Assembly (NCBI RefSeq): GCF_001547995.1
Contig: NZ_AP014690.1
Location: 1 to 64,000 of the forward strand
Direction: 5' to 3'
DNA: 64,000 bases
Source: Asaia bogorensis NBRC 16594
GTDB lineage: Bacteria; Pseudomonadota; Alphaproteobacteria; Acetobacterales; Acetobacteraceae
Under the pieces are notes generated by a model. The model did not search any database. It was not told where the DNA came from and saw only the letters and a program-made list of their open reading frames with translations. The number at the start of each line of letters is the position of its first letter. Position 1 is the stretch's first letter. This document shows, piece after piece, positions 1 to 64,000 of this stretch. A program made the position numbers and the translations under genes.

Positions 1-65
1 TATCCTTCAATGAAACAATGTGCTGTATCAGCCTAAAGATAGAACCCGAAAATGGGTTGCAAGCC

Positions 66-105
66 AACGTGATTCAACCCAATAAAATGTAACGTGCATC
101 ACGTT
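66..105. promoter_or_regulatory. Candidate operator upstream of the first permease gene
   Basis: A perfect inverted repeat AACGTG-cat-CACGTT lies at 91-105. A related half-site, AACGTGATTC, lies 25 bases earlier at 66-75, next to AACGTGCATC at 91-100. The elements sit 95-135 bases before the permease start at 201, where an operator would be expected. No regulator is encoded next to it in the window, so the binding protein is unknown. The symmetry is seen; the regulatory role is inferred. Confidence 0.3.
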
Positions 106-200
106 GATGGCAACGTTTGTGGTCCCGGGCGGTTGATCGACGTTCAAGACAGCGCCTTTTCCCGCGCAGCAACCCGTCTTTCAGGAAAGAAACGCCCGCC

Positions 201-1523
201 ATGTCAGGCTCGTCGCTGACTTCGGACATGCCCCAGCCTGAAACCGGGTCCGAGGGGGGCGTGCCACGCCTCGCCCAAACCGGCGCAGGGGCAAAAATCA
301 TGCCCGATGCCCCGTCCGATACCGATAATTCCGAAGTGCGGAATGACGTGCATCAGGCCGGGATGATCCGTAAGGCCATGATGCGTCACAGCCTCGGCCT
401 GCGTGATGTCGGAATTCTCATCCTGTCTCTTCTGGCGGTGTTCTACACCCTCTATTTTGCCGCCGATATCGTGCTGCCGTTCGTCTTTGCGATGGTCGTC
501 AATCTGCTGATGATCGGGCCGATGCGTTTTCTGCATGGGCGGCTGCGTATCCCGAAGCCCATCTCGGCGCTGTTGCTGATCATCGCCATGTTCCTGCTGG
601 TCGTCTGCATTGGCACCGCCATTTCGGTGCCGGCTGCGGCGTGGTTGACCAAAGTGCCGCAGAGCCTTCCTGCGCTTCAGCAGAAACTCGCCTTTCTTCA
701 GGGGCCGATTGACTCGGTCCAGCGCGGCTACCTGCGAGTGATCGCCCTGATGTCCAGTGGCGGGCATCATCATGTGACCGCTGCCTCGGCGGCGGCGTCA
801 TCGGCCTCGAATGGCGCTGAGACGCTGCGCGTCTGGGGGTCCTCCTTCCTGATCGGGACGCGGGCATTCATGGGTGAGTTCTTCACCATGCTGCTGATGC
901 TGTTCTTCCTGATGACGGAAGGCGACAGCCTGCTGCGTCGTATCGTCGAGATCATGCCGACCTACTCCGACAAGAGACGGCTGGTGCAGATCACGACGCA
1001 GATTGAGCGCAATGTCTCGCTCTATCTTGCCACCATTACCATCATGAACATCCTTGTTGGGCTGCTGAACCTGCTGCAATGCTGGCTGACCGGTATGCCC
1101 AATCCGCTGCTCTGGGGTGTTCTGGCCTTTCTGCTGAATTACGTGCCGATCATCGGGCCGTTGACTGGCGTTGTCGTCTATTTCTGCGTGGCGCTGATCA
1201 GTTTCCCGTCTTTCCTGATGTCGCTCCTGCCACCCGCCATCTATCTGTGCATCCATATCCTCGAAGGTGAGACGATCACCCCGATGCTTCTGGCCAAGCG
1301 CTTCACGCTCAACCCGGTGCTGGTCATGGCTTCCCTTCTGTTCTGGGACTGGATGTGGGGGATTGGCGGAGCGTTCCTGTCCGTGCCCATGCTCGCCGTG
1401 TTCAAGATCTTCTGCGACCATATCGAGGGGCTTTCACCCATCGGGCACGTGCTGGGCGGACCTGTAAGACCACGATCGCTCCGTACGCTTGGTCCTGAGG
1501 TCAAGCCCGAGTCAGCTTCCTGA
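201..1523 (+). CDS. AI-2E/PerM family permease
   Basis: A polytopic inner-membrane protein of 440 residues in the AI-2E transporter (PerM/UPF0118) family. Members export or exchange small solutes, and few have a proven substrate. After a polar N-terminus of about 60 residues there are paired hydrophobic segments near the start, one before the variable loop, and a cluster in the C-terminal half containing LNYVPIIGPLTG, the family's typical N-x-(I/V)-P-x-(I/L)-G-P element. The loop near residues 190-215 is rich in His, Ala and Ser. The ATG at 201 is preferred over an upstream in-frame ATG at 117 because AGGAAAG lies about 12 bases before it. A second, phage-embedded member of the family lies at 56066-57289. 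Confidence 0.85.
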   Translation: MSGSSLTSDMPQPETGSEGGVPRLAQTGAGAKIMPDAPSDTDNSEVRNDVHQAGMIRKAMMRHSLGLRDVGILILSLLAVFYTLYFAADIVLPFVFAMVVNLLMIGPMRFLHGRLRIPKPISALLLIIAMFLLVVCIGTAISVPAAAWLTKVPQSLPALQQKLAFLQGPIDSVQRGYLRVIALMSSGGHHHVTAASAAASSASNGAETLRVWGSSFLIGTRAFMGEFFTMLLMLFFLMTEGDSLLRRIVEIMPTYSDKRRLVQITTQIERNVSLYLATITIMNILVGLLNLLQCWLTGMPNPLLWGVLAFLLNYVPIIGPLTGVVVYFCVALISFPSFLMSLLPPAIYLCIHILEGETITPMLLAKRFTLNPVLVMASLLFWDWMWGIGGAFLSVPMLAVFKIFCDHIEGLSPIGHVLGGPVRPRSLRTLGPEVKPESAS

Positions 1524-1726
1524 CAGGGGGATGATTGTCTAGCGCTCTGCCCGGTGGGATCAGATCGGGCAGAAATGAAATCGACACAATCCTGATCACC
1601 GTTGTGACTGGCATGCGAGCAACCCGGGGTGGCTTACGAGGCTGGTTTCATGAACCAGATGCATAAAGCCATGCCCCGAACGGGCACTAATAGGCGGCAC
1701 ATGGGCTTTGTATCATCTGATCGGAA

Positions 1727-1750
1727 CCACCCTCTGCATTTGCAGGGTGG
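1727..1750. repeat. Inverted repeat before the SDR gene
   Basis: CCACCC (1727-1732) and GGGTGG (1745-1750) can pair around a short interior containing TGCA on both sides. The hairpin lies 30 bases before the SDR start codon, where it could be an operator or a leader hairpin. No T-tract follows, so it is not a convincing terminator. Confidence 0.3.
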
Positions 1751-1780
1751 GTGCAGGGTTTCTGCAATCAGGGAGAGCGC

Positions 1781-2593
1781 ATGAAGGACGTTACCGTCGT
1801 TGTCGGGGCCGGATCGATTGGTCAGGCAATTGCACGCCGTATAAGCAGTGGACGTCACGTCGTGCTCGCTGATCTGCACCTGGAAAATGCAGAGAAGGCG
1901 GCCGGTATTCTCGAACTGGCAGGATTCGAGACAAGTGTGATCACTGTCGATGTCTCGGAAAGGCGGTCTGTCCGGGCCCTTGTCGAGGCGGCCGGCAAGA
2001 TCGGCCCGCTCATGTCTCTCGTTCAGGCAGCCGGTGTATCGCCATCACAGGCGCCAGTAGAGACTATCCTCAAGGTTGACCTCTATGGAACTGCCATGCT
2101 GCTCGAAGAGTTCGGTCAGGCTGTCGCAAAAGGGGGATCAGGGATCGTGATCTCATCCCAGTCAGGGCATCGAATGCCGGCTCTCAGTGTCGAGCAGGAC
2201 AGGCAGCTGGCCACGACGCCTGCTGATAGGCTCCTTGCCCTTCCCTTTGTACGGGAGATTACGGACACGCTTCTTGCCTATCAGATGTCCAAGCGCTGCA
2301 ACTCACTGCGGGTGAGGGGTGAGGCCCCGCGTTGGGGAATACGCGGCGCGCGCATCAATGCAATCAGTCCCGGGATCATCATCACGCCGCTTGCCTATGA
2401 CGAGCTGCATGGCGAGCGGGCAGCGTTTTATCGCCAGATGCTTGCCGATGCCCCGGCAGGCCGCGCAGGAACACCCGATGAGGTGGCCGCACTCGCCGCC
2501 CTGATTACCGGTGCTGAAGGCGGCTATATAACGGGAAGTGACTTGCTCATCGACGGTGGTGCAACCGCCCAGTTTTTCTACGGCACGACATAG
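1781..2593 (+). CDS. SDR family NAD(P)-dependent oxidoreductase
   Basis: A short-chain dehydrogenase/reductase of 270 residues. The N-terminal Rossmann motif is GAGSIGQ (about residues 9-15). An acidic residue after beta-2 (VLADLH) suggests NAD(H) preference. The active site is represented by Ser in VISSQSG and by Tyr/Lys in YQMSK near residue 167, and the C-terminus has the usual ITGSDLLIDGG. The start at 1781 follows GGGAG by about six bases; an ATG 30 bases upstream has no such signal. An insertion between the Ser and Tyr motifs (about residues 140-160) makes it slightly longer than the classical 250 residues. Nothing in the neighbourhood fixes a substrate. Confidence 0.85.
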   Translation: MKDVTVVVGAGSIGQAIARRISSGRHVVLADLHLENAEKAAGILELAGFETSVITVDVSERRSVRALVEAAGKIGPLMSLVQAAGVSPSQAPVETILKVDLYGTAMLLEEFGQAVAKGGSGIVISSQSGHRMPALSVEQDRQLATTPADRLLALPFVREITDTLLAYQMSKRCNSLRVRGEAPRWGIRGARINAISPGIIITPLAYDELHGERAAFYRQMLADAPAGRAGTPDEVAALAALITGAEGGYITGSDLLIDGGATAQFFYGTT

Positions 2594-2876
2594 CGCTGCC
2601 GGGCTGGCAATCGGACGGGTAGGGTGCCCCAAGGGGGTGCCTGATGCGCTGTCCGACGCCGCCCGCTTTCGCTCGAATTCAGTACGAAATTCCCCCGGTT
2701 CGGCGTATGACATGAAATTATCATGCGCCTTGGACCGACCTGTCCTATTAGAACATCGTTCTGAGGCTGGAGACCGCTTGGCGAAGCATGGTTGAACAGC
2801 TATCAACCGCAACAAACTATTTCAAAACATCCTGAGCCGAGGTTCTGATGCGCTCCCATGACGGCCTTGCCTGACC

Positions 2877-4022
2877 ATGCAGGCACCTTTCCTACGCCGC
2901 CTTGGTCTGGCAGCGCTCATCGCCATTGTCCTTCTCGGGATCGTTATCACGATCATCCATGAACATGGGGCATCACATTCCGATCGGCCGAGAGCCCAGC
3001 TCGCCCGTGAGAACGGTATGGTTATCGTAACCGATGACTCCCCGCTCATGAAGCGCTTGCATGTCGAGCCTGTCACAACGAGCAGGCTGGCCCACGGGTT
3101 GCGTGTGCCCGGCATGATTCAGGCGCAGCCGACACGCAGCATCAATATCCTGACGCCGGTTACGGGCCATGTAACGGCAACCAGCCTTCAGCCCGGTCAG
3201 ATCGTGCACAAGGGGGATGTTCTGGCGGTTCTGGCCTCGGGCGATCTCGATCAGGCCTATGCCGATCTGCTCAAGGCGCGGGCGCAGGAGACCTATCAGG
3301 CGCAGGTGGTCAAACGCGCCCAGGAGGTTCTCTCCATCGGGGGCAATGCCCGCAAGGATCTGGACTCTGCCAGCAACGATCTGGCTCAGGCCCGCGCCGA
3401 GCGCCAGCGAGCCGAGCGTCGTCTTGAATCCCTCAACAGCCGCACCGACCAGGATGGCGAGGGTCTGGTGAGACTGGTGGCACCGATAGACGGGCTGGTG
3501 GCCAGCACCACGCTGGCACCGGGTGTGAACATCACGGATGCCACAGCCGTTCAGGCGGTCCTGCTCGATATCTCCCAGGTGCAGATCGACGCTGAAATTC
3601 CCGAGGAGTCCGCAGGTATGGTGTCCGTTGGCCAGCCGATGAATGCTGCCATCAGCGCCCTGCCCGGCCGGCATTGCGTAGCGCCCGTCCAGTCGATCGA
3701 TCCTGCCCTGCACAGCGATACGCGCCGGGTCATTGCACATATCCTGTGCGACAATCCTGATGGAGCCCTGCGCCCCAACATGTTTGCCGATGTCGAGATT
3801 GCGGTTCAGCAGCCGGATATGGTGATCATCCCCAAGACCGCCCTTCTGATGAACAACGACCGCCTTACGGTCTTCGTGCAGGATGGTGCCCCCATGCATT
3901 TCCGCCGTCGTGCCGTGACGGTCAGCTATGATGAGGGGGAGAGCGTTCGCGTTCTCTCAGGCTTGCAGGGTGGTGAGCATATCGTCACGCGTGGCGCCAT
4001 TCTTCTCAACGATAACGACTGA
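2877..4022 (+). CDS. RND efflux periplasmic adaptor (membrane fusion protein), CusB/CzcB-like
   Basis: The adaptor of a tripartite efflux pump, 381 residues. It links the inner-membrane pump encoded next to the outer-membrane lipoprotein encoded two genes on. Residues 8-27 form an N-terminal membrane anchor or uncleaved signal. A biotinyl-lipoyl-like half (VTGHVTATSLQPGQIVHKGD) is followed by a coiled-coil hairpin of Ala/Glu/Arg-rich repeats near residues 120-190, the second lipoyl half (APIDGLVASTTLAPGVN), then the beta-barrel and membrane-proximal domains. A His-rich spot (HEHGASHSD) just after the anchor fits a metal substrate. The pump gene starts 34 bases downstream, so the genes are probably co-transcribed. 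Confidence 0.88.
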   Translation: MQAPFLRRLGLAALIAIVLLGIVITIIHEHGASHSDRPRAQLARENGMVIVTDDSPLMKRLHVEPVTTSRLAHGLRVPGMIQAQPTRSINILTPVTGHVTATSLQPGQIVHKGDVLAVLASGDLDQAYADLLKARAQETYQAQVVKRAQEVLSIGGNARKDLDSASNDLAQARAERQRAERRLESLNSRTDQDGEGLVRLVAPIDGLVASTTLAPGVNITDATAVQAVLLDISQVQIDAEIPEESAGMVSVGQPMNAAISALPGRHCVAPVQSIDPALHSDTRRVIAHILCDNPDGALRPNMFADVEIAVQQPDMVIIPKTALLMNNDRLTVFVQDGAPMHFRRRAVTVSYDEGESVRVLSGLQGGEHIVTRGAILLNDND

Positions 4023-4056
4023 TTTGTCAGCGCCGCAGATGAGAGCTTCCTAATCC

Positions 4057-7000
4057 GTGATTGCGACCCTGATTTCCTGGTGCTTTGCGCGCCGCCATAT
4101 CGTTTTCATCTGCGCCGTGTTTCTGGCTCTTGCGGGCGGTTATGCCTGGCGTGTGTTGCCCGTTGAGGCCTATCCCGATCTTGGGGCGGTCAATGTGCAG
4201 GTCACGACCCAGGTTTCCGGCCTGGCCGCCGAGGAAATGGAACAGCAGGTTACCGTACCGCTGGAACGGGCTCTGGCAGCCGTGCCGGGCGTGACCGAGA
4301 GCCGTTCGAGCAGCACGTTCGGCCTGTCGCTGATCACCCTGATCTTTCATGACGGCATCGACGTGTTCACGGCGCGCCAGCTGGTGCTGGAACTGCTCGG
4401 TACGGCGAGCATGCCCGATGGCGTGACCCCGCAGCTCGGCCCGATCACCGGCCCCGCTGGCGAGATTTTCCGCTACACGCTGGAATCGGATTCAATGGAT
4501 CTGATGCAGCTTTCGGACGTGCAGCGCTGGATTGTCATCCCTACGCTTCAGCGGGTGCCGGGCATCGTCAACGTCAATAATTTCGGCGGTCTGACGCGCG
4601 AGTATCAGCTCGTGCTCAAGCCGGACGCCCTGCTGCGTTACGGGCTGAGCACCGATGACGTGGTCAACGCCATCAAGAACAACAACGCCAATGCGGCGGG
4701 CGGGCGTATCACGCGCGGTGAGCAGTCCTATATCGTGCGTGGTGTGGGCATGATCCACACGCTGGACGACATGAAGCGCATCGTCGTGGCGCAGCATAAC
4801 GGCACGCCGGTGCTGCTGAGCGATCTGGGGCAGGTGCAGTTCGGGCATCAGATCCGCGAGGGTATTCTGGGCAAGGACAATAACCCCGATACCATCGAGG
4901 GCATCGTGACCATGCTGTCAGGTGCCAACCCCTCGCTCGTTCTGGACAACGTGCATCACGTGGTGGACGGGCTTCAGGAGCGCCTGAAGCCGCTCGATGT
5001 ACGGCTTGTTCCCTATATCGACCGTGATAATCTGGTGAAGGCCACCACCCATAAGGTAGGCGAGACCATGGTCGAGGGTATCGGCCTCGTTCTGGTCATT
5101 CTGACTCTCTTCCTCGGCAGCCCCCGCAGTGCGGTCGTCACTGCCGTCACCATTCCGCTCGCGCTTTCCACCGTTTTCGTGCTCATGCATTTCTTTGGCA
5201 TGGCGGCCAATCTGTTCTCGCTCGGCGCCATCGATTTCGGCGTGATCGTGGACGGGGCCATCGTGATTACCGAGGCGATCCTGCGCCTGCGCGAGGAATC
5301 ACCCAAGGCCACCCTGACCAGCACCGAAGTTCTGAGCGTGGCGCGTATCGCGGGGCGCTCGATCTTTTCCTCCACGCTCATCATCATCGTGGCCTATTCG
5401 CCGCTCTTCGCGTTTGAGGGGAGCGAGGGCAAGCTGTTCCGGCCCATGGCCTATACGGTGAGTTTTGCGCTCATGGGGGCGCTGGCCTGTGCCCTCTGCC
5501 TGATCCCGACGCTGAGCTATCTGGCCTTGTACAAGCCAAGACGCATCTGGCATAACCGCCCGCTCGAAGCCCTGCATCATGCCTATGAGCGCGGGCTCAA
5601 TCACATGCTGGCCCGCCCGCTCGTGACCTATATCGGGGGTGGTGCGGCGCTGCTCTCGGTGGTCATTCTGGGGGCCACGGTCGGGCGCGAGTTCCTGCCC
5701 GATCTGGACGAAGGCGCGCTCTGGCTTCAGGTGCAGTTGCCCACGGGCATTTCGCTGGATGAAGGCAGCCGTATCGCAAGCGAGGTTCGCTCTGCCGTCC
5801 GCGAATTCCCCGAGACTTCCTACGCCATCACCCAGCTTGGTCGTAACGATGACGGCACCGATCCGTGGACGTTCTCCCACATCGAAATGCCGGTCGGTCT
5901 CAAGCCCTATGACCAGTGGGCAAGCGGCGAGACCAAGGCCCAGTTCATCGCCCGCCTGCGCGAGCGTCTTTATCAGATCCCCGGCATCAGCTTCGGGATC
6001 AGCCAGCCGATTCAGGATGGCATGAACGATCTGGTGGGCGGTGCCCATTCGCCGCTCGTGCTGCGTGTCTATGGCAATGATTTCCACGAACTGCGCCGCA
6101 TTGGCCGTCAGATCGTGAACATCCTGCATGAGGTGCCTGGCACGACCGATGCCTCGATCTTTCAGGAGCCGCAGATTCCGCAGCTGATGGTGACGCCACG
6201 CCGCGAGCAGGCGGCACGTTATGGCATCAACGTGTCCGACATCAGCACCGTTGTGCAGAACGCGATTGGCGATGGCGCCATCACACAGGTCTATGTGGAA
6301 GATCGCGTGTATAACGCGACGCTGCATGTCGGCTCGCATGATCTGACCGATCTGGCTTCCATACGCGCGCTTCCCCTGCGCTCGACCGAAGGCGCCCCGG
6401 TGACACTGGCCGAGGTGGCCGATGTCGGGCTGCATATGGGTGAGAGCAATATCGCCCATGAGATGGGTGAGCGTCAGATCACCATTCGCGTCGATAATGG
6501 TGTGCGCCCGCTCTCGCAATATCTGGAGGACGCGCAAAAGCGCATCGCCTCACAGGTGCATTTCGACCCCCGCAAATATCGCCTGCAATGGGCTGGCAGC
6601 TTCGAGCAGGAGCAGCGTGCGCAGGCCCGTCTGGGCGTGGCGTTGCTCGTGATGTTCTCGATCATGCTGTTGCTGCTTTTCATGGAGTTCGGGACGTTCC
6701 GTCATGCTGTGCTGGTGCTCAGTGTGGTACCGCTAGCCACGCTGGGCGGGCTCATCGCGCTTCATCTGCGTGGCGAGACACTCAATATCGCGACGGCTGT
6801 GGGCTTCATCGCGCTGTTCGGTGTGGCGGTGCAGAACGGCATCATCATGATTGCGGCCATCAACCGCCATCATCGCGCGGGGCTGAGCATCCATGATTCC
6901 GTGCTGGCCGGTGCGGCTGAGCGTTTCCGCCCCGTGCTGATGACGGCTACGGTTGCCAGCGCTGGCATGCTGCCCGCAGCACTCGCAACAGGCGTCGGCA

Positions 7001-7149
7001 CCGACGTGCAGCGTGGTCTGGCGACGGTTGTCGTGGGCGGGCTCGGCATTGCAACCCTGCTGACCCTTTTTGTTCTGCCGGTCTTCTTTTTCGAGCTGGA
7101 GCATTACATCGAACGCCGCAAGGCGCGCCGTTCGGGAGGTGTGTCATGA
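4057..7149 (+). CDS. RND efflux pump of the heavy-metal (CzcA/CusA) family
   Basis: The proton-driven inner-membrane pump of the tripartite system, 1030 residues, with 12 predicted membrane helices and two large periplasmic loops. The TM4 element DFGVIVDGAIVITEAILR, with its Asp residues, is the proton-relay signature of the heavy-metal efflux (HME) group rather than of the AcrB drug-efflux group. It starts with GTG at 4057. Its stop overlaps the ATG of the lipoprotein gene by four bases (ATGA at 7146). Family and pump role are firm. The ion (Co/Zn/Cd, Cu/Ag or Ni) cannot be read from the motifs seen here. Confidence 0.92.
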   Translation: MIATLISWCFARRHIVFICAVFLALAGGYAWRVLPVEAYPDLGAVNVQVTTQVSGLAAEEMEQQVTVPLERALAAVPGVTESRSSSTFGLSLITLIFHDGIDVFTARQLVLELLGTASMPDGVTPQLGPITGPAGEIFRYTLESDSMDLMQLSDVQRWIVIPTLQRVPGIVNVNNFGGLTREYQLVLKPDALLRYGLSTDDVVNAIKNNNANAAGGRITRGEQSYIVRGVGMIHTLDDMKRIVVAQHNGTPVLLSDLGQVQFGHQIREGILGKDNNPDTIEGIVTMLSGANPSLVLDNVHHVVDGLQERLKPLDVRLVPYIDRDNLVKATTHKVGETMVEGIGLVLVILTLFLGSPRSAVVTAVTIPLALSTVFVLMHFFGMAANLFSLGAIDFGVIVDGAIVITEAILRLREESPKATLTSTEVLSVARIAGRSIFSSTLIIIVAYSPLFAFEGSEGKLFRPMAYTVSFALMGALACALCLIPTLSYLALYKPRRIWHNRPLEALHHAYERGLNHMLARPLVTYIGGGAALLSVVILGATVGREFLPDLDEGALWLQVQLPTGISLDEGSRIASEVRSAVREFPETSYAITQLGRNDDGTDPWTFSHIEMPVGLKPYDQWASGETKAQFIARLRERLYQIPGISFGISQPIQDGMNDLVGGAHSPLVLRVYGNDFHELRRIGRQIVNILHEVPGTTDASIFQEPQIPQLMVTPRREQAARYGINVSDISTVVQNAIGDGAITQVYVEDRVYNATLHVGSHDLTDLASIRALPLRSTEGAPVTLAEVADVGLHMGESNIAHEMGERQITIRVDNGVRPLSQYLEDAQKRIASQVHFDPRKYRLQWAGSFEQEQRAQARLGVALLVMFSIMLLLLFMEFGTFRHAVLVLSVVPLATLGGLIALHLRGETLNIATAVGFIALFGVAVQNGIIMIAAINRHHRAGLSIHDSVLAGAAERFRPVLMTATVASAGMLPAALATGVGTDVQRGLATVVVGGLGIATLLTLFVLPVFFFELEHYIERRKARRSGGVS

Positions 7150-8645
7150 AACGCCGTGTGCTTTTGACCTGCGCCGCCAGTCTGGCGCTCTCGGGCTGCG
7201 CCATTGGCCCGAATTTCCATCGTCCTGAGATGCTCAGAACGGGTGGTTACCAGAGTACGGCCCTCCCGGCCTCCATTCATGGCACGACCGGAACCGGCTC
7301 AGCGGGAGCCGCCCAGACCCTGACAGCCGGGGCCGATCTGTCGGGCGCCTGGTGGCAGGCGCTGGGCGTGCCGCAACTCGATGCCCTGGTCACACGGGCA
7401 TTGCAGAACAACCCGTCACTCAGATCAGCACAGGCGACGCTCAAGGCAGCTTATGAACAGACCAAGGTCGCGGGCGCACCCTTGCTGCCCAGCATCTCGG
7501 CCTCGTTCAACCCGACACGCAACAAGACGTCCAAGGCGCTGTCACCTGTGCCGGGCAATAATGACTATTTGTATAACCTGCACACGCTTCAGCTGAACAT
7601 TTCCTATCAGCCCGATCTGTGGGGCGGGTTACGCCGTCAGGTGGAATCCCAGGCGGCGCAGGCGGAAATGCAGCGCTTCCAGCTGATTGCCACCACCAAT
7701 ACGCTGATCAATACGCTGATTGTCTCGCTCATCACGCAGTCGAGCCTCAACGCCCAGATCAACGCCACGAGCGACATCATTGCCAACCAGCAGAAGCTTC
7801 TTGGTGTGATGGAAAAGCAGTTCAGGCTTGGGGACATTTCGGAAGCCCAGCTTCTGGCCCAGAAAGCCGCGGTGACCCAGGCGCAGGCGACCTTGCCCCC
7901 CTTGCATCTGCAGGCCGAGCAGGCTCACGACCAGATTGCTGCACTGGTCGGCACGACGCCCGACGAGGTGTTGCCCGAGATTCCGCTTGAGGCCTATCGC
8001 CTGCCCGCGACCCTGCCCGTCAGCCTGCCCAGCGCGCTTCTGACCCAGCGCCCCGACATACGCGCTGCGGAATCGCAGATGCACAGCGCCAGTGCGCAGG
8101 TGGGCGTCGCCATTGCCAACCGTCTGCCCAATGTGCAGCTTTCCGCGACACCGGGTCAGGCCATCAATGCCATGAGCCAGTTCTTTACCCCCGGCTATGG
8201 CAACTGGTCGATTGGCGCGATGGTGGCTCAGCCGATCTTTCAGGGTTTTGAGCTGATGCATCTGGAGCGTCAGGCGCGCGCTAATCTTCTGGCGGCCACC
8301 GAGCAGTACAAGAACACCGTACTGACCTCGATGCAGAACGTGGCCGACACGCTGCATGCCCTTCAGGATGATTCTGACGCGCTTACCATCAGCGCAGCCA
8401 ATGAGGATGCGGCTGTGCGCAGTCTGCGCATTTCACAAAGCCAGATGTCCTACGGCGATATCAGCCCGGTGCTGCTCCAGGCGGCGGTGCAGATCGAACT
8501 TGAGGCGCGGCTCAACCTGATTCAGGCCAGAGCCACGCGCTTTACCGATAGCGTCGCCCTGTTTCAGGCTCTCGGGGGAGGGTGGTGGCATCGTAACGAT
8601 ACCGCTATGAAGGTTCCCTCGACAGACTGGCACGCGGCGTTCTGA
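7146..8645 (+). CDS. RND efflux outer-membrane lipoprotein, NodT/TolC-like
   Basis: The outer-membrane channel component, 499 residues. The signal peptide ends in a lipobox, LALSGC, followed by AIGPNFHRPE, the standard start of NodT-family outer-membrane factors. Two repeats of the OEP family follow, each with long Ala/Gln-rich helices (for example LVTRALQNNPSLRSAQATLK and its counterpart in the second half). It is translationally coupled to the pump gene by the ATGA overlap. The last gene of the efflux operon; a DUF885 gene follows after about 50 bases. Confidence 0.9.
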   Translation: MKRRVLLTCAASLALSGCAIGPNFHRPEMLRTGGYQSTALPASIHGTTGTGSAGAAQTLTAGADLSGAWWQALGVPQLDALVTRALQNNPSLRSAQATLKAAYEQTKVAGAPLLPSISASFNPTRNKTSKALSPVPGNNDYLYNLHTLQLNISYQPDLWGGLRRQVESQAAQAEMQRFQLIATTNTLINTLIVSLITQSSLNAQINATSDIIANQQKLLGVMEKQFRLGDISEAQLLAQKAAVTQAQATLPPLHLQAEQAHDQIAALVGTTPDEVLPEIPLEAYRLPATLPVSLPSALLTQRPDIRAAESQMHSASAQVGVAIANRLPNVQLSATPGQAINAMSQFFTPGYGNWSIGAMVAQPIFQGFELMHLERQARANLLAATEQYKNTVLTSMQNVADTLHALQDDSDALTISAANEDAAVRSLRISQSQMSYGDISPVLLQAAVQIELEARLNLIQARATRFTDSVALFQALGGGWWHRNDTAMKVPSTDWHAAF

Positions 8646-8695
8646 CCCGGTTCGGATTTCCGTGCGCCCGGCGCGCTTCAGGAGATCCGACGCTT

Positions 8696-10483
8696 ATGAG
8701 ATTCCCCCGCTCCTCACGCCTCGCCCTGATGGGGCTTGGCTGCCTTCTTGCCTCGACAACGGCTCTCGCGGCCCCTACTGCGCCGTCGGACAACAAGGCG
8801 GCGGCCGCGTTCGATCGCCTTCTGGATGAGGAGTGGCAGTACGAGCTTAAAGACGCGCCTGAAATGGCGACGTCGATTGGCGATTACCGTTACAACGACC
8901 GCTGGAGCGATCTGTCCCTTGCCCATATCAAGGGGTCTGTGCCTGTTCTGACGGGCTTTCTGAAGAAGTTCGAGGCTATCGCGCCAGCGTCACTCGATGA
9001 CCAGCGACAGATCAGCCGTGCAATGATCATCCAGCAGATCCAGGACACGCTCGAAGGGATCCGTCTCAAGACCTATGAGATGCCGATCGACCAGATGAAT
9101 GGTGCCCAGCTGGAATATCCGGGTTTCGTTTCGAGCATCCCCTTCGACACCACGAAGCAGTATGAGGATTATCTTGCTCGCCTGCGCGCCATCCCCAAGG
9201 CGATCGATCAGGTGATCGCCCTGGCGCGTCTTGGCGAGAAAGACGGATTGATGCCGCCGCGCTTCCTCCTTGAGAAGGCCGAGCAGCAGGTGGAGCAGAT
9301 TGCAGCGCCGGCTGGCGAAAAGAGCCCGTTTGGCGAACCCGTCACGAAATTCCCGGCCGCTGTGCCTGCTGCCGATCAGGCGCGACTCCGCAAGGCTATT
9401 CTGACGGCGATCGATCATGATGTGCGCCCGGCCTATCAGCGCCTCGCGACCTTCATGAAGCAGGGCTACACGGCGCATGGCCGCGCTCAGGATGGTGTAT
9501 GGGCTCTCCCCGGTGGCGATGCGCTTTATCGCTACGACATCCGTACCCTGACCACCACCACCATGTCCCCCAAGGAAATCCATCAACTCGGGCTCGATCA
9601 GGTTGCCAGGATCGAGGGCGAAATGGGCGAGATCGCTCATAAGCTCGGCTTTGCCGACCTTGCAGCCCTGCGCGCTTCGGTAGCGAAGGATCCCAAGCTC
9701 TACGCAACGTCGCGCGAGCAGATCATCGATCTGTACTGCAAGTATATCGCGCAGATGGAGCCCGCCCTTACCCGCGATTTCGACAAGATCCCGACCACGA
9801 AGCTGGAAGTACGCCCCGTCGAGCGCTATCGCGAGGCTGAGGCTGCCGGTGCCGAATACCATCAGGGAACGCCCGATGGTTCACGCCCCGGCATCGTGTT
9901 CGTCAACACCGGCGATTTCGCCAAGCGCGATATCTACACGATCGAGGATACCGCCTATCATGAGGGTGTTCCGGGTCATCACTTCCAGATCTCCACCGCT
10001 CAATCCCTGCCGCTGCCGCCTTTTCGCCAGCAGGGCTCCTATAACGCCTATATCGAGGGCTGGGCGCTGTACGCCGAGGGTCTCGGCAAGGAGCTGGGCT
10101 TTTACAAGGATCTCTACAGCGATTATGGCCGCCTGAATGGCGAGCTGCTGCGTGCTGATCGTCTGGTGCTTGATACCGGTGTGCATGACCTGCACTGGAC
10201 CCGCGCCCAGATGCTGGAATTCTTCCATGCCCATCCGCCCACCAGCGAGCCGGACATGCAGGCCGAGACCGACCGTTACATTGCCTGGCCCGGTCAGGCA
10301 CTGGGTTACATGCTGGGCCAGCAGACCATTCTCCGTCTGCGCGAAAAGGCAAAGACTGTACTGGGACCGAAATTCGACATCCGCAAGTTCCACGATGTCG
10401 TTCTCTCTGGTGGTGCCCTGCCGCTCAACCTCCTTGCCGACCGGGTGGATGCCTGGATCAAGACAGTGAAGAGCGAAAAGTAA
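8696..10483 (+). CDS. Secreted DUF885 family protein (putative zinc peptidase)
   Basis: A 595-residue exported protein of the DUF885 family. The signal peptide covers roughly residues 1-25 and ends LASTTALAAPT. The core motif YHEGVPGHHFQ near residue 420 resembles a HExxxH zinc-binding helix. It is followed by QGSYNAYIEGWALYAE, whose Glu is a likely third ligand, as in the M2/M3-like metallopeptidase fold. The substrate is unknown. Downstream, two hairpins without a T-tract occupy 10522-10541 and 10559-10583. It lies 50 bases behind the efflux operon on the same strand and could be read through from it, although its role need not be related. Confidence 0.82.
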   Translation: MRFPRSSRLALMGLGCLLASTTALAAPTAPSDNKAAAAFDRLLDEEWQYELKDAPEMATSIGDYRYNDRWSDLSLAHIKGSVPVLTGFLKKFEAIAPASLDDQRQISRAMIIQQIQDTLEGIRLKTYEMPIDQMNGAQLEYPGFVSSIPFDTTKQYEDYLARLRAIPKAIDQVIALARLGEKDGLMPPRFLLEKAEQQVEQIAAPAGEKSPFGEPVTKFPAAVPAADQARLRKAILTAIDHDVRPAYQRLATFMKQGYTAHGRAQDGVWALPGGDALYRYDIRTLTTTTMSPKEIHQLGLDQVARIEGEMGEIAHKLGFADLAALRASVAKDPKLYATSREQIIDLYCKYIAQMEPALTRDFDKIPTTKLEVRPVERYREAEAAGAEYHQGTPDGSRPGIVFVNTGDFAKRDIYTIEDTAYHEGVPGHHFQISTAQSLPLPPFRQQGSYNAYIEGWALYAEGLGKELGFYKDLYSDYGRLNGELLRADRLVLDTGVHDLHWTRAQMLEFFHAHPPTSEPDMQAETDRYIAWPGQALGYMLGQQTILRLREKAKTVLGPKFDIRKFHDVVLSGGALPLNLLADRVDAWIKTVKSEK

Positions 10484-10684
10484 GACCTGGGAGGCGCGGG
10501 CACTCGCCTCGATAGTGGATGGTCGTTCTTGTAAGAGCGACGCTGGACGAGCAGGGATGAGGGCAGGGTAGAGCCTTGCCCTCATTCCTGAATGCTTTGA
10601 TCCGTAGGGCTGCTTTCAAAAAAAGGATCTTTCGGGATTTCTGTCGTTTCCAGAAGGGCGGGAAACGGGCAGGATCGGGAGGAT

Positions 10685-12082
10685 ATGTCTTTGACTGCTC
10701 CTTCCCCCGCCAAGAGATCTCCTGATGCATCAACGGTTCAGGATTCGGAACCTGCGGTTAATCTGAAGGCCACCCGACCCGCGCGTTTCGTTCATGGCAG
10801 CATCATGCGCCATGTCATCGTGATGGCGGGCACAGGGGCTATCGGACTGATGGCCGTCTTTGCGGTCGATCTGCTCAATTTCTGGTATATCTCGCATCTG
10901 CATGACCCGGCCCTGACTGCGGCAATCGGTTTTGCCGCTGCGCTGGGCTATGTTCAGGTGGCGGTGTCGATTGGCATGACTATCGGGCTGGGGGCAGTCA
11001 TTGGCCGTCTCATCGGCGCGCGCCGGATCATCAGGGCGCGGCGGTTTGCCTCGGCGTTCATGGTCGTCATGATCGCGGTGACGGCCGTGCTGGGCTGTCT
11101 GACAGCGGTTTTCGCCTCGGCGTTTCTGGCCCTGCTGGGTGCACGCGGGGAGGCTTTGGCGCAGGCAACCGGATTCCTGCATCTGGTTTCACCATTCCTG
11201 CCCCTGGTCTGTTACGGCATGGCGCAATCGGCGTTGCTGCGCTGCGTGGGGGATGCCCGTCGCTCCATGCAGGTGACGCTGGTGGGCGCTTTTGTCTCGG
11301 CGATTCTCGACCCTATTCTGATTTTCGGGTTCCATATGGGGCTGACCGGGGCGGCGATCAGCACAATTCTCTCTCGCAGCGCCGTGGTGCTGTTTGGCTT
11401 CGTTAGCCTGCGTGAGCACCGTATGCTCGAATGGCCACGCCTATGGGCCATTGCTCCTGCAACGCGTCAGATCGGTGCTGTGGCCTTGCCTGCCATTGCG
11501 ACAAATCTGGCAACCCCTGTTGGCGGATTGTTCACCACCCATTTCATGTCCGGGTTCGGGCTGGAGGCAATCTCCGGGCAGGCGACGATCGATCGTATCG
11601 TGCCGGTCGCCTTCGCTTTCGTGTTTGCCCTGACCGGATCGGTCGGGCCGATCATGTCGCAGAACCTGGGGGCAGGGAAAAAAGACCGGGTGCGCGAGAC
11701 GCTTTATGCCTCGCTCAAGCTGACCGGACTTTGTGTTCTGCTCACCTGGGCCATTCTGGCTGCATTTCATACCCCTATCCTGCACCTGTTCGCCTCCAAG
11801 GGGGTAGCGATCCGGATTGTCACGCTGTTCTGCTGCTGGCTGGTGGCGAGTTACTTTTTTGTGGGGCTGCTGTTCGTCTCGAATACGGCCTTCAATAATC
11901 TGGGTCATCCGCTCTATTCGACCGCGTTCAATTGGGGCCGGGCGACACTGGGAACGATCCCGTTTGTCTGGATCGGATCGCATTATGGTCCGATCGGTAT
12001 TCTGGTCGGGCAGTCGCTGGGCGTGGTTCTGTTTGGCAGCTTTGCTGCGCTGACCGCCTTCAGGGTGATCAAAAGGATATGA
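10685..12082 (+). CDS. MATE family efflux transporter
   Basis: A multidrug and toxic compound extrusion protein of 465 residues with two repeats of six membrane helices. The first repeat begins after a polar N-terminus of about 40 residues (IMRHVIVMAGTGAIGLMAVF) and the second near KQIGAVALPAIATN. MATE-like features include VDLLNFWYISHL in TM1 and the FGFHMGLTGAAISTILSR region. The likely cofactor is a Na+ or H+ gradient. It is preceded by 200 bases of spacer and followed by the AT-rich segment, so it is probably transcribed alone. The substrate is unknown. Confidence 0.88.
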   Translation: MSLTAPSPAKRSPDASTVQDSEPAVNLKATRPARFVHGSIMRHVIVMAGTGAIGLMAVFAVDLLNFWYISHLHDPALTAAIGFAAALGYVQVAVSIGMTIGLGAVIGRLIGARRIIRARRFASAFMVVMIAVTAVLGCLTAVFASAFLALLGARGEALAQATGFLHLVSPFLPLVCYGMAQSALLRCVGDARRSMQVTLVGAFVSAILDPILIFGFHMGLTGAAISTILSRSAVVLFGFVSLREHRMLEWPRLWAIAPATRQIGAVALPAIATNLATPVGGLFTTHFMSGFGLEAISGQATIDRIVPVAFAFVFALTGSVGPIMSQNLGAGKKDRVRETLYASLKLTGLCVLLTWAILAAFHTPILHLFASKGVAIRIVTLFCCWLVASYFFVGLLFVSNTAFNNLGHPLYSTAFNWGRATLGTIPFVWIGSHYGPIGILVGQSLGVVLFGSFAALTAFRVIKRI

Positions 12083-12553
12083 ATGCCGAATGGCCATCAC
12101 GCGCTGTTGACCTCCGCGGGGGTAACTTCACGCGGGTTATTTCGATTGCCACAAGCGAGAAGTGGAGACGATCCCAGCAAGGATGATCCAAGACTAAAGT
12201 ATTGGAGTTATTAATTGCAAAGAAAATCAATAAAAATCATATGATCACCCATATATTGATTTATAAAACACAGGTAAATTCAGATATAATTCATCATACA
12301 AATATATAGATACAAATTTTATAAATAAATATGTTATATTTCTAAATATATAAGAATGTTTATTTGAATATATATTTCCTCATGACTTATGGCATACATT
12401 TGTTATAGATAAGCAATATGATGCCACTCTAGCGCATTTTGTTATATATATCATCTTTCCACACTGCCCCCTCAGATTGTAATCAGTAACCCTCGGCGTG
12501 GGGCAGATTGGCCCGAATGCTGCCTGTATTGAATGCTGTGACTGAGAGTAGCA
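12083..12553. other. AT-rich intergenic region upstream of the rhamnose operon
   Basis: No gene was found here. Roughly 12190-12450 is strikingly AT-rich compared with everything around it, with many ATAT, TTTATAAAT and AAATATATAAG runs. It ends about 100 bases before rfbB. Likely roles are a promoter/curved-DNA region for the rfb genes or a landing site for xenogeneic-silencer-type proteins. GAGAG lies just before the rfbB ATG. The base skew is seen; the role is inferred. Confidence 0.6.
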
Positions 12554-13609
12554 ATGCGTATATTATTGACAGGTGGGTGTGGTTTTATCGGATCTGCCGT
12601 GGTCAGGCATCTGATCCGTCAGACCTCACATGAAGTCCTCAACGTGGATTGCATGACCTATGCGGCCTCGGAAGAGACCGTGGGCGAGGTCGCGGCGGAC
12701 CCGCGTTATCGTCATGCGGCTGTCAATATCGTCAATGGTGTCGAGCTTCAGAAGCTGTTTGACGAGTATCGTCCTGATGCCGTCATGCATCTGGCAGCCG
12801 AAAGCCATGTCGATCGCTCCATCGACGGACCTGGCGTGTTTGTCGAGACGAACGTAACGGGCACCTATGCGCTGCTCGAGGCTGCCCGTCGCTACTGGCA
12901 GACCCTTGATGCCGCAGGGCAGAAGGCCTTTCGCTTTCATCACATCTCGACCGACGAAGTCTTTGGGCATCTCGAGCTCGATGATCCGCCGTTCACCGAG
13001 ACGACCCCCTACGATCCGCGCAGCCCGTATTCGGCATCCAAGGCTGCTTCGGACCATCTCGTGCGCGCATGGTATCACACCTATGGGCTGCCGACCTTCG
13101 TGACGAACACCACGAATAACTACGGCGTCTGGCATTTTCCCGAGAAGCTCATCCCGCTGGTGACGATCAACGCGCTCGAGGGCAAGGAATTGCCCGTCTA
13201 TGGCAAGGGCGAGAACATTCGTGACTGGTTGTTTGTCGAGGATCACGCTGAGGCACTGGTCAAGGCCGTCGAACAGGGCCAGCCAGGCGAGACCTATGCC
13301 ATTGGTGCCCGTCAGCCGCGCACCAATCTCGATGTCGTCAAAACCATCTGCGCCGTACTCGACGAGCTGTCGCCCGATCCGGCAGGTCCGCGCGAGCGTC
13401 TGATCCGTTTTGTGACGGATCGACCCGGCCATGATTTCCGCTACGAGATCGACCCCAGCCACGCCGAGAAGGCTCTGGACTGGAAGGCCAAGCACGATTT
13501 CGAAACGGGTATCCGCCGCACGGTTCAATGGTACCTTGATAACCGCAACTGGTGGGAAGGCATTCGCGCCCGCCGCTACACCGGACAGAGACTGGGAACA
13601 AAAGCATGA
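12554..13609 (+). CDS. rfbB: dTDP-glucose 4,6-dehydratase
   Basis: Converts dTDP-D-glucose to dTDP-4-keto-6-deoxy-D-glucose, the second step of dTDP-L-rhamnose synthesis. It has 351 residues, normal for the family. The NAD-binding motif is [10 protein letters not shown] (residues 7-16). HISTDEVFG carries the catalytic Thr-Asp-Glu, and [15 protein letters not shown] carries the Tyr/Lys pair. It is the first gene of a tight operon; its stop overlaps the rfbA start by four bases (ATGA at 13606). Expression presumably depends on the AT-rich upstream region. Confidence 0.96.
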
Positions 13610-14517
13610 ACGCCATCGCTGCATCCAAGCCGATGAAGGGCATTCTTCTGGCCGGTGGATCGGGCACGCGCCTGCATCCCATGACGCTGGCGACCTCGAA
13701 GCAGCTCCTGCCGGTTTATGACAAGCCGATGATCTATTATCCGCTGACCACGCTCATGCTGGCTGGCATTCAGGATATCATGATCATCTCCACGCCCCAT
13801 GACCTGCCGCAGTTCAAGCGCCTGCTTGGCGATGGGTCGCAGTTCGGCGTGCGTTTCGAGTATCGCGAGCAACCCTCTCCGGACGGTCTGGCCCAGGCCT
13901 TCCTCATTGCAGAAGACTGGATCGACGGCTCGCCCTGCGCTCTGGCGCTGGGTGACAACCTGATCTTTGCTGATCATCTGGGTGTGCTGCTGCGTGCGGC
14001 GGCGTCTCGCCCCGAAGGGGCGACGGTTTTCGCCTATCAGGTGCGCGACCCCGAGCGTTATGGCGTGGTCAGCTTCGATGAGAGCGGCCGTGCCCTCGGC
14101 ATTGTCGAGAAGCCTACTGAACCTGAGTCGAACTGGGCTGTGACCGGTCTCTATTTCTACGACCATCGCGTTGTGGAATTCGCCAAGAAGGTCAAGCCGA
14201 GCCCGCGCGGTGAACTCGAGATTACCGATCTGAACCAGATGTATCTGGAAGAAGGCACATTGCAGGTCGATCGTCTGGGTCGTGGCTGTGCATGGCTTGA
14301 TGCCGGAATGCCGGACAGCCTGATGCAGGCAGGTCTGTTCGTTCAGACAATCCAGTCCCGTCAGGGCATGCTGGTTGGCTCACCGACCGAAGTCGCCTAT
14401 CGCATGGGCTTCATCGATCGCGAACAGCTCCTGATCCAGGGCAACGCGAAGAAGAAGACCGAGCTAGGCCGTATGCTGCTTGAGCTGGCAAACCAGTCTC
14501 ATTCAGGCCGCAACTAG
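13606..14517 (+). CDS. rfbA: Glucose-1-phosphate thymidylyltransferase
   Basis: Makes dTDP-glucose from dTTP and glucose-1-phosphate, the first step of the rhamnose pathway. It has 303 residues. The nucleotide-binding signature [16 protein letters not shown] is at residues 11-26, followed by [24 protein letters not shown] and [19 protein letters not shown] mark the sugar-binding half. The start at 13606 (MNAIAASKP) is chosen because it overlaps the rfbB stop; a longer in-frame reading would run deep into rfbB. Confidence 0.96.
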
Positions 14518-14527
14518 GAGCAGGTTC

Positions 14528-15088
14528 ATGAAAGTCGAACGTCTCGCCATTCCTGACGTCATCCTCGTCACGCCGCAGCGCTTCAGCGATTCACGCGGGT
14601 TCTTCTCGGAAACCTACAACCATCAGAAGATGGTCGAGGCCGGGATCGACCTGACTTTCGTACAGGACAATCAGAGCCTTTCCGTTCAGAAGGGCGTCGT
14701 GCGCGGCCTGCATTGCCAGGTTGCGCCTTATGTTCAGGGCAAGCTCGTGCGTTGCACCAAGGGCGCGATCTGGGACGTGGCAATTGATGCCCGCACCGGC
14801 TCGCCCACCTACGGCAAGTGGGTTGCAGCGGAATTGTCAGAGGAAAACTGGTCGCAGCTCTGGGTGCCGCCGGGCTTCCTGCATGGGTTCGTGACCCTGC
14901 AGGAAAACACCGAGGTTCAGTACAAGTGCACGTCGCTTTACGACAAGGCGTCGGAACGCGCGGTTATCTGGAACTGCCCGCATCTGGGCATTGACTGGCC
15001 AATCAGCGCAGATGAGGTTGTTCTGTCCGACAAGGATCAGGTTGCGCCCCATTTCACTGAAGCCAAGGGATGGTTCCAGTATTCATGA
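14528..15088 (+). CDS. rfbC: dTDP-4-dehydrorhamnose 3,5-epimerase
   Basis: The cupin-fold epimerase acting third in dTDP-L-rhamnose synthesis, 186 residues. Typical motifs are FSETYN, FVQDNQSLS and VVRGLHCQ, whose His is catalytic, and LWVPPGFLHGFVTL. GGAGCAGG lies about five bases before the ATG at 14528, ten bases after rfbA. The stop overlaps the rfbD start by four bases. Confidence 0.96.
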   Translation: MKVERLAIPDVILVTPQRFSDSRGFFSETYNHQKMVEAGIDLTFVQDNQSLSVQKGVVRGLHCQVAPYVQGKLVRCTKGAIWDVAIDARTGSPTYGKWVAAELSEENWSQLWVPPGFLHGFVTLQENTEVQYKCTSLYDKASERAVIWNCPHLGIDWPISADEVVLSDKDQVAPHFTEAKGWFQYS

Positions 15089-15987
15089 GCACGGCATCTA
15101 GAAAAACGATCCTTGTCACGGGTGGGCAAGGTCAGCTCGCTACGTCGCTGAAGACCCTTGGCGGAGATCGTGTGATCGTTGTCGGTCGTCCCGAATTCGA
15201 TCTCGCCAACCCGGAGACCATGGCAGCGACGCTGGCGCGTTACACGCCCGCTCTGGTGGTGAATGCGGCCGCCTGGACGGCTGTGGATCTGGCGGAAAGC
15301 GAGATCGCGGGCGCAGAAGCTGCCAACGAGACCGGTCCGGCTGAGCTGGCACGTCTCTGCGCGGCGCAGGACATGCCGCTCATTCATGTCTCGACCGATT
15401 ATGTGTATGCCGGTGACAAGGGCTCGCCCTATGTCGAAACCGACCCTGTCACGCCACAGACGGTTTACGGTCGCACCAAGGCGGCAGGTGAGCAGGCCGT
15501 GCTGAAGGCGCAGCCGAAGAGCGTGATCCTGCGTACGGCCTGGGTTTATTCCGGGCATTGCAAGAACTTCGTGCGGACCATGGTCAATGCCGGGGCGAAG
15601 AACACGCATCTGAAGGTTGTGGGCGATCAGTATGGTTGCCCCACCAATGCCGATGATCTGGCCAACGCCATTCTGGGCATTGCGGACCAGATCAAGGCCG
15701 GTTGGCAGGACAGGTTTGCCGGCATCTATCATGCCTGTGGCACAGGTGAGACAAGCTGGCACGGACTGGCGGTGGCTGCTCTTGAAGAGGCCGTGCGTCA
15801 TGGTCAGACCATGCCGGTCGAGGTGACCGCCATCCGTACGCAGGACTGGCCTACCCCGGCCAAGCGCCCGCAGGATTCACGCCTTGATTGCAGCAAGCTC
15901 GAACAGGTCTTTGGTATCCGCCTGCCTGACTGGCGCGATGGCGTTGCCCGCGCTGTGGACGAGCATTTTGCGGCGCAGTCGGCCTGA
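15085..15987 (+). CDS. rfbD: dTDP-4-dehydrorhamnose reductase
   Basis: The final step to dTDP-L-rhamnose, 300 residues. The Rossmann motif is ILVTGGQGQLATSL, the catalytic region is HVSTDYVYAGDKGSPYVE, and YGRTKAAGEQAV carries the Tyr/Lys pair. The start at 15085 overlaps the rfbC stop (ATGA); an in-frame ATG 15 bases upstream lies inside rfbC and is less likely. The glycosyltransferase gene starts two bases after the stop. Confidence 0.95.
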   Translation: MSTASRKTILVTGGQGQLATSLKTLGGDRVIVVGRPEFDLANPETMAATLARYTPALVVNAAAWTAVDLAESEIAGAEAANETGPAELARLCAAQDMPLIHVSTDYVYAGDKGSPYVETDPVTPQTVYGRTKAAGEQAVLKAQPKSVILRTAWVYSGHCKNFVRTMVNAGAKNTHLKVVGDQYGCPTNADDLANAILGIADQIKAGWQDRFAGIYHACGTGETSWHGLAVAALEEAVRHGQTMPVEVTAIRTQDWPTPAKRPQDSRLDCSKLEQVFGIRLPDWRDGVARAVDEHFAAQSA

Positions 15988-15989
15988 GC

Positions 15990-17009
15990 GTGGCGCGGGA
16001 CAATAGTGTTCTGACCTCACCACCGCATCTTTATGCGGTGGGGGGGCGTGATACGGAGCGGGCGGCCTCGGTGCCGCCCGTTGCGATTCTGTTGTCCGTC
16101 TATAATGGTGAGGCGTTTCTCAACCAGCAACTCGACAGCTTTCTGGCACAGACAGAAAGCAACTGGTGCCTCTACTGGCGTGACGATGGCTCTCAAGATG
16201 CCTCACGCGCCATCATGCTCTCCTTTCAGGAGCATCGTGGTCAGGGGCGCTGCATTGAGATTGACGTTGAACCCGGCAATATCGGCGTTGCCCTTTCCTA
16301 CGCGCTTCTGCTTGATGCGGCACCTCCGGATGCGCTGATCGCATTTGCAGATCAGGACGACGTCTGGGTTCCCGAGAAACTGCAATGGGGCCGTCAGGCC
16401 CTAAGCGGCTGCGAGGGGCCTGCCCTTTATTGTGCGCGCCAGTTTCTGACCGATGAGTCTCTTACGGTTTTGGGACCTTCGCTACCGCTTCGCCGTCAGC
16501 CTGATTTTCGTACGGCTCTCATCCAGAATCTGGCCACGGGCCATACTGTCCTGCTCAACCCTGCGGCGGCTGCGCTGATACGTTCCACCCTGCCACCCAA
16601 AGGCATACTCCATGACTGGTGGAGCTACGCCCTCGTTCTGGGTATGGGAGGACAATTCATCTTCGATGAGCGCTGTGTGGCGCTTTACCGGCAGCATCGT
16701 CGCAATGCAGTCGGGGTCGAACGCTCAATCCTGACTCGTGGCCTGCGTGCCATTCGGCGCGGCCCCACATCGTTCATGGCTCTTCATGTCGCGCTGATGA
16801 CGCACCTTCTGCAACCCGATCTCTCGGTACATCTCAAGCCGGAATCACGGGCATTTCTTCTGCGTTTGCGCGAGGCGCTGGGCGGCGGCATCAGGGAGCG
16901 ACTGCGTTTTTTGATCAGGGAACGCGGCTTTGTGCGCCAGCGTATGGCCGAGACGTGGCTGTTCCGGCTGTGGTTCCTGCTTTACGGCAATTCCAGTCCG
17001 AAAGCCTGA
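15990..17009 (+). CDS. Glycosyltransferase family 2 (probable rhamnosyltransferase)
   Basis: A 339-residue GT-A fold transferase. VAILLSVYNGEAFLNQQLDS opens the nucleotide-binding half, WRDDGSQDAS gives the first Asp pair, and FADQDDVWVPEKL carries the DxD-type metal site. It starts with GTG at 15990, two bases after rfbD, so it is very likely co-translated with the rhamnose genes. That context and the LSVYNGE type suggest transfer of L-rhamnose onto a cell-surface glycan. Its 3' end overlaps the convergent pseudouridine synthase gene by 28 bases. Confidence 0.85.
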   Translation: MARDNSVLTSPPHLYAVGGRDTERAASVPPVAILLSVYNGEAFLNQQLDSFLAQTESNWCLYWRDDGSQDASRAIMLSFQEHRGQGRCIEIDVEPGNIGVALSYALLLDAAPPDALIAFADQDDVWVPEKLQWGRQALSGCEGPALYCARQFLTDESLTVLGPSLPLRRQPDFRTALIQNLATGHTVLLNPAAAALIRSTLPPKGILHDWWSYALVLGMGGQFIFDERCVALYRQHRRNAVGVERSILTRGLRAIRRGPTSFMALHVALMTHLLQPDLSVHLKPESRAFLLRLREALGGGIRERLRFLIRERGFVRQRMAETWLFRLWFLLYGNSSPKA

Positions 17010-17671
17010 CAGCTCTCGCGTATGAAACCAGGAGGGGTTGCCCGCGCACTCACCTGATCATCACGCAAAGACAGATCGAGCGAGCGGCTCATGAGGTGCA
17101 GGGCACCCTGTCCGCCGCCATAGCGTTCATCACCCAGAATGGGGCAACCCAGCAGCGCACAATGGACGCGCGCCTGGTGAGTACGCCCTGTCAGCAGGGT
17201 CAGTTCAAGAAGGGCATGCGTCCTGCCACGGGACAGAACCCGCCATGAGGTGCGGGCGCTTTGTCCTTCGGGGTATGTTTCCATATGCCAGCCAGCCTGC
17301 GTACTCACCTTGCGCAGGGGAGCGTCGATCAGACCTTCATTCTCCGTCGGACCGCGATGGACGACCGCCCAGTAGGTCTTGCGGACGTTGCCTGAGGCAA
17401 AGAGCGCCTGTGCCTCCACAAGGGCCTGCTTGCGCAGGGCAATCATCAGACAGCCGGAGGTGTCTGTATCGAGGCGGTGAACCAGCCACGGGCCATCCTT
17501 GCGACGCGACAGCAGGGGAAAAAGCGCCTCGACAGAATGGCGTGCCTTGGGCCCTGGATGGACCGGAAGCCCGGCAGGTTTGTCGATCACGACCAGGCGC
17601 GGGCTCTCATAAAGAACCGGATAGGGAAAGCGGTCGCTTATCGCATGGTCGGTCATCGGGCGGTCAGGCAT
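16982..17671 (-). CDS. RluA family RNA pseudouridine synthase
   Basis: Isomerises uridine to pseudouridine in rRNA or tRNA, 229 residues. The catalytic element HRLDTDTSGCLMIA (RLDxxTSG, nucleophilic Asp) is near residue 69. The other RluA elements VIDKPAGLPVHPG and LTGRTHQARVHCALLGCPILGD are present. There is no N-terminal S4 domain, so it belongs to the short RluA-type group. It is convergent with the glycosyltransferase and runs downstream of ftsK on the same strand. The exact RNA target cannot be set. Confidence 0.9.
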   Translation of the reverse strand: MPDRPMTDHAISDRFPYPVLYESPRLVVIDKPAGLPVHPGPKARHSVEALFPLLSRRKDGPWLVHRLDTDTSGCLMIALRKQALVEAQALFASGNVRKTYWAVVHRGPTENEGLIDAPLRKVSTQAGWHMETYPEGQSARTSWRVLSRGRTHALLELTLLTGRTHQARVHCALLGCPILGDERYGGGQGALHLMSRSLDLSLRDDQVSARATPPGFIRESCQAFGLELP

Positions 17672-17731
17672 TGGGGCGGTCAGTCATCGTACAGGCTGGG
17701 CATGAGACGGTGTCAGGGCAGGGGAGGGGGG

Positions 17732-20395
17732 TCAGTCCTCGTCGCGCTGACGGCGGGCAAGGACTTCGCGCTTGCCCACATGATTGGTAGCGCTCACGAT
17801 CCCTTCCTTCTCCATCTGCTCGATGATCTTGGCCGCGCGATTATAGCCGATCGACAGATGACGCTGAATGAATGAGGTCGAGGCCTTGCCCTCACGCGTT
17901 ACCAGATCGACAGCCTGATCGAACAGGCTGGATTCGGCATCGTAATTGCCGCCACCCATACCGTTTCCGCTCGACGAGGTGCTTCCACCTTCATCCTCGA
18001 GGCTGGAGATCACCTCGTCGTTATAGACAGGCTCGCCCTTGCTGCGCAGATCGGCCACCACATCCTCGACCTCGCTATCGGCCACGAAAGGTCCATGCAC
18101 GCGGGTGATACGGGCCGCGCCCTGCATGTAGAGCATGTCGCCCTGGCCCAGAAGCTGCTCGGCACCCTGTTCACCCAGAATGGTGCGGCTGTCGAATTTG
18201 CTGATCACCTGGAAGGAGATACGCGTCGGGAAATTGGCCTTGATGGTACCGGTAATCACATCGACCGAGGGGCGCTGCGTGGCCATGATCACATGGATGC
18301 CGGCCGCGCGGGCCTTCTGCGCCAGACGCTGCACCGCGGCTTCGATTTCCTTGCCTGCCACCATCATCAGATCGGCCATTTCGTCGATCACCACCACGAT
18401 ATGCGGCATCGTCTCGAGTGCAAGCTGCTGTTCGTCGAAAACCGGCTGGCCGGTTTCGGGGTCGAAACCGGTCTGCACGCGACGCGTCACCAGTTCTCCC
18501 GTCGAGCGGACCTGACGCACACGCTGGTTATAGCCCGTGATGTTGCGCACCTGCAGATGCGCCATGGAACGGTAGCGCTTGTCCATCTCGCGCACGGTCC
18601 ATTTGAGCGCGGCCACGGCCTTGTTCGGCTCAGTGACAACAGGCGTCAGCAGATGCGGAATCCCGTCATAGATCGAGAGTTCAAGAATTTTCGGGTCGAT
18701 CATGATCAGGCGGCACTCTTCCGGCGTAAGCCGGTAGAGCAGCGACAGGATCATGGCATTGACGCCCACCGATTTGCCCGAGCCTGTGGTACCGGCAATC
18801 AGTAGATGCGGCATCTTGGCCAAATCGGCATAAACCGGATTGCCCGCAATGTCCTTGCCAAGCGCCAGACGCAGCTGCGCCCCCGGTTCATGGAATTCGG
18901 GTGTATCCAGCAGCTCCGAAAAATACACCGTTTCGCGCGAGGCATTGGGGACTTCGATACCAATGACATTGCGCCCCGGCACGGTGGCAATACGCACACT
19001 CAGTACCGAAAGCGAGCGCGCAATATCATCCGCCAGACCAATCACGCGGGCAGAGCGAATACCGGGTGCCGGTTCGAGCTCGTAAAGCGTGACCACCGGG
19101 CCGGCATGGATATCGCCAATCTGACCCTGCACACCGTAATCGGACAGAACCTGCTCCAGCAGGCGGGCATTGGCCTGCAAGACCTCATTGGACGGGCCAT
19201 TGCCGCCATGAGCGGGTGCCTTGCGCAACAGACCCAGCGATGGCGGCTGCCAGCCTGTATTCTCCCAACCCTGACGGGCGGCGGGTGCAGGCTGGGACTG
19301 AGCGCTACGCTCGGAGCGTGCGCGACCAAAACCGAAAAACCCGCGCCTTGGCTCTTCCTCCTGCTGGGGTGGCGGGGCGTGATCTTCGGTGAACGGGGCC
19401 GCGTCCTCGATTTCAGCATAGCGCGTGACGGCAGCAGGCCGTGGCGCGCTGTCCTGATCACGGGCGATCTGGGCCAGCTGCATGGCATAGGGATTGGAAG
19501 GGGCGGGTTCGGGAGCCGGCGCCGGTTGCGGGTTTGTCGCCTGCTGGCGCAGGGCCGGAACCGGCTCTTCTATCTTGTCAGGGGGTTGCAGCCATCCGGT
19601 ATTGGCAGGGATGAACGGTGCGCGCGCGGTGTCCTGGCTCCGTCTTGGTGTGGGGTAAGGGTGCTCGTGGCGATAGGCATTGGCCTCGACCGGCTCATAG
19701 CTGCTCCAGTCCGGCGGTGCAGAGTGGCGAGCCTTGTTGCCCATGCGCCGCGCCAGATTTTCGGAGCTGCGGCCAACGGAACGGGCACCGCGGAACAGAG
19801 CGCGCCATTCGCTGCGACGCAATCCGACAGCCAGAGGAACAAGCAGGATCGTCAGCAACAGACCGAGCAGCGAAAACACTACGCCGCCGGCTCGCCCCAG
19901 CGCTGCATGGCCAGTCGCGACCAGATGATCAGCAAGAACGAGCCCGAGTTGCCCCCCCAGCCCCGCGCGCGACGGCCAGCTTGTGGTCAAGGCCGGTATC
20001 AGGACCTGCAAGGTGGCAATCAGCGCGGCCGCAACAGGCAAAAGACAGAAAAAGGCAATGAACCGCAGGATCGGCACGCTCAGCGCATGGTGGCGTACGA
20101 TCTGCCAGGCCCAGCACAGCATCACGATAATGGGCAACGCACTGGCCAGACCCAGCCATTGAACCAGGGCATCGGCCAGCGTCGCGCCGGGCTGACCTAG
20201 CAGGTTTGTCGGCACCGCTGTCGTGGCCGTATCGAATGACGGATCCTGCGGATTATAGCTCCACAAGGCCACGCCCAGAGCCAGGGCGAGGGCCAGCAAA
20301 ATGAAACCGCCAAGCTCCGTCAGCCTGTCCTGAAACGGGCCGCGCTGCCGTGGCGCTGTCGTGCCTGATGAAAAGAAGCGGCTGAACGAGGCCAA
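17732..20395 (-). CDS. ftsK: DNA translocase FtsK
   Basis: A septum-anchored DNA pump that clears and aligns chromosome termini at division, 887 residues. The N-terminal part has about four membrane helices (residues 25-190). A Pro/Gln/Ala-rich linker follows to about residue 380. The motor domain carries Walker A in [14 protein letters not shown] and Walker B in [13 protein letters not shown]. The C-terminal gamma winged-helix, which reads KOPS, is the last 65 residues ([20 protein letters not shown] onward). The linker is short compared with E. coli FtsK but normal for alphaproteobacteria. Confidence 0.96.
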
Positions 20396-20802
20396 ATTCG
20401 CGTCTTCCTGTTTTTGCGCAATACGTCATACCCCGCGCATGGGGCATCGAGCATCGTCTGGATCTATACGTGTCGTGTGGCAGAACTATAGCGGAACGTC
20501 ATGGAGAGACGAGAGCAAAAAAGGCGGCAATCTGCCGTTATTCGGGGTGCATGATACCTCGGATGGCCCTCCCCCATAACGCGCTCGGGGAGAATCCTTC
20601 GTCGGTCCTGTCTTGATCGGCGCAGGGGCTCATATGCTTGCAGGCGGGACGTGCCCCATTATGCGCGCTTCGTGACAGGCACTCCCCTCAGCCCCTCCGC
20701 CCGAGGGTAGTCATCCTTCGGAAACCTGTCTGATGTCAGGTAATCGGTACCGTTCGTGTTCTGTCGTAGTGAGCGGGTAAAGCCCTGCCAGAAGGGCCGG
20801 CG
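20396..20802. other. Intergenic region between ftsK and rsmD
   Basis: 407 bases without a supported gene. The part next to 20395 must contain the ftsK promoter. A few open frames are present (for example 20361-20579 on the plus strand), but they have low-complexity Arg/Ser/Gly composition and no recognisable domain. No strong hairpin with a T-tract was seen. Confidence 0.5.
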
Positions 20803-21357
20803 TCAGGATGCACGCCAGATCCTGACCTGGGCCACACCAAAGCGCCGTTCGGTCAACAGGGGAAGGTCGATGGCGAGTTCGTCCTTCACTGCGGTTTCAG
20901 CCACGATAATGGCTTCAGGGGCAATCCAGCCAGAGCGGGCCAGAGCCTTGAGGGCAGACGGGACAAGGTCCTTGCCATAAGGCGGGTCCAGAAAGACGAG
21001 CGTGCAGGGGCGCGGCGCGCGTGGCGCTCGCGTAACATCGCAGGTCAGCACGGACAGGTCGCGGTCCTCGAAGCGGCAGGCGCGGATATTGGCCGAAATC
21101 ACGGCGCGGGCGCTGCGGTCCTGCTCCATGAAAACGGCGGAAGCTGCCCCGCGTGACAGGGCTTCGAGCCCCAGCGCGCCAGTGCCCGCAAAGGCATCGA
21201 GCACATGGGCGCTGCTCAGGAAGTCCGAACCGGACCAGGGGGCGTGGGCCAGCATGTCGAACACGGCCTGACGGGCGCGATCGGAAGTGGGGCGGGTGGT
21301 CTCGCCCCGTGGCGCCTGAAGGGCGACGCCTTTGCGTTCACCGCCGACGATACGCAT
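20803..21357 (-). CDS. rsmD: 16S rRNA (guanine(966)-N(2))-methyltransferase RsmD
   Basis: Methylates G966 of 16S rRNA using S-adenosylmethionine, 184 residues. It opens MRIVGGERKGVALQAPRG and then TRPTSDRARQAVFDML, both typical of RsmD. The SAM site is LDAFAGTGALGLEALSRGA and the catalytic motif is FLDPPYGKD. Its ATG overlaps the stop of the upstream pseudouridine synthase by one base, so the two RNA-modification genes are coupled. Confidence 0.95.
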   Translation of the reverse strand: MRIVGGERKGVALQAPRGETTRPTSDRARQAVFDMLAHAPWSGSDFLSSAHVLDAFAGTGALGLEALSRGAASAVFMEQDRSARAVISANIRACRFEDRDLSVLTCDVTRAPRAPRPCTLVFLDPPYGKDLVPSALKALARSGWIAPEAIIVAETAVKDELAIDLPLLTERRFGVAQVRIWRAS

Positions 21358-22163
21358 TATTCTTCTTCGGCATCCGGGCTGGTCGTGTCGGGGGTCGTAT
21401 CCCTGACCACCCGGCGCACGCGACGTGGGGCCGCTGCAAGGCCGGGGATCTGCTCGCGCAGGATCTTGCCCTGCACCTCTTCAATCTCGCGTTTTTGCAG
21501 CGTGCCAAGCTGGAAGGGGCCATAGGAGACGCGGATCAGACGGCTGACATGCAGGTTGAGACCCATCATGACGCGCCGGATTTCACGGTTCTTGCCTTCC
21601 TGAAGGCTGACGGTCAGCCAGGCGTTATCGCCCTTCTGCGAGTCCAGACCGGCTTCAATGGGACCATAGCGCACACCATCGAATTCCGAGCCATGAGCCA
21701 GAGCAGCCAGCTTGCGCTCGTCCACAACGCCGAACACGCGCACGCGGTAGCGGCGTATCCAAGCATTGGAAGGCAGCTCAAGGCGGCGGGCAAGCTCACC
21801 GTCATTGGTGAGCAGAAGCAGCCCTTCGGAATTGATGTCCAGACGCCCGACGCTGACGACGCGCGGCATGCCCTCAGGCAGGGAGTCGAACACGGTGGGT
21901 CGTCCCTGCGGGTCACGATGGGTGGTCATGAGCCCGTCCGGCTTGTGATAGCGCCAGACACGGGTGTGTTCCTTGCCCCCGATCACCTTGCCATCAAGCT
22001 GAATGATGTCGCCATCCTGTACGAAGGTGGCGGGATGCTCGACCGAAGAGCCGTTCATGCGGATGCGACCGGCCTCGATCATGCGTTCGATGTCGCGTCG
22101 ACTGCCCACACCTGCGCGGGCCATCCATTTGGCGATGCGTTCGCCCTTCTGTTCTTCGGTCAT
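21357..22163 (-). CDS. RsuA/RluB family pseudouridine synthase
   Basis: An rRNA pseudouridine synthase of 268 residues. The N-terminal S4 RNA-binding domain (RIAKWMARAGVGSRRDIERM) covers residues 9-55. The catalytic motif VGRLDINSEGLLLLTNDG has the Asp nucleophile. KNREIRRVMMGLNLHVSRLI is typical of the RluB/RluE/RsuA branch. The acidic C-terminal tail is probably disordered. Coupled at both ends: its ATG overlaps the amidotransferase stop (ATGA) and its stop overlaps the rsmD start. Confidence 0.92.
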   Translation of the reverse strand: MTEEQKGERIAKWMARAGVGSRRDIERMIEAGRIRMNGSSVEHPATFVQDGDIIQLDGKVIGGKEHTRVWRYHKPDGLMTTHRDPQGRPTVFDSLPEGMPRVVSVGRLDINSEGLLLLTNDGELARRLELPSNAWIRRYRVRVFGVVDERKLAALAHGSEFDGVRYGPIEAGLDSQKGDNAWLTVSLQEGKNREIRRVMMGLNLHVSRLIRVSYGPFQLGTLQKREIEEVQGKILREQIPGLAAAPRRVRRVVRDTTPDTTSPDAEEE

Positions 22164-22933
22164 GCTCGTCTGTCCTGTGGTGTCGCGTGTCGGGCCGCGT
22201 CGATGAAACCAGCCAATAGACGCGCGTCACCCGGATCGATAGCGAATTCCGGATGCCACTGCACCCCCAGATAAAAAATTCCGTTGCCAGTGTCGTTGTC
22301 GGCGTCGTTGCCGGTGTAGGGGGCCTCGATGGCCTCAATCAGGCCATCAGGGGCATGGGCACTTACCAATAGGCCCCCGGGGTCGCGCACGCCCTGATGA
22401 TGGGAGGAATTGACCCGCATGGTTGTGCACCCGGTGTAGTGGGCCAGACGTGACCCGGGAACGAGGATCACATCGTGACCGGCTTCGTCGCGCGGGTTCG
22501 GCTGTTCATGGGCAATAGGCCCCGGTACATGATCGGGAAGATGCTGGTGCAGTGTCCCACCCCAGGCAATGGCCATCAGTTGCATGCCGCCACAGATGCC
22601 TAGTACCGGCAGGGTAAGACGGCGGGCGGCTGCAATGTACGCCAGTTCGGCGTTCGTGCGCCCCGGTTTGAGGGTCGTCTGCGGATGCAGGGCCTCACCA
22701 TAGAGTGCAGGGTCGGGATCGAATGCGCCTCCGGTGACAACCAGCCCGTCCAGACGCTCCATATAGGCCTGCGCCAGATCAGGCTCGTGGGGCAGCCCCA
22801 CCGGCAGGCCGCCTGCGTTGCGGATGGCATCGAAATAGTTTTGCCGCAGGGCATGATAGGGCCAGCGGGAAAAATCCTGTGGGCCACCCGGCTCGATATC
22901 GAGGGTGAGGCCGATGAGGGGCGCGCGTGTCAT
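22160..22933 (-). CDS. Class I glutamine amidotransferase / gamma-glutamyl hydrolase family (peptidase C26)
   Basis: A PuuD-like hydrolase of 257 residues, probably releasing glutamate from gamma-glutamyl compounds. The nucleophile elbow is GICGGMQLMAIAWGG (Cys), and the catalytic His-Glu pair is in GVQWHPEF. The start at 22933 (MTRAPLIGLTLD) fits the family's N-terminal strand. A start at 23014 is possible but would add a hydrophobic extension of 27 residues not usual for the family. The first gene of a three-gene minus-strand operon with the two rRNA modification genes. Confidence 0.85.
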   Translation of the reverse strand: MTRAPLIGLTLDIEPGGPQDFSRWPYHALRQNYFDAIRNAGGLPVGLPHEPDLAQAYMERLDGLVVTGGAFDPDPALYGEALHPQTTLKPGRTNAELAYIAAARRLTLPVLGICGGMQLMAIAWGGTLHQHLPDHVPGPIAHEQPNPRDEAGHDVILVPGSRLAHYTGCTTMRVNSSHHQGVRDPGGLLVSAHAPDGLIEAIEAPYTGNDADNDTGNGIFYLGVQWHPEFAIDPGDARLLAGFIDAARHATPQDRRA

Positions 22934-23019
22934 GAGGTGGATGTAAGCAGGGTTTTCCGGCAAACAGAAGGCAGGCGTGCAGGATAGCACGACGAACGAT
23001 GGGAGGGGGGTCATCCGGC

Positions 23020-23583
23020 ATGAGGCAGAAGAACAGTCATCATCCCTCCTCTCTCACCCGGACGGGGGATAAAAGCGCCCCCCCTGACAGGCGTGACGAT
23101 GGCATCGCCCCGCCGTGTCTGGACCCGTCCGAGGCCATGAGCTGTGCTCTCGAGGCCGCCCGCGAAGCGGCCTTGCGGGGGGAGGTGCCTGTGGGTGCGA
23201 TCGTACTTGGGGCAGATGGACAGGTTCTGGCCTGTGCCTCGAATGAGGTTGAGCAAAGGGTCGACCCCAGTGCCCACGCGGAAATTCTCGCAATGAGGGA
23301 AGCGGCGCGGGTGCTTGGGTCGCGGTCGCTCGCTTCATGCACCCTGGTCGTGACGCTGGAGCCCTGCCCCATGTGTGCAAGCGCCATGACGCATTTTCGC
23401 CTTGGACGGGTGATTTATGGTGCCTACGACCCGAAGGGGGGCGGGGTCGATCACGGACCACGCATTTTTGAGCAACCGGCCTGTCTGCATCGGCCTGAAG
23501 TGATTGGCGGGGTACGCGAGCACGAAAATGCTGAATTGCTGAAGAAGTTTTTCATGACATTGCGGGAATCGCGCGCGTCCTGA
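23020..23583 (+). CDS. tadA: tRNA adenosine(34) deaminase
   Basis: Deaminates the wobble adenosine of tRNA-Arg(ACG) to inosine. It has 187 residues from this start. The zinc/catalytic motifs are DPSAHAEILAMREA (His and Glu) and TLEPCPMCASAM (two Cys ligands), followed by DPKGGGVDHG. The start at 23020 is chosen because the purine run GGGAGGGGGG lies about nine bases upstream; the conserved part begins near MSCALEAAREAALRGEVP at 23137. Transcribed divergently from the amidotransferase operon. Confidence 0.9.
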   Translation: MRQKNSHHPSSLTRTGDKSAPPDRRDDGIAPPCLDPSEAMSCALEAAREAALRGEVPVGAIVLGADGQVLACASNEVEQRVDPSAHAEILAMREAARVLGSRSLASCTLVVTLEPCPMCASAMTHFRLGRVIYGAYDPKGGGVDHGPRIFEQPACLHRPEVIGGVREHENAELLKKFFMTLRESRAS

Positions 23584-23690
23584 AACGGATTACCACGTTT
23601 TTACGCGCCCCTATTCTGGACGAACCGAAGGTCGGTTCATAAGTTCTCTTGATCACACCGCACCCTGATGGTGCCAAAGCTGGAAAGATC

Positions 23691-25253
23691 ATGACTGACG
23701 CCATGCCTGTTCGTTTGACGCCTTCACGCAAATTCCGTTCACTGGCTCTGGTTGCAGCCACTGCGCTGTCCATCGGGGTTGGTGCCTCGTCTCCCGCCTG
23801 GGCAGAAGGGCCGATCACGCCCCAGACCCAGCTTCAGACGCTGCCGAATTTCGTCAATCTGGTGAAGCAGGTGAAGCCTGCTGTCGTTTCCATCACTTCC
23901 CACATCCGCGCCGATGTGGCCGAGCAGGAAGAAGGCGGCGGCGGTGGCGGCCAGCAGATGCCGCAGGGCATGCCCTTCCCGTTCCCCTTCCCGTTCCAGA
24001 TGATGCCGCAGCAGCAGCAGCCCCGTCGCACTGTCGAGGCCCGCGGCTCGGGCTTCATCATCTCCAATGATGGTTATATCGTCACGAACAACCACGTGGT
24101 GAACGGTGCCACAAAGGTTTCGGTCACGCTGGACGATGGCACGACCCTGCCTGCCAAGATCGTGGGTCGTGACCCCAAGACCGATGTGGCCCTGCTCAAG
24201 ATCAAGCCCAACGGCAAGCTGCCTTTCATCGAGCTGGGCGATTCAGACAATGTGCAGCCCGGTGAGTGGGTCGTGGCCGTGGGTAACCCGTTCGGTCTCG
24301 GTGGCACGGTCACGGCGGGTATCGTCTCGGCGCGCGGTCGCGATCTGAATGCCGGACCGTATGACGATTTCATCCAGATCGATGCGCCAATCAATCATGG
24401 CAACTCGGGTGGTCCGCTTTTCAGCCAGAACGGCAAGGTGATTGGTGTGAACGCGGCCATCATCTCGCCCTCAGGCGGGTCGATCGGCATTGGCTTTGCC
24501 ATTCCGTCCAACACGGTCAAGAGTGTGGTGGACCAGCTCCGCACCTCCGGTCACGTCACGCGTGGCTATCTGGGTGTGCTGATGCAGCGCATTTCGCCCA
24601 CGTTGGCGCAGGCTCTCGGCCTGAAGCCGAGCGAGCCGGGGGCGCCGCCTGAAGGGGCTCTTGTGGCGCAGGTCACCAAGGGCGGCCCGGCCGACAAGGC
24701 TGGCCTGAAGAGTGGTGACGTCGTAACGGCGCTGAACGGGGCCAAGATCAAGAGCGTTCACGATCTGGTCGTGCATACCGTCTCGATGAAACCCGGCACG
24801 GATGCGACGCTGACCATCCTGCGTGACGGCAAGAGCCAGACCATCACCGCCAAGATTGGCAATATGCCCAAGGATGGTGAGGGAGCGGATTCCAGCGCCG
24901 GAGACGATAACGGCCAGACCAATGGCGGCAAGATCGGTATTTCCCTCGCTCCGCTTTCGCGTGACATGCGCCAGCAGCTCGGTGTGGATGACACCGTCAA
25001 GGGGGCGGTGATCAGCCAGATTGTCCCTGGTTCACCTGCCGAACAGGCTGGTGTGCGTCCGGGTGACATCATTCAGGGTGTTGGCAACACGGCCGTCGAC
25101 AACCCCCGCGCTGTGCTGACCGCCGTGCGTGGTGTGCTCAAGAACAAGCAGCCCGTTCTGCTGCGCGTGCTGCGCGATGGTCAGCAGATCTTCATTGCCA
25201 TCGCTCCCGGCGGAAGCGATAGCGATGATGATAGCAATGATGACGGCAACTGA
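23691..25253 (+). CDS. Periplasmic serine protease of the DegP/HtrA (Do) family
   Basis: Envelope quality-control protease/chaperone of 520 residues. The signal peptide ends near SSPAWAEG. The catalytic triad is His in NNHVVNGA, Asp in DPKTDVALLKI and Ser in NHGNSGGPLF. Two PDZ domains follow, each ending in the A-G-x-(K/R)-x-G-D-x-(I/V) pattern (AGLKSGDVV and AGVRPGDII). The LA-type loop before the His motif is a Gly/Gln/Met/Pro/Phe-rich stretch with repeated PFPF. ATG 23691 follows GGAAAG; an upstream TTG at 23649 is less likely. A strong terminator follows at 25330-25356. Confidence 0.92.
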   Translation: MTDAMPVRLTPSRKFRSLALVAATALSIGVGASSPAWAEGPITPQTQLQTLPNFVNLVKQVKPAVVSITSHIRADVAEQEEGGGGGGQQMPQGMPFPFPFPFQMMPQQQQPRRTVEARGSGFIISNDGYIVTNNHVVNGATKVSVTLDDGTTLPAKIVGRDPKTDVALLKIKPNGKLPFIELGDSDNVQPGEWVVAVGNPFGLGGTVTAGIVSARGRDLNAGPYDDFIQIDAPINHGNSGGPLFSQNGKVIGVNAAIISPSGGSIGIGFAIPSNTVKSVVDQLRTSGHVTRGYLGVLMQRISPTLAQALGLKPSEPGAPPEGALVAQVTKGGPADKAGLKSGDVVTALNGAKIKSVHDLVVHTVSMKPGTDATLTILRDGKSQTITAKIGNMPKDGEGADSSAGDDNGQTNGGKIGISLAPLSRDMRQQLGVDDTVKGAVISQIVPGSPAEQAGVRPGDIIQGVGNTAVDNPRAVLTAVRGVLKNKQPVLLRVLRDGQQIFIAIAPGGSDSDDDSNDDGN

Positions 25254-25329
25254 GTGCGTCAGACGCTCCATGCCTGAGCGGCATGGGGAAAACAGCCCTC
25301 GTGAGGCTGTGAGAAACTGAAAAGGGGGT

Positions 25330-25356
25330 GGGGTAAGCAAACCTTGCCCCTTTTTT
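25330..25356 (+). terminator. Rho-independent terminator after the DegP-like gene
   Basis: An eight-base-pair stem, GGGGTAAG (25330-25337) with CTTGCCCC (25343-25350), one G-T wobble, and a five-base loop CAAAC, is followed directly by six T residues. It lies about 75 bases after the protease stop. Confidence 0.85.
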
Positions 25357-25425
25357 CATAGCGGCAGGGTCAAGGCCGGTCGCGCAGGATTTGCGACGAT
25401 GACCGGGCTGCGGCACAGTAGCGGC

Positions 25426-25905
25426 ATGACCCGTATCTTCATTGATTCCGATGCCTGTCCGGTCAAGGACGAGGTCTATCGCGTGGCCGGGCGCTATGGC
25501 CTGCATACGCTGGTTGTGGCCAATCGAATGATTGCCCTGCCTGACTCCCCCCTGATCGAACGTGTGGTGGTTGAGGCCGGCCCTGATGTGGCCGATGACT
25601 GGATTGCCGAGCGTTCCGTCGAGAATGATATCGTGATCACCGCCGATATCCCGCTCGCCGCACGTTGTGTCGAAAAAGGCGTGCATGTTCTTGACCCCAA
25701 GGGGCGTGTGCTCGATGCCGATGCCATCGGCATGGCACTGGCCATGCGTAACCTCATGACCGATCTGCGTTCGGCAGGGATGATGACGCCGGGTGGTGCT
25801 GCTTTTGGCAAGGCCGACCGCTCGCGTTTCCTCTCCGCACTGGATACGCTGGTCAACAAGGCGCGCAAACCGCGCCTGCGCCCCATGACCCTGCCGCCCG
25901 GTTAG
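25426..25905 (+). CDS. YaiI/YqxD family protein (DUF188)
   Basis: A small cytoplasmic protein of 159 residues in the UPF0178/DUF188 family, which has a PIN-like fold. The hallmark start IFIDSDACPVKDE is present, and VVVEAGPDVADDWIAE and DIVITADIPLAARCVEKG give the other acidic residues. Nuclease activity is plausible from the fold but unproven. The start at 25426 places the conserved motif near the N-terminus; an ATG 27 bases upstream would add residues not usual in the family. Confidence 0.88.
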   Translation: MTRIFIDSDACPVKDEVYRVAGRYGLHTLVVANRMIALPDSPLIERVVVEAGPDVADDWIAERSVENDIVITADIPLAARCVEKGVHVLDPKGRVLDADAIGMALAMRNLMTDLRSAGMMTPGGAAFGKADRSRFLSALDTLVNKARKPRLRPMTLPPG

Positions 25906-26007
25906 TGTCTGAGCGAGATTATCTCCCTCGTGAAAAAGCGCTGAGCGATCCTCGTTCGTGACTCCCTCTCCCCGTTACCGGGCCCTTCAGAAACAGGATC
26001 TGCGGGA

Positions 26008-26820
26008 ATGAAAAAGATCTCCTTTTCGGACGCTGGCCGACTCATGCGCGAGAGTTTCCGACTGGGCTTCCTCAACCGCACGGATGTCCTGACGCTATCA
26101 GGCGGTCTGATCATCGCAAGTTGTCTGTTTGCGGCGATCAGACAGATGAACTGGCCGGACGGGATATCAGGTCATGGCGTCTCGGCGCGTTTCGAGCCGT
26201 TGATGCTGGGGGGGCTCGACACGATCGCGATGTGGTTTCTGACGCTCACCGTTACCCGGGCCAGTCTGACACCCTGGCAAGGTGTCGCCCTTTGGCGGCT
26301 GGACCGGGGCGCATTGCAGTCACTGGGCGTCAACGTGATCGTTCAGGGCCTTCCGACAGTACTGACCCTGCTGGCGGCCTCCAGCCTCAGTGATTATGTC
26401 AACGGAAACGCGGGTTTTTCGGCGAAGGCAGGGAGTATGCTTTTCCTGTGTCTGCTGGGCGCTTTCTGGATCTGGCTGATCGTGCGCTGCCTCATGATGA
26501 GCTATGTGGCGTGGGAAAGCGGGCATGCAGGTTTTCGGATCAGGCGCAGCTTCGAGGCGATGAAAGGGCATGTCTGGAGCTACGTGTTCTGGAATGTCGT
26601 TATGGCCATCCCTTTTGCTCTGGCGACCGTTCTGGTGGAGAAAATCACCGCCAGTTCTCCCCCTGGCACGTATCTGATAGCGGGATGTCTTGTGGTCGCG
26701 ACCCTGATTGCTGCAGCGCACCATGTCGTCTCCCGCAGCTTCGATCTGCGCTTTTTTCAGGCCCTCGCGCTCGACCGACCCGAACAGACCGGGGCAGGCA
26801 ATCTTTTCGGGCCTTCATGA
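26008..26820 (+). CDS. Integral membrane protein of unknown function
   Basis: 270 residues. A short polar start (MKKISFSDAGRLMRESFR) is followed by about six hydrophobic segments, near residues 29-45, 68-85, 110-130, 142-165, 190-212 and 222-240. The polar element FRIRRSFEAMKGHVWSYVFW between helices recalls bacterial membrane proteins of the glycerophosphoryl-diesterase-associated or DUF975 kind, but I cannot assign a family with confidence. It stands alone between the DUF188 gene and the hydratase gene. Confidence 0.65.
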   Translation: MKKISFSDAGRLMRESFRLGFLNRTDVLTLSGGLIIASCLFAAIRQMNWPDGISGHGVSARFEPLMLGGLDTIAMWFLTLTVTRASLTPWQGVALWRLDRGALQSLGVNVIVQGLPTVLTLLAASSLSDYVNGNAGFSAKAGSMLFLCLLGAFWIWLIVRCLMMSYVAWESGHAGFRIRRSFEAMKGHVWSYVFWNVVMAIPFALATVLVEKITASSPPGTYLIAGCLVVATLIAAAHHVVSRSFDLRFFQALALDRPEQTGAGNLFGPS

Positions 26821-26958
26821 ACTCAAAACCAAAGATGGCCAAATTCTTACATTTGTGTCATCTTGATCCTGTGGTCAGATTGCCCCCCATTCGGCTGGCT
26901 GAACGGAAGGATGGTGCATGATGACCCATGCCATCTTGCTGACGACCTTGTTCTGGAA

Positions 26959-27786
26959 ATGACCGATTTCATGACCGCTTCGATACAGGATACCGCCCGG
27001 GAAACAGCGCCGGATGAACATCTGGCCTCGCTCCTTCTCGATGCCCGGCGCACAAACAAGCCGCTGCATACCGTCCCCGAGACCATCGTTCCCATCAATC
27101 CCAAGGCCGCCTATGCGGTGCAGGACGTTGTGGCACGCGCATTGAGCGCGTCGGGCAAGGGGGAGATCGTGGGATGGAAGGTGGGCGCAGCCACACCCAC
27201 GGCGACTCCGGCATGTGCACCGCTGCACCGGGCAACGGTGTTCGAAAGCGGGCATGATCTTTCTCCGTCCTTCTGCCGCTTTCATGGCGTTGAGGCAGAG
27301 ATTGCCTATTCCTTCGCGAAAGATCTGCCTGCGCGTGATACGCCTTGGACAGTGGAAGAGGTGGCCGACGCCATTGGCGCCATCCATACTGCCATCGAGC
27401 TGCTCGATACGCGTTTCGTTGCGCCCGATACACAGCACAATCTGTCGCATCTGGCCGATCAGGGCAGCCATGGCGTGCTGGTGGTCGGGCGTGGCGTTAC
27501 CGAGTGGCGCGACTTCACACCAACCACCCTGCCCATGACCATGCTGGTGAATGGCGAGAAGCGCTACGATCAGAGAGGCGGCAACAAGGCGGGCGACCCG
27601 CTTCGTCTTCTCACCTGGCTGGCCAATCACGCTATCGAACGCGGACGCCCGCTCAAGGCTGGCGATGTGGTCACGACAGGCTCGACCATGGGCACGCTGT
27701 TTCTTGAAGATCCGGCCGAAATCTGTGTCGCCTTCGAAGGGCTTTTCCCGGTCGAAACCCGCATCGGTGCGCCTTTTCGCAGCTGA
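26959..27786 (+). CDS. 2-keto-4-pentenoate hydratase / fumarylacetoacetase-fold protein
   Basis: A member of the MhpD-like hydratase/decarboxylase family, about 275 residues. Characteristic elements are GWKVGAATP, a metal-ligand region GVEAEIAYSFAKDLP (E-x-E), AIELLDTRF, and the C-terminal GDVVTTGSTMGTLFLEDP. Likely substrates are 2-oxo acids with a double bond; none can be named. The next gene encodes a 2-hydroxyacid dehydrogenase on the same strand, which suggests 2-oxo-acid metabolism. In-frame starts exist at 26863, 26911, 26959 and 26971; none has an ideal ribosome-binding site, so the N-terminus is uncertain. Confidence 0.82.
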   Translation: MTDFMTASIQDTARETAPDEHLASLLLDARRTNKPLHTVPETIVPINPKAAYAVQDVVARALSASGKGEIVGWKVGAATPTATPACAPLHRATVFESGHDLSPSFCRFHGVEAEIAYSFAKDLPARDTPWTVEEVADAIGAIHTAIELLDTRFVAPDTQHNLSHLADQGSHGVLVVGRGVTEWRDFTPTTLPMTMLVNGEKRYDQRGGNKAGDPLRLLTWLANHAIERGRPLKAGDVVTTGSTMGTLFLEDPAEICVAFEGLFPVETRIGAPFRS

Positions 27787-27922
27787 GCGCGTTGGCATGG
27801 ATCACACCGGCCACGTGTGGACTCATCATCGGCGTCTTCTTTGCGTCACGCCAAGGTGATGCACAAAGTGGTCGGGTTCTTCCTAGGGTTGCAGGATCTG
27901 CAACCCGCATGACGGACGTATC

Positions 27923-28858
27923 ATGGCCACCAAGACAGATATTCTGATGATCGACCCGATGCCTGCCAGCTTCAACGAGCAGCTTGGGTCGCCTTTTCAT
28001 CTGCATCAGTTCACCACGCTGGAGGCGCTCGGGCCGCTGGCAGGGCGGATAGAGGGTGTGACAACCGGTGGTGGCAGTGGCCTGCCACGCGCCATCATGG
28101 ATGCCCTGCCCAATCTTAAAGTCATTTCGGTCAATGGCGTGGGTTACGACAGGATCGACCTGGATGAATGCCGCCGCCGACAGATCCGTCTGGCCACGGC
28201 ACAGGGTGTGCTGACTGAAGATGTTGCCGATATGGCCATGGGTCTGATGCTCGATACGATGCGGGGCATCACGACAAGTGATCGTTTCGTCCGCGCCGGG
28301 CGCTGGGGCCATGAGACCGTACCGAATTCATGGACGCTCAAGGGGCGCAAGCTGGGCATTGCCGGGTTTGGGGCCATCGGCAAGGCCGTGGCCAAGCGCG
28401 CTGCCGCCTTTGACATGACCATCGCCTATTTCAGCTCGCGCGAGCAGAGTGACACACCCCAATACCCGTTCTATCCGGATTTGCGCGTTCTGACCGAATG
28501 GGCCGATGTGCTGGTGCTGTGTGTCTCGGGCGGCGCGCGCTCTTTCCATATGATTGATCGTGAGATGCTTGAGGCGCTTGGGCCGACCGGCTTCCTCATC
28601 AATGTGGCACGCGGTAGCGTGGTGGATGAGGCCGCATTGCTCGAGGCCTTGCAGACCGGAGCCATTCGCGGTGCCGGGCTGGATGTTTTCGAGCAGGAGC
28701 CCAGGATGGATGAAGCATTCTGGGAACTGGATAACGTGGTGCTTCAGGCCCATCGCGCGAGTTCGACCGTCGAGACGCGCCACGCCATGGGGCGTCTGGT
28801 GTTCGACAACCTTGCCGCATTCTTTCAGGGCAAGCCGCTTCTGACGCCTGTGCTCTGA
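27923..28858 (+). CDS. D-isomer specific 2-hydroxyacid dehydrogenase
   Basis: An NAD(P)H-dependent 2-oxoacid reductase of the GyaR/GhrB type, 311 residues. The nucleotide-binding motif is GIAGFGAIGKAVAKRA, followed by FSSRE, where Ser-Arg after beta-2 suggests NADPH. Catalytic residues are Arg in NVARGSVVDE, Glu in FEQEPRMDE and His in VLQAHRAS. A glyoxylate/hydroxypyruvate-type activity is likely but not proven. About 140 bases separate it from the hydratase gene, so a shared promoter is possible but not certain. Confidence 0.9.
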   Translation: MATKTDILMIDPMPASFNEQLGSPFHLHQFTTLEALGPLAGRIEGVTTGGGSGLPRAIMDALPNLKVISVNGVGYDRIDLDECRRRQIRLATAQGVLTEDVADMAMGLMLDTMRGITTSDRFVRAGRWGHETVPNSWTLKGRKLGIAGFGAIGKAVAKRAAAFDMTIAYFSSREQSDTPQYPFYPDLRVLTEWADVLVLCVSGGARSFHMIDREMLEALGPTGFLINVARGSVVDEAALLEALQTGAIRGAGLDVFEQEPRMDEAFWELDNVVLQAHRASSTVETRHAMGRLVFDNLAAFFQGKPLLTPVL

Positions 28859-29940
28859 CCGGCCCGGTTTTTACGATCGATACGGCGAGCCCTGCCTGAG
28901 AGATCCTCCACGCTCGTTCGACCGGTGCGAAACCGGTCGAAATGGAGGTTTTCTCCCGGTTTTTTGGGCTGCGACGCGCTGGGCAGCAGATAGACCCGGT
29001 CATCCGGATCATCAAAAAGGACGATGTGATTCTGGAAGAAATCGGTTCCGAGCAACCCCATGCCGAGATCGTCCTGAGCATAGACCGACATGTGATCGAG
29101 TGATATCGCCCCCATACGCATCGACTTCACGGCTGTGCGCTTGAGGTGCGAGTGAATGGTGCCGTAAAGCGCAACGCCGGAATTTCCTGCCGGGTCGGCA
29201 GGATCGTCCTTTACCGGGTCGAGCCATATCGCCGGTATCGTCGTGATCGGTGTATCGGCATCGAGCACGAAATCACGGGCCACACCATCAATGCTGACCG
29301 GAATCAGCCCTTTTCCATGTAAAGGCAGGGCCTGTGCCCCAGCGCCGATCAGAGCGGCGGGCGCGGAGCGGCACGCCGCATCACGGCTGAACCGGATCAG
29401 TGCGAAGGCGCTATGGGGCATATCCACCAGCACGGCGAGGTGTGAGAAAGCCTCGCGCCCAATCACCCCGATCAAAGGCCGTGAGCCGATCATCTGGGTT
29501 GGATAATCCTCAAGCTGGATCATGTCCGGCGTTCCCATGTCGAGGGGGCCTATGGCCAGCTGTCCTGCCTGAATGATGGGCTGAGGGTCAGTGTAGATCC
29601 CGTTTGTCGTGATCATGCCGGATCGGTGGGTGTCGTAAGTGTCGAACCCGTCCATATTCCCGACATAAAGCTTGTCGAAGCCATGAGAGAAATACAGAGC
29701 GATGGGGCGGCCATTCAGCGTGGCAGGGATGATCGGTGAATCGCCCGATCCACCCAGAAGCGGCAAGGTGACCGCGCCTTCGATGCAATCGGGCGGTGCC
29801 GGTTGCCCTTGGGCTAAAGCCTCTCCGGCAAGGCAAGAGACAACGCAGATCGGGAGGACAAGGCAGAAGGTCCCACGCGTTACATGACGAATGAAGGAAC
29901 ACCGCGCCAGTGAATGCAGTATGGCGCCTGCCACGCTCAT
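28825..29940 (-). CDS. Secreted retropepsin-like protein, degenerate catalytic motif
   Basis: 371 residues with a signal peptide ending near LAGEALAQGQ. Two beta-rich halves resemble the pepsin/retropepsin fold: the second half has FVLDADTPITTIP where an active aspartic protease would read F-x-x-D-(S/T)-G, and LLGTDFFQNHIVLFDDPDDR matches the C-terminal part of the fold. The usual D-T-G is therefore D-A-D-T, so protease activity is doubtful. The start at 29940 is fixed by the ATGA overlap with the DksA-like gene. A paralogue lies at 30377-31423. It overlaps the convergent dehydrogenase by 34 bases. Confidence 0.7.
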   Translation of the reverse strand: MSVAGAILHSLARCSFIRHVTRGTFCLVLPICVVSCLAGEALAQGQPAPPDCIEGAVTLPLLGGSGDSPIIPATLNGRPIALYFSHGFDKLYVGNMDGFDTYDTHRSGMITTNGIYTDPQPIIQAGQLAIGPLDMGTPDMIQLEDYPTQMIGSRPLIGVIGREAFSHLAVLVDMPHSAFALIRFSRDAACRSAPAALIGAGAQALPLHGKGLIPVSIDGVARDFVLDADTPITTIPAIWLDPVKDDPADPAGNSGVALYGTIHSHLKRTAVKSMRMGAISLDHMSVYAQDDLGMGLLGTDFFQNHIVLFDDPDDRVYLLPSASQPKKPGENLHFDRFRTGRTSVEDLSGRARRIDRKNRAGQSTGVRSGLP

Positions 29941-30200
29941 CTGAGCTGGCTGTCCTTGCTTCCGCGGCGATTGATTCCTGTAAAAACCGGCCTTCTGTCG
30001 CGCTCGGACTGGCAATCGATGCAAAGCCGCACACCCGGCAGTGCCTTTTGCCGAGCAGCCGGAATGTCCTCTCCGCAATTCACACATTCGGCGCAGCTCT
30101 CGCCATGCGGCATGGCCGCACGTGCACGGCTTACCGCATCGGCAATCGTATCATCGATCTGATCCTGAACGGCTCCATCGGGAGCCCAACCCGTTGCCAT
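29937..30200 (-). CDS. DksA/TraR family C4-type zinc finger protein
   Basis: A small protein of 87 residues. A helical start (DQIDDTIADAVSRARAAM) leads into a four-cysteine zinc finger, CAECVNCGEDIPAAR ... CIDCQ, near residues 36-64, as in YbiI-type DksA relatives. DksA proteins act in the secondary channel of RNA polymerase. Short forms like this lack the long coiled coil and are less understood. It is translationally coupled to the retropepsin-like gene through ATGA at 29937. Confidence 0.85.
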   Translation of the reverse strand: MATGWAPDGAVQDQIDDTIADAVSRARAAMPHGESCAECVNCGEDIPAARQKALPGVRLCIDCQSERDRRPVFTGINRRGSKDSQLR

Positions 30201-30376
30201 CAGCCTGATCCTTTTATTCTGAACAAGACAGATGTTGGTATTCTATCTCCCGCTCTCAAGGCCCGTGCACAATGAGCCTTTCAGGCTTTCAGCACGCGTG
30301 CAGCCCCGTGTCGTTTGCTGGGCCATGCCTCGATAGAGGTCACAAGGCCATCATGTGCCCTCTGGTTGGTATCTGC

Positions 30377-31423
30377 TCAATTCAGGCCGGGTTGGATCCC
30401 TGCACCAGAATACATGGGTGTGAGCGGCCATGTCCCTGAAGGGGGACGGATCATGAGGTCCTTCCCTTCGTTTCTCAGAGTATGAGGAAAGCGCAGCGCG
30501 CTTCCTTTCCCTGATCTCTGATGACGTGAGGGCAGGAAGTGGACCACATGGTTTGGATAATCGAAAAGAACGACGTGGTGCTCGAAGAATACTTGCCCAA
30601 GAACGCCCCCGCTGTCGTCACCGGATGAACCGGAGCCTGCGCTGCCCTGCAGATGAAAAGCTGTCCCGGCGATTTCGGGAATTACCGGCAGGGTGATCGT
30701 TTCATCACGGGGGGATGGTGGCGCAGGCCACTTGCCCGAAACGCTGCGATCCTTCTTCATGTCAGGTGTCGTCATCCAGGTGGCAGGCAGGGTGTTGAAT
30801 GCTGCGTTTGGGTCCAGTGCCAGAGACCGCCTTACCCCGTGCAGGGTAATCTGCGCGCGATGCTCTGCGTCGAGCGGCAGATGCGTTTCACCGGGGCCGA
30901 GAAATCTTGCGGCAGCCCCTTCGCAGGATTTGTCCTTACTGAAGCGAATAAATGCGAACGCGCTATGCGGAATGTCCATAAGGACCGCCAGACCATCGAA
31001 TTGATGTGCGCCGATCACCCCAATCACCTGGCGCAAACCGACGGAGCGCGTGGGGAATTGCGGCAACCTGACCATGGAAACTGTTCCCAGATCGAGTGTG
31101 CCGAGCTCGAGCTCGCCAGTCTTCATGAGGGGGGCATCGCTGATTTGCGCACCATCCTGCACAATCGTCGTATGTGTGCCGGTGTCACGACCGCCGTAAG
31201 CCGCGATATCGCCGCCATAAAGCCCATCGACGGTTGTCGAGTAATAGAGAGCGACAGGTTTCCCCTGCATCGTTGCCGGGAGAACAGGCGCGTCGCCCGG
31301 CCCACCAAGAATCGGCAGGGTGAATGCGCCCAGAATACATGAGTCAGGCTGGGCACGGGGATGGCTTGTCAAAACAAGCAGGCTGAGTATTGCGCAGAAA
31401 AAAGCAGATAGAACCCATTTCAT
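30377..31423 (-). CDS. Secreted retropepsin-like protein, second paralogue
   Basis: 348 residues with an N-terminal signal (ILSLLVLTSHPRAQPD). It aligns along its length with the protein at 28825-29940: ILGAFTLPILGGPGDAPVLP matches EGAVTLPLLGGSGDSPIIP, VIGVIGAHQFDGLAVLMDI matches LIGVIGREAFSHLAVLVDM, and IPHSAFAFIRFS is nearly identical. The position of the catalytic Asp motif reads LALDPNAAFNTLP, so it also lacks D-(S/T)-G. The tandem arrangement suggests duplication. No domain partner or substrate can be named. Confidence 0.7.
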   Translation of the reverse strand: MKWVLSAFFCAILSLLVLTSHPRAQPDSCILGAFTLPILGGPGDAPVLPATMQGKPVALYYSTTVDGLYGGDIAAYGGRDTGTHTTIVQDGAQISDAPLMKTGELELGTLDLGTVSMVRLPQFPTRSVGLRQVIGVIGAHQFDGLAVLMDIPHSAFAFIRFSKDKSCEGAAARFLGPGETHLPLDAEHRAQITLHGVRRSLALDPNAAFNTLPATWMTTPDMKKDRSVSGKWPAPPSPRDETITLPVIPEIAGTAFHLQGSAGSGSSGDDSGGVLGQVFFEHHVVLFDYPNHVVHFLPSRHQRSGKGSALRFPHTLRNEGKDLMIRPPSGTWPLTPMYSGAGIQPGLN

Positions 31424-31788
31424 CGCTGCCTATCGTCCTCGCTGCTGCGATCGCTGATCCAGGCCGTCGACAGATCTGACAACGGCAAGTGGATCAGTGC
31501 ATCTGTGCCAATCCTCTGTCCGGAGGCGCTTCCCGGGCAAGCCACATTGTCGTGCGGGATCATCGAGCCGCATGACAATGCGGCGTTGGACCCGGCCGGG
31601 TCATTGAGCGCCCATATGGTTCCGGCTGCTGCGTTCTTCTCACCGCGGTTTGGCTCGTATGTTCGGCAGGTCTCCTCTCTGGTTCCTATGGACCGCCGCG
31701 TTGAGGAGCGCGACTTGTCACGGCGCCGGAAATAAGCCGAACCCGTCTCCTTGGCTTTCGTTCACGACGCTGAGAGGGAGGGAAGAGC
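31424..31788. other. Intergenic region, divergent promoters
   Basis: 365 bases between the retropepsin-like paralogue (minus) and the HTH/membrane gene (plus). It should hold promoters for both. A 76-codon open frame at 31505-31735 has no recognisable domain or ribosome-binding site and is not called. GGGAGGGAAG just before 31789 is the ribosome-binding site of the next gene. Confidence 0.5.
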
Positions 31789-32223
31789 GTGGAACGTCTC
31801 GATCAGGGGAATGACGCTTCGGTGGTCAGGGCGCTTCCAAAGCAGGAACTGCTCGATTCAGTTCAGGCAGCAGCCCATCTTGGGCTCACGCATGGTCTGT
31901 TCAGAACGTTGCATTTCTTCCGCTGTGGCCCGGGTGTGCTGACAATCCGCTCCAAGCGCCTCTATCGACGCAGTGAACTGGACAGGCTGCGAGAGCAATG
32001 GTGCCTATCCGTTCTGGTCCGCGCTGAGGACAGGCTGAGTCCCACTGCCGACATGGAGGACAGACATGCCCCCCGTTCACCTTACACCTCTCGCCCTCTG
32101 CCCTATCGGCTCGATCCCCTGATGCGCATGCTGGCGCTGCGCGCCATACGGCATCAGATCGTTATTTCAACGTTCTGGGTGATGGGGATTATTGGTGGGG
32201 CAATCTGCCTTATCCTCTATTGA
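31789..32223 (+). CDS. Excisionase-like helix-turn-helix protein with a C-terminal membrane segment
   Basis: 144 residues, starting with GTG preceded by a strong GGGAGGGAAG. Residues 23-70 (SVQAAAHLGLTHGLFRTLHF ... RLYRRSELDRL) follow the pattern of an excisionase/MerR-type winged helix: S-x-x-x-A-A-x-x-L-G, then R-x-Y-R-R-S-x-L-D-x-L. The last 23 residues (QIVISTFWVMGIIGGAICLI) are a clear membrane helix. Such a DNA-binding domain on a membrane anchor is unusual. The stop is about 55 bases before the next membrane-protein gene, so the two may form an operon. Family assignment is tentative. Confidence 0.55.
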   Translation: MERLDQGNDASVVRALPKQELLDSVQAAAHLGLTHGLFRTLHFFRCGPGVLTIRSKRLYRRSELDRLREQWCLSVLVRAEDRLSPTADMEDRHAPRSPYTSRPLPYRLDPLMRMLALRAIRHQIVISTFWVMGIIGGAICLILY

Positions 32224-32278
32224 ACGGTCAGAGGACCGAAAAATCCCGATATTCGACGGTTTTCAAGGACTGATGCTC

Positions 32279-32719
32279 ATGCGCTCTCGTCTGCCTGCCA
32301 TCACGCTTTACGGCTCCCTTGCCTGCAATGCAGCACTTCTGGCACTTGGCAAGGCCAGAACCGGCAGGGCGGTCAGAGGGGTCAATTGCACCGCTCACTG
32401 GTTGAAGGGAGATGATGCCGCCTCGTGTGACGAGGTGGATCTGATTCATTCCGGCACCGGTGCCGCCACCAATGTGGCAGCCGTGCTGTTCTGGGCCGTG
32501 CTGTACGATCGGGCCCTTGGAAAACAGCCGGGCCTGTTCAGGGCGTTGTTGGTGACGCTGGCTCTTGGTCCGGTTTCAGCCCTGATTGACTACAAGGCAA
32601 CCCCGAAGCGTTTCACCCCCGGCTGGGAACTGGTCTTTTCAAAGCAGGATATGGCGCTGGTTTATGCGGCCATGGTGACGGGTATGGCTTTTGGCGCCAC
32701 ACGCCGCCGGAAGGACTGA
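32279..32719 (+). CDS. Small integral membrane protein of unknown function
   Basis: 146 residues from the ATG at 32279, which has AAGGA ten bases upstream; starts at 32273 and 32192 are alternatives. Hydrophobic segments lie near residues 7-20, 65-80, 90-108 and 128-142. Between the first two is a Cys/His-containing polar loop (GVNCTAHWLKGDDAASCDEV). The C-terminus is basic (ATRRRKD). I do not recognise the family. It is followed by a 14-bp hairpin. Confidence 0.55.
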   Translation: MRSRLPAITLYGSLACNAALLALGKARTGRAVRGVNCTAHWLKGDDAASCDEVDLIHSGTGAATNVAAVLFWAVLYDRALGKQPGLFRALLVTLALGPVSALIDYKATPKRFTPGWELVFSKQDMALVYAAMVTGMAFGATRRRKD

Positions 32720-32739
32720 ACCAACGCCCCTCAGAGCGT

Positions 32740-32771
32740 TCCCGCCTCGCCTGCAATCAGGCGGGGCGGGA
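32740..32771. terminator. Long hairpin between convergent genes
   Basis: A 14-base-pair stem with loop CAAT: TCCCGCCTCGCCTG (32740-32753) pairs with CAGGCGGGGCGGGA (32758-32771) with one wobble. It lies between the convergent membrane-protein gene and tldD. No T-tract follows on either strand, so it could be a Rho-dependent end, an mRNA-stabilising hairpin or a bidirectional weak terminator. Confidence 0.5.
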
Positions 32772-32806
32772 GAACACGAGGGGTGCATACCTGCCAAAGG
32801 CTTTTG

Positions 32807-34303
32807 TCAGGCTGTTCCGCCAACTGTCAGCCCGGCCAGTCTCAGTGTGGGCTGACCCACACCCACGGGCACGCCCTGACCTGCCTTGCCACATGTGCCG
32901 ATACCGGGGTCCAGCGCCACGTCCTGACCGATCATGGAAATCTTGTTCATGGCATCGAATCCGTTGCCGATCAGGGTTGCGCCCTTGACGGGGCGTGTCA
33001 CCTTGCCCTCCTCGATCAGATAGGCCTCCGACATGGCAAAGACGAATTTTCCCGAAGTGATGTCCACCTGCCCGCCACCGAAATCGACCGCATAGAGGCC
33101 CTTTCTGGTCGAGCGGATCATCTCTTCTATTGTGGCATCACCGCCCAGCATGAGGGTGTTGGTCATGCGTGGCAGCGGCGCATGGGCATAGGATTGGCGA
33201 CGCCCGTTTCCGGTCGGTGCCACGCCCATCAGTCGGGCATTCAACCGGTCCTGAATGAAGCCGCGCAGGATGCCATCCTCGATCATGACCGTGCGACCCG
33301 AGGGAGTGCCCTCATCATCGATAGTCAGCGAGCCGCGCCCTTCAGCCAGCGTTCCGTCATCCACCACGGTCACGCCGGGGGCGGCCACGCGCTTGCCGAC
33401 CATATTGCTGAAGCTCGACGTGCCCTTGCGGTTGAAATCACCCTCCAGCCCGTGCCCAACCGCTTCATGCAGCAGGATGCCGGGCCAGCCCGGGCCGAGC
33501 ACGACATCCATTTCGCCAGCGGGTGCCGGGCCTGCCTCAAGACTTACCTTGGCGCGGCGTACCGCTTCGTCCACCGCTTCCTGCCATGTTTCGCGCCCCA
33601 GCAGGCGTGACAGGCTGTAGCGTCCGCCCATACCGCGGCTGCCGCTCTCGCGACGTCCATTGCGCTCAAGCACCACGGACACATTGAGCCTGACGAGGGG
33701 GCGCAGATCGGCGGTGCGAAAGCCTGAATCGCGCATGATCTGTACCGCTTGCCACTCTGTCGCGATGCTGGCCGAGACCTGCACCACTTCGGGCCCGAGA
33801 CCACGCGCATAGGTGTCAATCTCACCTAGTACGGCGGCGCGTGCGGCAAAATCCGTATCGCTCAGGGGGCTCTCGGGCGCGTAAAGACGGCGGTTCGTGG
33901 CCTGCGGCGGCGCGGCAAGGGTGCCGCTGCGCCCCTGACGCACGACCGAGACCGCACCTACGGCACGTTCCAAGGCGCTTTTGCTGATCTCGTCGGAATG
34001 CGCAAAGCCGGTTTCGGGACCGATGACGGAACGCAGACCGAACCCCGATGACGTATCGAAGCTGGCGGAACGTATAACGCCGTCATCGAGCACAATGGAC
34101 TCGCTTTCGCGATATTCGAGGAAGAGCTCGCCATCCTCGATGCCCTCAAGCGACCGGCTGACGATTTTCTCCGCCTCATCCCGCGTCAGGGTGCTGTCTG
34201 CCCGTTCGAAAAACAGGCGATCGGTCACAGCAAGGGCAGAAAGGGGCGTGGCGTCGGCGTGAGAGGTCATGATTCCCAAAAGCTCCTTCTTGAACCCAGA
34301 CAC
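32807..34303 (-). CDS. tldD: Metalloprotease TldD
   Basis: A subunit of the TldD/TldE (PmbA) zinc protease, which trims peptide substrates such as modified peptides and antitoxins. It has 498 residues. The zinc motif is HEAVGHGLEGD (HExxxH) at about residue 275, followed by RKGTSSFSNMVGKRVAAPGV, both diagnostic of TldD. The C-terminal VTRPVKGATLIGNGFD and GKAGQGVPVGVGQPTLRLAG are typical. Two starts are possible, 34303 and 34270 (MTSHADATP); the first has GGAGAGG close upstream. No pmbA/tldE gene is in the window. Confidence 0.92.
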   Translation of the reverse strand: MSGFKKELLGIMTSHADATPLSALAVTDRLFFERADSTLTRDEAEKIVSRSLEGIEDGELFLEYRESESIVLDDGVIRSASFDTSSGFGLRSVIGPETGFAHSDEISKSALERAVGAVSVVRQGRSGTLAAPPQATNRRLYAPESPLSDTDFAARAAVLGEIDTYARGLGPEVVQVSASIATEWQAVQIMRDSGFRTADLRPLVRLNVSVVLERNGRRESGSRGMGGRYSLSRLLGRETWQEAVDEAVRRAKVSLEAGPAPAGEMDVVLGPGWPGILLHEAVGHGLEGDFNRKGTSSFSNMVGKRVAAPGVTVVDDGTLAEGRGSLTIDDEGTPSGRTVMIEDGILRGFIQDRLNARLMGVAPTGNGRRQSYAHAPLPRMTNTLMLGGDATIEEMIRSTRKGLYAVDFGGGQVDITSGKFVFAMSEAYLIEEGKVTRPVKGATLIGNGFDAMNKISMIGQDVALDPGIGTCGKAGQGVPVGVGQPTLRLAGLTVGGTA

Positions 34304-34396
34304 ATGGCCTCTCCGCCCTTCAAATGCGAGGGGAAACCCGACAGAGGAATAAAAAACATCCTCGATGGCCGGGTTGGTGGTGTCAGGTTGGTAGCG

Positions 34397-35530
34397 TCAG
34401 CTCTGGCGGGCCAGACGACAGAATCCGGCCACAACGATCATCAGGGCGGCCAGCATGAGGAAAGCGCTGGAGAGGCTGGTGGCATGAGCGACCGCACCCA
34501 CAAGGGCCGGTCCGGCCAGAATCCCGGCATAGCCTAGGGTGGTGATGGCTGCGACGGCGGTCGAGGCTTTCATGACCCGCTGTCGCCCGGCGCAATTGTA
34601 AAGCACAGGCACGATATTGGCGCAGCCAAGCCCGATCAGGAAGAACCCCGCCAGTGCGAGCGGGGCATCAGGGGCCATCACGACCAGCGCAAATCCGCTC
34701 CCCGCGCAGAGCCCGCCCAGACCCATGATGAGCGGACGCCCGCATAGTGCAATGACGCGGTCGCCACTCAGTCGCCCAAGGGTCATGGCCGTCGCAAACA
34801 CGGCGTAGCCCCAGCCCGGCTGTATGCCGAACGAGGGTCGCCCCTGCAGAAACACAGCCCCCCAGTCGAGCACCGCGCCCTCGGCCAGAAAGGCAATGCC
34901 CGTCAGGAGTCCCAGCACCCAGACCAGCCCACGGGGCAGCGCGAAACCTTCGCCACCGCCCGGTTCGGGCTGATGCAGTAGTCCGGGCCACACACGAAGG
35001 GCCAGAACAAACACAAGGATCTGTCCTGACATGATGATGGACCAGAGCGGCATACCGGTCAGGGTGAGCACAGGAGAAGCCGCAGCGCCTGCGGCCCCTC
35101 CAATGCTGAACCAGGCATGAAACCCCGAAAGCAGGGGCGTGTCGCTGCGCTGCTCGACCTCGACAGCCTGGATGTTGATGGCTGTTTCCACCGCTCCGAG
35201 CCCGACGCCCAGCAGGAAAATGCCCAATGCCAGCCCCGGCAGAAAACTCAGCCATGACAGGGGCAGCAGTACCGCGCCGGCAAGGCCCAACCCGCCAAGG
35301 GCGACGGGACGACAGCCCCAGCGACCCACCCATAATCCGGCAAGAGGCATGCCCAGTACGGACCCGCAACCGAGGCAAAGCAGAAGCAGGCCCAGGCTGC
35401 CATCATTGAGCCCTGCATGATGTTTCACGACGGGGACAAGGCATGACCAAAGGGCAAATATGGCCCCCGTCAGAAAGAAGACGGTTCGTGTGCTGTTTTG
35501 CAACCTCTTCAGCTCTGGCCTGTTCATCAT
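34397..35530 (-). CDS. MFS transporter
   Basis: A major facilitator superfamily protein of 377 residues with about 12 membrane helices, of the FucP/YbjJ-like type. The A-loop region reads MPLAGLWVGRWGCRPVALGG. The start at 35530 (MMNRPELKRLQN) is supported by AAGGACGGG about eight bases upstream; the frame stays open for 280 bases further but without membrane or family sequence. The substrate is unknown. It is upstream of tldD on the same strand with about 90 bases between them. Confidence 0.85.
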   Translation of the reverse strand: MMNRPELKRLQNSTRTVFFLTGAIFALWSCLVPVVKHHAGLNDGSLGLLLLCLGCGSVLGMPLAGLWVGRWGCRPVALGGLGLAGAVLLPLSWLSFLPGLALGIFLLGVGLGAVETAINIQAVEVEQRSDTPLLSGFHAWFSIGGAAGAAASPVLTLTGMPLWSIIMSGQILVFVLALRVWPGLLHQPEPGGGEGFALPRGLVWVLGLLTGIAFLAEGAVLDWGAVFLQGRPSFGIQPGWGYAVFATAMTLGRLSGDRVIALCGRPLIMGLGGLCAGSGFALVVMAPDAPLALAGFFLIGLGCANIVPVLYNCAGRQRVMKASTAVAAITTLGYAGILAGPALVGAVAHATSLSSAFLMLAALMIVVAGFCRLARQS

Positions 35531-35746
35531 CAAAACCCGTCCTTCAGTGGCATGCATCGTCCATGTCTCAACAGGGCTCTCCAATGCCATCGGACAGCGC
35601 GGGTGCGCATGACAAAACAATGCCATGCCGTCCGGGCGAGATCGTGAAGAGCCTGCTGCCCGGTCAGGCCGGGAGCCTGATACGGAGAAGGCAAACCAGC
35701 CCCTGAAGGATCGTGTTCCCTGAAGAACCGCGCTTAAGGAGAGTTC

Positions 35747-38032
35747 ATGACGCAGTCGGGCCATTCCCTTGCTTTCTCGCCACAACGCCAGCCCGGAAAC
35801 GCTGGGCAATGGACGCGTCAGCGTAAATTATCGGCGTCGAAACTGCTTTGTCTGGGTGTGTCCCTGCTCGTTCTGGGCGGAGGTTGGGCGCAGGCTCAGG
35901 ACAATAGCGCCGGAGCCAAGGCGTCTGCCTCCAGCGCAATGAATCCCCAGACTCCAGCGCATATCGATGCAACGGGCACGGAAAAAGAAACCCAAAATCC
36001 GGATAATGCGAGCAAAGCGAGTGGTCCCCCGGTTGCGTCACCAGCGACGCAGCCCGAGAGCACGGGCTCGCAGGCCCCTTCCCACCGCGTGACCGTAGCA
36101 AGCGAAGCCGCACAGTCGCTGCATGTCGCCTCCGTGCCGCAGGATCTGCGTTCGCCGTCCATCGCGCTGGGTGGGCTTTTTGCTGCCATCGGCGGTGCGC
36201 ATCTGGCGCCCGACTTCAAGAATGTCGCTGATTCGCGCCCGGACGAGGCCCCAGCCGATCTCCTGAACGACTGGGAAACGCAGCGGCATCATCCGGATTT
36301 CAATCTGCGCGATTTCTATCAGCAGCATTTCTCGCCGCCGATCAGGCGTGACGTGTCCTACCGACGTAAGGCGGATGAGAACATCTATGATTATATCCAA
36401 GGCATGTGGGGCGTTCTGACACGTCAGCCTGACAAGCCCATGTCCTACTCCTCGCTCTTGCCATTGCCTCATCCCTATGTGGTGCCCGGGGGGCGTTTTT
36501 CGGAGCTGTATTACTGGGACACGTATTTCACCATGATCGGTCTGTATGAGACCGGGCAGTGGGATCTGCTGCGCGGGATGATCGGCGATATGGCATCACT
36601 GATCGATCGCTATGACCATATTCCCAATGGCACACGCACCTATTATCTCAGCCGTTCAGAGCCGCCTTTCTTCTCGCTGATGGTCGATCTTCTGGCGCAG
36701 CATGACGGGCAGGGGGCCTATAAACGCTACCTTCCCCAATTGCAGAAAGAGTACGCCTACTGGATGGAAGGGGCGGACACGCTCAAGCCGGGGCAGGCCT
36801 ATCGCCATGTCGTGCGCCTGCATGACGGAACCCTGCTGCTGCGCCACTGGGATGATCTCGATACGCCCCGTGATGAGAGCTATCCTGAAGACGTTGCAAC
36901 GGCTGCCCGCGCGCCATCGCGCGCGCCTGCGGATGTCTATCGTGATCTGCGGGCCGGGTCGGAAACCGGTTGGGATTTCTCGTCACGCTGGCTCGCCGAT
37001 GGCCATACGCTGGCGACCATTCATACGACCGATCTGGCACCCATCGAGGTGAACGCCCTGATGGTGCATCTGGAGCAGACACTCGAACACGCCTACGCCC
37101 TGACAGGGCAACGCAAGCTGGCCAGGCTTTATGGTCAGCGCGCCGATGAGCGTGTTGCCGTCATGCGGCGTGTGTTCTGGGACGATGATCGTCAGGCCTT
37201 TTACGACTATGACTGGCGCAAGGGTCGCCTGACCGATGTGCTCTCAGCGGCAACGGCCATGCCCCTTTTCCTGCGTATTGCCTCGCAGGATCAGGCAATG
37301 GCGGTTGCGGAAACGATCAGGGACAAGCTTCTGCGGCCCGGTGGCATCATGGCGACTGACCATGAGAGCGGGCAGCAATGGGACGCACCGAATGGCTGGG
37401 CACCTGAGGAGTGGATGGCCATCAAGGGGCTCAACAACTACGGCGATACGGAACTGGCTGAAACCATTGCTCGGCGCTGGATGGCGCGTGTGATCGGCAC
37501 CTATGAAAAATCAGGTGTGCTGCTCGAGAAATACGATGTCGAATCCCCGACAATCAGTGCCACCGGAGGCAAGGGTGGGGGGGAGTATCCCATGCAGATC
37601 GGCTTTGGCTGGACCAATGGCACCTTGCTTGGGCTGATGCGTCGCTATCCTGGTGATACGAGCAAGATACTTCAGCGTAACCCGCTTTCGAGCCAACCAC
37701 CGATTGATGTTCTGCCCCCAAGTGACCCCTATAGCGCGGTTGGTCCGGAGGCCAATGATCCAGTGATGGCCCCTGCGAAACCGGCAGGGGATGTCGATAC
37801 GGGTGCTCAGGAGAAAACCGCTCATGCGAGCACCATAAATAGTGACGCGCAGCAGGTCGCACCCAAGGCGGCCTCTACTGACGGGACCGCAGCCAACCCG
37901 GCAACGAAGCCCGGGGAAGCACCGGATGGTGCTGCGGGCAGTGGGGCGGGCAACAGGGCAAGCGGTGTGGAACCCACCCCGCTCGATCAGCGTGTGCCGA
38001 CCCGCAAGATGACCGCCTATCAGCCTTCCTGA
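35747..38032 (+). CDS. Periplasmic trehalase (GH37) with low-complexity ends
   Basis: Hydrolyses alpha,alpha-trehalose to glucose outside the cytoplasm. It has 761 residues, longer than the usual 540-560. The signal sequence lies near residues 30-52 (LLCLGVSLLVLGGGWAQAQ). A Ser/Ala/Thr/Pro-rich segment extends to about residue 125. The catalytic domain carries both trehalase signatures, PGGRFSELYYWDTY and QWDAPNGWAP, and GGGEYPMQIGFGWTNG near its end. The last 110 residues are again Ala/Pro/Thr/Asp-rich and probably disordered. AAGGAGAG precedes the ATG. The 3' end overlaps the convergent aminotransferase by 13 bases. Confidence 0.93.
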   Translation: MTQSGHSLAFSPQRQPGNAGQWTRQRKLSASKLLCLGVSLLVLGGGWAQAQDNSAGAKASASSAMNPQTPAHIDATGTEKETQNPDNASKASGPPVASPATQPESTGSQAPSHRVTVASEAAQSLHVASVPQDLRSPSIALGGLFAAIGGAHLAPDFKNVADSRPDEAPADLLNDWETQRHHPDFNLRDFYQQHFSPPIRRDVSYRRKADENIYDYIQGMWGVLTRQPDKPMSYSSLLPLPHPYVVPGGRFSELYYWDTYFTMIGLYETGQWDLLRGMIGDMASLIDRYDHIPNGTRTYYLSRSEPPFFSLMVDLLAQHDGQGAYKRYLPQLQKEYAYWMEGADTLKPGQAYRHVVRLHDGTLLLRHWDDLDTPRDESYPEDVATAARAPSRAPADVYRDLRAGSETGWDFSSRWLADGHTLATIHTTDLAPIEVNALMVHLEQTLEHAYALTGQRKLARLYGQRADERVAVMRRVFWDDDRQAFYDYDWRKGRLTDVLSAATAMPLFLRIASQDQAMAVAETIRDKLLRPGGIMATDHESGQQWDAPNGWAPEEWMAIKGLNNYGDTELAETIARRWMARVIGTYEKSGVLLEKYDVESPTISATGGKGGGEYPMQIGFGWTNGTLLGLMRRYPGDTSKILQRNPLSSQPPIDVLPPSDPYSAVGPEANDPVMAPAKPAGDVDTGAQEKTAHASTINSDAQQVAPKAASTDGTAANPATKPGEAPDGAAGSGAGNRASGVEPTPLDQRVPTRKMTAYQPS

Positions 38033-39216
38033 GCAAGTTCTCCGTGTGGGGTCGGTGTGTAGCAAAGAGCCAGACGCCTGAGCGCTTCGTGAAGCACGGC
38101 GTCTGTCTTGCAGAACGCAAAGCGTATCAGGTGGCGCGGTGGGGGGGCACCCTCGGGGTCATAAAATGCCGAGACCGGGATAGCGGCGACTCCGGCCTCG
38201 GTCACGAGATCGCGGCAGAACGTCACGTCATCGCGTCTACGGGCATGGGCGGTAATGTCGGCAACGACGAAATAACTGCCGTCAGCGGGCAGGGTAGGAA
38301 AGCCGAGCGCATGAAGCCCATTGGCAAACAGGTCGCGTCGCGCCCGCAGGCTGTCGGATAGTTCGGTGAAGAACGCCTCTCCCAGATCCAGCCCCTTCGC
38401 GACAGCGCGCTGAAGGTTCGGTGCGCTGGAAAACGCGACGATCTGATGAGCCTTTGCAATGACGGCGGCAAGATCAGGGCAGGCAGTAATGTAACCGATT
38501 TTCCACCCGGTCACCGAGAAGCTCTTTCCCGCGCTGCCAATGCGAATGGCGCGTTCGCGCATGCCGGGCCGTGTCATGAGCGGGATATGTTTCACCCCGA
38601 ATGTCAGATGCTCGTAAACCTCGTCGCACAGGGCATAGCAATCATGCTCGAGCACAAGCGAGGCGATAAGATCGAGCTCGTCCGTGGTGAAGACCTTGCC
38701 GCTGGGGTTCATGGGCGAGTTAAGCAGAACGAGCTTCGTTCTGGCCGAAAAGGCAGCCCGCAAATCGGCTTCAGGCAGGTGCCAGTCAGGGGCTTCCACC
38801 CGCACACAGCGTGGCACGGCACCAAGCATACGCAGCATGGGCAGATAGGTGTCGTAAAGCGGCTCGATCAGCACGACCTCATCACCCGGCTCGATGAGTG
38901 CCATCATGCTGACGGCAAGCGCCTCCGTGGCGCCGGAGGTCACAATCACTTCCTGCGCCGGATCGACCTGCAGGCCATAGTCACGGGCATTGGCCCTTGC
39001 CACTGCCTCACGCAGTTCGGGCAGGCCGGTCAGGGGAGCATACTGGTTGCGCTGGTCTTTCAGCGCCTCCGCAGCCGCATCAATCAGCGCAGCGGGGCCT
39101 TCCGTATCGGGAAAGCCCTGCCCCAGATTCACCGCCCCATGTGCAGCGGCAAGCTGGGACATGGTGGTGAAAATGGTGGTTGGCAAAGAGCTGAGAAAGG
39201 CGTTTGGTTTTTTCAT
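38020..39216 (-). CDS. Pyridoxal-phosphate aminotransferase, class I/II (YbdL/kynurenine-type)
   Basis: A fold-type I aminotransferase of 398 residues. The start at 39216 (MKKPNAFLSSLPTTIF) fits the family's N-terminus. GQGFPDTEGPAALIDAA, YAPLTGLPELREA and SPMNPSGKVFTTDEL are typical, and the PLP lysine is in SAGKSFSVTGWKIGY. This I-gamma branch holds methionine/kynurenine/glutamine 2-oxo aminotransferases. Family and cofactor are firm, the substrate is not. A structured intergenic region lies just upstream. Confidence 0.88.
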   Translation of the reverse strand: MKKPNAFLSSLPTTIFTTMSQLAAAHGAVNLGQGFPDTEGPAALIDAAAEALKDQRNQYAPLTGLPELREAVARANARDYGLQVDPAQEVIVTSGATEALAVSMMALIEPGDEVVLIEPLYDTYLPMLRMLGAVPRCVRVEAPDWHLPEADLRAAFSARTKLVLLNSPMNPSGKVFTTDELDLIASLVLEHDCYALCDEVYEHLTFGVKHIPLMTRPGMRERAIRIGSAGKSFSVTGWKIGYITACPDLAAVIAKAHQIVAFSSAPNLQRAVAKGLDLGEAFFTELSDSLRARRDLFANGLHALGFPTLPADGSYFVVADITAHARRRDDVTFCRDLVTEAGVAAIPVSAFYDPEGAPPPRHLIRFAFCKTDAVLHEALRRLALCYTPTPHGELAQEG

Positions 39217-39673
39217 GCCGGGCCTGCGCTGGAAAGGGACAGGGCATGATACCGGCTTAATGCGGGGTGTAAAATCGGCCCGATCCCGCATGCTGTCGCA
39301 CCTTCATGGTGTCGATGGCGGCCTGACACGGTTCCGGTCGTGTGAAAGGGGCGTGGCCTCGCAGTCCTGCCGGCTGTCAGCCCGGTTGAAACCGGGACTC
39401 CACCGGTCAAGGCACATCACAGTCGCGTGCGAGGCAGAAAAAAACAACGATAAGGGAGCGAAACGCTCCGATATGCTATTTTTGTTGGTCAGTCATGCGT
39501 CGTTTTGCTTCCGGAAAGGGATATGGGGGGGCGGATGGGGTTCGAAGAGGGTCTTTTTCGTTATGTCAGACGCGTAAAAAACCTTTGGAATACTCGACAG
39601 TTCGCGAATCCTGTCCTAATCGTTTTGCAGCCGATCAGTGCGGCCCCTTGAGGCAGAAACAGGTAGTTGACAA
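39217..39673. other. Intergenic region upstream of glnA and the aminotransferase gene
   Basis: 457 bases between divergent genes, without a supported gene. It contains the structured element described separately (39356-39435). It also has a short hairpin GGAGCG-AAA-CGCTCC (39455-39469) with a run of five T about ten bases downstream, and an AT-richer stretch to 39620 that probably holds the glnA promoter. No ribosome-binding site stronger than AGG is seen before the glnA ATG. Confidence 0.5.
39356..39435. ncRNA. Candidate structured RNA element, unknown class
   Basis: GCCTCGCA (39356-39363) pairs perfectly with TGCGAGGC (39428-39435), enclosing a hairpin CCCGGT-TGAA-ACCGGG (39381-39396) and further short complementary GC-rich stretches. 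Another hairpin, ACACG...CGTGT, lies just outside at about 39326-39343. Such nested stems suggest a leader RNA or small RNA on one strand. I could not match it to a riboswitch class I know, and the strand is undecided: plus would lead glnA, minus would lead the aminotransferase. Confidence 0.3.
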
Positions 39674-41161
39674 ATGGCGAAAAAAGCTCCAGCCGCGGCG
39701 TCCAAGGCTGCGTCCTCCACGATTGCAGCGCCCAAGCCGGGCAAGCCGGACAGCGCCGCTGTAAAGCGCGTTTTCGAGCTGATGCAGGAACACTCCGTCG
39801 AGCTGGTTGACCTGCGCTTCACCGACCCGAAGGGCAAGTGGCACCACACGACCCAGTGGCACACCACCATCGAGGAAGACACCTTCGTTGAAGGCTTCAT
39901 GTTCGATGGTTCGTCGATTGCTGGCTGGAAGGCCATCAACGAATCCGACATGGTGCTCCTGCCTGACCCGACCACAGCCGTCATGGATCCGTTCTCGGCC
40001 AAGCCGCAGCTGATCCTGATCTGCGATATCGTCGAGCCCCGCACCGGCAATTTCTATGCCCGCGACCCGCGCGCGACGGCCAAGGCTGCTGAAGCCTATC
40101 TGAAGACCACAGGCCTGGGTGACACCGCCTTCTTCGGTCCTGAAGCCGAGTTCTTCATTTTCGACAACGTCAAGTTCGGCACGGGCCCGAACTACGGCAC
40201 GTATCAGCTCGACAGCATCGAAGGCCCTGACGCCTCGATGAAGGACTACCCGGAAGGCAATATGGGCCATCGTCCGGTGGTCAAGGGCGGTTACTTCCCG
40301 GTTGCTCCGGTCGATAGCGAAGGCGACCTGCGCGCCGAGATGCTCTCCACCATGGGTGAGATGGGCCTTCCGATCGAAAAGCACCACCACGAAGTGGCAC
40401 AGTCGCAGCACGAGCTGGGCACGAAGTTTGCCACGCTGGTGCAGTCGGCCGACTTCATGCAGATCTACAAGTACTGCGTGCACAACGTCGCCCATTCCTA
40501 TGGCAAGACGGCCACCTTCATGCCGAAGCCCATCGCTGGCGATAATGGCTCGGGCATGCATGTGCATCAGTCGATCTGGCGCGATGGCAAGCCGCTTTTT
40601 GCAGGTGACCAGTATGCTGGCCTGTCGGAAGATGCGCTGTTCTACATTGGCGGCATCATCAAGCATGCCAAGGCGCTGAACGCCTTCACCAACCCGTCGA
40701 CCAACTCCTACAAGCGTCTGATCCCGGGCTTTGAAGCCCCCGTCCTGCTCGCTTACTCGGCTGCCAACCGTTCGGCCTCGTGCCGTATTCCGTACTCGGT
40801 GGGCCCGAAGGCAAAGCGTATCGAGGTCCGTTTCCCGGATCCGACCGCCAACCCCTACCTTGCCTTCGCCGCCATGCTGATGGCTGGCCTCGACGGCATC
40901 CGTAACAAGATCCATCCGGGCGAAGCCATGGACAAGGACCTGTACGAACTGCCGAAGGAAGAGCTGGCCCAGATCCCGACGGTCTGCGGTTCGCTCCGTG
41001 AAGCCCTTCAGGCCCTCGAAGCCGATTTCGCGTTCCTGCTCGAAGGCGATGTCTTCACCAAGGACCAGATCGAGAGCTACATCGAGCTGAAGTGGAAAGA
41101 AGTCTACAAGTTCGAGCACACGCCGCACCCGGCCGAGTTCGAAATGTACTACTCGGTCTGA
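39674..41161 (+). CDS. glnA: Glutamine synthetase, type I
   Basis: Makes glutamine from glutamate, ammonia and ATP; the central ammonium-assimilation enzyme, a cytoplasmic dodecamer. It has 495 residues, about 25 more than usual because of an Ala/Lys/Pro-rich N-terminal extension. Signatures include [37 protein letters not shown] ([11 protein letters not shown] in full), [18 protein letters not shown] and [12 protein letters not shown]. The adenylylation Tyr is in KDLYELP, so GlnE-type regulation is possible. No glnB lies next to it, unlike many alphaproteobacteria. A clear terminator follows. Confidence 0.96.
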
Positions 41162-41171
41162 TCCGAGGAAA

Positions 41172-41200
41172 AAGCCCGGCCTTCGCGCCGGGCTTTTTTT
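41172..41200 (+). terminator. Rho-independent terminator of glnA
   Basis: Nine-base-pair stem AAGCCCGGC (41172-41180) with GCCGGGCTT (41187-41195), loop CTTCGC, followed by seven T residues. It starts eleven bases after the glnA stop. Confidence 0.92.
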
Positions 41201-41218
41201 ATGTCTGCACCGTTTCTC

Positions 41219-42190
41219 TCACCCCGCGTGGGTTGGCATGATTTCGGTTGTCAGGCTGTGGTCGTGCTGGTTGGGAGAGGGAAGTGCCAGGTCATGGCAC
41301 GTATCGGATAGCAGCTTACGCAAGGCGCGGTGGGCAGGATCCACATGGGTGCGCTCTCCCCAGACAAGATATTTGTCAAACCCCGGCAGGACGAGCGGCG
41401 CAGGTGGCGCGAAAACCGTCAGATCATGACGTGTCGCCAGAAGGCGTGAGGGCAGCACAGCGACAAGATCTGTGCGGGTCAGAAGATCAGGCACCATGAG
41501 GAAGCCCGAGGTCGAAACGGCCACGTGGCGTTTCAGGCTCAAACGGCGCAGCGCAGCGTCGGTCATGGCCTCGAAGCCGCCTCCGTCTGGCGATACCACC
41601 ACATGATCAGCCTTGCAGAACCGGTCGAGTGTCATGCCTCCGGAGAGGGCGGGATGCCCGAGACGGGTCGCACAGAGCCATGTCTCGTGAAAAAGCTTTT
41701 GCGCATGGAGCGCCGGCGTGCAGGCTTCGCTGGCAAGCAACGCCCAGTCGAGAACTCCACGTTCAAGATGGTCCTGCGCTGTCTCCCCATTCAGGTCATG
41801 CAGGGCAATGCGTATGCCCGGCGCCACGTCCCGCAATCGGGCGATGAAGGGGAGGAGAACCGTGTGGATTGCATAATCGGTGGCGGCAACAGACAAGGTA
41901 AGAGAGGCGGTTGCCGGATCGAAAACGACAGGCTCTGCCAGACTATCGAGCTGCGTCAGTATCGCACGTAATGGCTGGGCCAGGGCGAGCGCGCGGGGTG
42001 TGCAGACGAGTGACCGCCCCTGACGCACGAGGAGCGGATCGTCAAAGGTCTCACGCAGCCGGGCAAGCATATTGCTTATGGCAGGTTGTGTGACGCTCAT
42101 GAGGGATGCGGTACGGGTGACGCTTTGTGTGGTGACGAGCAGGTCGAGTGCACGCAGCTGTGTGAGATCGAGCCTTCCGAGCCTGTCCAT
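41219..42190 (-). CDS. LysR family transcriptional regulator
   Basis: 323 residues. The N-terminal winged helix-turn-helix is DLTQLRALDLLVTTQSVTRT ... VTQPAISNML, residues 7-53. A periplasmic-binding-like effector domain follows, with VAATDYAIHTVLLPFI opening it. It is divergent from an SRPBCC-domain gene across about 130 bases, the classical LysR layout, so it probably controls that gene. The start at 42190 is preferred because GGAGGGAAAAG precedes it; the alternative at 42226 lacks such a signal. The effector is unknown. Confidence 0.9.
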   Translation of the reverse strand: MDRLGRLDLTQLRALDLLVTTQSVTRTASLMSVTQPAISNMLARLRETFDDPLLVRQGRSLVCTPRALALAQPLRAILTQLDSLAEPVVFDPATASLTLSVAATDYAIHTVLLPFIARLRDVAPGIRIALHDLNGETAQDHLERGVLDWALLASEACTPALHAQKLFHETWLCATRLGHPALSGGMTLDRFCKADHVVVSPDGGGFEAMTDAALRRLSLKRHVAVSTSGFLMVPDLLTRTDLVAVLPSRLLATRHDLTVFAPPAPLVLPGFDKYLVWGERTHVDPAHRALRKLLSDTCHDLALPSPNQHDHSLTTEIMPTHAG

Positions 42191-42317
42191 AAGAGCTTTT
42201 CCCTCCACGAAGGATGTTCGATTCATTACATCAAGTGATGGATCGGATTATCAATCATGATTTTTCGTTATGGAACAAATCTGACAGTTCAGGGAGCAGT
42301 GAAGAGGAGATGCCGCA

Positions 42318-42848
42318 ATGACCCCCTATCCTGTGATGAACGCCATTCTCTGGCCTGAGGGGTACCTACCCGGCCTGGCGGATAATTTCGTTTCCAATGA
42401 GTGCATCGTGGCTGACGTGCCGTTGCTCAGCGTGTGGGCACTTCTGACCCATCCGGATGAATGGCCCCGCTACTACGCGAACGCCGCCAACCCGCGTATT
42501 CACAACGGCGATGGCCCGCAATTATCGGCAGGATGTCACTTTGCCTTCGAAACCTTCGGTTTCCCTGTTGAGGCCCGCGTCACGGAATATGTGGCACCCG
42601 AACACGGCAGACCCGGCAGATTGGCTTGGCATGGCTGGGCGGGAGAGAAGGGCACCGAGACGCGGCTTGACGTGCATCATGCCTGGCTTGTCGAGATGCT
42701 GACTGGCAACCGTCTGCGTGTCCTGACGCAGGAGACCCAGAACGGGGCACCCGCCAAGGCATTGGCCACGACCCGGCCCAACCCGATGCTCAATGGCCAT
42801 CAGGACTGGCTGGATGGGCTGATAAGACAAGCGCAGGCCTCTTTCTGA
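42318..42848 (+). CDS. SRPBCC (START-like) domain protein
   Basis: A 176-residue protein with a polyketide-cyclase/START-like fold. VSNECIVADVPLLSVWALLTHPDEWPRYY is a typical first strand-helix, and LSAGCHFAFETFGFPVEARVTEY and PGRLAWHGWAGEKGTETRLD give the curved sheet. Such proteins bind hydrophobic small molecules or act as cyclases. GAAGAGGAG precedes the ATG. It is the likely target of the divergent LysR regulator. Confidence 0.75.
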   Translation: MTPYPVMNAILWPEGYLPGLADNFVSNECIVADVPLLSVWALLTHPDEWPRYYANAANPRIHNGDGPQLSAGCHFAFETFGFPVEARVTEYVAPEHGRPGRLAWHGWAGEKGTETRLDVHHAWLVEMLTGNRLRVLTQETQNGAPAKALATTRPNPMLNGHQDWLDGLIRQAQASF

Positions 42849-43324
42849 CATCAGTATCCAGGCCAAGGCTGCCAATCACCAATGGCGGGGTTGAGATAGG
42901 CCCGAGAGATGCCCGGCGGTGGTTTGGCAGCGTGGTCGATCTTTCGGCAAGTCTGATGCCTGTTCAGTTCCGGGCGTTGCCGCGCTGAGGGGCATAACGG
43001 TTCCGCCGAGAGCTGAGAGCGTTGCGGTGCTCGCGTCCGGATCGTGTGCGGCTGTACCCTCCGCGGTTGGATACGTTCCGACCATGCGCGTATGGAACCG
43101 GCATGTGGGGACCGGAGAAAGGCCGCTTGTGCTAGCATCGAGATACATATCGGGCTCAAGTTTGCCTTGTTCTCAAGCCCCCACACGCATCGAACGGAAT
43201 GACCCTGCACAAGCCAACGTGCCGCCGAGAGGCGAGGGGCTGCGCAGTTCGTCATCATCGTTACGCGGGAAAGATCTTGACGAATCTGCGATTAGCGACG
43301 AAAAGCAACCCGTTCATGCGCCAT
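42849..43324. other. Gene-free stretch before tRNA-Thr
   Basis: 476 bases between the SRPBCC gene and the tRNA gene. Open frames on both strands (for example 42851-43258 minus) have no family features or ribosome-binding sites and are not called. The tRNA promoter should lie near the right end. I see no repeat or terminator of note. Confidence 0.5.
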
Positions 43325-43399
43325 GCCGGGTTAGCACAGTGGTAGTGCAGCGGTTTTGTAAACCGAAGGTCGGGGGTTCAAATCCCTCACCCGGCACCA
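43325..43399 (+). tRNA. tRNA-Thr (anticodon TGT)
   Basis: A full cloverleaf. Acceptor stem GCCGGGT pairs with ACCCGGC, the D stem is GCAC/GTGC, and the anticodon loop TTTGTAA has TGT at 43357-43359, which reads ACA (Thr). The T arm contains GGTTCAAATCC. Discriminator A and an encoded CCA end the gene at 43399. The first anticodon-stem pair is a G-A mismatch. The tRNA sits exactly at the border between chromosomal genes and the defence island/prophage, so its 3' end is a plausible integration site. Confidence 0.95.
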
Positions 43400-43567
43400 G
43401 AAATCCTTATATAGCAAGCATTCTGGAAAAGCGTATTGTGCGAACGAATCGAGCACGACGCGTGGCATGTCGGATAAAAAGCCGGATAAGACGCTAGCCT
43501 TTCTTGACCTTCAAGCGTGCAATCATTCCGTAAGGCGTTATGATCTGCTCATCAGAGGTGGGCAGGA

Positions 43568-44494
43568 ATGATGGTTGACATCAACTGGGTCTGGCAGAAA
43601 TTAAACGCCGAGCGCGAGTTCTGTGAACTGGATGGCGACGCGTTTGAACATCGCTTTCAGACCATTGCCAAACGGCTATGGAAAACAGACTTCACGGCGA
43701 CTATCCCGATGGGAAAGCGCGGTGACTTGAAGTGTGACGGGTTTCGCCACTCCACCGGGACAGTGTATCAATGTTATGGCCCTAGATATGGGCAAGCCAA
43801 TGTTGGTGCAGCACTTCTCAAGATAGACCAGGATCTCAAGGGCGCCAAAGAACACTGGGGTCAAGAACTTAAAGAATGGAAGTTCGTTTACAACCTCTAT
43901 CGTGACAAGGTGCCTTCTGAAATTGTGAGGAAGATAGCCGAGCTCAGCCGCGAGCTGGAGGTGTCTGCGGCTCCATTTGACCGCTCAGACATTCTGGGCA
44001 TGATCGAGCTGCTCGACGGCGTATCGCGCTCTGAGCTTTATGGTTCGGCTCCAAACGCAACAGCGATGGCAACCATAAACTACCATAATTTAGGGCGGGC
44101 TCTGACTGCTATCAGAAGAGCAATCTCGGCAGACCCACTCAAGCCCGTACCGCTCTCGGCATCATTGAGTGACAAGGTCAAGAAGAACGAACTGTCAGCA
44201 GCGACCGAGAGTTTTTTGACCATCGGGCAGGTTGGCGTGCCAAAGGTCGAGGCTTACTTAGCATCTCAGGCTGACCCAGAGGAATCTGAACGTATGGCTG
44301 AGGGCTTTAAGAACCACTATGAGAACTGTGTAGCGCGCGGGGATGAACCAGAGCATATATTCAGCGAGATGCTGAAATTTGCAGGGGGAGCTACTGGGCA
44401 ATCTGAGCGTGACGCTGCCGCTCTAGCGATCGTGACCCGTTTTTTCGTTACATGTCAGATTTTTGAGGTGCCTGCCATGAGCGAGGTCAAATGA
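43568..44494 (+). CDS. Putative effector component of an ABC-three-component (ABC-3C) system
   Basis: 308 residues, no signal peptide. The N-terminal third has a nuclease-like pattern: FEHRFQTIAKRLWKTDFTAT, then GDLKCDGFRHSTGTVYQCYG near residues 52-75. This resembles restriction-endonuclease-fold motifs (Asp, then Q-x-(K/Y)), but the expected Lys is missing. The C-terminal half is helical. Its stop overlaps the next start (ATGA at 44491), so it is coupled to the MC6-like gene. A second ATG at 43571 is better spaced from AGGA. The effector role is inferred from operon order, not from a proven domain. Confidence 0.6.
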   Translation: MMVDINWVWQKLNAEREFCELDGDAFEHRFQTIAKRLWKTDFTATIPMGKRGDLKCDGFRHSTGTVYQCYGPRYGQANVGAALLKIDQDLKGAKEHWGQELKEWKFVYNLYRDKVPSEIVRKIAELSRELEVSAAPFDRSDILGMIELLDGVSRSELYGSAPNATAMATINYHNLGRALTAIRRAISADPLKPVPLSASLSDKVKKNELSAATESFLTIGQVGVPKVEAYLASQADPEESERMAEGFKNHYENCVARGDEPEHIFSEMLKFAGGATGQSERDAAALAIVTRFFVTCQIFEVPAMSEVK

Positions 44495-44733
44495 TTCTTC
44501 CTACGAAGAATATTAGTCCTGATAGAGCTCTGCTCACCATCGCCGGGCAGATTTTTGCCCGGCTTGATGGCGCGTGTACGGTCTCCGGAGTGTGGGATGA
44601 GTTCCGGACAAAGCAGCAGTCTCGTCCAATTGCCTATGGGTGGTTTATTTTAGCCGTGGACCTGCTTTTTCTGATGGGCCTGGTCTGGCTCGATCAAGAC
44701 GGGCTTTTACGACGAAACGTTGGGAGGGAATAA
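44491..44733 (+). CDS. ABC-3C middle component, MC6-like
   Basis: An 80-residue adaptor. Its opening MILPTKNISPDRALLTIAGQ and the later AYGWFILAVDLLFLMGLVWL follow the pattern I know for ABC-3C middle component 6 (L-P-x-K-x-I-x-x-D-R-A-L-L, then W-F-x-L-A-x-D-L-L). Such components link the ATPase to the effector. Overlaps the effector gene by four bases, and its TAA is immediately followed by the GTG of the ATPase gene. Confidence 0.7.
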   Translation: MILPTKNISPDRALLTIAGQIFARLDGACTVSGVWDEFRTKQQSRPIAYGWFILAVDLLFLMGLVWLDQDGLLRRNVGRE

Positions 44734-46464
44734 GTGCTCCATCGTCTCTCAGCAGATCATTCAAATTTCAAGGCTTTGTCGTTTAAACCAGGCCTGAACA
44801 TATTACTTGCTACTCGCGTGAGTAATGAGCCGCAAGTTGGTAGCCTTCGTAGCCGGAATGGGGCTGGAAAATCGAGTGTGGTTGACATTGTGCACTTCCT
44901 ACTTGGGGGTAAAGCGGAAGGCGCACTTACATCTACGGCTCTCGAAGACTGGAAATTTACACTCGACCTCGATGTTGGACCCTCGCGCTTATCTGCCACC
45001 CGCTGCGTAAAGGACGGTAAGAACATTAGTTTAGAAGCCAGCGACGGAACCTCGAGGCTGATCACGAATACTAAATGGTGTGAGACGCTTGGCGAAGAAT
45101 GGTTTGGACTGACAAAAAAAAGGGAACGAGGTGGCGCGACATTTCGGCAGCTATTCAGTTATTTCGTGCGTCGAAAACGTGATGGAGCGCTCGATAATCC
45201 TACGCGGACTTTTCGCGCTCAAAAAGCCGCTTCCTCAGAGACAGCGTTAGCCGAGCTTTTCGGGCTAGACTCCTCATTGGTCAGGCATCTTCATCAAATT
45301 AAGATATCGTTGCGGCAGACTAAAGACGCTCAGCGGGCATTGTCTGATCTTGATAAAAATGCTGCGGCTGGCTCCAAAAAGGCAGATCTTGAAGCTCAGT
45401 TAGAAGCACAAATCGCCGCTGTGAGGATCGGTCGAAATCGGCTGCGTGAGCAAATAGAGACTTTCAACGTGTTGCCGGCGTTCCGTGATTTGGAAGTTGA
45501 GTTAGCCAATCTCAATAACGCATTTCGCGATTTGTCCGATCAGGATATAATCGATACAGAATCTATCGAAATCAATAATCGTACACTTGAAGACGAACGA
45601 ATTATTGATAAACCTGATTTGTCACGCCTTTTCTCCGAGGCGAGGATAATCTTTCCTGAGATAGTGACGGATAGATATTCTGAGGTTCAAAAGTTTCATG
45701 AATATCTGATTCGAAACCGGCAAAGCCATCTCCAATCAGAGATTGAGGCAGCGCAGCGCCGGATCAGGGGGCGAGATCTTTCACGAGAGGAAGTCGAGTC
45801 AAGGCGCCGGGAAATTATAACTGCGCTCCGCGCAAGCGGTCCGGCAGAGGAGTTGCTACAACTCCGTGACGAACTCTCAGAGCGAGAGGCCGCTTTGCGT
45901 CAACTCGAAGGCCGCCTCCAAGAGGCTCAGAGAATCGAAAAGTCTATTGAGAAACTTGCTCTAGACTTAGAGGACGCTGTGCGAGCTCTGCGGCAAGACA
46001 GACGGGAGCGCGCAAGCGTTGTCGAAATGGCTAGCGCGACTTTTTCAGAGATTTCAGAACGACTTTACGAGAAGCCAGGCTCACTTGCCATCTCGGCCAC
46101 CGACGCGGGCCTACGCTTCCTACCAACGACACCTGCTGACGCGAGTGCTGGTGTTATGAGTATGGAGATTTTCTGTTTTGATTTGACAATTGCAACTTTG
46201 GCACGCCGTCGAGGCGAAGGGCCAGGCTTCATCATACACGATAGTCATCTCTTCGAGCCTGTCGACGGTCGTCAATTTGCACGGGCGCTTCAGATCGCCG
46301 ACGATTTCGCAAAATCCGAGGGAATCCAATACATCGCACTATTAAATTCAGATGAACTTGAGCGTGCTGAACGCGAGTCTGGAGTATCTTTCACAGAAAG
46401 TATTATTGAAACTGAACTTTCCGATACCCAGTCGGGCGGTCTTTTTGGTCTCAGATTCGATTGA
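44734..46464 (+). CDS. SMC-like ATPase of an ABC-3C system (DUF2326 type)
   Basis: 576 residues. Walker A is SRNGAGKSSVVD (residues 40-51). Long coiled coil with many Arg/Glu heptads occupies about residues 185-450 (for example ELLQLRDELSEREAALRQLE). The C-terminal half of the head has the DUF2326 pattern GPGFIIHDSHLFEPVDGRQF. It starts with GTG directly after the MC6-like stop, with GGGAGGGAA as ribosome-binding site. In ABC-3C systems this ATPase senses a trigger and releases the effector. It is convergent with the retron, about 105 bases away. Confidence 0.75.
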   Translation: MLHRLSADHSNFKALSFKPGLNILLATRVSNEPQVGSLRSRNGAGKSSVVDIVHFLLGGKAEGALTSTALEDWKFTLDLDVGPSRLSATRCVKDGKNISLEASDGTSRLITNTKWCETLGEEWFGLTKKRERGGATFRQLFSYFVRRKRDGALDNPTRTFRAQKAASSETALAELFGLDSSLVRHLHQIKISLRQTKDAQRALSDLDKNAAAGSKKADLEAQLEAQIAAVRIGRNRLREQIETFNVLPAFRDLEVELANLNNAFRDLSDQDIIDTESIEINNRTLEDERIIDKPDLSRLFSEARIIFPEIVTDRYSEVQKFHEYLIRNRQSHLQSEIEAAQRRIRGRDLSREEVESRRREIITALRASGPAEELLQLRDELSEREAALRQLEGRLQEAQRIEKSIEKLALDLEDAVRALRQDRRERASVVEMASATFSEISERLYEKPGSLAISATDAGLRFLPTTPADASAGVMSMEIFCFDLTIATLARRRGEGPGFIIHDSHLFEPVDGRQFARALQIADDFAKSEGIQYIALLNSDELERAERESGVSFTESIIETELSDTQSGGLFGLRFD

Positions 46465-46560
46465 ATAATTAAGTCGCCGAGAGAAAATCGATCACGCGAA
46501 ATATACGATCAGACACGCATACCCTACACTTCGTACTCGCCAAATTCGTATCTTTATACA

Positions 46561-46574
46561 ATGACAATTGTCAT
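46561..46574. repeat. Perfect 14-bp palindrome at the end of the retron gene
   Basis: ATGACAATTGTCAT reads the same on both strands. It overlaps the stop codon of the reverse transcriptase gene, in the convergent gap between the two defence systems. It could be a protein-binding site or chance; it is too short and T-poor to be a terminator. Confidence 0.35.
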
Positions 46575-48280
46575 GTAGTAAATCCAGAATCCAATTCTGA
46601 CAGAAAGTCATTGAACGCGGTAAAGTCGATCACACTGGCATTGTCATGCACGTAACTTGCTAACTTGATTTTCCCGAAATTCTTTGTTTCATCCAATATT
46701 TTTTCTGCTGAAAAAGTCTTTCCATTTATGGTTACTGATTTTACATCATCGGGTAGTAAGTCCTCAATTGTAGTTTCCTTTTTTATCCCTACATGAGGAG
46801 TTTTCACAAGTGTTAATTTTTCTGTAATCTTATGTATTATTGTGGGGTCGGAGATCTGTATATTCTTTTTGTATAGGCTGTTTATCGCACAGATAGTATC
46901 TTTTCCTCCACTATCATTGTCGACGACTATTATTATCTTATTTTCATTAGGAGAGACTCTAAATTTACTAGATCTTTTCTTGTACAGGTTAAGGAAGTTT
47001 TTCAAATTCCCGGTCCCGCCAGTTAATCCAAGTGTTTTAGATGATGCTGAGTGAAATCGGAAAAATCGAGGTATTATTTCCAGTTTTCCAGAGTTGATTC
47101 GTTTAAGGTGAGGTAGAGATAAGGTCGAAGATCTGATGGCAGATTTTATATAGAGTATGTCAGAAGGCCCTTCCGTAAGGATAATGGGCTTTTCGTTCAT
47201 ATAAAAATTTTTAAATATCAAGAAATCTATGAATAGGTTATTGAATTGAGAATTTTTATCGTTCTTATATTCTGTAGAAAATTTTGCAGATCTTTTTCTA
47301 ATATAGCTAATGTAGGATAACCTTCCCTCTATTACTCTCATGTAATCAGGTTTCTTTTTTTTATGACCGAGACTCGACGGGCAATTTTCCCCATAGTCGG
47401 ACGTAATATCCGGTATGTGTGGTATTTTTCCTTTAAATAGGTAATCGCACATTGCTCGTGTTTGGAGGTAGTATTCTCTCGGAACGCTGGGGTGCTTATT
47501 GACGACTAGCCCAGTAACCATTTGCCTGCTCGAGCGTAGGCTCATGCGGGTTTTGGCCAAATTTGGTGGTAGCCCGGAGCGCGTCAGAATAGAGAGCAAT
47601 TCGGGAGCAATAACCCACCCCTGAGGCACCGTTGTTGTAACTGACGCGATATCTGAGGGGAACTCTTTTAGGTTGGTCGATATGGTGATGTCATCGGCAT
47701 ATCGGCTATACGCGCACCTCCTGTGGCCTAAGAACCTAGACATGCGATTGTCGAAAAATTGGGAAAGAAGGTTTGCTATATGTGGCGACGTTGGACTGCC
47801 CTGAGGCAGTACATTGTTGAAGCAGGCTATCTGCGCAATAGTGGTGGCAACATCTGGATGAAGTGAGAAATCGTGATCTTTTATGAAAAAGGATCGTACT
47901 CTTCCAAAGTTATAATTATCAAAAAACTTCTCAATATCTATGTTAAAGACGTATCTTCTTTTCCTATGTAGTCTAGCGTTGTCGTATATATTGACTTCGC
48001 GCCTGAATCCCAAATGTAAAGATCGGTGAATTCCAGACGCTTTTTCGATATCATCTTCGCATTGATATAAGATCGCGAGTAGTCGAGTCTGTAGATTCTT
48101 CAGGCGTACGCAAGGAGCCATTATCTGGCGTGTACCACCCCTTTTCTTGCTAATGCAGAACTTGCTATATTTGGATACATCCGGAATTTTGAATAGTGTA
48201 TAAGCTAGACTGCTCGGTTTAACTCCTAGGAGGTGAGCTAAATCTGAGCGATTTCTACAGGCTTTCAAATCGTCTAGCAT
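46571..48280 (-). CDS. Retron reverse transcriptase with C-terminal TOPRIM domain
   Basis: 569 residues, AT-rich compared with its surroundings. The RT domain shows KKRGGTRQIMAP, the retron NAxxH motif (NARLH, about 101-105), motif A NIDIEKFFD, motif B LPQGSPTSPHIANLL, catalytic YADD (about 194-197), and the retron thumb motif VTGLVVN (about 255-261). The C-terminal part has TOPRIM signatures TEGPSD (about 369-374) and VVDNDSGGKD (about 452-461), giving the Glu and DxD metal site. A predicted msr-msd RNA lies directly upstream. TOPRIM nucleases cut or nick DNA, so the protein may join cDNA synthesis and effector in one chain. Confidence 0.88.
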   Translation of the reverse strand: MLDDLKACRNRSDLAHLLGVKPSSLAYTLFKIPDVSKYSKFCISKKRGGTRQIMAPCVRLKNLQTRLLAILYQCEDDIEKASGIHRSLHLGFRREVNIYDNARLHRKRRYVFNIDIEKFFDNYNFGRVRSFFIKDHDFSLHPDVATTIAQIACFNNVLPQGSPTSPHIANLLSQFFDNRMSRFLGHRRCAYSRYADDITISTNLKEFPSDIASVTTTVPQGWVIAPELLSILTRSGLPPNLAKTRMSLRSSRQMVTGLVVNKHPSVPREYYLQTRAMCDYLFKGKIPHIPDITSDYGENCPSSLGHKKKKPDYMRVIEGRLSYISYIRKRSAKFSTEYKNDKNSQFNNLFIDFLIFKNFYMNEKPIILTEGPSDILYIKSAIRSSTLSLPHLKRINSGKLEIIPRFFRFHSASSKTLGLTGGTGNLKNFLNLYKKRSSKFRVSPNENKIIIVVDNDSGGKDTICAINSLYKKNIQISDPTIIHKITEKLTLVKTPHVGIKKETTIEDLLPDDVKSVTINGKTFSAEKILDETKNFGKIKLASYVHDNASVIDFTAFNDFLSELDSGFTT

Positions 48281-48283
48281 ATC

Positions 48284-48423
48284 GGATCGTGAACACTCTT
48301 TTGCGATAACGGAGTCATTTCGACATTAAGATATCGTATTCCTGTTGGGTATACTACAAGCAAGCGGCGCCTGCGTACTTCTCAACCACCGAGAAACTCA
48401 GCGGAAAAATCTGTTCACGATCC
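48284..48423 (-). ncRNA. Predicted retron msr-msd RNA bounded by a1/a2 repeats
   Basis: Read on the minus strand, GGATCGTGAACA (48423-48412, a1) and TGTTCACGATCC (48295-48284, a2) are perfect 12-base inverted repeats enclosing about 116 bases. The second ends three bases before the RT start codon. This matches the a1/a2 layout of retrons. Just inside a1, CCGCTGAG-TTT-CTCGGTGG folds into an eight-base-pair hairpin with a UUU loop, typical of msr. A second hairpin is GCAGGC-GCC-GCTTGC. The rest, with CGATA/TATCG, is a small msd candidate. The branching G is not certain; the first G after a1 is in AGA rather than the usual AGC. Confidence 0.7.
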
Positions 48424-48624
48424 TGTATATAGAGATGGCGCAAACCATCTAAGATTGCAATCCTATGAACTCAATACTTTTTTAAGGTCGCTGGCTTGCG
48501 AGTTATTGCCGAACCGATGATAGGCTTCCGGATTGCATATAAGCAGTCCGGTCTTGGATCGCCTCAACCCCTGCCCGGTAGACGAAACCCATGTTGAGAT
48601 GGATCCTGAGGCCGGCGACACCCT
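48424..48624. other. Intergenic region between retron and integrase
   Basis: 200 bases that should hold the retron promoter (minus strand). A hairpin GATGG-tttgcg-CCATC lies at about 48433-48448. It may also hold a phage attachment site, because it directly follows the integrase stop, but no second copy of any candidate core is visible in the window. Confidence 0.4.
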
Positions 48625-49620
48625 TCACCGTATCCGCCGTGACAACCAAGCCGCATAGATTTCGGTGGTTTTGACCGAGCTGTGACCGAGTTGCTGGGAT
48701 ACATCATAGATCGAGGCGCCTTGTTGCAGGGCACGGATGGCGTAGGTGTGTCTCAGGTCGTGGCAGCGGAAGTGGCGGGCTTTGTCCGGTATGGCGCTGG
48801 CTAAAAGCACGCGGAAGCGGCCTGGGACGTTGGTGTAGCGCTGTCCTGACGGGTTGCGGAAGACGTAGCCGCTCGCGTTTTCCGGGCGGCTGCGTTGCAG
48901 CTCTCTGGCCTGCCTGGGCGAGAGTCTGACCACGCGGGGCGATCTCGTCTTCGTTCTGGCGAAGGTCACGGTGGGGCAGGGGGCGTTGAGGTCCAGCTGC
49001 TCCCATGAAAGCGAGGCGGCCTCTTCTTGCCGGCAGCCGGTCCGGGCCAGAAAGCGAATCATGTCGCGCATGCCGGGTGGAGCGCGACGCGTCAGGCGTG
49101 CGAGGTCGCGTAAGGCCACGGGCCTGATGGGTTCGCGGCGCTCCTTGATCTCTTCCATTTCGTCCGGCACCGGATTGGCGGTAATCCAGCCGGCGCGACG
49201 CGCCACGCGCATGATGCGGCCCATCACCATCAGGTCGCGGCGTATGGTGGCACCGGAGGTCTTGGTGCGTCGTCTGGCCGCAACGAACTCATGCACGTCG
49301 CGGGAGGTAATCAGGCTGATATCCCGCCCCGCGAAATAGGGGTGGAGCTGCCGCAGGCTCGTGCGGTATCTCGTTTGGGTGCTGGGGCGCAGATCGGCAA
49401 ATTGCAGCTCCTCCCACCGCACCACGGCGTCTTCCCAGTTCCTGACCTCAGGAGGCTTTAAGCCGGCGCGTTGATCTTCCGCCTTTTCGAGCAGCTCTTT
49501 GAGCCGCTGCCGGGCTGTACGCCGATCAGTCGTGCGTAGCGATCGGCGGATGTCGCGCCCTTTGATCTGGATCCGAGCGTAATAGGTGCCGTTTGCGGCC
49601 TGGTAGAGATTGCTGGACAC
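48625..49620 (-). CDS. Phage tyrosine-type integrase
   Basis: 331 residues. The N-terminal arm-binding part is SNLYQAANGTYYARIQIKGR, the core-binding SAM-like domain covers about residues 60-150, and the catalytic domain has Arg in RTGCRQEEAASL, HDLRHTYAI (His and Arg), and the Tyr nucleophile in HSSVKTTEIYAAW. It starts with GTG, with AGGAGG about 13 bases upstream. Its start lies inside the end of the HTH gene upstream (overlap of about 163 bases), so the operon is very compact. It probably integrates the prophage at a site outside or at the edge of this window. Confidence 0.93.
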   Translation of the reverse strand: MSSNLYQAANGTYYARIQIKGRDIRRSLRTTDRRTARQRLKELLEKAEDQRAGLKPPEVRNWEDAVVRWEELQFADLRPSTQTRYRTSLRQLHPYFAGRDISLITSRDVHEFVAARRRTKTSGATIRRDLMVMGRIMRVARRAGWITANPVPDEMEEIKERREPIRPVALRDLARLTRRAPPGMRDMIRFLARTGCRQEEAASLSWEQLDLNAPCPTVTFARTKTRSPRVVRLSPRQARELQRSRPENASGYVFRNPSGQRYTNVPGRFRVLLASAIPDKARHFRCHDLRHTYAIRALQQGASIYDVSQQLGHSSVKTTEIYAAWLSRRIR

Positions 49621-49796
49621 GACGGCCTGCTGGCCTCCTGATCGAGATAGTCGTCAATCGCTGACGTCGTTATGCGCCAGACAGAACCGATCTTGGCGGC
49701 GCGTAGAGCGCCCGTGGCGCAAAGCTTCTGGATGAGGCGCGGCGACACGCGCAGCTCGTTCGCCACCTCTGCCGCCGTCTTGCGTATGTGGGTCAT
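49458..49796 (-). CDS. Excisionase-like helix-turn-helix protein
   Basis: 112 residues. Residues 5-52 (TAAEVANELRVSPRLIQKLC ... VWRITTSAIDDYLDQE) are a MerR/excisionase-type winged helix. The C-terminal 50 residues lie in a second frame over the integrase start and may be little constrained. The position directly before the integrase supports an excision or directionality role. Its ATG overlaps the stop of the small membrane-protein gene (ATGA at 49793). Confidence 0.75.
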   Translation of the reverse strand: MTHIRKTAAEVANELRVSPRLIQKLCATGALRAAKIGSVWRITTSAIDDYLDQEASRPSCPAISTRPQTAPITLGSRSKGATSADRYARLIGVQPGSGSKSCSKRRKINAPA

Positions 49797-49969
49797 GAGT
49801 CCTCCTCAAAGTCGGAAGTCTTCAGGGCATCGAGCGTCCGAAGTTGCGTCTCAAGATCGCGGCAGCGCAGCCAGATACGGGCAGAACTCACGGTCTGATG
49901 CAGGAGAAACAGGATCAGGCATGCTGTGATCGGATTTCGCGCGATCGCGCTCCAGAGCATTTTGGTCAT
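49793..49969 (-). CDS. Small phage membrane protein
   Basis: A 58-residue gene. The protein begins MTKMLWSAIARNPITACLIL and has one hydrophobic helix (about residues 8-27), followed by a charged coiled-coil-like tail (RDLETQLRTLDALK). Both ends overlap neighbours by exactly four bases: its ATG lies in the stop of the gene at 49966-50271, and its TGA lies in the start of the HTH gene. That double coupling is the main evidence that it is real. Function unknown. Confidence 0.6.
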   Translation of the reverse strand: MTKMLWSAIARNPITACLILFLLHQTVSSARIWLRCRDLETQLRTLDALKTSDFEEDS

Positions 49970-50271
49970 GACCGTCCCAGACGCCCGTGACGGGCCAGTA
50001 GGGCTAGAACAGGATTGGCATTAGGGGCGTCAGGAATGATGCTGCGCCCTTGGGCGGCACGTTCCATCTGCTCGGCCTCGTGGCGCTTGTCGGCCGCAGC
50101 GTTTCGCCACAGGCGTTCGGCTGCGGTGCGCCCGGCAAAGCCTGCCTGTTCGGCCAGGCTATTCATATAGGATGCCATGGCCCGCTTGGCCTTGATGGTA
50201 TCGCGCCCGGTGAGCGGTGGTGTGGTTGGTCTGTCGGGGAGAAAAACGGTTTGAACCGGCGATGCTGACAT
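49966..50271 (-). CDS. Phage protein of unknown function
   Basis: About 101 residues from the ATG at 50271, which has GGAG nine bases upstream; 50286 is an alternative. It has an Arg/Ala-rich helical middle (RDTIKAKRAMASYMNSLAEQ ... ERLWRNAAADKRHEAEQMER). No family recognised. It is the first gene of the four-gene integrase operon and lies just downstream of two repressor-type operators. Confidence 0.55.
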   Translation of the reverse strand: MSASPVQTVFLPDRPTTPPLTGRDTIKAKRAMASYMNSLAEQAGFAGRTAAERLWRNAAADKRHEAEQMERAAQGRSIIPDAPNANPVLALLARHGRLGRS

Positions 50272-50307
50272 CGACTTGCGCTCCATCGTGGACGAACGAC
50301 GAAGCTA

Positions 50308-50320
50308 TTACCGGCGGTAA
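50308..50320. promoter_or_regulatory. Repressor operator O1
   Basis: TTACCGGCGGTAA, a perfect 13-base palindrome around a central base. It lies 37 bases before the start of the integrase operon and 34 bases centre-to-centre from O2. Same sequence as the site in front of the repressor gene. Confidence 0.75.
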
Positions 50321-50341
50321 TTATAGTAGGCAAGAATTTTC

Positions 50342-50354
50342 TTACCGGCGGTAA
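50342..50354. promoter_or_regulatory. Repressor operator O2
   Basis: Second copy of TTACCGGCGGTAA, with C and G extending the symmetry by one base each side. It lies between the repressor stop (50357) and the integrase operon, where the minus-strand promoter of that operon is expected. Confidence 0.75.
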
Positions 50355-50356
50355 GA

Positions 50357-50776
50357 TTAATTTTTAAGGGCGGAGATCATCTTAAGGAGGATATCTTGCT
50401 GTTCTGGAGGGAGGTCGCGAGCCTGTATAAGAATCTCACGCTCCTTTTCGGTCTGAGCTTTCACTTCTGCTTCGGGCTCGTCTCCGGTCAAAAGCCAGCC
50501 AATCGATCTGCCCAAAGCTTCTAAAAGCGCTGGAACGCGCTCCCTCCTAGGCGAAGAACGCCCAGTCTCGTATTGGGCGATCGCGTTTTCCGTAACGCCG
50601 ATCATGCCGCCAAGTTGAGCTTGGGTAAAGCCCAAATGTTCGCGTTGTGTTCTTATTCTGAGTCCCATCGCTATTGCGGCTGGTGTCGGGGGATTCTTCC
50701 TGGATTTCGCACTGCTCATATCCAATTTGATGGCAGATTCCTGACGAGGGCCCACCTTAATTGTCTTGCTTACCAT
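50357..50776 (-). CDS. CI-like phage repressor (XRE family)
   Basis: 139 residues from the start at 50776 (MVSKTIKVG); a second start at MSSAKSRK is possible. The helix-turn-helix is LRIRTQREHLGFTQAQLGGM ... ENAIAQYETGRSSP. A short C-terminal part (EREILIQARDLPPEQQDILL) may be a multimerisation helix. There is no LexA-type peptidase domain, so induction would not be by self-cleavage. Its own start lies in operator O3, which suggests autoregulation. Confidence 0.85.
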   Translation of the reverse strand: MVSKTIKVGPRQESAIKLDMSSAKSRKNPPTPAAIAMGLRIRTQREHLGFTQAQLGGMIGVTENAIAQYETGRSSPRRERVPALLEALGRSIGWLLTGDEPEAEVKAQTEKEREILIQARDLPPEQQDILLKMISALKN

Positions 50777-50778
50777 AC

Positions 50779-50791
50779 TTACCGCCGGTAA
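50779..50791. promoter_or_regulatory. Repressor operator O3
   Basis: TTACCGCCGGTAA, the reverse complement of the O1/O2 sequence. It lies between the divergent repressor (start 50776) and Cro-like gene (start 50801), so one bound repressor could control both promoters. Confidence 0.75.
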
Positions 50792-50800
50792 TGTATTGAT

Positions 50801-51010
50801 ATGCGTGATCCTATCCTTTCGGACATTCTCAGTCGCAAAGGCGCTGTTAAGCAAATGGCAGCGGCCTGCAAAATTTCTCATGCGGCAGTTTCGCAATGGG
50901 AAAGAGTGCCGAAACGACACCTTCACGCCGTGTCGCGTGAAGTGGGCGTTCCCCCCGAAACACTTCGGCCTGATCTCTTCAATTCTGTCGCACAAAGGAA
51001 TGCAGCATGA
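50801..51010 (+). CDS. Cro/YdaS-like DNA-binding protein
   Basis: 69 residues. GAVKQMAAACKISHAAVSQW followed by ERVPKRHLHAVSREVGV is the YdaS/Cro-like helix-turn-helix pattern, ending in the W-x-x-(V/I)-P-x-(R/N)-H element. Opposite the repressor and first in the rightward operon, it is the likely Cro equivalent. It ends in an ATGA overlap at 51007 with the next small gene. Confidence 0.8.
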   Translation: MRDPILSDILSRKGAVKQMAAACKISHAAVSQWERVPKRHLHAVSREVGVPPETLRPDLFNSVAQRNAA

Positions 51011-51126
51011 GAATCCATCATGCTCTGCAGGCTATTGGCTGCATGTCGCGCCGTCATCCGAAGGGTGTCCGGGCAAGATCGCCTCACTCCCCACCGGGCT
51101 CCATCGGATCGAGGGCCCAGCCATGA
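51007..51126 (+). CDS. Small coupled open frame
   Basis: 39 codons (begins MRIHHALQAIGCMSRRHPKG). Both its start and stop overlap neighbouring genes by four bases (ATGA at 51007 and at 51123). It fills the only gap in an otherwise fully coupled operon. The peptide has a basic middle and no known domain. It may serve only to carry ribosomes to the next gene. Confidence 0.35.
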   Translation: MRIHHALQAIGCMSRRHPKGVRARSPHSPPGSIGSRAQP

Positions 51127-51593
51127 CCACGCACGCAATCAAGACGGCCACGCAGGCTGTCATTCGCGCTGTGGGCGGTGTCGATGCGGCGGCGAGTTTC
51201 GTCCGCGTAGGGCGGTCGCAGCTTTCAGACTACCAGAACCGCCATTCGCAATCGGTTGTGCCGGTCGATGTTGCCATCGAGATGGATCGCTGCGCGCAGG
51301 AGCCGATCGTTCTGGCCGCCATGGCGCTGGCTGAGGGGTATATCCTCACCCCGCTCAAGGTGGGTGAGGGCGATCTCGCTATTGATATCGAGAAGGTATC
51401 GCACAGCTTCAATGAAACCATCGCCACGACGCTTCGCGTGCTGGCGGATGGTGTTGTCGAGACGCATGAAGTCACGGCCATGCGGGCCACGCTTTCAAGC
51501 CTGCATCGTGCCGTAGGGCATGCCCTGCATAATCTGCGCGCCACTGAGAAGGCGATGGAAGAACCCGTCGCAGCGCTGCGGGGTGTGTCATGA
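51123..51593 (+). CDS. Phage regulatory protein, CII-like
   Basis: 156 residues. An N-terminal helix-turn-helix is likely in TATQAVIRAVGGVDAAASFV and RVGRSQLSDYQNRHSQSVV. It is followed by IEMDRCAQEPIVLAAMALAEG and a helical C-terminus with AVGHALHNLRATEKAMEEP. The pattern resembles phage regulatory proteins of the CII/Rha-adjacent type, but the family is not certain. The longer frame to 50766 lies over other genes and is rejected. Confidence 0.6.
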   Translation: MTTHAIKTATQAVIRAVGGVDAAASFVRVGRSQLSDYQNRHSQSVVPVDVAIEMDRCAQEPIVLAAMALAEGYILTPLKVGEGDLAIDIEKVSHSFNETIATTLRVLADGVVETHEVTAMRATLSSLHRAVGHALHNLRATEKAMEEPVAALRGVS

Positions 51594-52183
51594 GCGGCGC
51601 TCTTGCCTCCGCCCGTAGCCTCGGCTTGCGCGGCAAATCGGCCAGTTCGGGCGAGCAGGCTCAGGCCAACGCCATTTTCAACAGACTGTGCCGAACCCGT
51701 ATTGCACGGGTCGCCCTCGCCGGGCTGATCGGTCGCCAGCCTGGCACGGTGGTCAAATGGCATCAAGTGCCGTCGAACCATGTGCGTCCTTTCCTGCGAG
51801 CCTATGAAAGCGGCAGGCTGGAGCGGGCAATCAGGGCGATGTCACCTGTCGTGACATCCGCCGAATGCCGCCAGGCACGCGATATCGTGCGCAGGATACG
51901 CGCCCGGCGTGGCGGCAAGAGAGTTCTGGGTGAGGCGCTCAAGGTCGCGCCTGACAGCGTGAAGTTCTGGAATGAAATCCCGTTGCGTCATGTGCGTGCC
52001 GTACTCGCTTGTTTAGGGGCCGATCGTGGCTTGGCTGAAAGCGATGTGCCGCCGGTCAAACCCTCGGCCAGCACGGCACAGGTGTCGGGCGTGTGGCATC
52101 GCAAGTGCCTCTATTGCGGCGCAGACTTTTCGGTGAACTCGCCATTCATCCGCCGGTGCGAAACGCATAGGGGGCAAGGCTGA
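51590..52183 (+). CDS. Double YdaS-like HTH protein with zinc ribbon
   Basis: 197 residues. Two copies of one pattern are visible: RVALAGLIGRQPGTVVKWHQ-VPSNHVRPFL (about 40-69) and RVLGEALKVAPDSVKFWNEI-PLRHVRAVL (about 113-141). Both resemble the single HTH of the Cro/YdaS-like gene at 50801. A C-terminal zinc ribbon CLYCGADF ... CETH completes it. It overlaps both neighbours (ATGA at 51590, TGATG at 52181). Probably a DNA-binding regulator or replication accessory; function inferred. Confidence 0.6.
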   Translation: MSGALASARSLGLRGKSASSGEQAQANAIFNRLCRTRIARVALAGLIGRQPGTVVKWHQVPSNHVRPFLRAYESGRLERAIRAMSPVVTSAECRQARDIVRRIRARRGGKRVLGEALKVAPDSVKFWNEIPLRHVRAVLACLGADRGLAESDVPPVKPSASTAQVSGVWHRKCLYCGADFSVNSPFIRRCETHRGQG

Positions 52184-52377
52184 TGGCTCGTCCTGCGCTC
52201 GATCGCACCCGTCTTGCACCTGCCGTGCAAGGCTATCACCGCAGGGGCTTCCCGGCACGGCTCATTGCCATGCGCCTTGGCATTTCCGAGCGCACCACGC
52301 GCGGCATGCTTAAGGCGCTGGGGCTGACCGCACCACGCCCCCAAAGCCGACAGATCATGGAGATACGTCATGGGTGA
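52183..52377 (+). CDS. Small helix-turn-helix protein
   Basis: 64 residues. GYHRRGFPARLIAMRLGISE followed by RTTRGMLKALGL is a resolvase/Hin-type helix-turn-helix. Its ATG shares a base with the previous stop, and its end overlaps the helicase gene by eight bases. Role unknown. Confidence 0.65.
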   Translation: MARPALDRTRLAPAVQGYHRRGFPARLIAMRLGISERTTRGMLKALGLTAPRPQSRQIMEIRHG

Positions 52378-53902
52378 CGTTCAACCGCTCGGGCATCTGG
52401 CCTCGGTCAATGAGCCCGAAAACATGCAGGCCGAGGCGGCGCTACTGGGCGCCATCCTGACCAACGGTCGCCGCGCGCTGCCCATGGTCGAGGAATATCT
52501 GCGTCCCGAGCATTTCTACGAGCCGCTCAATGGCGTGATTTACGCTGCCGCGCTCCGCATGCACATGGCGGGTGTCGAGCCTAATGTGATCCTGATCCGC
52601 AACGAGATCAGCGATTCCGAAGTGCTCATGGGGCGTGACGTGGCGGAATATCTTGGCCAGATCATGATGGCCACGGTTGGCATTCTCAATGCCGGCGATT
52701 ATGGGCGTGCCATCTTCGATGCCTGGACGCGCCGCCAGCTGCGTAATCATTGCATCGATGTTTCCCGGCTTTGCCTGACCCCTGGTGGCCAGACGGGCGA
52801 GGATCTCGTCGAGCAGATGGAAGCCGGATTGCTCGAAATCGCCCAGAACATGCGCGAGAGCCTGCCGAATGTGACGATCTCCGAGGCGATCCGCGAGGCG
52901 ATTGCCTGCGGGCAGGAGAACCTGCTGCGCGGCTCGGCACTGGCCGGGCTGTCATGGGGCTATCCCGCCATGGACCGGATGACAGGCGGCCTACTGGGCG
53001 AGGGGCTGTATGTGATCGGCGCCCGCCCGGCCATGGGCAAGACCGCTTTTGCCCTGGGCGTGGCCATGCGCGTTGCAGCGCTCGGTGAGCGCGTGTTGTT
53101 CTGGTCCGGTGAGATGGCGGCGCGTCAGATCGGCGCACGTGCCGGTGCGGCTTATGCGGGACTTTCCACGCTCTCGGTCTTTGCCGGGCGGCGATACGAT
53201 ATTCCTGAAGATATTGAGACGGGACTGCGTGTCCCGCTCGATGGATGGCAATGGCAGGATCTTCAGGCGGGCGAGAAAGCTGCCGAGGCCGTGCCGCTTG
53301 AACTGGATGTTCGTTCCGGCCTGACCGTAGCCGGGCTGCGGTCGCGTGCGCGTCGGATGAGGCGCAGCAAGCGCGGGCTCGGCCTTATCGTACTCGATTA
53401 TGTCGGGCTCATGCATGGCAGCGATGCCGCGCGCCGTCGCGGGCGCTATGAGGAAATGACCGAGATCAGCGCCGGGCTCAAATCCCTCGCCAAGGAACTC
53501 GGCATTCCCATCATCGCACTGGCCCAGCTCAACCGCGAGGTAGAGAAGCGCGAGGACAAGCGCCCGACCGAGGCCGATCTGCGCGATAGCGGCGGGCTAG
53601 AGCAGGACGCCGATCTCGTCGCGTTTCTTTATCGCGACCACTATTATCTCAGGAAAGAGGCCAGTGGTGACGGGCTACAGAGGCGCGACAAGGAAACGGC
53701 CGAGCAGTTCGCCAATCGCTGCTCTGAATTCCAGTTCCGCCTGCAGCAGTCGGTCGGCAAGGCGCAGATCTTGATCCGCAAGAACCGCCATGGCGGGACC
53801 GGGTCGGTGCGCCTGCGCTTCGATGACGACAGCACCTGGTTTCGCGACGAGACCGAAGACCCGCGCAGCCCTGCCTGGGCTTGTCGGGACGGTGCAGCAT
53901 GA
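52370..53902 (+). CDS. Replicative DNA helicase, DnaB type (phage)
   Basis: 510 residues. The N-terminal domain is recognised by NMQAEAALLGAILTNGRRAL. The RecA-like motor has Walker A ARPAMGKTAFAL near residue 222, Walker B region GLGLIVLDYVGLMHG, and H3/H4 regions IPIIALAQLNREVEKREDKR and DLRDSGGLEQDADLVAFLYR. It unwinds DNA at the phage replication fork. Carried inside the phage early operon and coupled at both ends, so it is the phage's own helicase rather than the host DnaB. Confidence 0.92.
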   Translation: MGDVQPLGHLASVNEPENMQAEAALLGAILTNGRRALPMVEEYLRPEHFYEPLNGVIYAAALRMHMAGVEPNVILIRNEISDSEVLMGRDVAEYLGQIMMATVGILNAGDYGRAIFDAWTRRQLRNHCIDVSRLCLTPGGQTGEDLVEQMEAGLLEIAQNMRESLPNVTISEAIREAIACGQENLLRGSALAGLSWGYPAMDRMTGGLLGEGLYVIGARPAMGKTAFALGVAMRVAALGERVLFWSGEMAARQIGARAGAAYAGLSTLSVFAGRRYDIPEDIETGLRVPLDGWQWQDLQAGEKAAEAVPLELDVRSGLTVAGLRSRARRMRRSKRGLGLIVLDYVGLMHGSDAARRRGRYEEMTEISAGLKSLAKELGIPIIALAQLNREVEKREDKRPTEADLRDSGGLEQDADLVAFLYRDHYYLRKEASGDGLQRRDKETAEQFANRCSEFQFRLQQSVGKAQILIRKNRHGGTGSVRLRFDDDSTWFRDETEDPRSPAWACRDGAA

Positions 53903-54207
53903 CGCGCCCCGCTTCGCCTCGCCCTGTCTCGCGCCGCCGCTACGGTATCCACGCCCGCGCCATCATGGCCGATCCGCGCTGGTCGGTTCTCCCGCTCGCC
54001 GCGCGCGGCATGTGGCTGCATCTGGCCGATATCGCCGATGTCGTCACCGAGCTGCGTGCGCCTGTACGCGGCCAGGCGCTGACCGTGCCTGATCTGGCCC
54101 GCCTGCTGGCAGCAGACCCGGCCGAGGTGATCGGCGCCGTGTCGCATCTGGTCAATCGAGACATTATCGAGCCCGTCGCGGACGGGTATCGTCTGAAAGC
54201 CTATTGA
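53899..54207 (+). CDS. Phage replication-region protein
   Basis: 102 residues from the ATG at 53899, which overlaps the helicase stop (ATGA). YGIHARAIMADPRWSVLPLA and ARGMWLHLADIADVV recall the winged-helix start of phage replication initiators, and VPDLARLLAADPAEVIGAVS followed by HLVNRDII resembles a DnaD/winged-helix element. Not assigned to a family with certainty. Confidence 0.55.
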   Translation: MTRPASPRPVSRRRYGIHARAIMADPRWSVLPLAARGMWLHLADIADVVTELRAPVRGQALTVPDLARLLAADPAEVIGAVSHLVNRDIIEPVADGYRLKAY

Positions 54208-54208
54208 G

Positions 54209-55189
54209 ATGTCCAAATCTTCGATCGAAAGACGGGCGCTTGCCATGGTCGCCAGTGACCTGCGCCTGTTCACGTTGGCCGCTGAGGCTGTCGTCGTATG
54301 GGTGCGTCTGATCTCGGCCATTCTGGAATATGGTGCTGACGGCATCCTGCACGCCGGTAAGGACGGTGCGCCCGATCTCGCGGCGCTTGCGCGCTTCCGG
54401 TTTCATGTGACGGAAACCCAGCTCGAAACCTACATGGAAACCTACGCCAGAACCCGGCTGATAACCTATGACGCGGCAAGCGGGCTGGTCGGTCTGCCTG
54501 AGACGCTCCAGCCGACACGACGCGCCATTGCCTCGCGACTGAACGGCAAAAAGGGCGGAAGACCGCCGAAAAACGTCAATCCATCGCCGCAGCACGACCC
54601 GCGCCAACGTACCGCCATGATGCCGATCTCAGGAGGAAAAACCGTGTCTTGCGAAACCCAGCACAAAACCCAAGGCTCCTACGCGCGCGATAAGCTTGGC
54701 TTAGCTTGTAATATAAGCTCTGAAGATAAAGCTAAGCTTGGGACGCAGGTGAGTGACGCGCAAATCGACACGGCCTATCAGCGCATCGGCCCCATGGCGT
54801 TCGAAGCGGCCGGGTTCGACCCGGCGCGCGACATGGGCAATTACCGCGTCGTCCGCCAATGGGTGGCCGATGCCCTGCATGACGGGTTGAGCCCCGAGGA
54901 AACCGAACGCCTGATCCTGGGCGTGGTGGAAAGCGTGGCAGAACGTCAGCGCAGTAAAGGCGCTTCGATCAGCCATCTGGGCTATTTCGGCAAGGCGATC
55001 GGCACTGCGATCGCAAACCGCGATGTGCCTGACGCGCCACTGAGCGAGGCCGAGATCGAGGCTGATCGCGCGTGGAAACGCGACATGGATACATGGCGCG
55101 AGCGTGTGGCGTCGGGCGTTGCGGGTGCGGTTAATGAGCCGATTCCGAACCGTGCCGAGTACCTCGAGCGCGTAAGGGTGGCCGCATGA
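54209..55189 (+). CDS. Phage replication protein (replisome-organiser-like)
   Basis: 326 residues. Residues 20-110 look like a winged-helix start (LISAILEYGADGILHAGKDG ... LETYMETYARTRLITYD). A basic Gly/Pro-rich linker follows (GKKGGRPPKNVNPSPQHDPR). The C-terminal half is helical. An AT-rich repeat cluster lies inside the gene at 54691-54741, near codons 162-178, which recalls lambda-type origins within gene O. It starts two bases after the previous stop and overlaps the next gene by four bases. Confidence 0.55.
   Translation: MSKSSIERRALAMVASDLRLFTLAAEAVVVWVRLISAILEYGADGILHAGKDGAPDLAALARFRFHVTETQLETYMETYARTRLITYDAASGLVGLPETLQPTRRAIASRLNGKKGGRPPKNVNPSPQHDPRQRTAMMPISGGKTVSCETQHKTQGSYARDKLGLACNISSEDKAKLGTQVSDAQIDTAYQRIGPMAFEAAGFDPARDMGNYRVVRQWVADALHDGLSPEETERLILGVVESVAERQRSKGASISHLGYFGKAIGTAIANRDVPDAPLSEAEIEADRAWKRDMDTWRERVASGVAGAVNEPIPNRAEYLERVRVAA
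54691..54741. other. Candidate phage replication origin inside the replication gene
   Basis: An AT-rich island with repeated AAGCT/AGCTT: a nine-base direct repeat TAAGCTTGG at 54691-54699 and 54733-54741, an inverted repeat CTTAGCTT (54700-54707)/AAGCTAAG (54729-54736), and a further AAGCT at 54715. It lies between the two halves of the replication protein, like the origin inside lambda O. Repeats are seen; the origin role is inferred. Confidence 0.45.
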
Positions 55190-55662
55190 GCAAGATGCCC
55201 TTGCGTTTCGATCCCGAGCGCAGCCTGCCGGAGCAGGTGGGCGAATGGCTTGACGAAGCGGCCCTCACGCTTGCGGCCCTTCCCGCCGCTGGTCTGCGCC
55301 CAGCCGGTGCGAGAAGCACATGGCCGGACTATCTGCGCGATCTGGAAGATCTTGGCTGGGATCGTGAGAGCGATGAGTTCCTGCCCAGGCCGACCGCCGA
55401 TCAGATCGACCGACTGGATAATGTGCTCACCTGGATACCGCTGGTCGAGGATCGCAAGCTGCGAACAGTGGTCAATATGCGCCTGATCGTTCACCGGATC
55501 TCGGGGCGGCATAAGTGGGAATGGCGGAAGATCGGGCCTAAACTCGGCGTTGATCACAAGACTGCACAGGCGTGGCACCAGCGCGCCTGTGTAGTCATCG
55601 CAAAAAAAATCAAGCCGTCTGCATTTTCTACTACCCACATTCCCCAATTTGCAGATATTTGA
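55186..55662 (+). CDS. DUF6362 family phage protein
   Basis: 158 residues. The pattern LPRPTADQIDRLDNVLTWIP with the helix-turn-helix-like KWEWRKIGPKLGVDHKTAQAW matches what I know of DUF6362 proteins, common near the end of early regions in alphaproteobacterial prophages. It may be a late-transcription or DNA-binding factor. Overlaps the previous gene by four bases. A hairpin terminator follows. Confidence 0.65.
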   Translation: MSKMPLRFDPERSLPEQVGEWLDEAALTLAALPAAGLRPAGARSTWPDYLRDLEDLGWDRESDEFLPRPTADQIDRLDNVLTWIPLVEDRKLRTVVNMRLIVHRISGRHKWEWRKIGPKLGVDHKTAQAWHQRACVVIAKKIKPSAFSTTHIPQFADI

Positions 55663-55676
55663 GACCCAAGATCGCG

Positions 55677-55712
55677 AGACGCTTACCCATTCGGGCAGGC
55701 GTCTTTTTTTGT
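55677..55712 (+). terminator. Terminator after the early operon
   Basis: AGACGC-tta-CCC-attc-GGG-ca-GGCGTCT with a seven-base T-run at the end. The stem carries an internal loop. It lies about 15 bases after the DUF6362 gene and 25 bases before the HNH gene. Confidence 0.7.
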
Positions 55713-55736
55713 GCCTGATTTCTGGAGTGACGATCC

Positions 55737-56057
55737 ATGGCGGTCCGCGGATTGCAGTGCGTCCTGCCAGCAGTTCGTAGCGTCAAAACCGGTATTGCAA
55801 CGGCGCTGCCGAAGCAGGCAAAAACCATCTATCTCTCGCCCGAATGGCGTGGCCTGATGTCCCGCCTTCTGGCCCAACGTGGCCGCCGCTGCGAGGCCTG
55901 CGGCCGTACCGGCTGCCGGATCTTTGGCGATCATATCCATGAACTGAAAGACGGCGGCGCGCTGCTCGATCCGGGCAATGTCCGGCTGCTCTGCGGCTCC
56001 TGCCACAGCACCAAGACCGCCCGCGTTCGGGCGATCCGTTGGCGTGAAACCGTTTAG
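55737..56057 (+). CDS. HNH endonuclease
   Basis: 106 residues. The HNH/zinc motif is CEACGRTGCRIFGDHIHELK, DGGALLDPGNVRLLC and GSCHSTKTAR, with two CxxC pairs and the catalytic His region. HK97-type phages carry an HNH gene next to the terminases, where it assists packaging cleavage. Here it is separated from the terminase genes by a minus-strand cargo segment of about 2.8 kb. A copy of its 3' end is found at 58955-59014. Confidence 0.88.
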   Translation: MAVRGLQCVLPAVRSVKTGIATALPKQAKTIYLSPEWRGLMSRLLAQRGRRCEACGRTGCRIFGDHIHELKDGGALLDPGNVRLLCGSCHSTKTARVRAIRWRETV

Positions 56058-56065
56058 GATGCGAG

Positions 56066-57289
56066 TCAGGCCTTTTGTTTTGAGCTCTCCTGGCCTCGGC
56101 GAGAACCATCGAGCTCGCACCACAGCATGTGAGCGGCAGCCACAATGGCTGGACCGATGAAGAGGCCTACAAGGCCGAGCATGTGCAGGCCCCCCAGGAT
56201 GGCAATCATCGTGTGCAGGAACGGCAGGCGGGTCTCGTCGGAGATAAACTTCGGACGGGCAAAATGCTCACCGCAGAACAGAACGAAGAGTCCCCAGCCT
56301 GCAACGGCAATGCCCATGTTCATCGACCCTGAAGCCGCAACGATGCCGCCGACGAGAATTGCCGCCGGATAGCCGCAGAAGGGGATCGACGCAGCAATGG
56401 CTAGAAGGATCGTCAGGATGACCGCATGGCTGGCATCTGCAATGAAGATCAAAGGCGAGCAGACAAGCGCCTCGCCGATACCAACGAGAACCAGTCCGTT
56501 GACGGCACCACGAATGCTGCGAACGATGTGCAGAAGAATGTCGTCACGCTGGGTGAGCTCGATACTGACCCTGCGAAGAGATGAAGTGACACGTCCGTAG
56601 GAAAGAAGGCAGCATGCTGCGGTCAGCATGGCAATGAAAAAGGCTTCCAGGAGATGCGGGATACTTTTGAGGATCTTGAAAGCCGCGAGCCCCGCGATCT
56701 TGGAGACCGACTTGGCCTGGGCCTTGGCCATCTTCATGATCTGTTGCGGGTCGATTTTGTTTGCGAGGCTTGCTGGAAGCACGCTTTTGACCTTGTCGAT
56801 CCGGGTTGAGACGGCAGGCGGCAGGGCTGGCGTCGCACTGTCGCCAGAGCCTGCTTCTTCCCCATTATGATCTGTCGGCTCGGGCTTCCCCGCACTCTCG
56901 TCGTTCTGCGGCGATGCGGCACGATCTTGCGCGGCTGCGTCAGGACCGTTTGCTGGGGCCGATGTCGGGTGAGGAGCGATGAGATGGTGGGCTTTTTCCG
57001 AAAGCGATCCGATTTCGGTCACCGCGCCATAACCCGCTATGCCAGCCATGATCGTGAAGAGCACGCAGGTCAGTCCGATAAGGCTGATGGCCGCCATCTT
57101 CGCACCGATAAACTGTCCGAGTTTGCGCTGTATCGGCCGTACAGCAATGGCGATGACTGCGCCCCATGCCAAAGCGACAATAAGCGAGAACGAGATCCAG
57201 ATTGCCCCGGCATAGATCGCAACGCCCATGCTGATGAGTGCGAGATACTTTACCCAGGGATGACGTTCAGAAATGAGACGAGAGGCCAT
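56066..57289 (-). CDS. AI-2E/PerM family permease (phage-embedded cargo)
   Basis: 407 residues, about seven membrane helices. The paired segments at the N-terminus (YLALISMGVAIYAGAIWISF ... GAVIAIAVRPIQRKLGQFIG) and the C-terminal ASIPFCGYPAAILVGGIVAA fit the AI-2E family. The periplasmic loop near residues 100-150 is Pro/Ala/Asp-rich. AAGGAAC precedes the start. It is transcribed against the phage genes, behind the MFS transporter gene (55 bases apart), so the pair looks like a small cargo operon. Confidence 0.82.
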   Translation of the reverse strand: MASRLISERHPWVKYLALISMGVAIYAGAIWISFSLIVALAWGAVIAIAVRPIQRKLGQFIGAKMAAISLIGLTCVLFTIMAGIAGYGAVTEIGSLSEKAHHLIAPHPTSAPANGPDAAAQDRAASPQNDESAGKPEPTDHNGEEAGSGDSATPALPPAVSTRIDKVKSVLPASLANKIDPQQIMKMAKAQAKSVSKIAGLAAFKILKSIPHLLEAFFIAMLTAACCLLSYGRVTSSLRRVSIELTQRDDILLHIVRSIRGAVNGLVLVGIGEALVCSPLIFIADASHAVILTILLAIAASIPFCGYPAAILVGGIVAASGSMNMGIAVAGWGLFVLFCGEHFARPKFISDETRLPFLHTMIAILGGLHMLGLVGLFIGPAIVAAAHMLWCELDGSRRGQESSKQKA

Positions 57290-57344
57290 CTGACCATGTG
57301 TTCCTTTTATCGGTTGGTGTGCGGTCGGAGTCGGGAGCGCAATG

Positions 57345-58799
57345 TTAAGTGGCCGCGGGAGGGACAGGATCGACCGTAACCGCCACCCCGCTTTGCAACA
57401 GGTCTTTAGCCTCTTCCGTACTGCCTACCGCTGGCGGTGAGCCTCGCAAAGGCATTCCTGCCGTTTCACGAACGGTCAGCATTGTAACGATGCCGATGAA
57501 TGCTGCGCCCATCAGGTACCAGGCGGGCATGTCCAGATATGTTGTCTTCTTTACCAGCCAGGCCATCAGAAGCGGTGTCGTCCCGCCGAAGAGAGAAACG
57601 GACAAGTTGAATGCTACCGAGAGGGCCGTATAGCGAATCGGGGTGTAGAACAATGCTGGCAGTGTAGATGGCATGGAGCTCGTGAACCCGGCCAGGGCAA
57701 TGCCGAGCAGCATCAATCCCAGAAAGATCAAGCTATCGGAGTGACTCTGAATGAGATGGAAACAAGGGATTGCAAGAAGCAGTAAGGCAGCTGACGCGCC
57801 CAGGATCATTGGTCGGCGCCCGATGCTATCGCTCAGGAAACCGCCAATAATATTGATCGGCATCATGAGGATCATCACGACGATGATGAGGATCAGGCCC
57901 TTGCTCTCTGCGTAGCCAAGAGAAACGGTCATATAGCTCGGGATGTAGGCGAGCAGCATATAATCAGTGACATTAAAAACGAGAACGAGGCCCACGCACT
58001 TCGCCAGTTGCCGCCAGTGCATGGCAAACAGGTGGCGCCAGCCCGGACGGGCATTCTCGCGCTTTTCAGCTTCGAGCGCATACGCTTTGAATGAGGGTGT
58101 CTCTTCCAGTCTTGTGCGGGCGTACAGGCCCAAAAGCCCCAGAGGTGCCGCGAGAAGAAAAGGAATACGCCATCCCCACGCGAGCATCGTCTCTTCGCTC
58201 AGACTCACCTGCAACAGCGTCACGAGACCAGCGCCGGCGACATATCCTGCAAGCGTACCGAACTCGAGCCAGCTTCCCATCAAGCCTCTACGACGATCGG
58301 TCGAGTATTCGGCGATGAACGTTGCGGCGCCTCCGTATTCTCCACCGGTCGAAAAGCCCTGAACGAGGCGCGCTGCAAGCAGGGCTATCGGGGCCCAAAT
58401 ACCGATAGTGGCGTAGGAGGGAATCAAACCGATCGCAAAAGTCCCAAGCGCCATGGCAATCATCGTGGCGGCCAGCACTCGCTGCCGACCGTATTTATCA
58501 CCGAGCGGACCGAAAATGACTCCACCGATAGGCCGTATGAGGAAGGCGATCGAGAACGTGGCGAGCGTGGCAATCAGGCTTATCGAGGCGTCGGTGTCTG
58601 GGAAAAAGATCTTGCCCAATGTCACGGCGATATAGCCGTAGACCCCGAAATCGAACCACTCCATGGCATTACCCAATGCCGCGGCACCGACGGCACGCCT
58701 GAGCATGTCAGAGTCGACTACGGTGATATCCTGATGGTTGAGCTGGCGCCTGTGTTTGAACCATCCGAGATGTGGATGAGAACTTGGATCTTTCGTCAT
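57345..58799 (-). CDS. MFS transporter, ProP-like (metabolite:H+ symporter family)
   Basis: 484 residues, 12 membrane helices. GNAMEWFDFGVYGYIAVTLG and KIFFPDTDASISLI, then GDKYGRQRVL and VQGFSTGGEYGGAATFIAEY are signatures of the ProP/ShiA/KgtP metabolite:H+ symporters. Likely substrates include proline/betaine or organic acids. Its ribosome-binding site GGAGGGAG lies inside a perfect eight-base-pair hairpin (58807-58830). First gene of the minus-strand cargo pair within the prophage. Confidence 0.88.
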   Translation of the reverse strand: MTKDPSSHPHLGWFKHRRQLNHQDITVVDSDMLRRAVGAAALGNAMEWFDFGVYGYIAVTLGKIFFPDTDASISLIATLATFSIAFLIRPIGGVIFGPLGDKYGRQRVLAATMIAMALGTFAIGLIPSYATIGIWAPIALLAARLVQGFSTGGEYGGAATFIAEYSTDRRRGLMGSWLEFGTLAGYVAGAGLVTLLQVSLSEETMLAWGWRIPFLLAAPLGLLGLYARTRLEETPSFKAYALEAEKRENARPGWRHLFAMHWRQLAKCVGLVLVFNVTDYMLLAYIPSYMTVSLGYAESKGLILIIVVMILMMPINIIGGFLSDSIGRRPMILGASAALLLLAIPCFHLIQSHSDSLIFLGLMLLGIALAGFTSSMPSTLPALFYTPIRYTALSVAFNLSVSLFGGTTPLLMAWLVKKTTYLDMPAWYLMGAAFIGIVTMLTVRETAGMPLRGSPPAVGSTEEAKDLLQSGVAVTVDPVPPAAT

Positions 58800-58806
58800 T
58801 GAGCAG

Positions 58807-58837
58807 GCTCCCTCCCTGGTTTGAGGGAGCGGTTTTT
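58807..58837 (+). terminator. Hairpin at the cargo border: plus-strand terminator and minus-strand SD-masking stem
   Basis: GCTCCCTC (58807-58814) pairs perfectly with GAGGGAGC (58823-58830), followed on the plus strand by GG and five T, as in a Rho-independent terminator. No plus-strand gene precedes it other than the distant HNH gene. On the minus strand the same stem encloses the GGAGGGAG ribosome-binding site of the MFS gene. Confidence 0.55.
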
Positions 58838-58954
58838 GCTGCAGGGTACGAACCCCGCATTCACTGACATCAAGGAAATCATGCAGTTACAATATCAGGA
58901 ACCCCTTAAGATGTCGAAAATGTAATCTGTCCCGACTGGTGGGCAGACACTTTC

Positions 58955-59014
58955 GGCGGCTCCAAGACGGCCCGCGTCCGGGCCATCCGCACCCGCGAAA
59001 CCTCGCCCCGCTAA
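58955..59014 (+). pseudogene. Remnant 3' end of a second HNH endonuclease gene
   Basis: Twenty codons, ending in TAA, read GGSKTARVRAIRTRETSPR. The intact HNH protein at 55737-56057 ends STKTARVRAIRWRETV, so ten residues in a row and most of the rest match. No start or zinc motif precedes it. It directly flanks the cargo segment on the side away from the intact gene, which suggests the cargo came in by recombination or insertion at an HNH gene. Confidence 0.6.
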
Positions 59015-59130
59015 CCCCGAGGGGGCGGGTCAAAAGTCCGGCCGGATCCTACCCCCGCAACCGCGCAAGGCTCAGCGGCAGATTTTCCGGTCTATCAAGG
59101 AAATCAAGTTATCAAGGAAAGGGAGCAGAA

Positions 59131-59481
59131 ATGGCTCACGGTGGCGCACGTCCTGGCGCCGGACGCAAAAAGGGCAGCCGGAACAAGAAGCAGGTGGACT
59201 GGAACGGCCCGCTCGTGGTCGATCCCTCCGCACTTGCGCCCGGCCTCGATGCCCTGAGCGGCATGAACCCGCAGGATCTGGCATCCTGTTCGCCGCTGGC
59301 CTTCCTCACGCATATCTACCGCAATCGCGGCCTGGCCGCCGCCATCCGCGCCGACGCCGCCAAAGCCGCGCTCCCCTACGCTCATGCCCGCCTCGCAGCC
59401 CCGCGCGATGATCAACCCGCCTTGCCCGGCCTCGATAGCGGCTGGGGCGACGATCTGCCCCCGATCAACAGAAGGAACTGA
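59131..59481 (+). CDS. Phage terminase small subunit
   Basis: 116 residues. It begins MAHGGARPGAGRKKGSRNKK, the typical start of small terminase subunits in this kind of phage, followed by NPQDLASCSPLAFLTHIYRN and a helical middle. It recognises phage DNA for packaging. The ATG at 59131 follows AAGGAAAGGGAG; a longer frame to 58939 is not supported. The large subunit gene starts two bases after the stop. Confidence 0.85.
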   Translation: MAHGGARPGAGRKKGSRNKKQVDWNGPLVVDPSALAPGLDALSGMNPQDLASCSPLAFLTHIYRNRGLAAAIRADAAKAALPYAHARLAAPRDDQPALPGLDSGWGDDLPPINRRN

Positions 59482-59483
59482 CC

Positions 59484-61184
59484 ATGCTGGATCTGAGCCG
59501 GAAGGACTGGGAGGCGCGTGTGCGTGCCGGCCGGTCCCTCCTGCCGGATCTGAAGCCCGTCAATCCCGATCTCGCGGCGCGGGCCGTGCGCTGCTTCGAT
59601 CGGCTGCGCATCCCTGATGTGCCCGGCACGCCTGCCATGGCGCAAGCCTGCGGCGACTGGTTCCGCGAAATCGTCTCGGCCCTGTTCGGCGCGCTCGACC
59701 CCGACACAGGTGTGCGTGCCATCCAGGAGCTGTTTCTTCTGGTACCGAAAAAGAACAGCAAGACCACGAACGGCGCAGGGCTGATGCTGACGGCCGTGAT
59801 CGTGAATGAACGCCCCAACGCCGAGTTTCTGATCGTCGCACCCACCAAGGAAATCGCCGATCTCGCCTTCAGCCAGGCGCTCGGCATGGTGCAGAACGAC
59901 CGCACGCTGATGCGCTGCTTTCAGGTGCAGCAGCATCTCAAGCGCCTCAGGTTTCATGCGACAGGCGCGACCCTGCAGGTCAAGGCCTTCAGTCCGGACG
60001 TCATGACCGGCGTAAAGCCTGCAGGCGTGCTGGTGGACGAGCAGCACGTCATCGCCATGCGCAACGATGCGGGCAGCGTCATGCGCCAGATACGCGGCGG
60101 CATGATCTCGCAGCCCGAGGCGTTCCTCGCCATCATCACCACCCAGAGCGACGGGCCGCCTCGGGGCGTGTTTGCGCAGGATCTGATCCGTGCCCGCGAG
60201 ATACGCGACGGCAAACGCTTCCAGCCGGTTCTGCCGGTCCTGTACGAATTGCCGCCCGATATCCAGCAGCCCTCCAAACTGCCCGGCGAGGCCGCGCCCT
60301 GGGAAGATCCCGCGTACTGGCCGATGGTGCTGCCCAATCTCGGCCGGTCGATCACGCTGGACCGCCTGAAGCGCGAGTATGAGGACGCCCGCGAGAAAGG
60401 CGTGGGCGAGCTGGCCAGCTGGGCGTCGCAGCATCTCAATGTCGAGATCGGCCTTGCCCTGCGCTCCGATCGCTGGGTGGGGGCCGATTACTGGCAGGGC
60501 GCAGGCGATGACACGCTGACCCTCGAGGCCCTGATCGAACGCTGCGAGGTGATCGTGGCGGGCATCGACGGCGGCGGCCTCGACGATCTGCTTTCGCTGG
60601 CAGTTCTCGGGCGCGATACCATCACGGGCCAATGGCTGCACTGGCAGAAAAGCTGGGTGTTCGAGGGCGTGCTGGCGCTTCGCAAGCGTGAGGCCAGCCA
60701 GCTGCGCGACTTCGAGACACAGGGCGATCTGGTCATCACCGCCGAGCCCGGCACCGATATCGAGCAGCTGGTGGCGGTCCTCGGCACGATCGACCATAGC
60801 AACAAGCTCGCGATCGTCGGGCTCGACCCGATGGGCGTGGGCGCCATTGTCGATGCGCTGGCCCAGATCGGCATCGCCCATGAGCGTGTGGTGGGCATCT
60901 CTCAGGGCTGGACGCTCTCGGGCGCCATCAAGACCGCCGAGCGCAAGCTGGCAGATGGCACGCTCTGCCACGGGGCAAGGCCGATCATGGCCTGGGCCGT
61001 CTCGAACGCGAAGGTGGAGCCCAGGGGCAATGCCATCATCATCACCAAACAGGCGGCGGGCTATCTCAAGATCGACCCGCTGATGGCGCTGCTCAATGCG
61101 GTGACGCTGATGAGCCGCAACCCCGAGCCGCCCGGTGGCGGCCGAATGGATGATTTTCTTTCAACCGGGATCATTGCCGTATGA
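59484..61184 (+). CDS. Phage terminase large subunit
   Basis: The ATP-driven DNA packaging motor and nuclease, 566 residues. The Walker A-like motif is LVPKKNSKTT (about residues 90-99) and Walker B is GVLVDE (about 181-186). The RNase H-like nuclease domain begins at VIVAGIDGGGLDDLLSLAVL, with further acidic residues at VGLDPMGVGA. The type is that of HK97-like phages. It overlaps the portal gene by four bases (ATGA at 61181). Confidence 0.92.
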   Translation: MLDLSRKDWEARVRAGRSLLPDLKPVNPDLAARAVRCFDRLRIPDVPGTPAMAQACGDWFREIVSALFGALDPDTGVRAIQELFLLVPKKNSKTTNGAGLMLTAVIVNERPNAEFLIVAPTKEIADLAFSQALGMVQNDRTLMRCFQVQQHLKRLRFHATGATLQVKAFSPDVMTGVKPAGVLVDEQHVIAMRNDAGSVMRQIRGGMISQPEAFLAIITTQSDGPPRGVFAQDLIRAREIRDGKRFQPVLPVLYELPPDIQQPSKLPGEAAPWEDPAYWPMVLPNLGRSITLDRLKREYEDAREKGVGELASWASQHLNVEIGLALRSDRWVGADYWQGAGDDTLTLEALIERCEVIVAGIDGGGLDDLLSLAVLGRDTITGQWLHWQKSWVFEGVLALRKREASQLRDFETQGDLVITAEPGTDIEQLVAVLGTIDHSNKLAIVGLDPMGVGAIVDALAQIGIAHERVVGISQGWTLSGAIKTAERKLADGTLCHGARPIMAWAVSNAKVEPRGNAIIITKQAAGYLKIDPLMALLNAVTLMSRNPEPPGGGRMDDFLSTGIIAV

Positions 61185-62506
61185 GCATCGCCACGAGACT
61201 GCGCGGCATGGCCTACAAGGCCGCAAGCGCGGCTTTCCAGTCCGTTACGGGCGTACCCCTCACCGATCTGCGCCTCGGCGCTTTCATGGCGGGCGGGCCA
61301 AGCATTTCCGGCCAGCGTGTCTCGGTCGATACCGCGCTGCAACTCGATACGGTCTGGGCCTGTATCCGGCCCCTGTCCGAAACCATCGGCTCGATGCCGC
61401 TCAAGCTGCACGAACAGCAGGGTGACGGGCAATCGTCCCTGGCCCGCGATCACCCGCTTTACCGGGTGCTGGCCCGCGCGCCGAATGCCGATATGACGCC
61501 CATCGAGTTCTGGTCGTGCATGGCCGCGTGCTGCCTCGCCTGGGGCAATGGCTTCGCCCAGATCATGCGGCGCGGTGACGGACAGATCCTGGCGCTCAAT
61601 CCGCTGCGCCCTGACCGGATGACGGTGCAGCGCGATCCCAGCACCGGGGCGGTGGTCTATCGCTACAGCTATCAGGGCAAGACACTCGTGCTCGATGAGG
61701 GCGACATCTTCCACATCAAGGGCTTCTGTTTTGACGGGCTCATGGGCATTTCGCCGATCACGGCGGGACGGCAATCCATCGGGGCCGCGCTCGCCGCCGA
61801 GGAAACGGCCGGGCGCATGTTCCGCAACGGCCTGCTCTCGCAGACCTATATTTCCGCTCCGACCTATCTGAGCGCAGCGCAAAAGGAACAGGCAAAGGCA
61901 ATCCTCGCCGATTACTCGGGCGCGATCAACGCGGGCAAGACGCCCCTGCTCGAGGGCGGGTGGAAGGTCGAAAGCATCGGACTCAGGGCCGAGGATCTGC
62001 AACTCCTGCAAACCCGTTAGCTGGGCGTCGCCACGCTTTGCCGGTGGTTCGGGGTGCAGCCGGTCATGATCGGGGCGATGGAAAAATCCACGGCCTGGGG
62101 CACCGGGCTGGAACAAATGAATCTCTGGTTCCTGCAATATGGTCTCATGCCCTGGCTGCAACGCATCGAACAGGCCGTTTCGCGCTGCCTGCTCTCGCCT
62201 GCCGAGCGTGACCGGTATTTCGCCCGGTTCAATGTCGATGCGCTGTTGCGCGGCGATAGCACGGCGCGGGCGGGCTACATGCAGACCGCGCTGCGCTCGG
62301 GCTGGATGACCGTCAACGAGGCCCGCGCCAATGACAACCTGCCCCCCATGCCGGGCGGCGATGTGCTCATGGTGCAGGCGCAGATGATCCCGCTCACCGA
62401 TATCGGCAAGCCCCGCAACCTGACCGCCACAAGCGGGCAAGATCCGCCTGCCAGCAACCGACCGCCCGGCACGCAATCCGGCATCACGGGAGACGACAAT
62501 GAATGA
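61181..62506 (+). pseudogene. Phage portal protein (HK97 family) interrupted by an in-frame amber codon
   Basis: The reading frame codes for an HK97-type portal protein. The first 279 codons (61181-62017) include RVSVDTALQLDTVWACIRPL, LSETIGSMPLKL and the ISPITAGRQSIGAALAAEE region. At 62018-62020 a single TAG interrupts it after QLLQTR. The same frame then continues without shift (LGVATLCRWFGVQPVMIGAM ...) to the stop at 62504-62506. The family normally reads through here as (Q/K)-x-x-(E/I)-(I/V)-x-R-W-F-G-V-P. The change fits CAG to TAG. Either the portal is inactive, or suppression reads it, or the base is an error. 441 codons in total with the TAG. Confidence 0.8.
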
Positions 62507-63128
62507 CTATCTGGCCGCTGCCTTCGAGTGGAAGTTTGCGCCCGACGCGAAAGAAGGCAGTTTCGAGGGCTATGGCAGCGTGTTCGGCCATCAGGACGCG
62601 CATGGCGATATCGTCCTGCCCGGTGCCTTTGCCGAGACCCTGGCCGAGCGCAAGGCGCAGGGGCGCAGCATCCCGATGCACGTCATGCACGGCATCCTTG
62701 GCGGTGATGGCCTGCCGGTGGGTGTGTGGGAGGATGCCAGCGAAGATGCGCACGGGCTGCATCTGCGCGGGCGTCTGTCCGGCATGGATACCGATTACGG
62801 GCGCAGGCTTTACGGCCTGGTGAAAGACGGCGCGCTCGGTGGCCTCTCCATCGGCTTTTCCGTGCGCAAGAACGGCGCAACTCCCGGCACCGATCCGGGC
62901 GGCCCGCGCCGTCAGATCAGGGCCGCAAACCTGCACGAGGTCAGCCTGGTGGATGACCCGTCCAATGCCCTCGCCCGCGTGACTGAAATGCGCAGGCGGT
63001 TTTATCCGGTGGCTTCACTGCCGCCGGAACAGTCACCCGAATTACGCACGGCCGAACGGGAACTGATCGAGGCTCTTCGCTCGGGCTTCAGCCTGCCTGA
63101 CCCACGCAGGGTCTGCCGGTCGGGCTGA
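62499..63128 (+). CDS. HK97 family prohead protease
   Basis: 209 residues. It cuts the scaffold part of the capsid protein during head maturation. FEGYGSVFGHQDAHGDIVLP is the family's start. His near MHVMHGILGGDGLPVGVWED and Ser in DGALGGLSIGFSV are the likely catalytic residues. LHEVSLVDDPSNALARVTEM is the usual end of the domain. The ATG overlaps the end of the portal frame by eight bases. Confidence 0.92.
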   Translation: MNDYLAAAFEWKFAPDAKEGSFEGYGSVFGHQDAHGDIVLPGAFAETLAERKAQGRSIPMHVMHGILGGDGLPVGVWEDASEDAHGLHLRGRLSGMDTDYGRRLYGLVKDGALGGLSIGFSVRKNGATPGTDPGGPRRQIRAANLHEVSLVDDPSNALARVTEMRRRFYPVASLPPEQSPELRTAERELIEALRSGFSLPDPRRVCRSG

Positions 63129-63166
63129 TCGCCCCCTCTCATCTCTCTCATACTGAACACAGAACA

Positions 63167-63188
63167 GGGCGCTTCGAGCGCCCTTTTT
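63167..63188 (+). terminator. Hairpin between prohead protease and capsid genes
   Basis: GGGCGC (63167-63172) pairs with GCGCCC (63178-63183), loop TTCGA, followed by five T residues. It lies 15 bases before the capsid start. Inside a late operon it may act as an attenuator or stabilise the capsid mRNA. Confidence 0.65.
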
Positions 63189-63203
63189 CATGAGGAAAAC
63201 CCC

Positions 63204-64000
63204 ATGTCCGATTACGAACAGGCCGCCCGCGACCTCAAGGCCGCCACCGATGAGGTCAAGCGTTTTGCCGAAGCCTCAACCACGGAACTGCGCAACCTCG
63301 GCAAGGTGACGGAAGAAACCAAAGCCAGCGCCGACAAGGCCCTGGCTGAAATGAACGGGCTTTCCGCCCGCCTGGGCGATCTGGAACAGAAAGCAGCTCG
63401 CCGTAGCGACACCGCCGAGAGCAAGTCTCTAAGCCTGGGCGAAGAGTTCATGGCCAGCGATGCGGCACGCAACCTCAAATCCTCATTCCAGGGACGGGTC
63501 AGGACCGAGATGGAACGAAAGGCGCTGACGACAGGGCCCGCCACCATGGGCGCCACGACGTCTGCCGGAACATCTCTCATCCCCGCAATGCGCCTGCCGG
63601 GTATCGATATGATCCGCCTGCCGCAACCCACCTTGCGCAGCCTCATCCCCTCCGGAGCGACCTCGTCACCCATTATCGAATTCGTCCGGCAGAAAAGCTT
63701 CATCAATAAGGCTGCACCGGTCGCCGAAGGTGCGGCCAAGCCGTATTCGGATGTTAGTTTCGAGCTTAGCCGGGCAAATGTCGCGGTCATCGCTCATCTG
63801 TTCAAGGCCTCGAAACAGGCACTCGACGATGCCCCCGAGCTCGTCTCGATCATCAATGCGCAGGGCGTCGCAGGGCTTGAGCAGGTCGAGGAATACCAGT
63901 TCATGTACGGTGACGGGACCGGGGCGAATGTCCTCGGTCTCATGAAGCAGGCGACAGCTTTTGCGGCGCCTGCCGGCCTTACGGTCCCGGATGCTGCTCT
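63204..64000 (+). CDS. HK97 family major capsid protein (partial, runs off the window)
   Basis: 265 codons are visible, without a stop. The N-terminal 75 residues are coiled coil (AARDLKAATDEVKRFAEAST ... LGDLEQKAARRSD), the delta/scaffold domain removed by the prohead protease. The HK97 fold starts near TTGPATMGATTSAGTSLIPA, with FVRQKSFINKAAPVAEGAAK and FKASKQALDDAPELVSIINA as typical elements. GAGGAAA precedes the ATG at 63204. The capsid fold is the first structural evidence that a whole phage continues to the right. Confidence 0.92.
   Translation, partial: MSDYEQAARDLKAATDEVKRFAEASTTELRNLGKVTEETKASADKALAEMNGLSARLGDLEQKAARRSDTAESKSLSLGEEFMASDAARNLKSSFQGRVRTEMERKALTTGPATMGATTSAGTSLIPAMRLPGIDMIRLPQPTLRSLIPSGATSSPIIEFVRQKSFINKAAPVAEGAAKPYSDVSFELSRANVAVIAHLFKASKQALDDAPELVSIINAQGVAGLEQVEEYQFMYGDGTGANVLGLMKQATAFAAPAGLTVPDAA

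Follow-up and report, generated by a model that had tools for sequence, protein, structure and literature searches.

The retron locus and its RNA

The window analysed here is the whole stretch of 64,000 nucleotides from Asaia bogorensis NBRC 16594. On its minus strand, a gene (46571-48280) encodes a fusion of a retron reverse transcriptase (RT) with a Toprim domain (569 aa), as identified by matches in PADLOC, NCBIfam and PDB. The gene is directly preceded by the 140-nt core of a retron RNA (48284-48423, minus strand), which comprises msr-msd and the arms a1 and a2 and is recovered by the covariance model R1 described below. Retrons are anti-virus systems; in the present type, a single protein reverse-transcribes a small RNA and also carries a toxin part that cuts RNA.

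The a1 arm (GGATCGTGAACA, 48412-48423, minus strand) is the perfect complement of the a2 arm (TGTTCACGATCC, 48284-48295, minus strand), from which it is separated by a spacer of 116 nt. After a2, the three nucleotides GAT precede the ATG at 48280, the earliest ATG, GTG or TTG past a stop in the RT frame. An earlier interpretation of this DNA (the sequence-only reading) had claimed a perfect 12-bp repeat enclosing about 116 bases on the minus strand, with the second copy ending three bases before the RT start; both claims were borne out. The eight-base-pair hairpin with a UUU loop that it placed after a1 was also recovered. When the 140-nt RNA was folded, as that reading had proposed, the msr stem-loop of 8 bp (48386-48404, minus strand), two pairs of which are G-U, was present in the MFE structure as well as in the centroid structure and began seven bases 3' of a1. 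The MFE of the RNA was -46.8 kcal/mol (z -4.0), and none of 200 shuffled sequences was equally stable. Across the 64-kb window, no inverted repeat other than a1/a2 combines 12 perfect base pairs with a 60-250 nt spacer.

Just upstream of a1, a perfect 6-bp hairpin (AGATGG/CCATCT, 6-nt loop) is located on the minus strand at 48433-48450; by eye it is absent from the Sphingomonas relative described below. A search of the minus strand from 48424 to 48700 revealed no sigma-70-like promoter, and scans of 46400-48700 returned promoters (8 found vs 5.4 expected) and terminators (2 found vs 2.0 expected) in numbers near chance.

The RT-Toprim protein

The best four PADLOC matches of the 569-aa protein were all RT-Toprim_I-C models, the top one reaching 1.9e-182 over residues 2-564. 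The NCBIfam model NF038237 (retron_Ec67_fus) gave 599 bits against a cut-off of 450, residues 2-557 matched the protein of Retron Ec67 (Eco2) in PDB (9i2f, 4.7e-93), and Pfam revealed the RT part alone. The names type I-C and type I-B used here follow the PADLOC model names and PMC10568477.

In a 91-row alignment with Eco2 among the rows, the YADD of the window protein corresponds to Y194 A195 D196 D197, and the Toprim effector part extends over about residues 365-569 (46574-47188, minus strand, boundary approximate). The Toprim residues E370, G371, D374, D454, D456 and E506 are conserved, and E374, D378, D460, D462 and E515 in Eco2 numbering are all kept. Overall, 193 of 553 aligned residues are identical between the window and Eco2 proteins. 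S513 of Eco2 is replaced by threonine, at a position that is variable across the family. H281, which in Eco2 stacks on the msr loop, is replaced by aspartate and is a histidine in 43 of the 91 rows. R332 in the trimer loop, the alanine exchange of which is described in PMC12405507 as abolishing defence by Eco2, has no counterpart in the window protein. Since this position is a gap in 79 of the 91 rows and an arginine in only 3, the R332 trimer loop is, as judged from the alignment, not a mark of the type I-C family. For the lysine named K562 in that paper, the Eco2 copy L237 has an aspartate under the same number, and this residue hence lies outside the comparison.

Conservation of the RNA in related loci

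Relatives were taken from the best 80 of 558 confirmed stretches in genome_contigs, the best 80 of 157 in viral_contigs, five of 140 plasmid records and searches of further genomes. The test for a1/a2 arms covered the 106 loci that scored 230 bits or more and lay on the plus strand of the retrieved sequence. Eight stretches in minus orientation lay outside this sample, namely L001 and L019 (window itself), L004, L013, L015 and L020 (G021), and L213 and L234 (G676); the minus-strand genomes left out in this way carry the RNA according to R1 (L243 of G021, L213 of G676). The arm filter was passed by 98 of the 106 loci (83 distinct sequences) and failed by eight, including three untestable ones with a contig end or Ns (L016, L107, L156). 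Among the 103 testable loci, which include near-identical ones and the same place taken twice, paired arms of 9 bp or more (counting G-U) and a GAG adjoining a2 were found upstream of the RT in 98, vs 6 of 515 shuffles, and arms of 12 bp or more in 87, vs 1 of 515. The other five failures (L070, L091, L099, L105, L159) match R1 with 45.8-93.3 bits.

For covariation analysis, the 82 rows remaining after L077 was dropped were thinned by similarity to 66, and the window was added, giving 67 rows. Standard pairs are formed in 97.0% of the cells of the a1/a2 and msr stems, vs 27-42% when the partners are slid by 1-3 columns. Two-sided changes were observed in 11 of the 12 a1/a2 pairs, a figure which, like the other a1/a2 covariation figures, is biased upward because the rows were chosen partly for having a1/a2 arms, and in 7 of the 8 pairs of the msr stem, which played no part in row selection. 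The covariation score was 0.663, compared with 0.270 (sd 0.010) for shuffled alignments. Among five measures of covariation, the number of pairs with two-sided changes was equalled by 63 of 500 shuffles and is non-discriminating, and the remaining four were reached by none of the 500. Unaided, RNAalifold recovered the pairing of the arms (11 of 12 pairs) and of the msr stem (7 of 8), as well as two pairs adjoining a2. The A-G at the end of a1, the G following a1 and the GAG before a2 are invariant in the 67 rows, and a GCRTARGAG-like stretch before a2 is conserved. Covariation of the a1/a2 stem in related loci, the absence of which the sequence-only reading had named as a refutation, is thus present, and that refutation is excluded.

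The nearest relative found is located in Sphingomonas sp. AP4-R1 (L046, plasmid NZ_CP053347.1, WP_171747265.1), with 62.6% amino acid identity. In a phylogenetic tree, the window and this relative form a clade with a support of 100 and a long stem (1.04) within a largely alphaproteobacterial part, and the forks around this clade have supports of 82-92. The arms of the Sphingomonas RNA (GGACCGTGAACA and TGTTCACGGTCC) differ from those of the window by one compensatory pair (T-A to C-G), and its msr stem shows a two-sided change relative to the window (C-G to U-A).

Detection by covariance models

The sequence-only reading had also proposed a check with retron covariance models. Rfam 15 gave no match to the RNA at this locus, either at the gathering threshold or at E-values up to 10, and a model therefore had to be made. 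R1 is a home-made covariance model, not an official retron model, built from 64 rows without the window, L046 and L021. It recovers exactly 48284-48423 with 62.3 bits (E 3.9e-16), the next match having 9.7 bits, and across the 3.2-Mb genome this interval is the sole match at E-values up to 0.001. The RNA of Eco2 itself (L237, 89.7 bits) and those of L236 and G021, all absent from the model, are also detected.

When R1 was applied to 385 genomes of the class, five matches were obtained, each directly upstream of an RT-Toprim match; those of G342, G540 and G631 are represented in the model, and those of the window's genome and G676 are not. With stricter filters in the same 385 genomes, none of the five matches was an RNA copy apart from an RT-Toprim gene. 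A protein match was present in 27 of the 385 genomes, 22 of them without an R1 match; many of these protein matches cover the RT part only.

It could be supposed that the 12-bp repeat arose by chance or serves regulation, upstream of an RT that uses another RNA, and the lack of an Rfam match at the locus would agree with this. However, a perfect 12-bp repeat at the same place arose in only 5 of 20,000 dinucleotide-shuffled versions of the 320-nt region around the RT start. The covarying arms, the R1 match and the invariant A-G ending a1 and GAG before a2 also argue against this explanation, which is barely credible.

Broken RT-Toprim frames were encountered in four genomes (G040, L021/L242; G021, L020/L243; G676, L213; G540, L214/L233), and in two of these four the breaks lie near the RT-Toprim junction. 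In all four, the retron RNA upstream is still matched by R1. Naturally separate RT and Toprim genes were considered for G040 and G021 and dropped: the frames are broken near the junction, and visual inspection revealed no slippery site common to them. These split frames are more simply explained by decay or sequencing error.

Prophage setting and exchangeable slot

The tRNA-Thr gene of the window is located at 43325-43399, and its last 48 bp (43352-43399, plus strand), the 3' part of the gene, are repeated at 87879-87926 of the same contig and form the attachment site. Between the repeats, genes for an integrase, a DnaB-type helicase, a terminase, a portal protein and a head protease are found within the window. 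The segment from repeat to repeat is, by this gene content, a prophage of about 44.6 kb. Its tyrosine integrase gene (48625-49620, minus strand; Pfam Phage_integrase 9.7e-20, PHROG integrase 6.1e-64) adjoins the retron. The portal gene seems to be divided into two frames (61181-62020, 279 aa, and 62054-62506, 150 aa), the first of which was searched and matches portal families; with its portal gene apparently split, the prophage may be defective. Frames for a permease-like protein and an MFS-type transporter, read from translations, lie amid the phage genes at 56066-58799 (minus strand).

On the other side of the retron, an ABC-three-component (ABC-3C) defence system was identified with Pfam and PADLOC (PDC-M68) at 43568-46464 on the plus strand. 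It consists of a CTD10 protein (43568-44494), an MC6 protein (44491-44733) and a DUF2326 ATPase (44734-46464). Together, the retron and the ABC-3C system occupy the slot between tRNA-Thr and integrase. The two are neighbours in one cargo slot, and type I-B retrons are described in PMC10568477 as pairing an RT with an OLD-type ATPase-Toprim protein; RT-Toprim and ATPase could therefore be imagined to act as one system. Against this, the genes are convergent, differ in G+C content (50.6% for the ABC-3C genes vs 40.3% for the retron) and match a separate described family (PDC-M68, DUF2326, CTD10, MC6). As far as annotation goes, the flanks of the Sphingomonas relative (3 kb upstream, 0.8 kb downstream) are free of ABC-3C genes. 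A joint system is very improbable, and the ABC-3C genes were not counted in the retron.

The phage genes to the right of the slot have a G+C content of 61.8% and the chromosome to the left 60.4%. The tRNA end was present in all eight other genomes of the genus that were searched, an RT-Toprim match in none of the eight, and the integrase of the window in four, in one of which it is broken. In the two of these genomes in which the slot can be followed from end to end (G001, L263; G007, L260), DNA similarity to the window ends at 43488 and resumes at 48625 (G001) or 48631 (G007). In between, G007 holds a type I restriction system and a DUF5655 gene (PADLOC PDC-S18), and G001 holds genes for a cytosine methyltransferase, an ATPase and a response-regulator-like protein (just below the Pfam cut-off). 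In the other two, G005 (L261) and G008 (L262), a Hint-domain type protein adjoins the integrase; the Pfam search covered that of G008 and gave a match. Because sister genomes hold other genes at this place, flanked by resumed DNA similarity, the retron occupies an exchangeable prophage slot between tRNA-Thr and integrase (43489-48630 of the window). Exchangeable slots are likewise described for P2- and P4-like elements in PMC9122126. In G001, the cytosine methyltransferase gene is accompanied by genes for a 711-aa HATPase and the 313-aa response-regulator-like protein (L263, 4074-7144), a pair with a single PADLOC match of 0.0007 that is possibly an unnamed defence unit.

Predicted layout of the msDNA

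For the Eco2 RNA, PMC12405507 gives the branching guanosine at G15, the stem at 20-42, a single-stranded part at 43-51 and, from position 52, an msd of 67 nt. This layout was placed on the window by eye, anchored at the invariant G following a1 and the GAG preceding a2. The predicted branching guanosine, which would prime through its 2'-5' linkage, is the invariant G at 48411 (minus strand), equivalent by position to rG15 of Eco2. With Eco2 boundaries (starting 9 nt past the msr stem and ending at the A that precedes the G adjoining a2), the predicted msd template covers 48297-48376 (minus strand), i.e. about 80 nt. The same rule applied to the 67 rows predicts msd lengths of 61-98 nt with a median of 71 nt. 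The msd had been thought small by the sequence-only reading; this did not hold, and a predicted msd of this size is ordinary for the type I-C family. By analogy with Eco2, branched msDNA would be made from this locus.

The predicted msd DNA of the window folds no better than shuffled sequences (z about +1), and 64 of the 67 rows have a lower z. Across the family, the median fold is -6.5 kcal/mol and the median z -0.49. The hairpin-less msd was considered as a sign of an odd retron, an idea that was dropped given that the msd is poorly structured in much of the family too.

The lack of msd DNA structure beyond chance could also indicate a worn-out retron, in which RNA and RT belong together and msDNA production and killing have been lost. 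The seemingly divided portal gene of the prophage and the existence of relatives with broken RT-Toprim frames point in the same direction. Against such a loss, the 569-aa frame is intact with the tested catalytic residues kept, both helices have been maintained through compensatory changes relative to the Sphingomonas retron, and a weakly structured msd is frequent across the family. A retron that has lost its function is quite unlikely.

Spacing between a2 and the RT gene

The sequence-only reading rightly called the distance from a2 to the RT start unusually short: at 3 nt, the gap in the window and in the Sphingomonas relative is the smallest of 82 rows, the median being 20 nt. Tight gaps recur, with 10 of the 82 rows having 10 nt or fewer in several branches, including Methylobacterium, Mesorhizobium, Rhizobium and Acidobacteriota. 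For these counts the start codons were picked by rule, which passed over a TTG at 3 nt in L211 and an ATG at 4 nt in L103. Shine-Dalgarno matches of at least 4 bases were found in 1 of the 10 tight-gap rows vs 24 of the 72 others. In the window, a2 covers positions -15 to -4 of the RT start, and no Shine-Dalgarno match was found. A speculative and rather unlikely proposal is that in the clade formed by the window and the Sphingomonas relative a2 fills the place of the ribosome-binding site, RNA folding and RT-Toprim translation excluding each other. If true, each transcript would serve either as template or as message, and the ratio of inhibitor to toxin would be set without a separate regulator.

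Overall reading and proposed mechanism

The best explanation of the locus, with a probability of about 0.93, is a prophage-borne retron of type I-C (Eco2/Ec67 family) that serves as defence cargo and works as Eco2 does. Anatomy, homology and covariation were observed here, and the transcript start, msDNA synthesis, branching, inhibition, trigger and RNase activity are inferred from Eco2. The central claim of the sequence-only reading, a retron msr-msd RNA, is supported by the adjoining RT-Toprim gene, by the covariation of both helices and by the recovery of the exact interval with R1. As judged from these comparisons, the retron is a divergent but regular member of type I-C and a distant relative of Eco2.

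If the locus works like Eco2, a transcript starting upstream of 48423 would carry the RNA and then the RT-Toprim gene. The arms a1 and a2 would pair, and the RT would prime on the 2'-OH of G48411 and use 48297-48376 as the template for about 80 nt of DNA, so that a branched RNA-DNA molecule results. This molecule would stay bound to the RT-Toprim protein, with the Toprim nuclease held inactive. An infecting phage that damages or removes the msDNA would release the Toprim part to cut RNA, and the cell would no longer support the phage. For Eco2, PMC12405507 reports escape mutations in denB, which implicate the nuclease DenB, and describes the isolated Toprim domain as toxic and able to cut RNA.

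Among the papers searched, none concerned this locus by title or by the start of the abstract. The locus confirms that raw sequence is enough to recognise an RNA of the retron kind. It also contributes a deep branch to a family for which structure and RNase effector were solved only recently; the view of how retrons work is unchanged by it. The 67-row alignment provides a working description of type I-C retron RNAs; Rfam 15 has no match at this locus. The prophage slot from tRNA-Thr to integrase holds different genes in sister genomes, some of them for defence.

Comparison with known systems

The retron of Sphingomonas sp. AP4-R1 shares with the window the RNA layout, the 3-nt gap and the stretch TTGAGAAGTACGC after the msr stem. 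Unlike the retron of the window, it is plasmid-borne, has no ABC-3C system annotated in 3 kb upstream or 0.8 kb downstream, and its RNA folds a long msd hairpin, whereas the fold of the window RNA is without such a hairpin.

In complete E. coli genomes, an RT-Toprim retron at least 99% identical to L048 is present in 510 of 5,426, and 28 more have a match at 60-80%.

Type I-B is represented by Retron-Eco8, with an OLD-family effector. It resembles the window in combining a Toprim-type effector with a retron RT, but PMC10568477 describes its ATPase-Toprim protein as encoded by a separate gene, and its RT is only distantly related to that of the window (E 0.0068).

Retron-Eco2 (Ec67) of Escherichia coli (PDB 9i2f, 9i2g, 9s1f, 9lm3) has in common with the window an RT-Toprim fusion of similar length with the same catalytic residues, a1/a2 arms, a G and then an A after a1, and an RNA directly upstream of the RT gene. 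According to PMC12405507, its RNA, which is matched by R1, also has a single msr stem with a 3-nt loop and an msd of similar size (67 nt vs about 80 nt predicted for the window). The window differs from Eco2 in its a2-RT gap of 3 nt, in the sequence of its arms and in having neither R332 nor H281.
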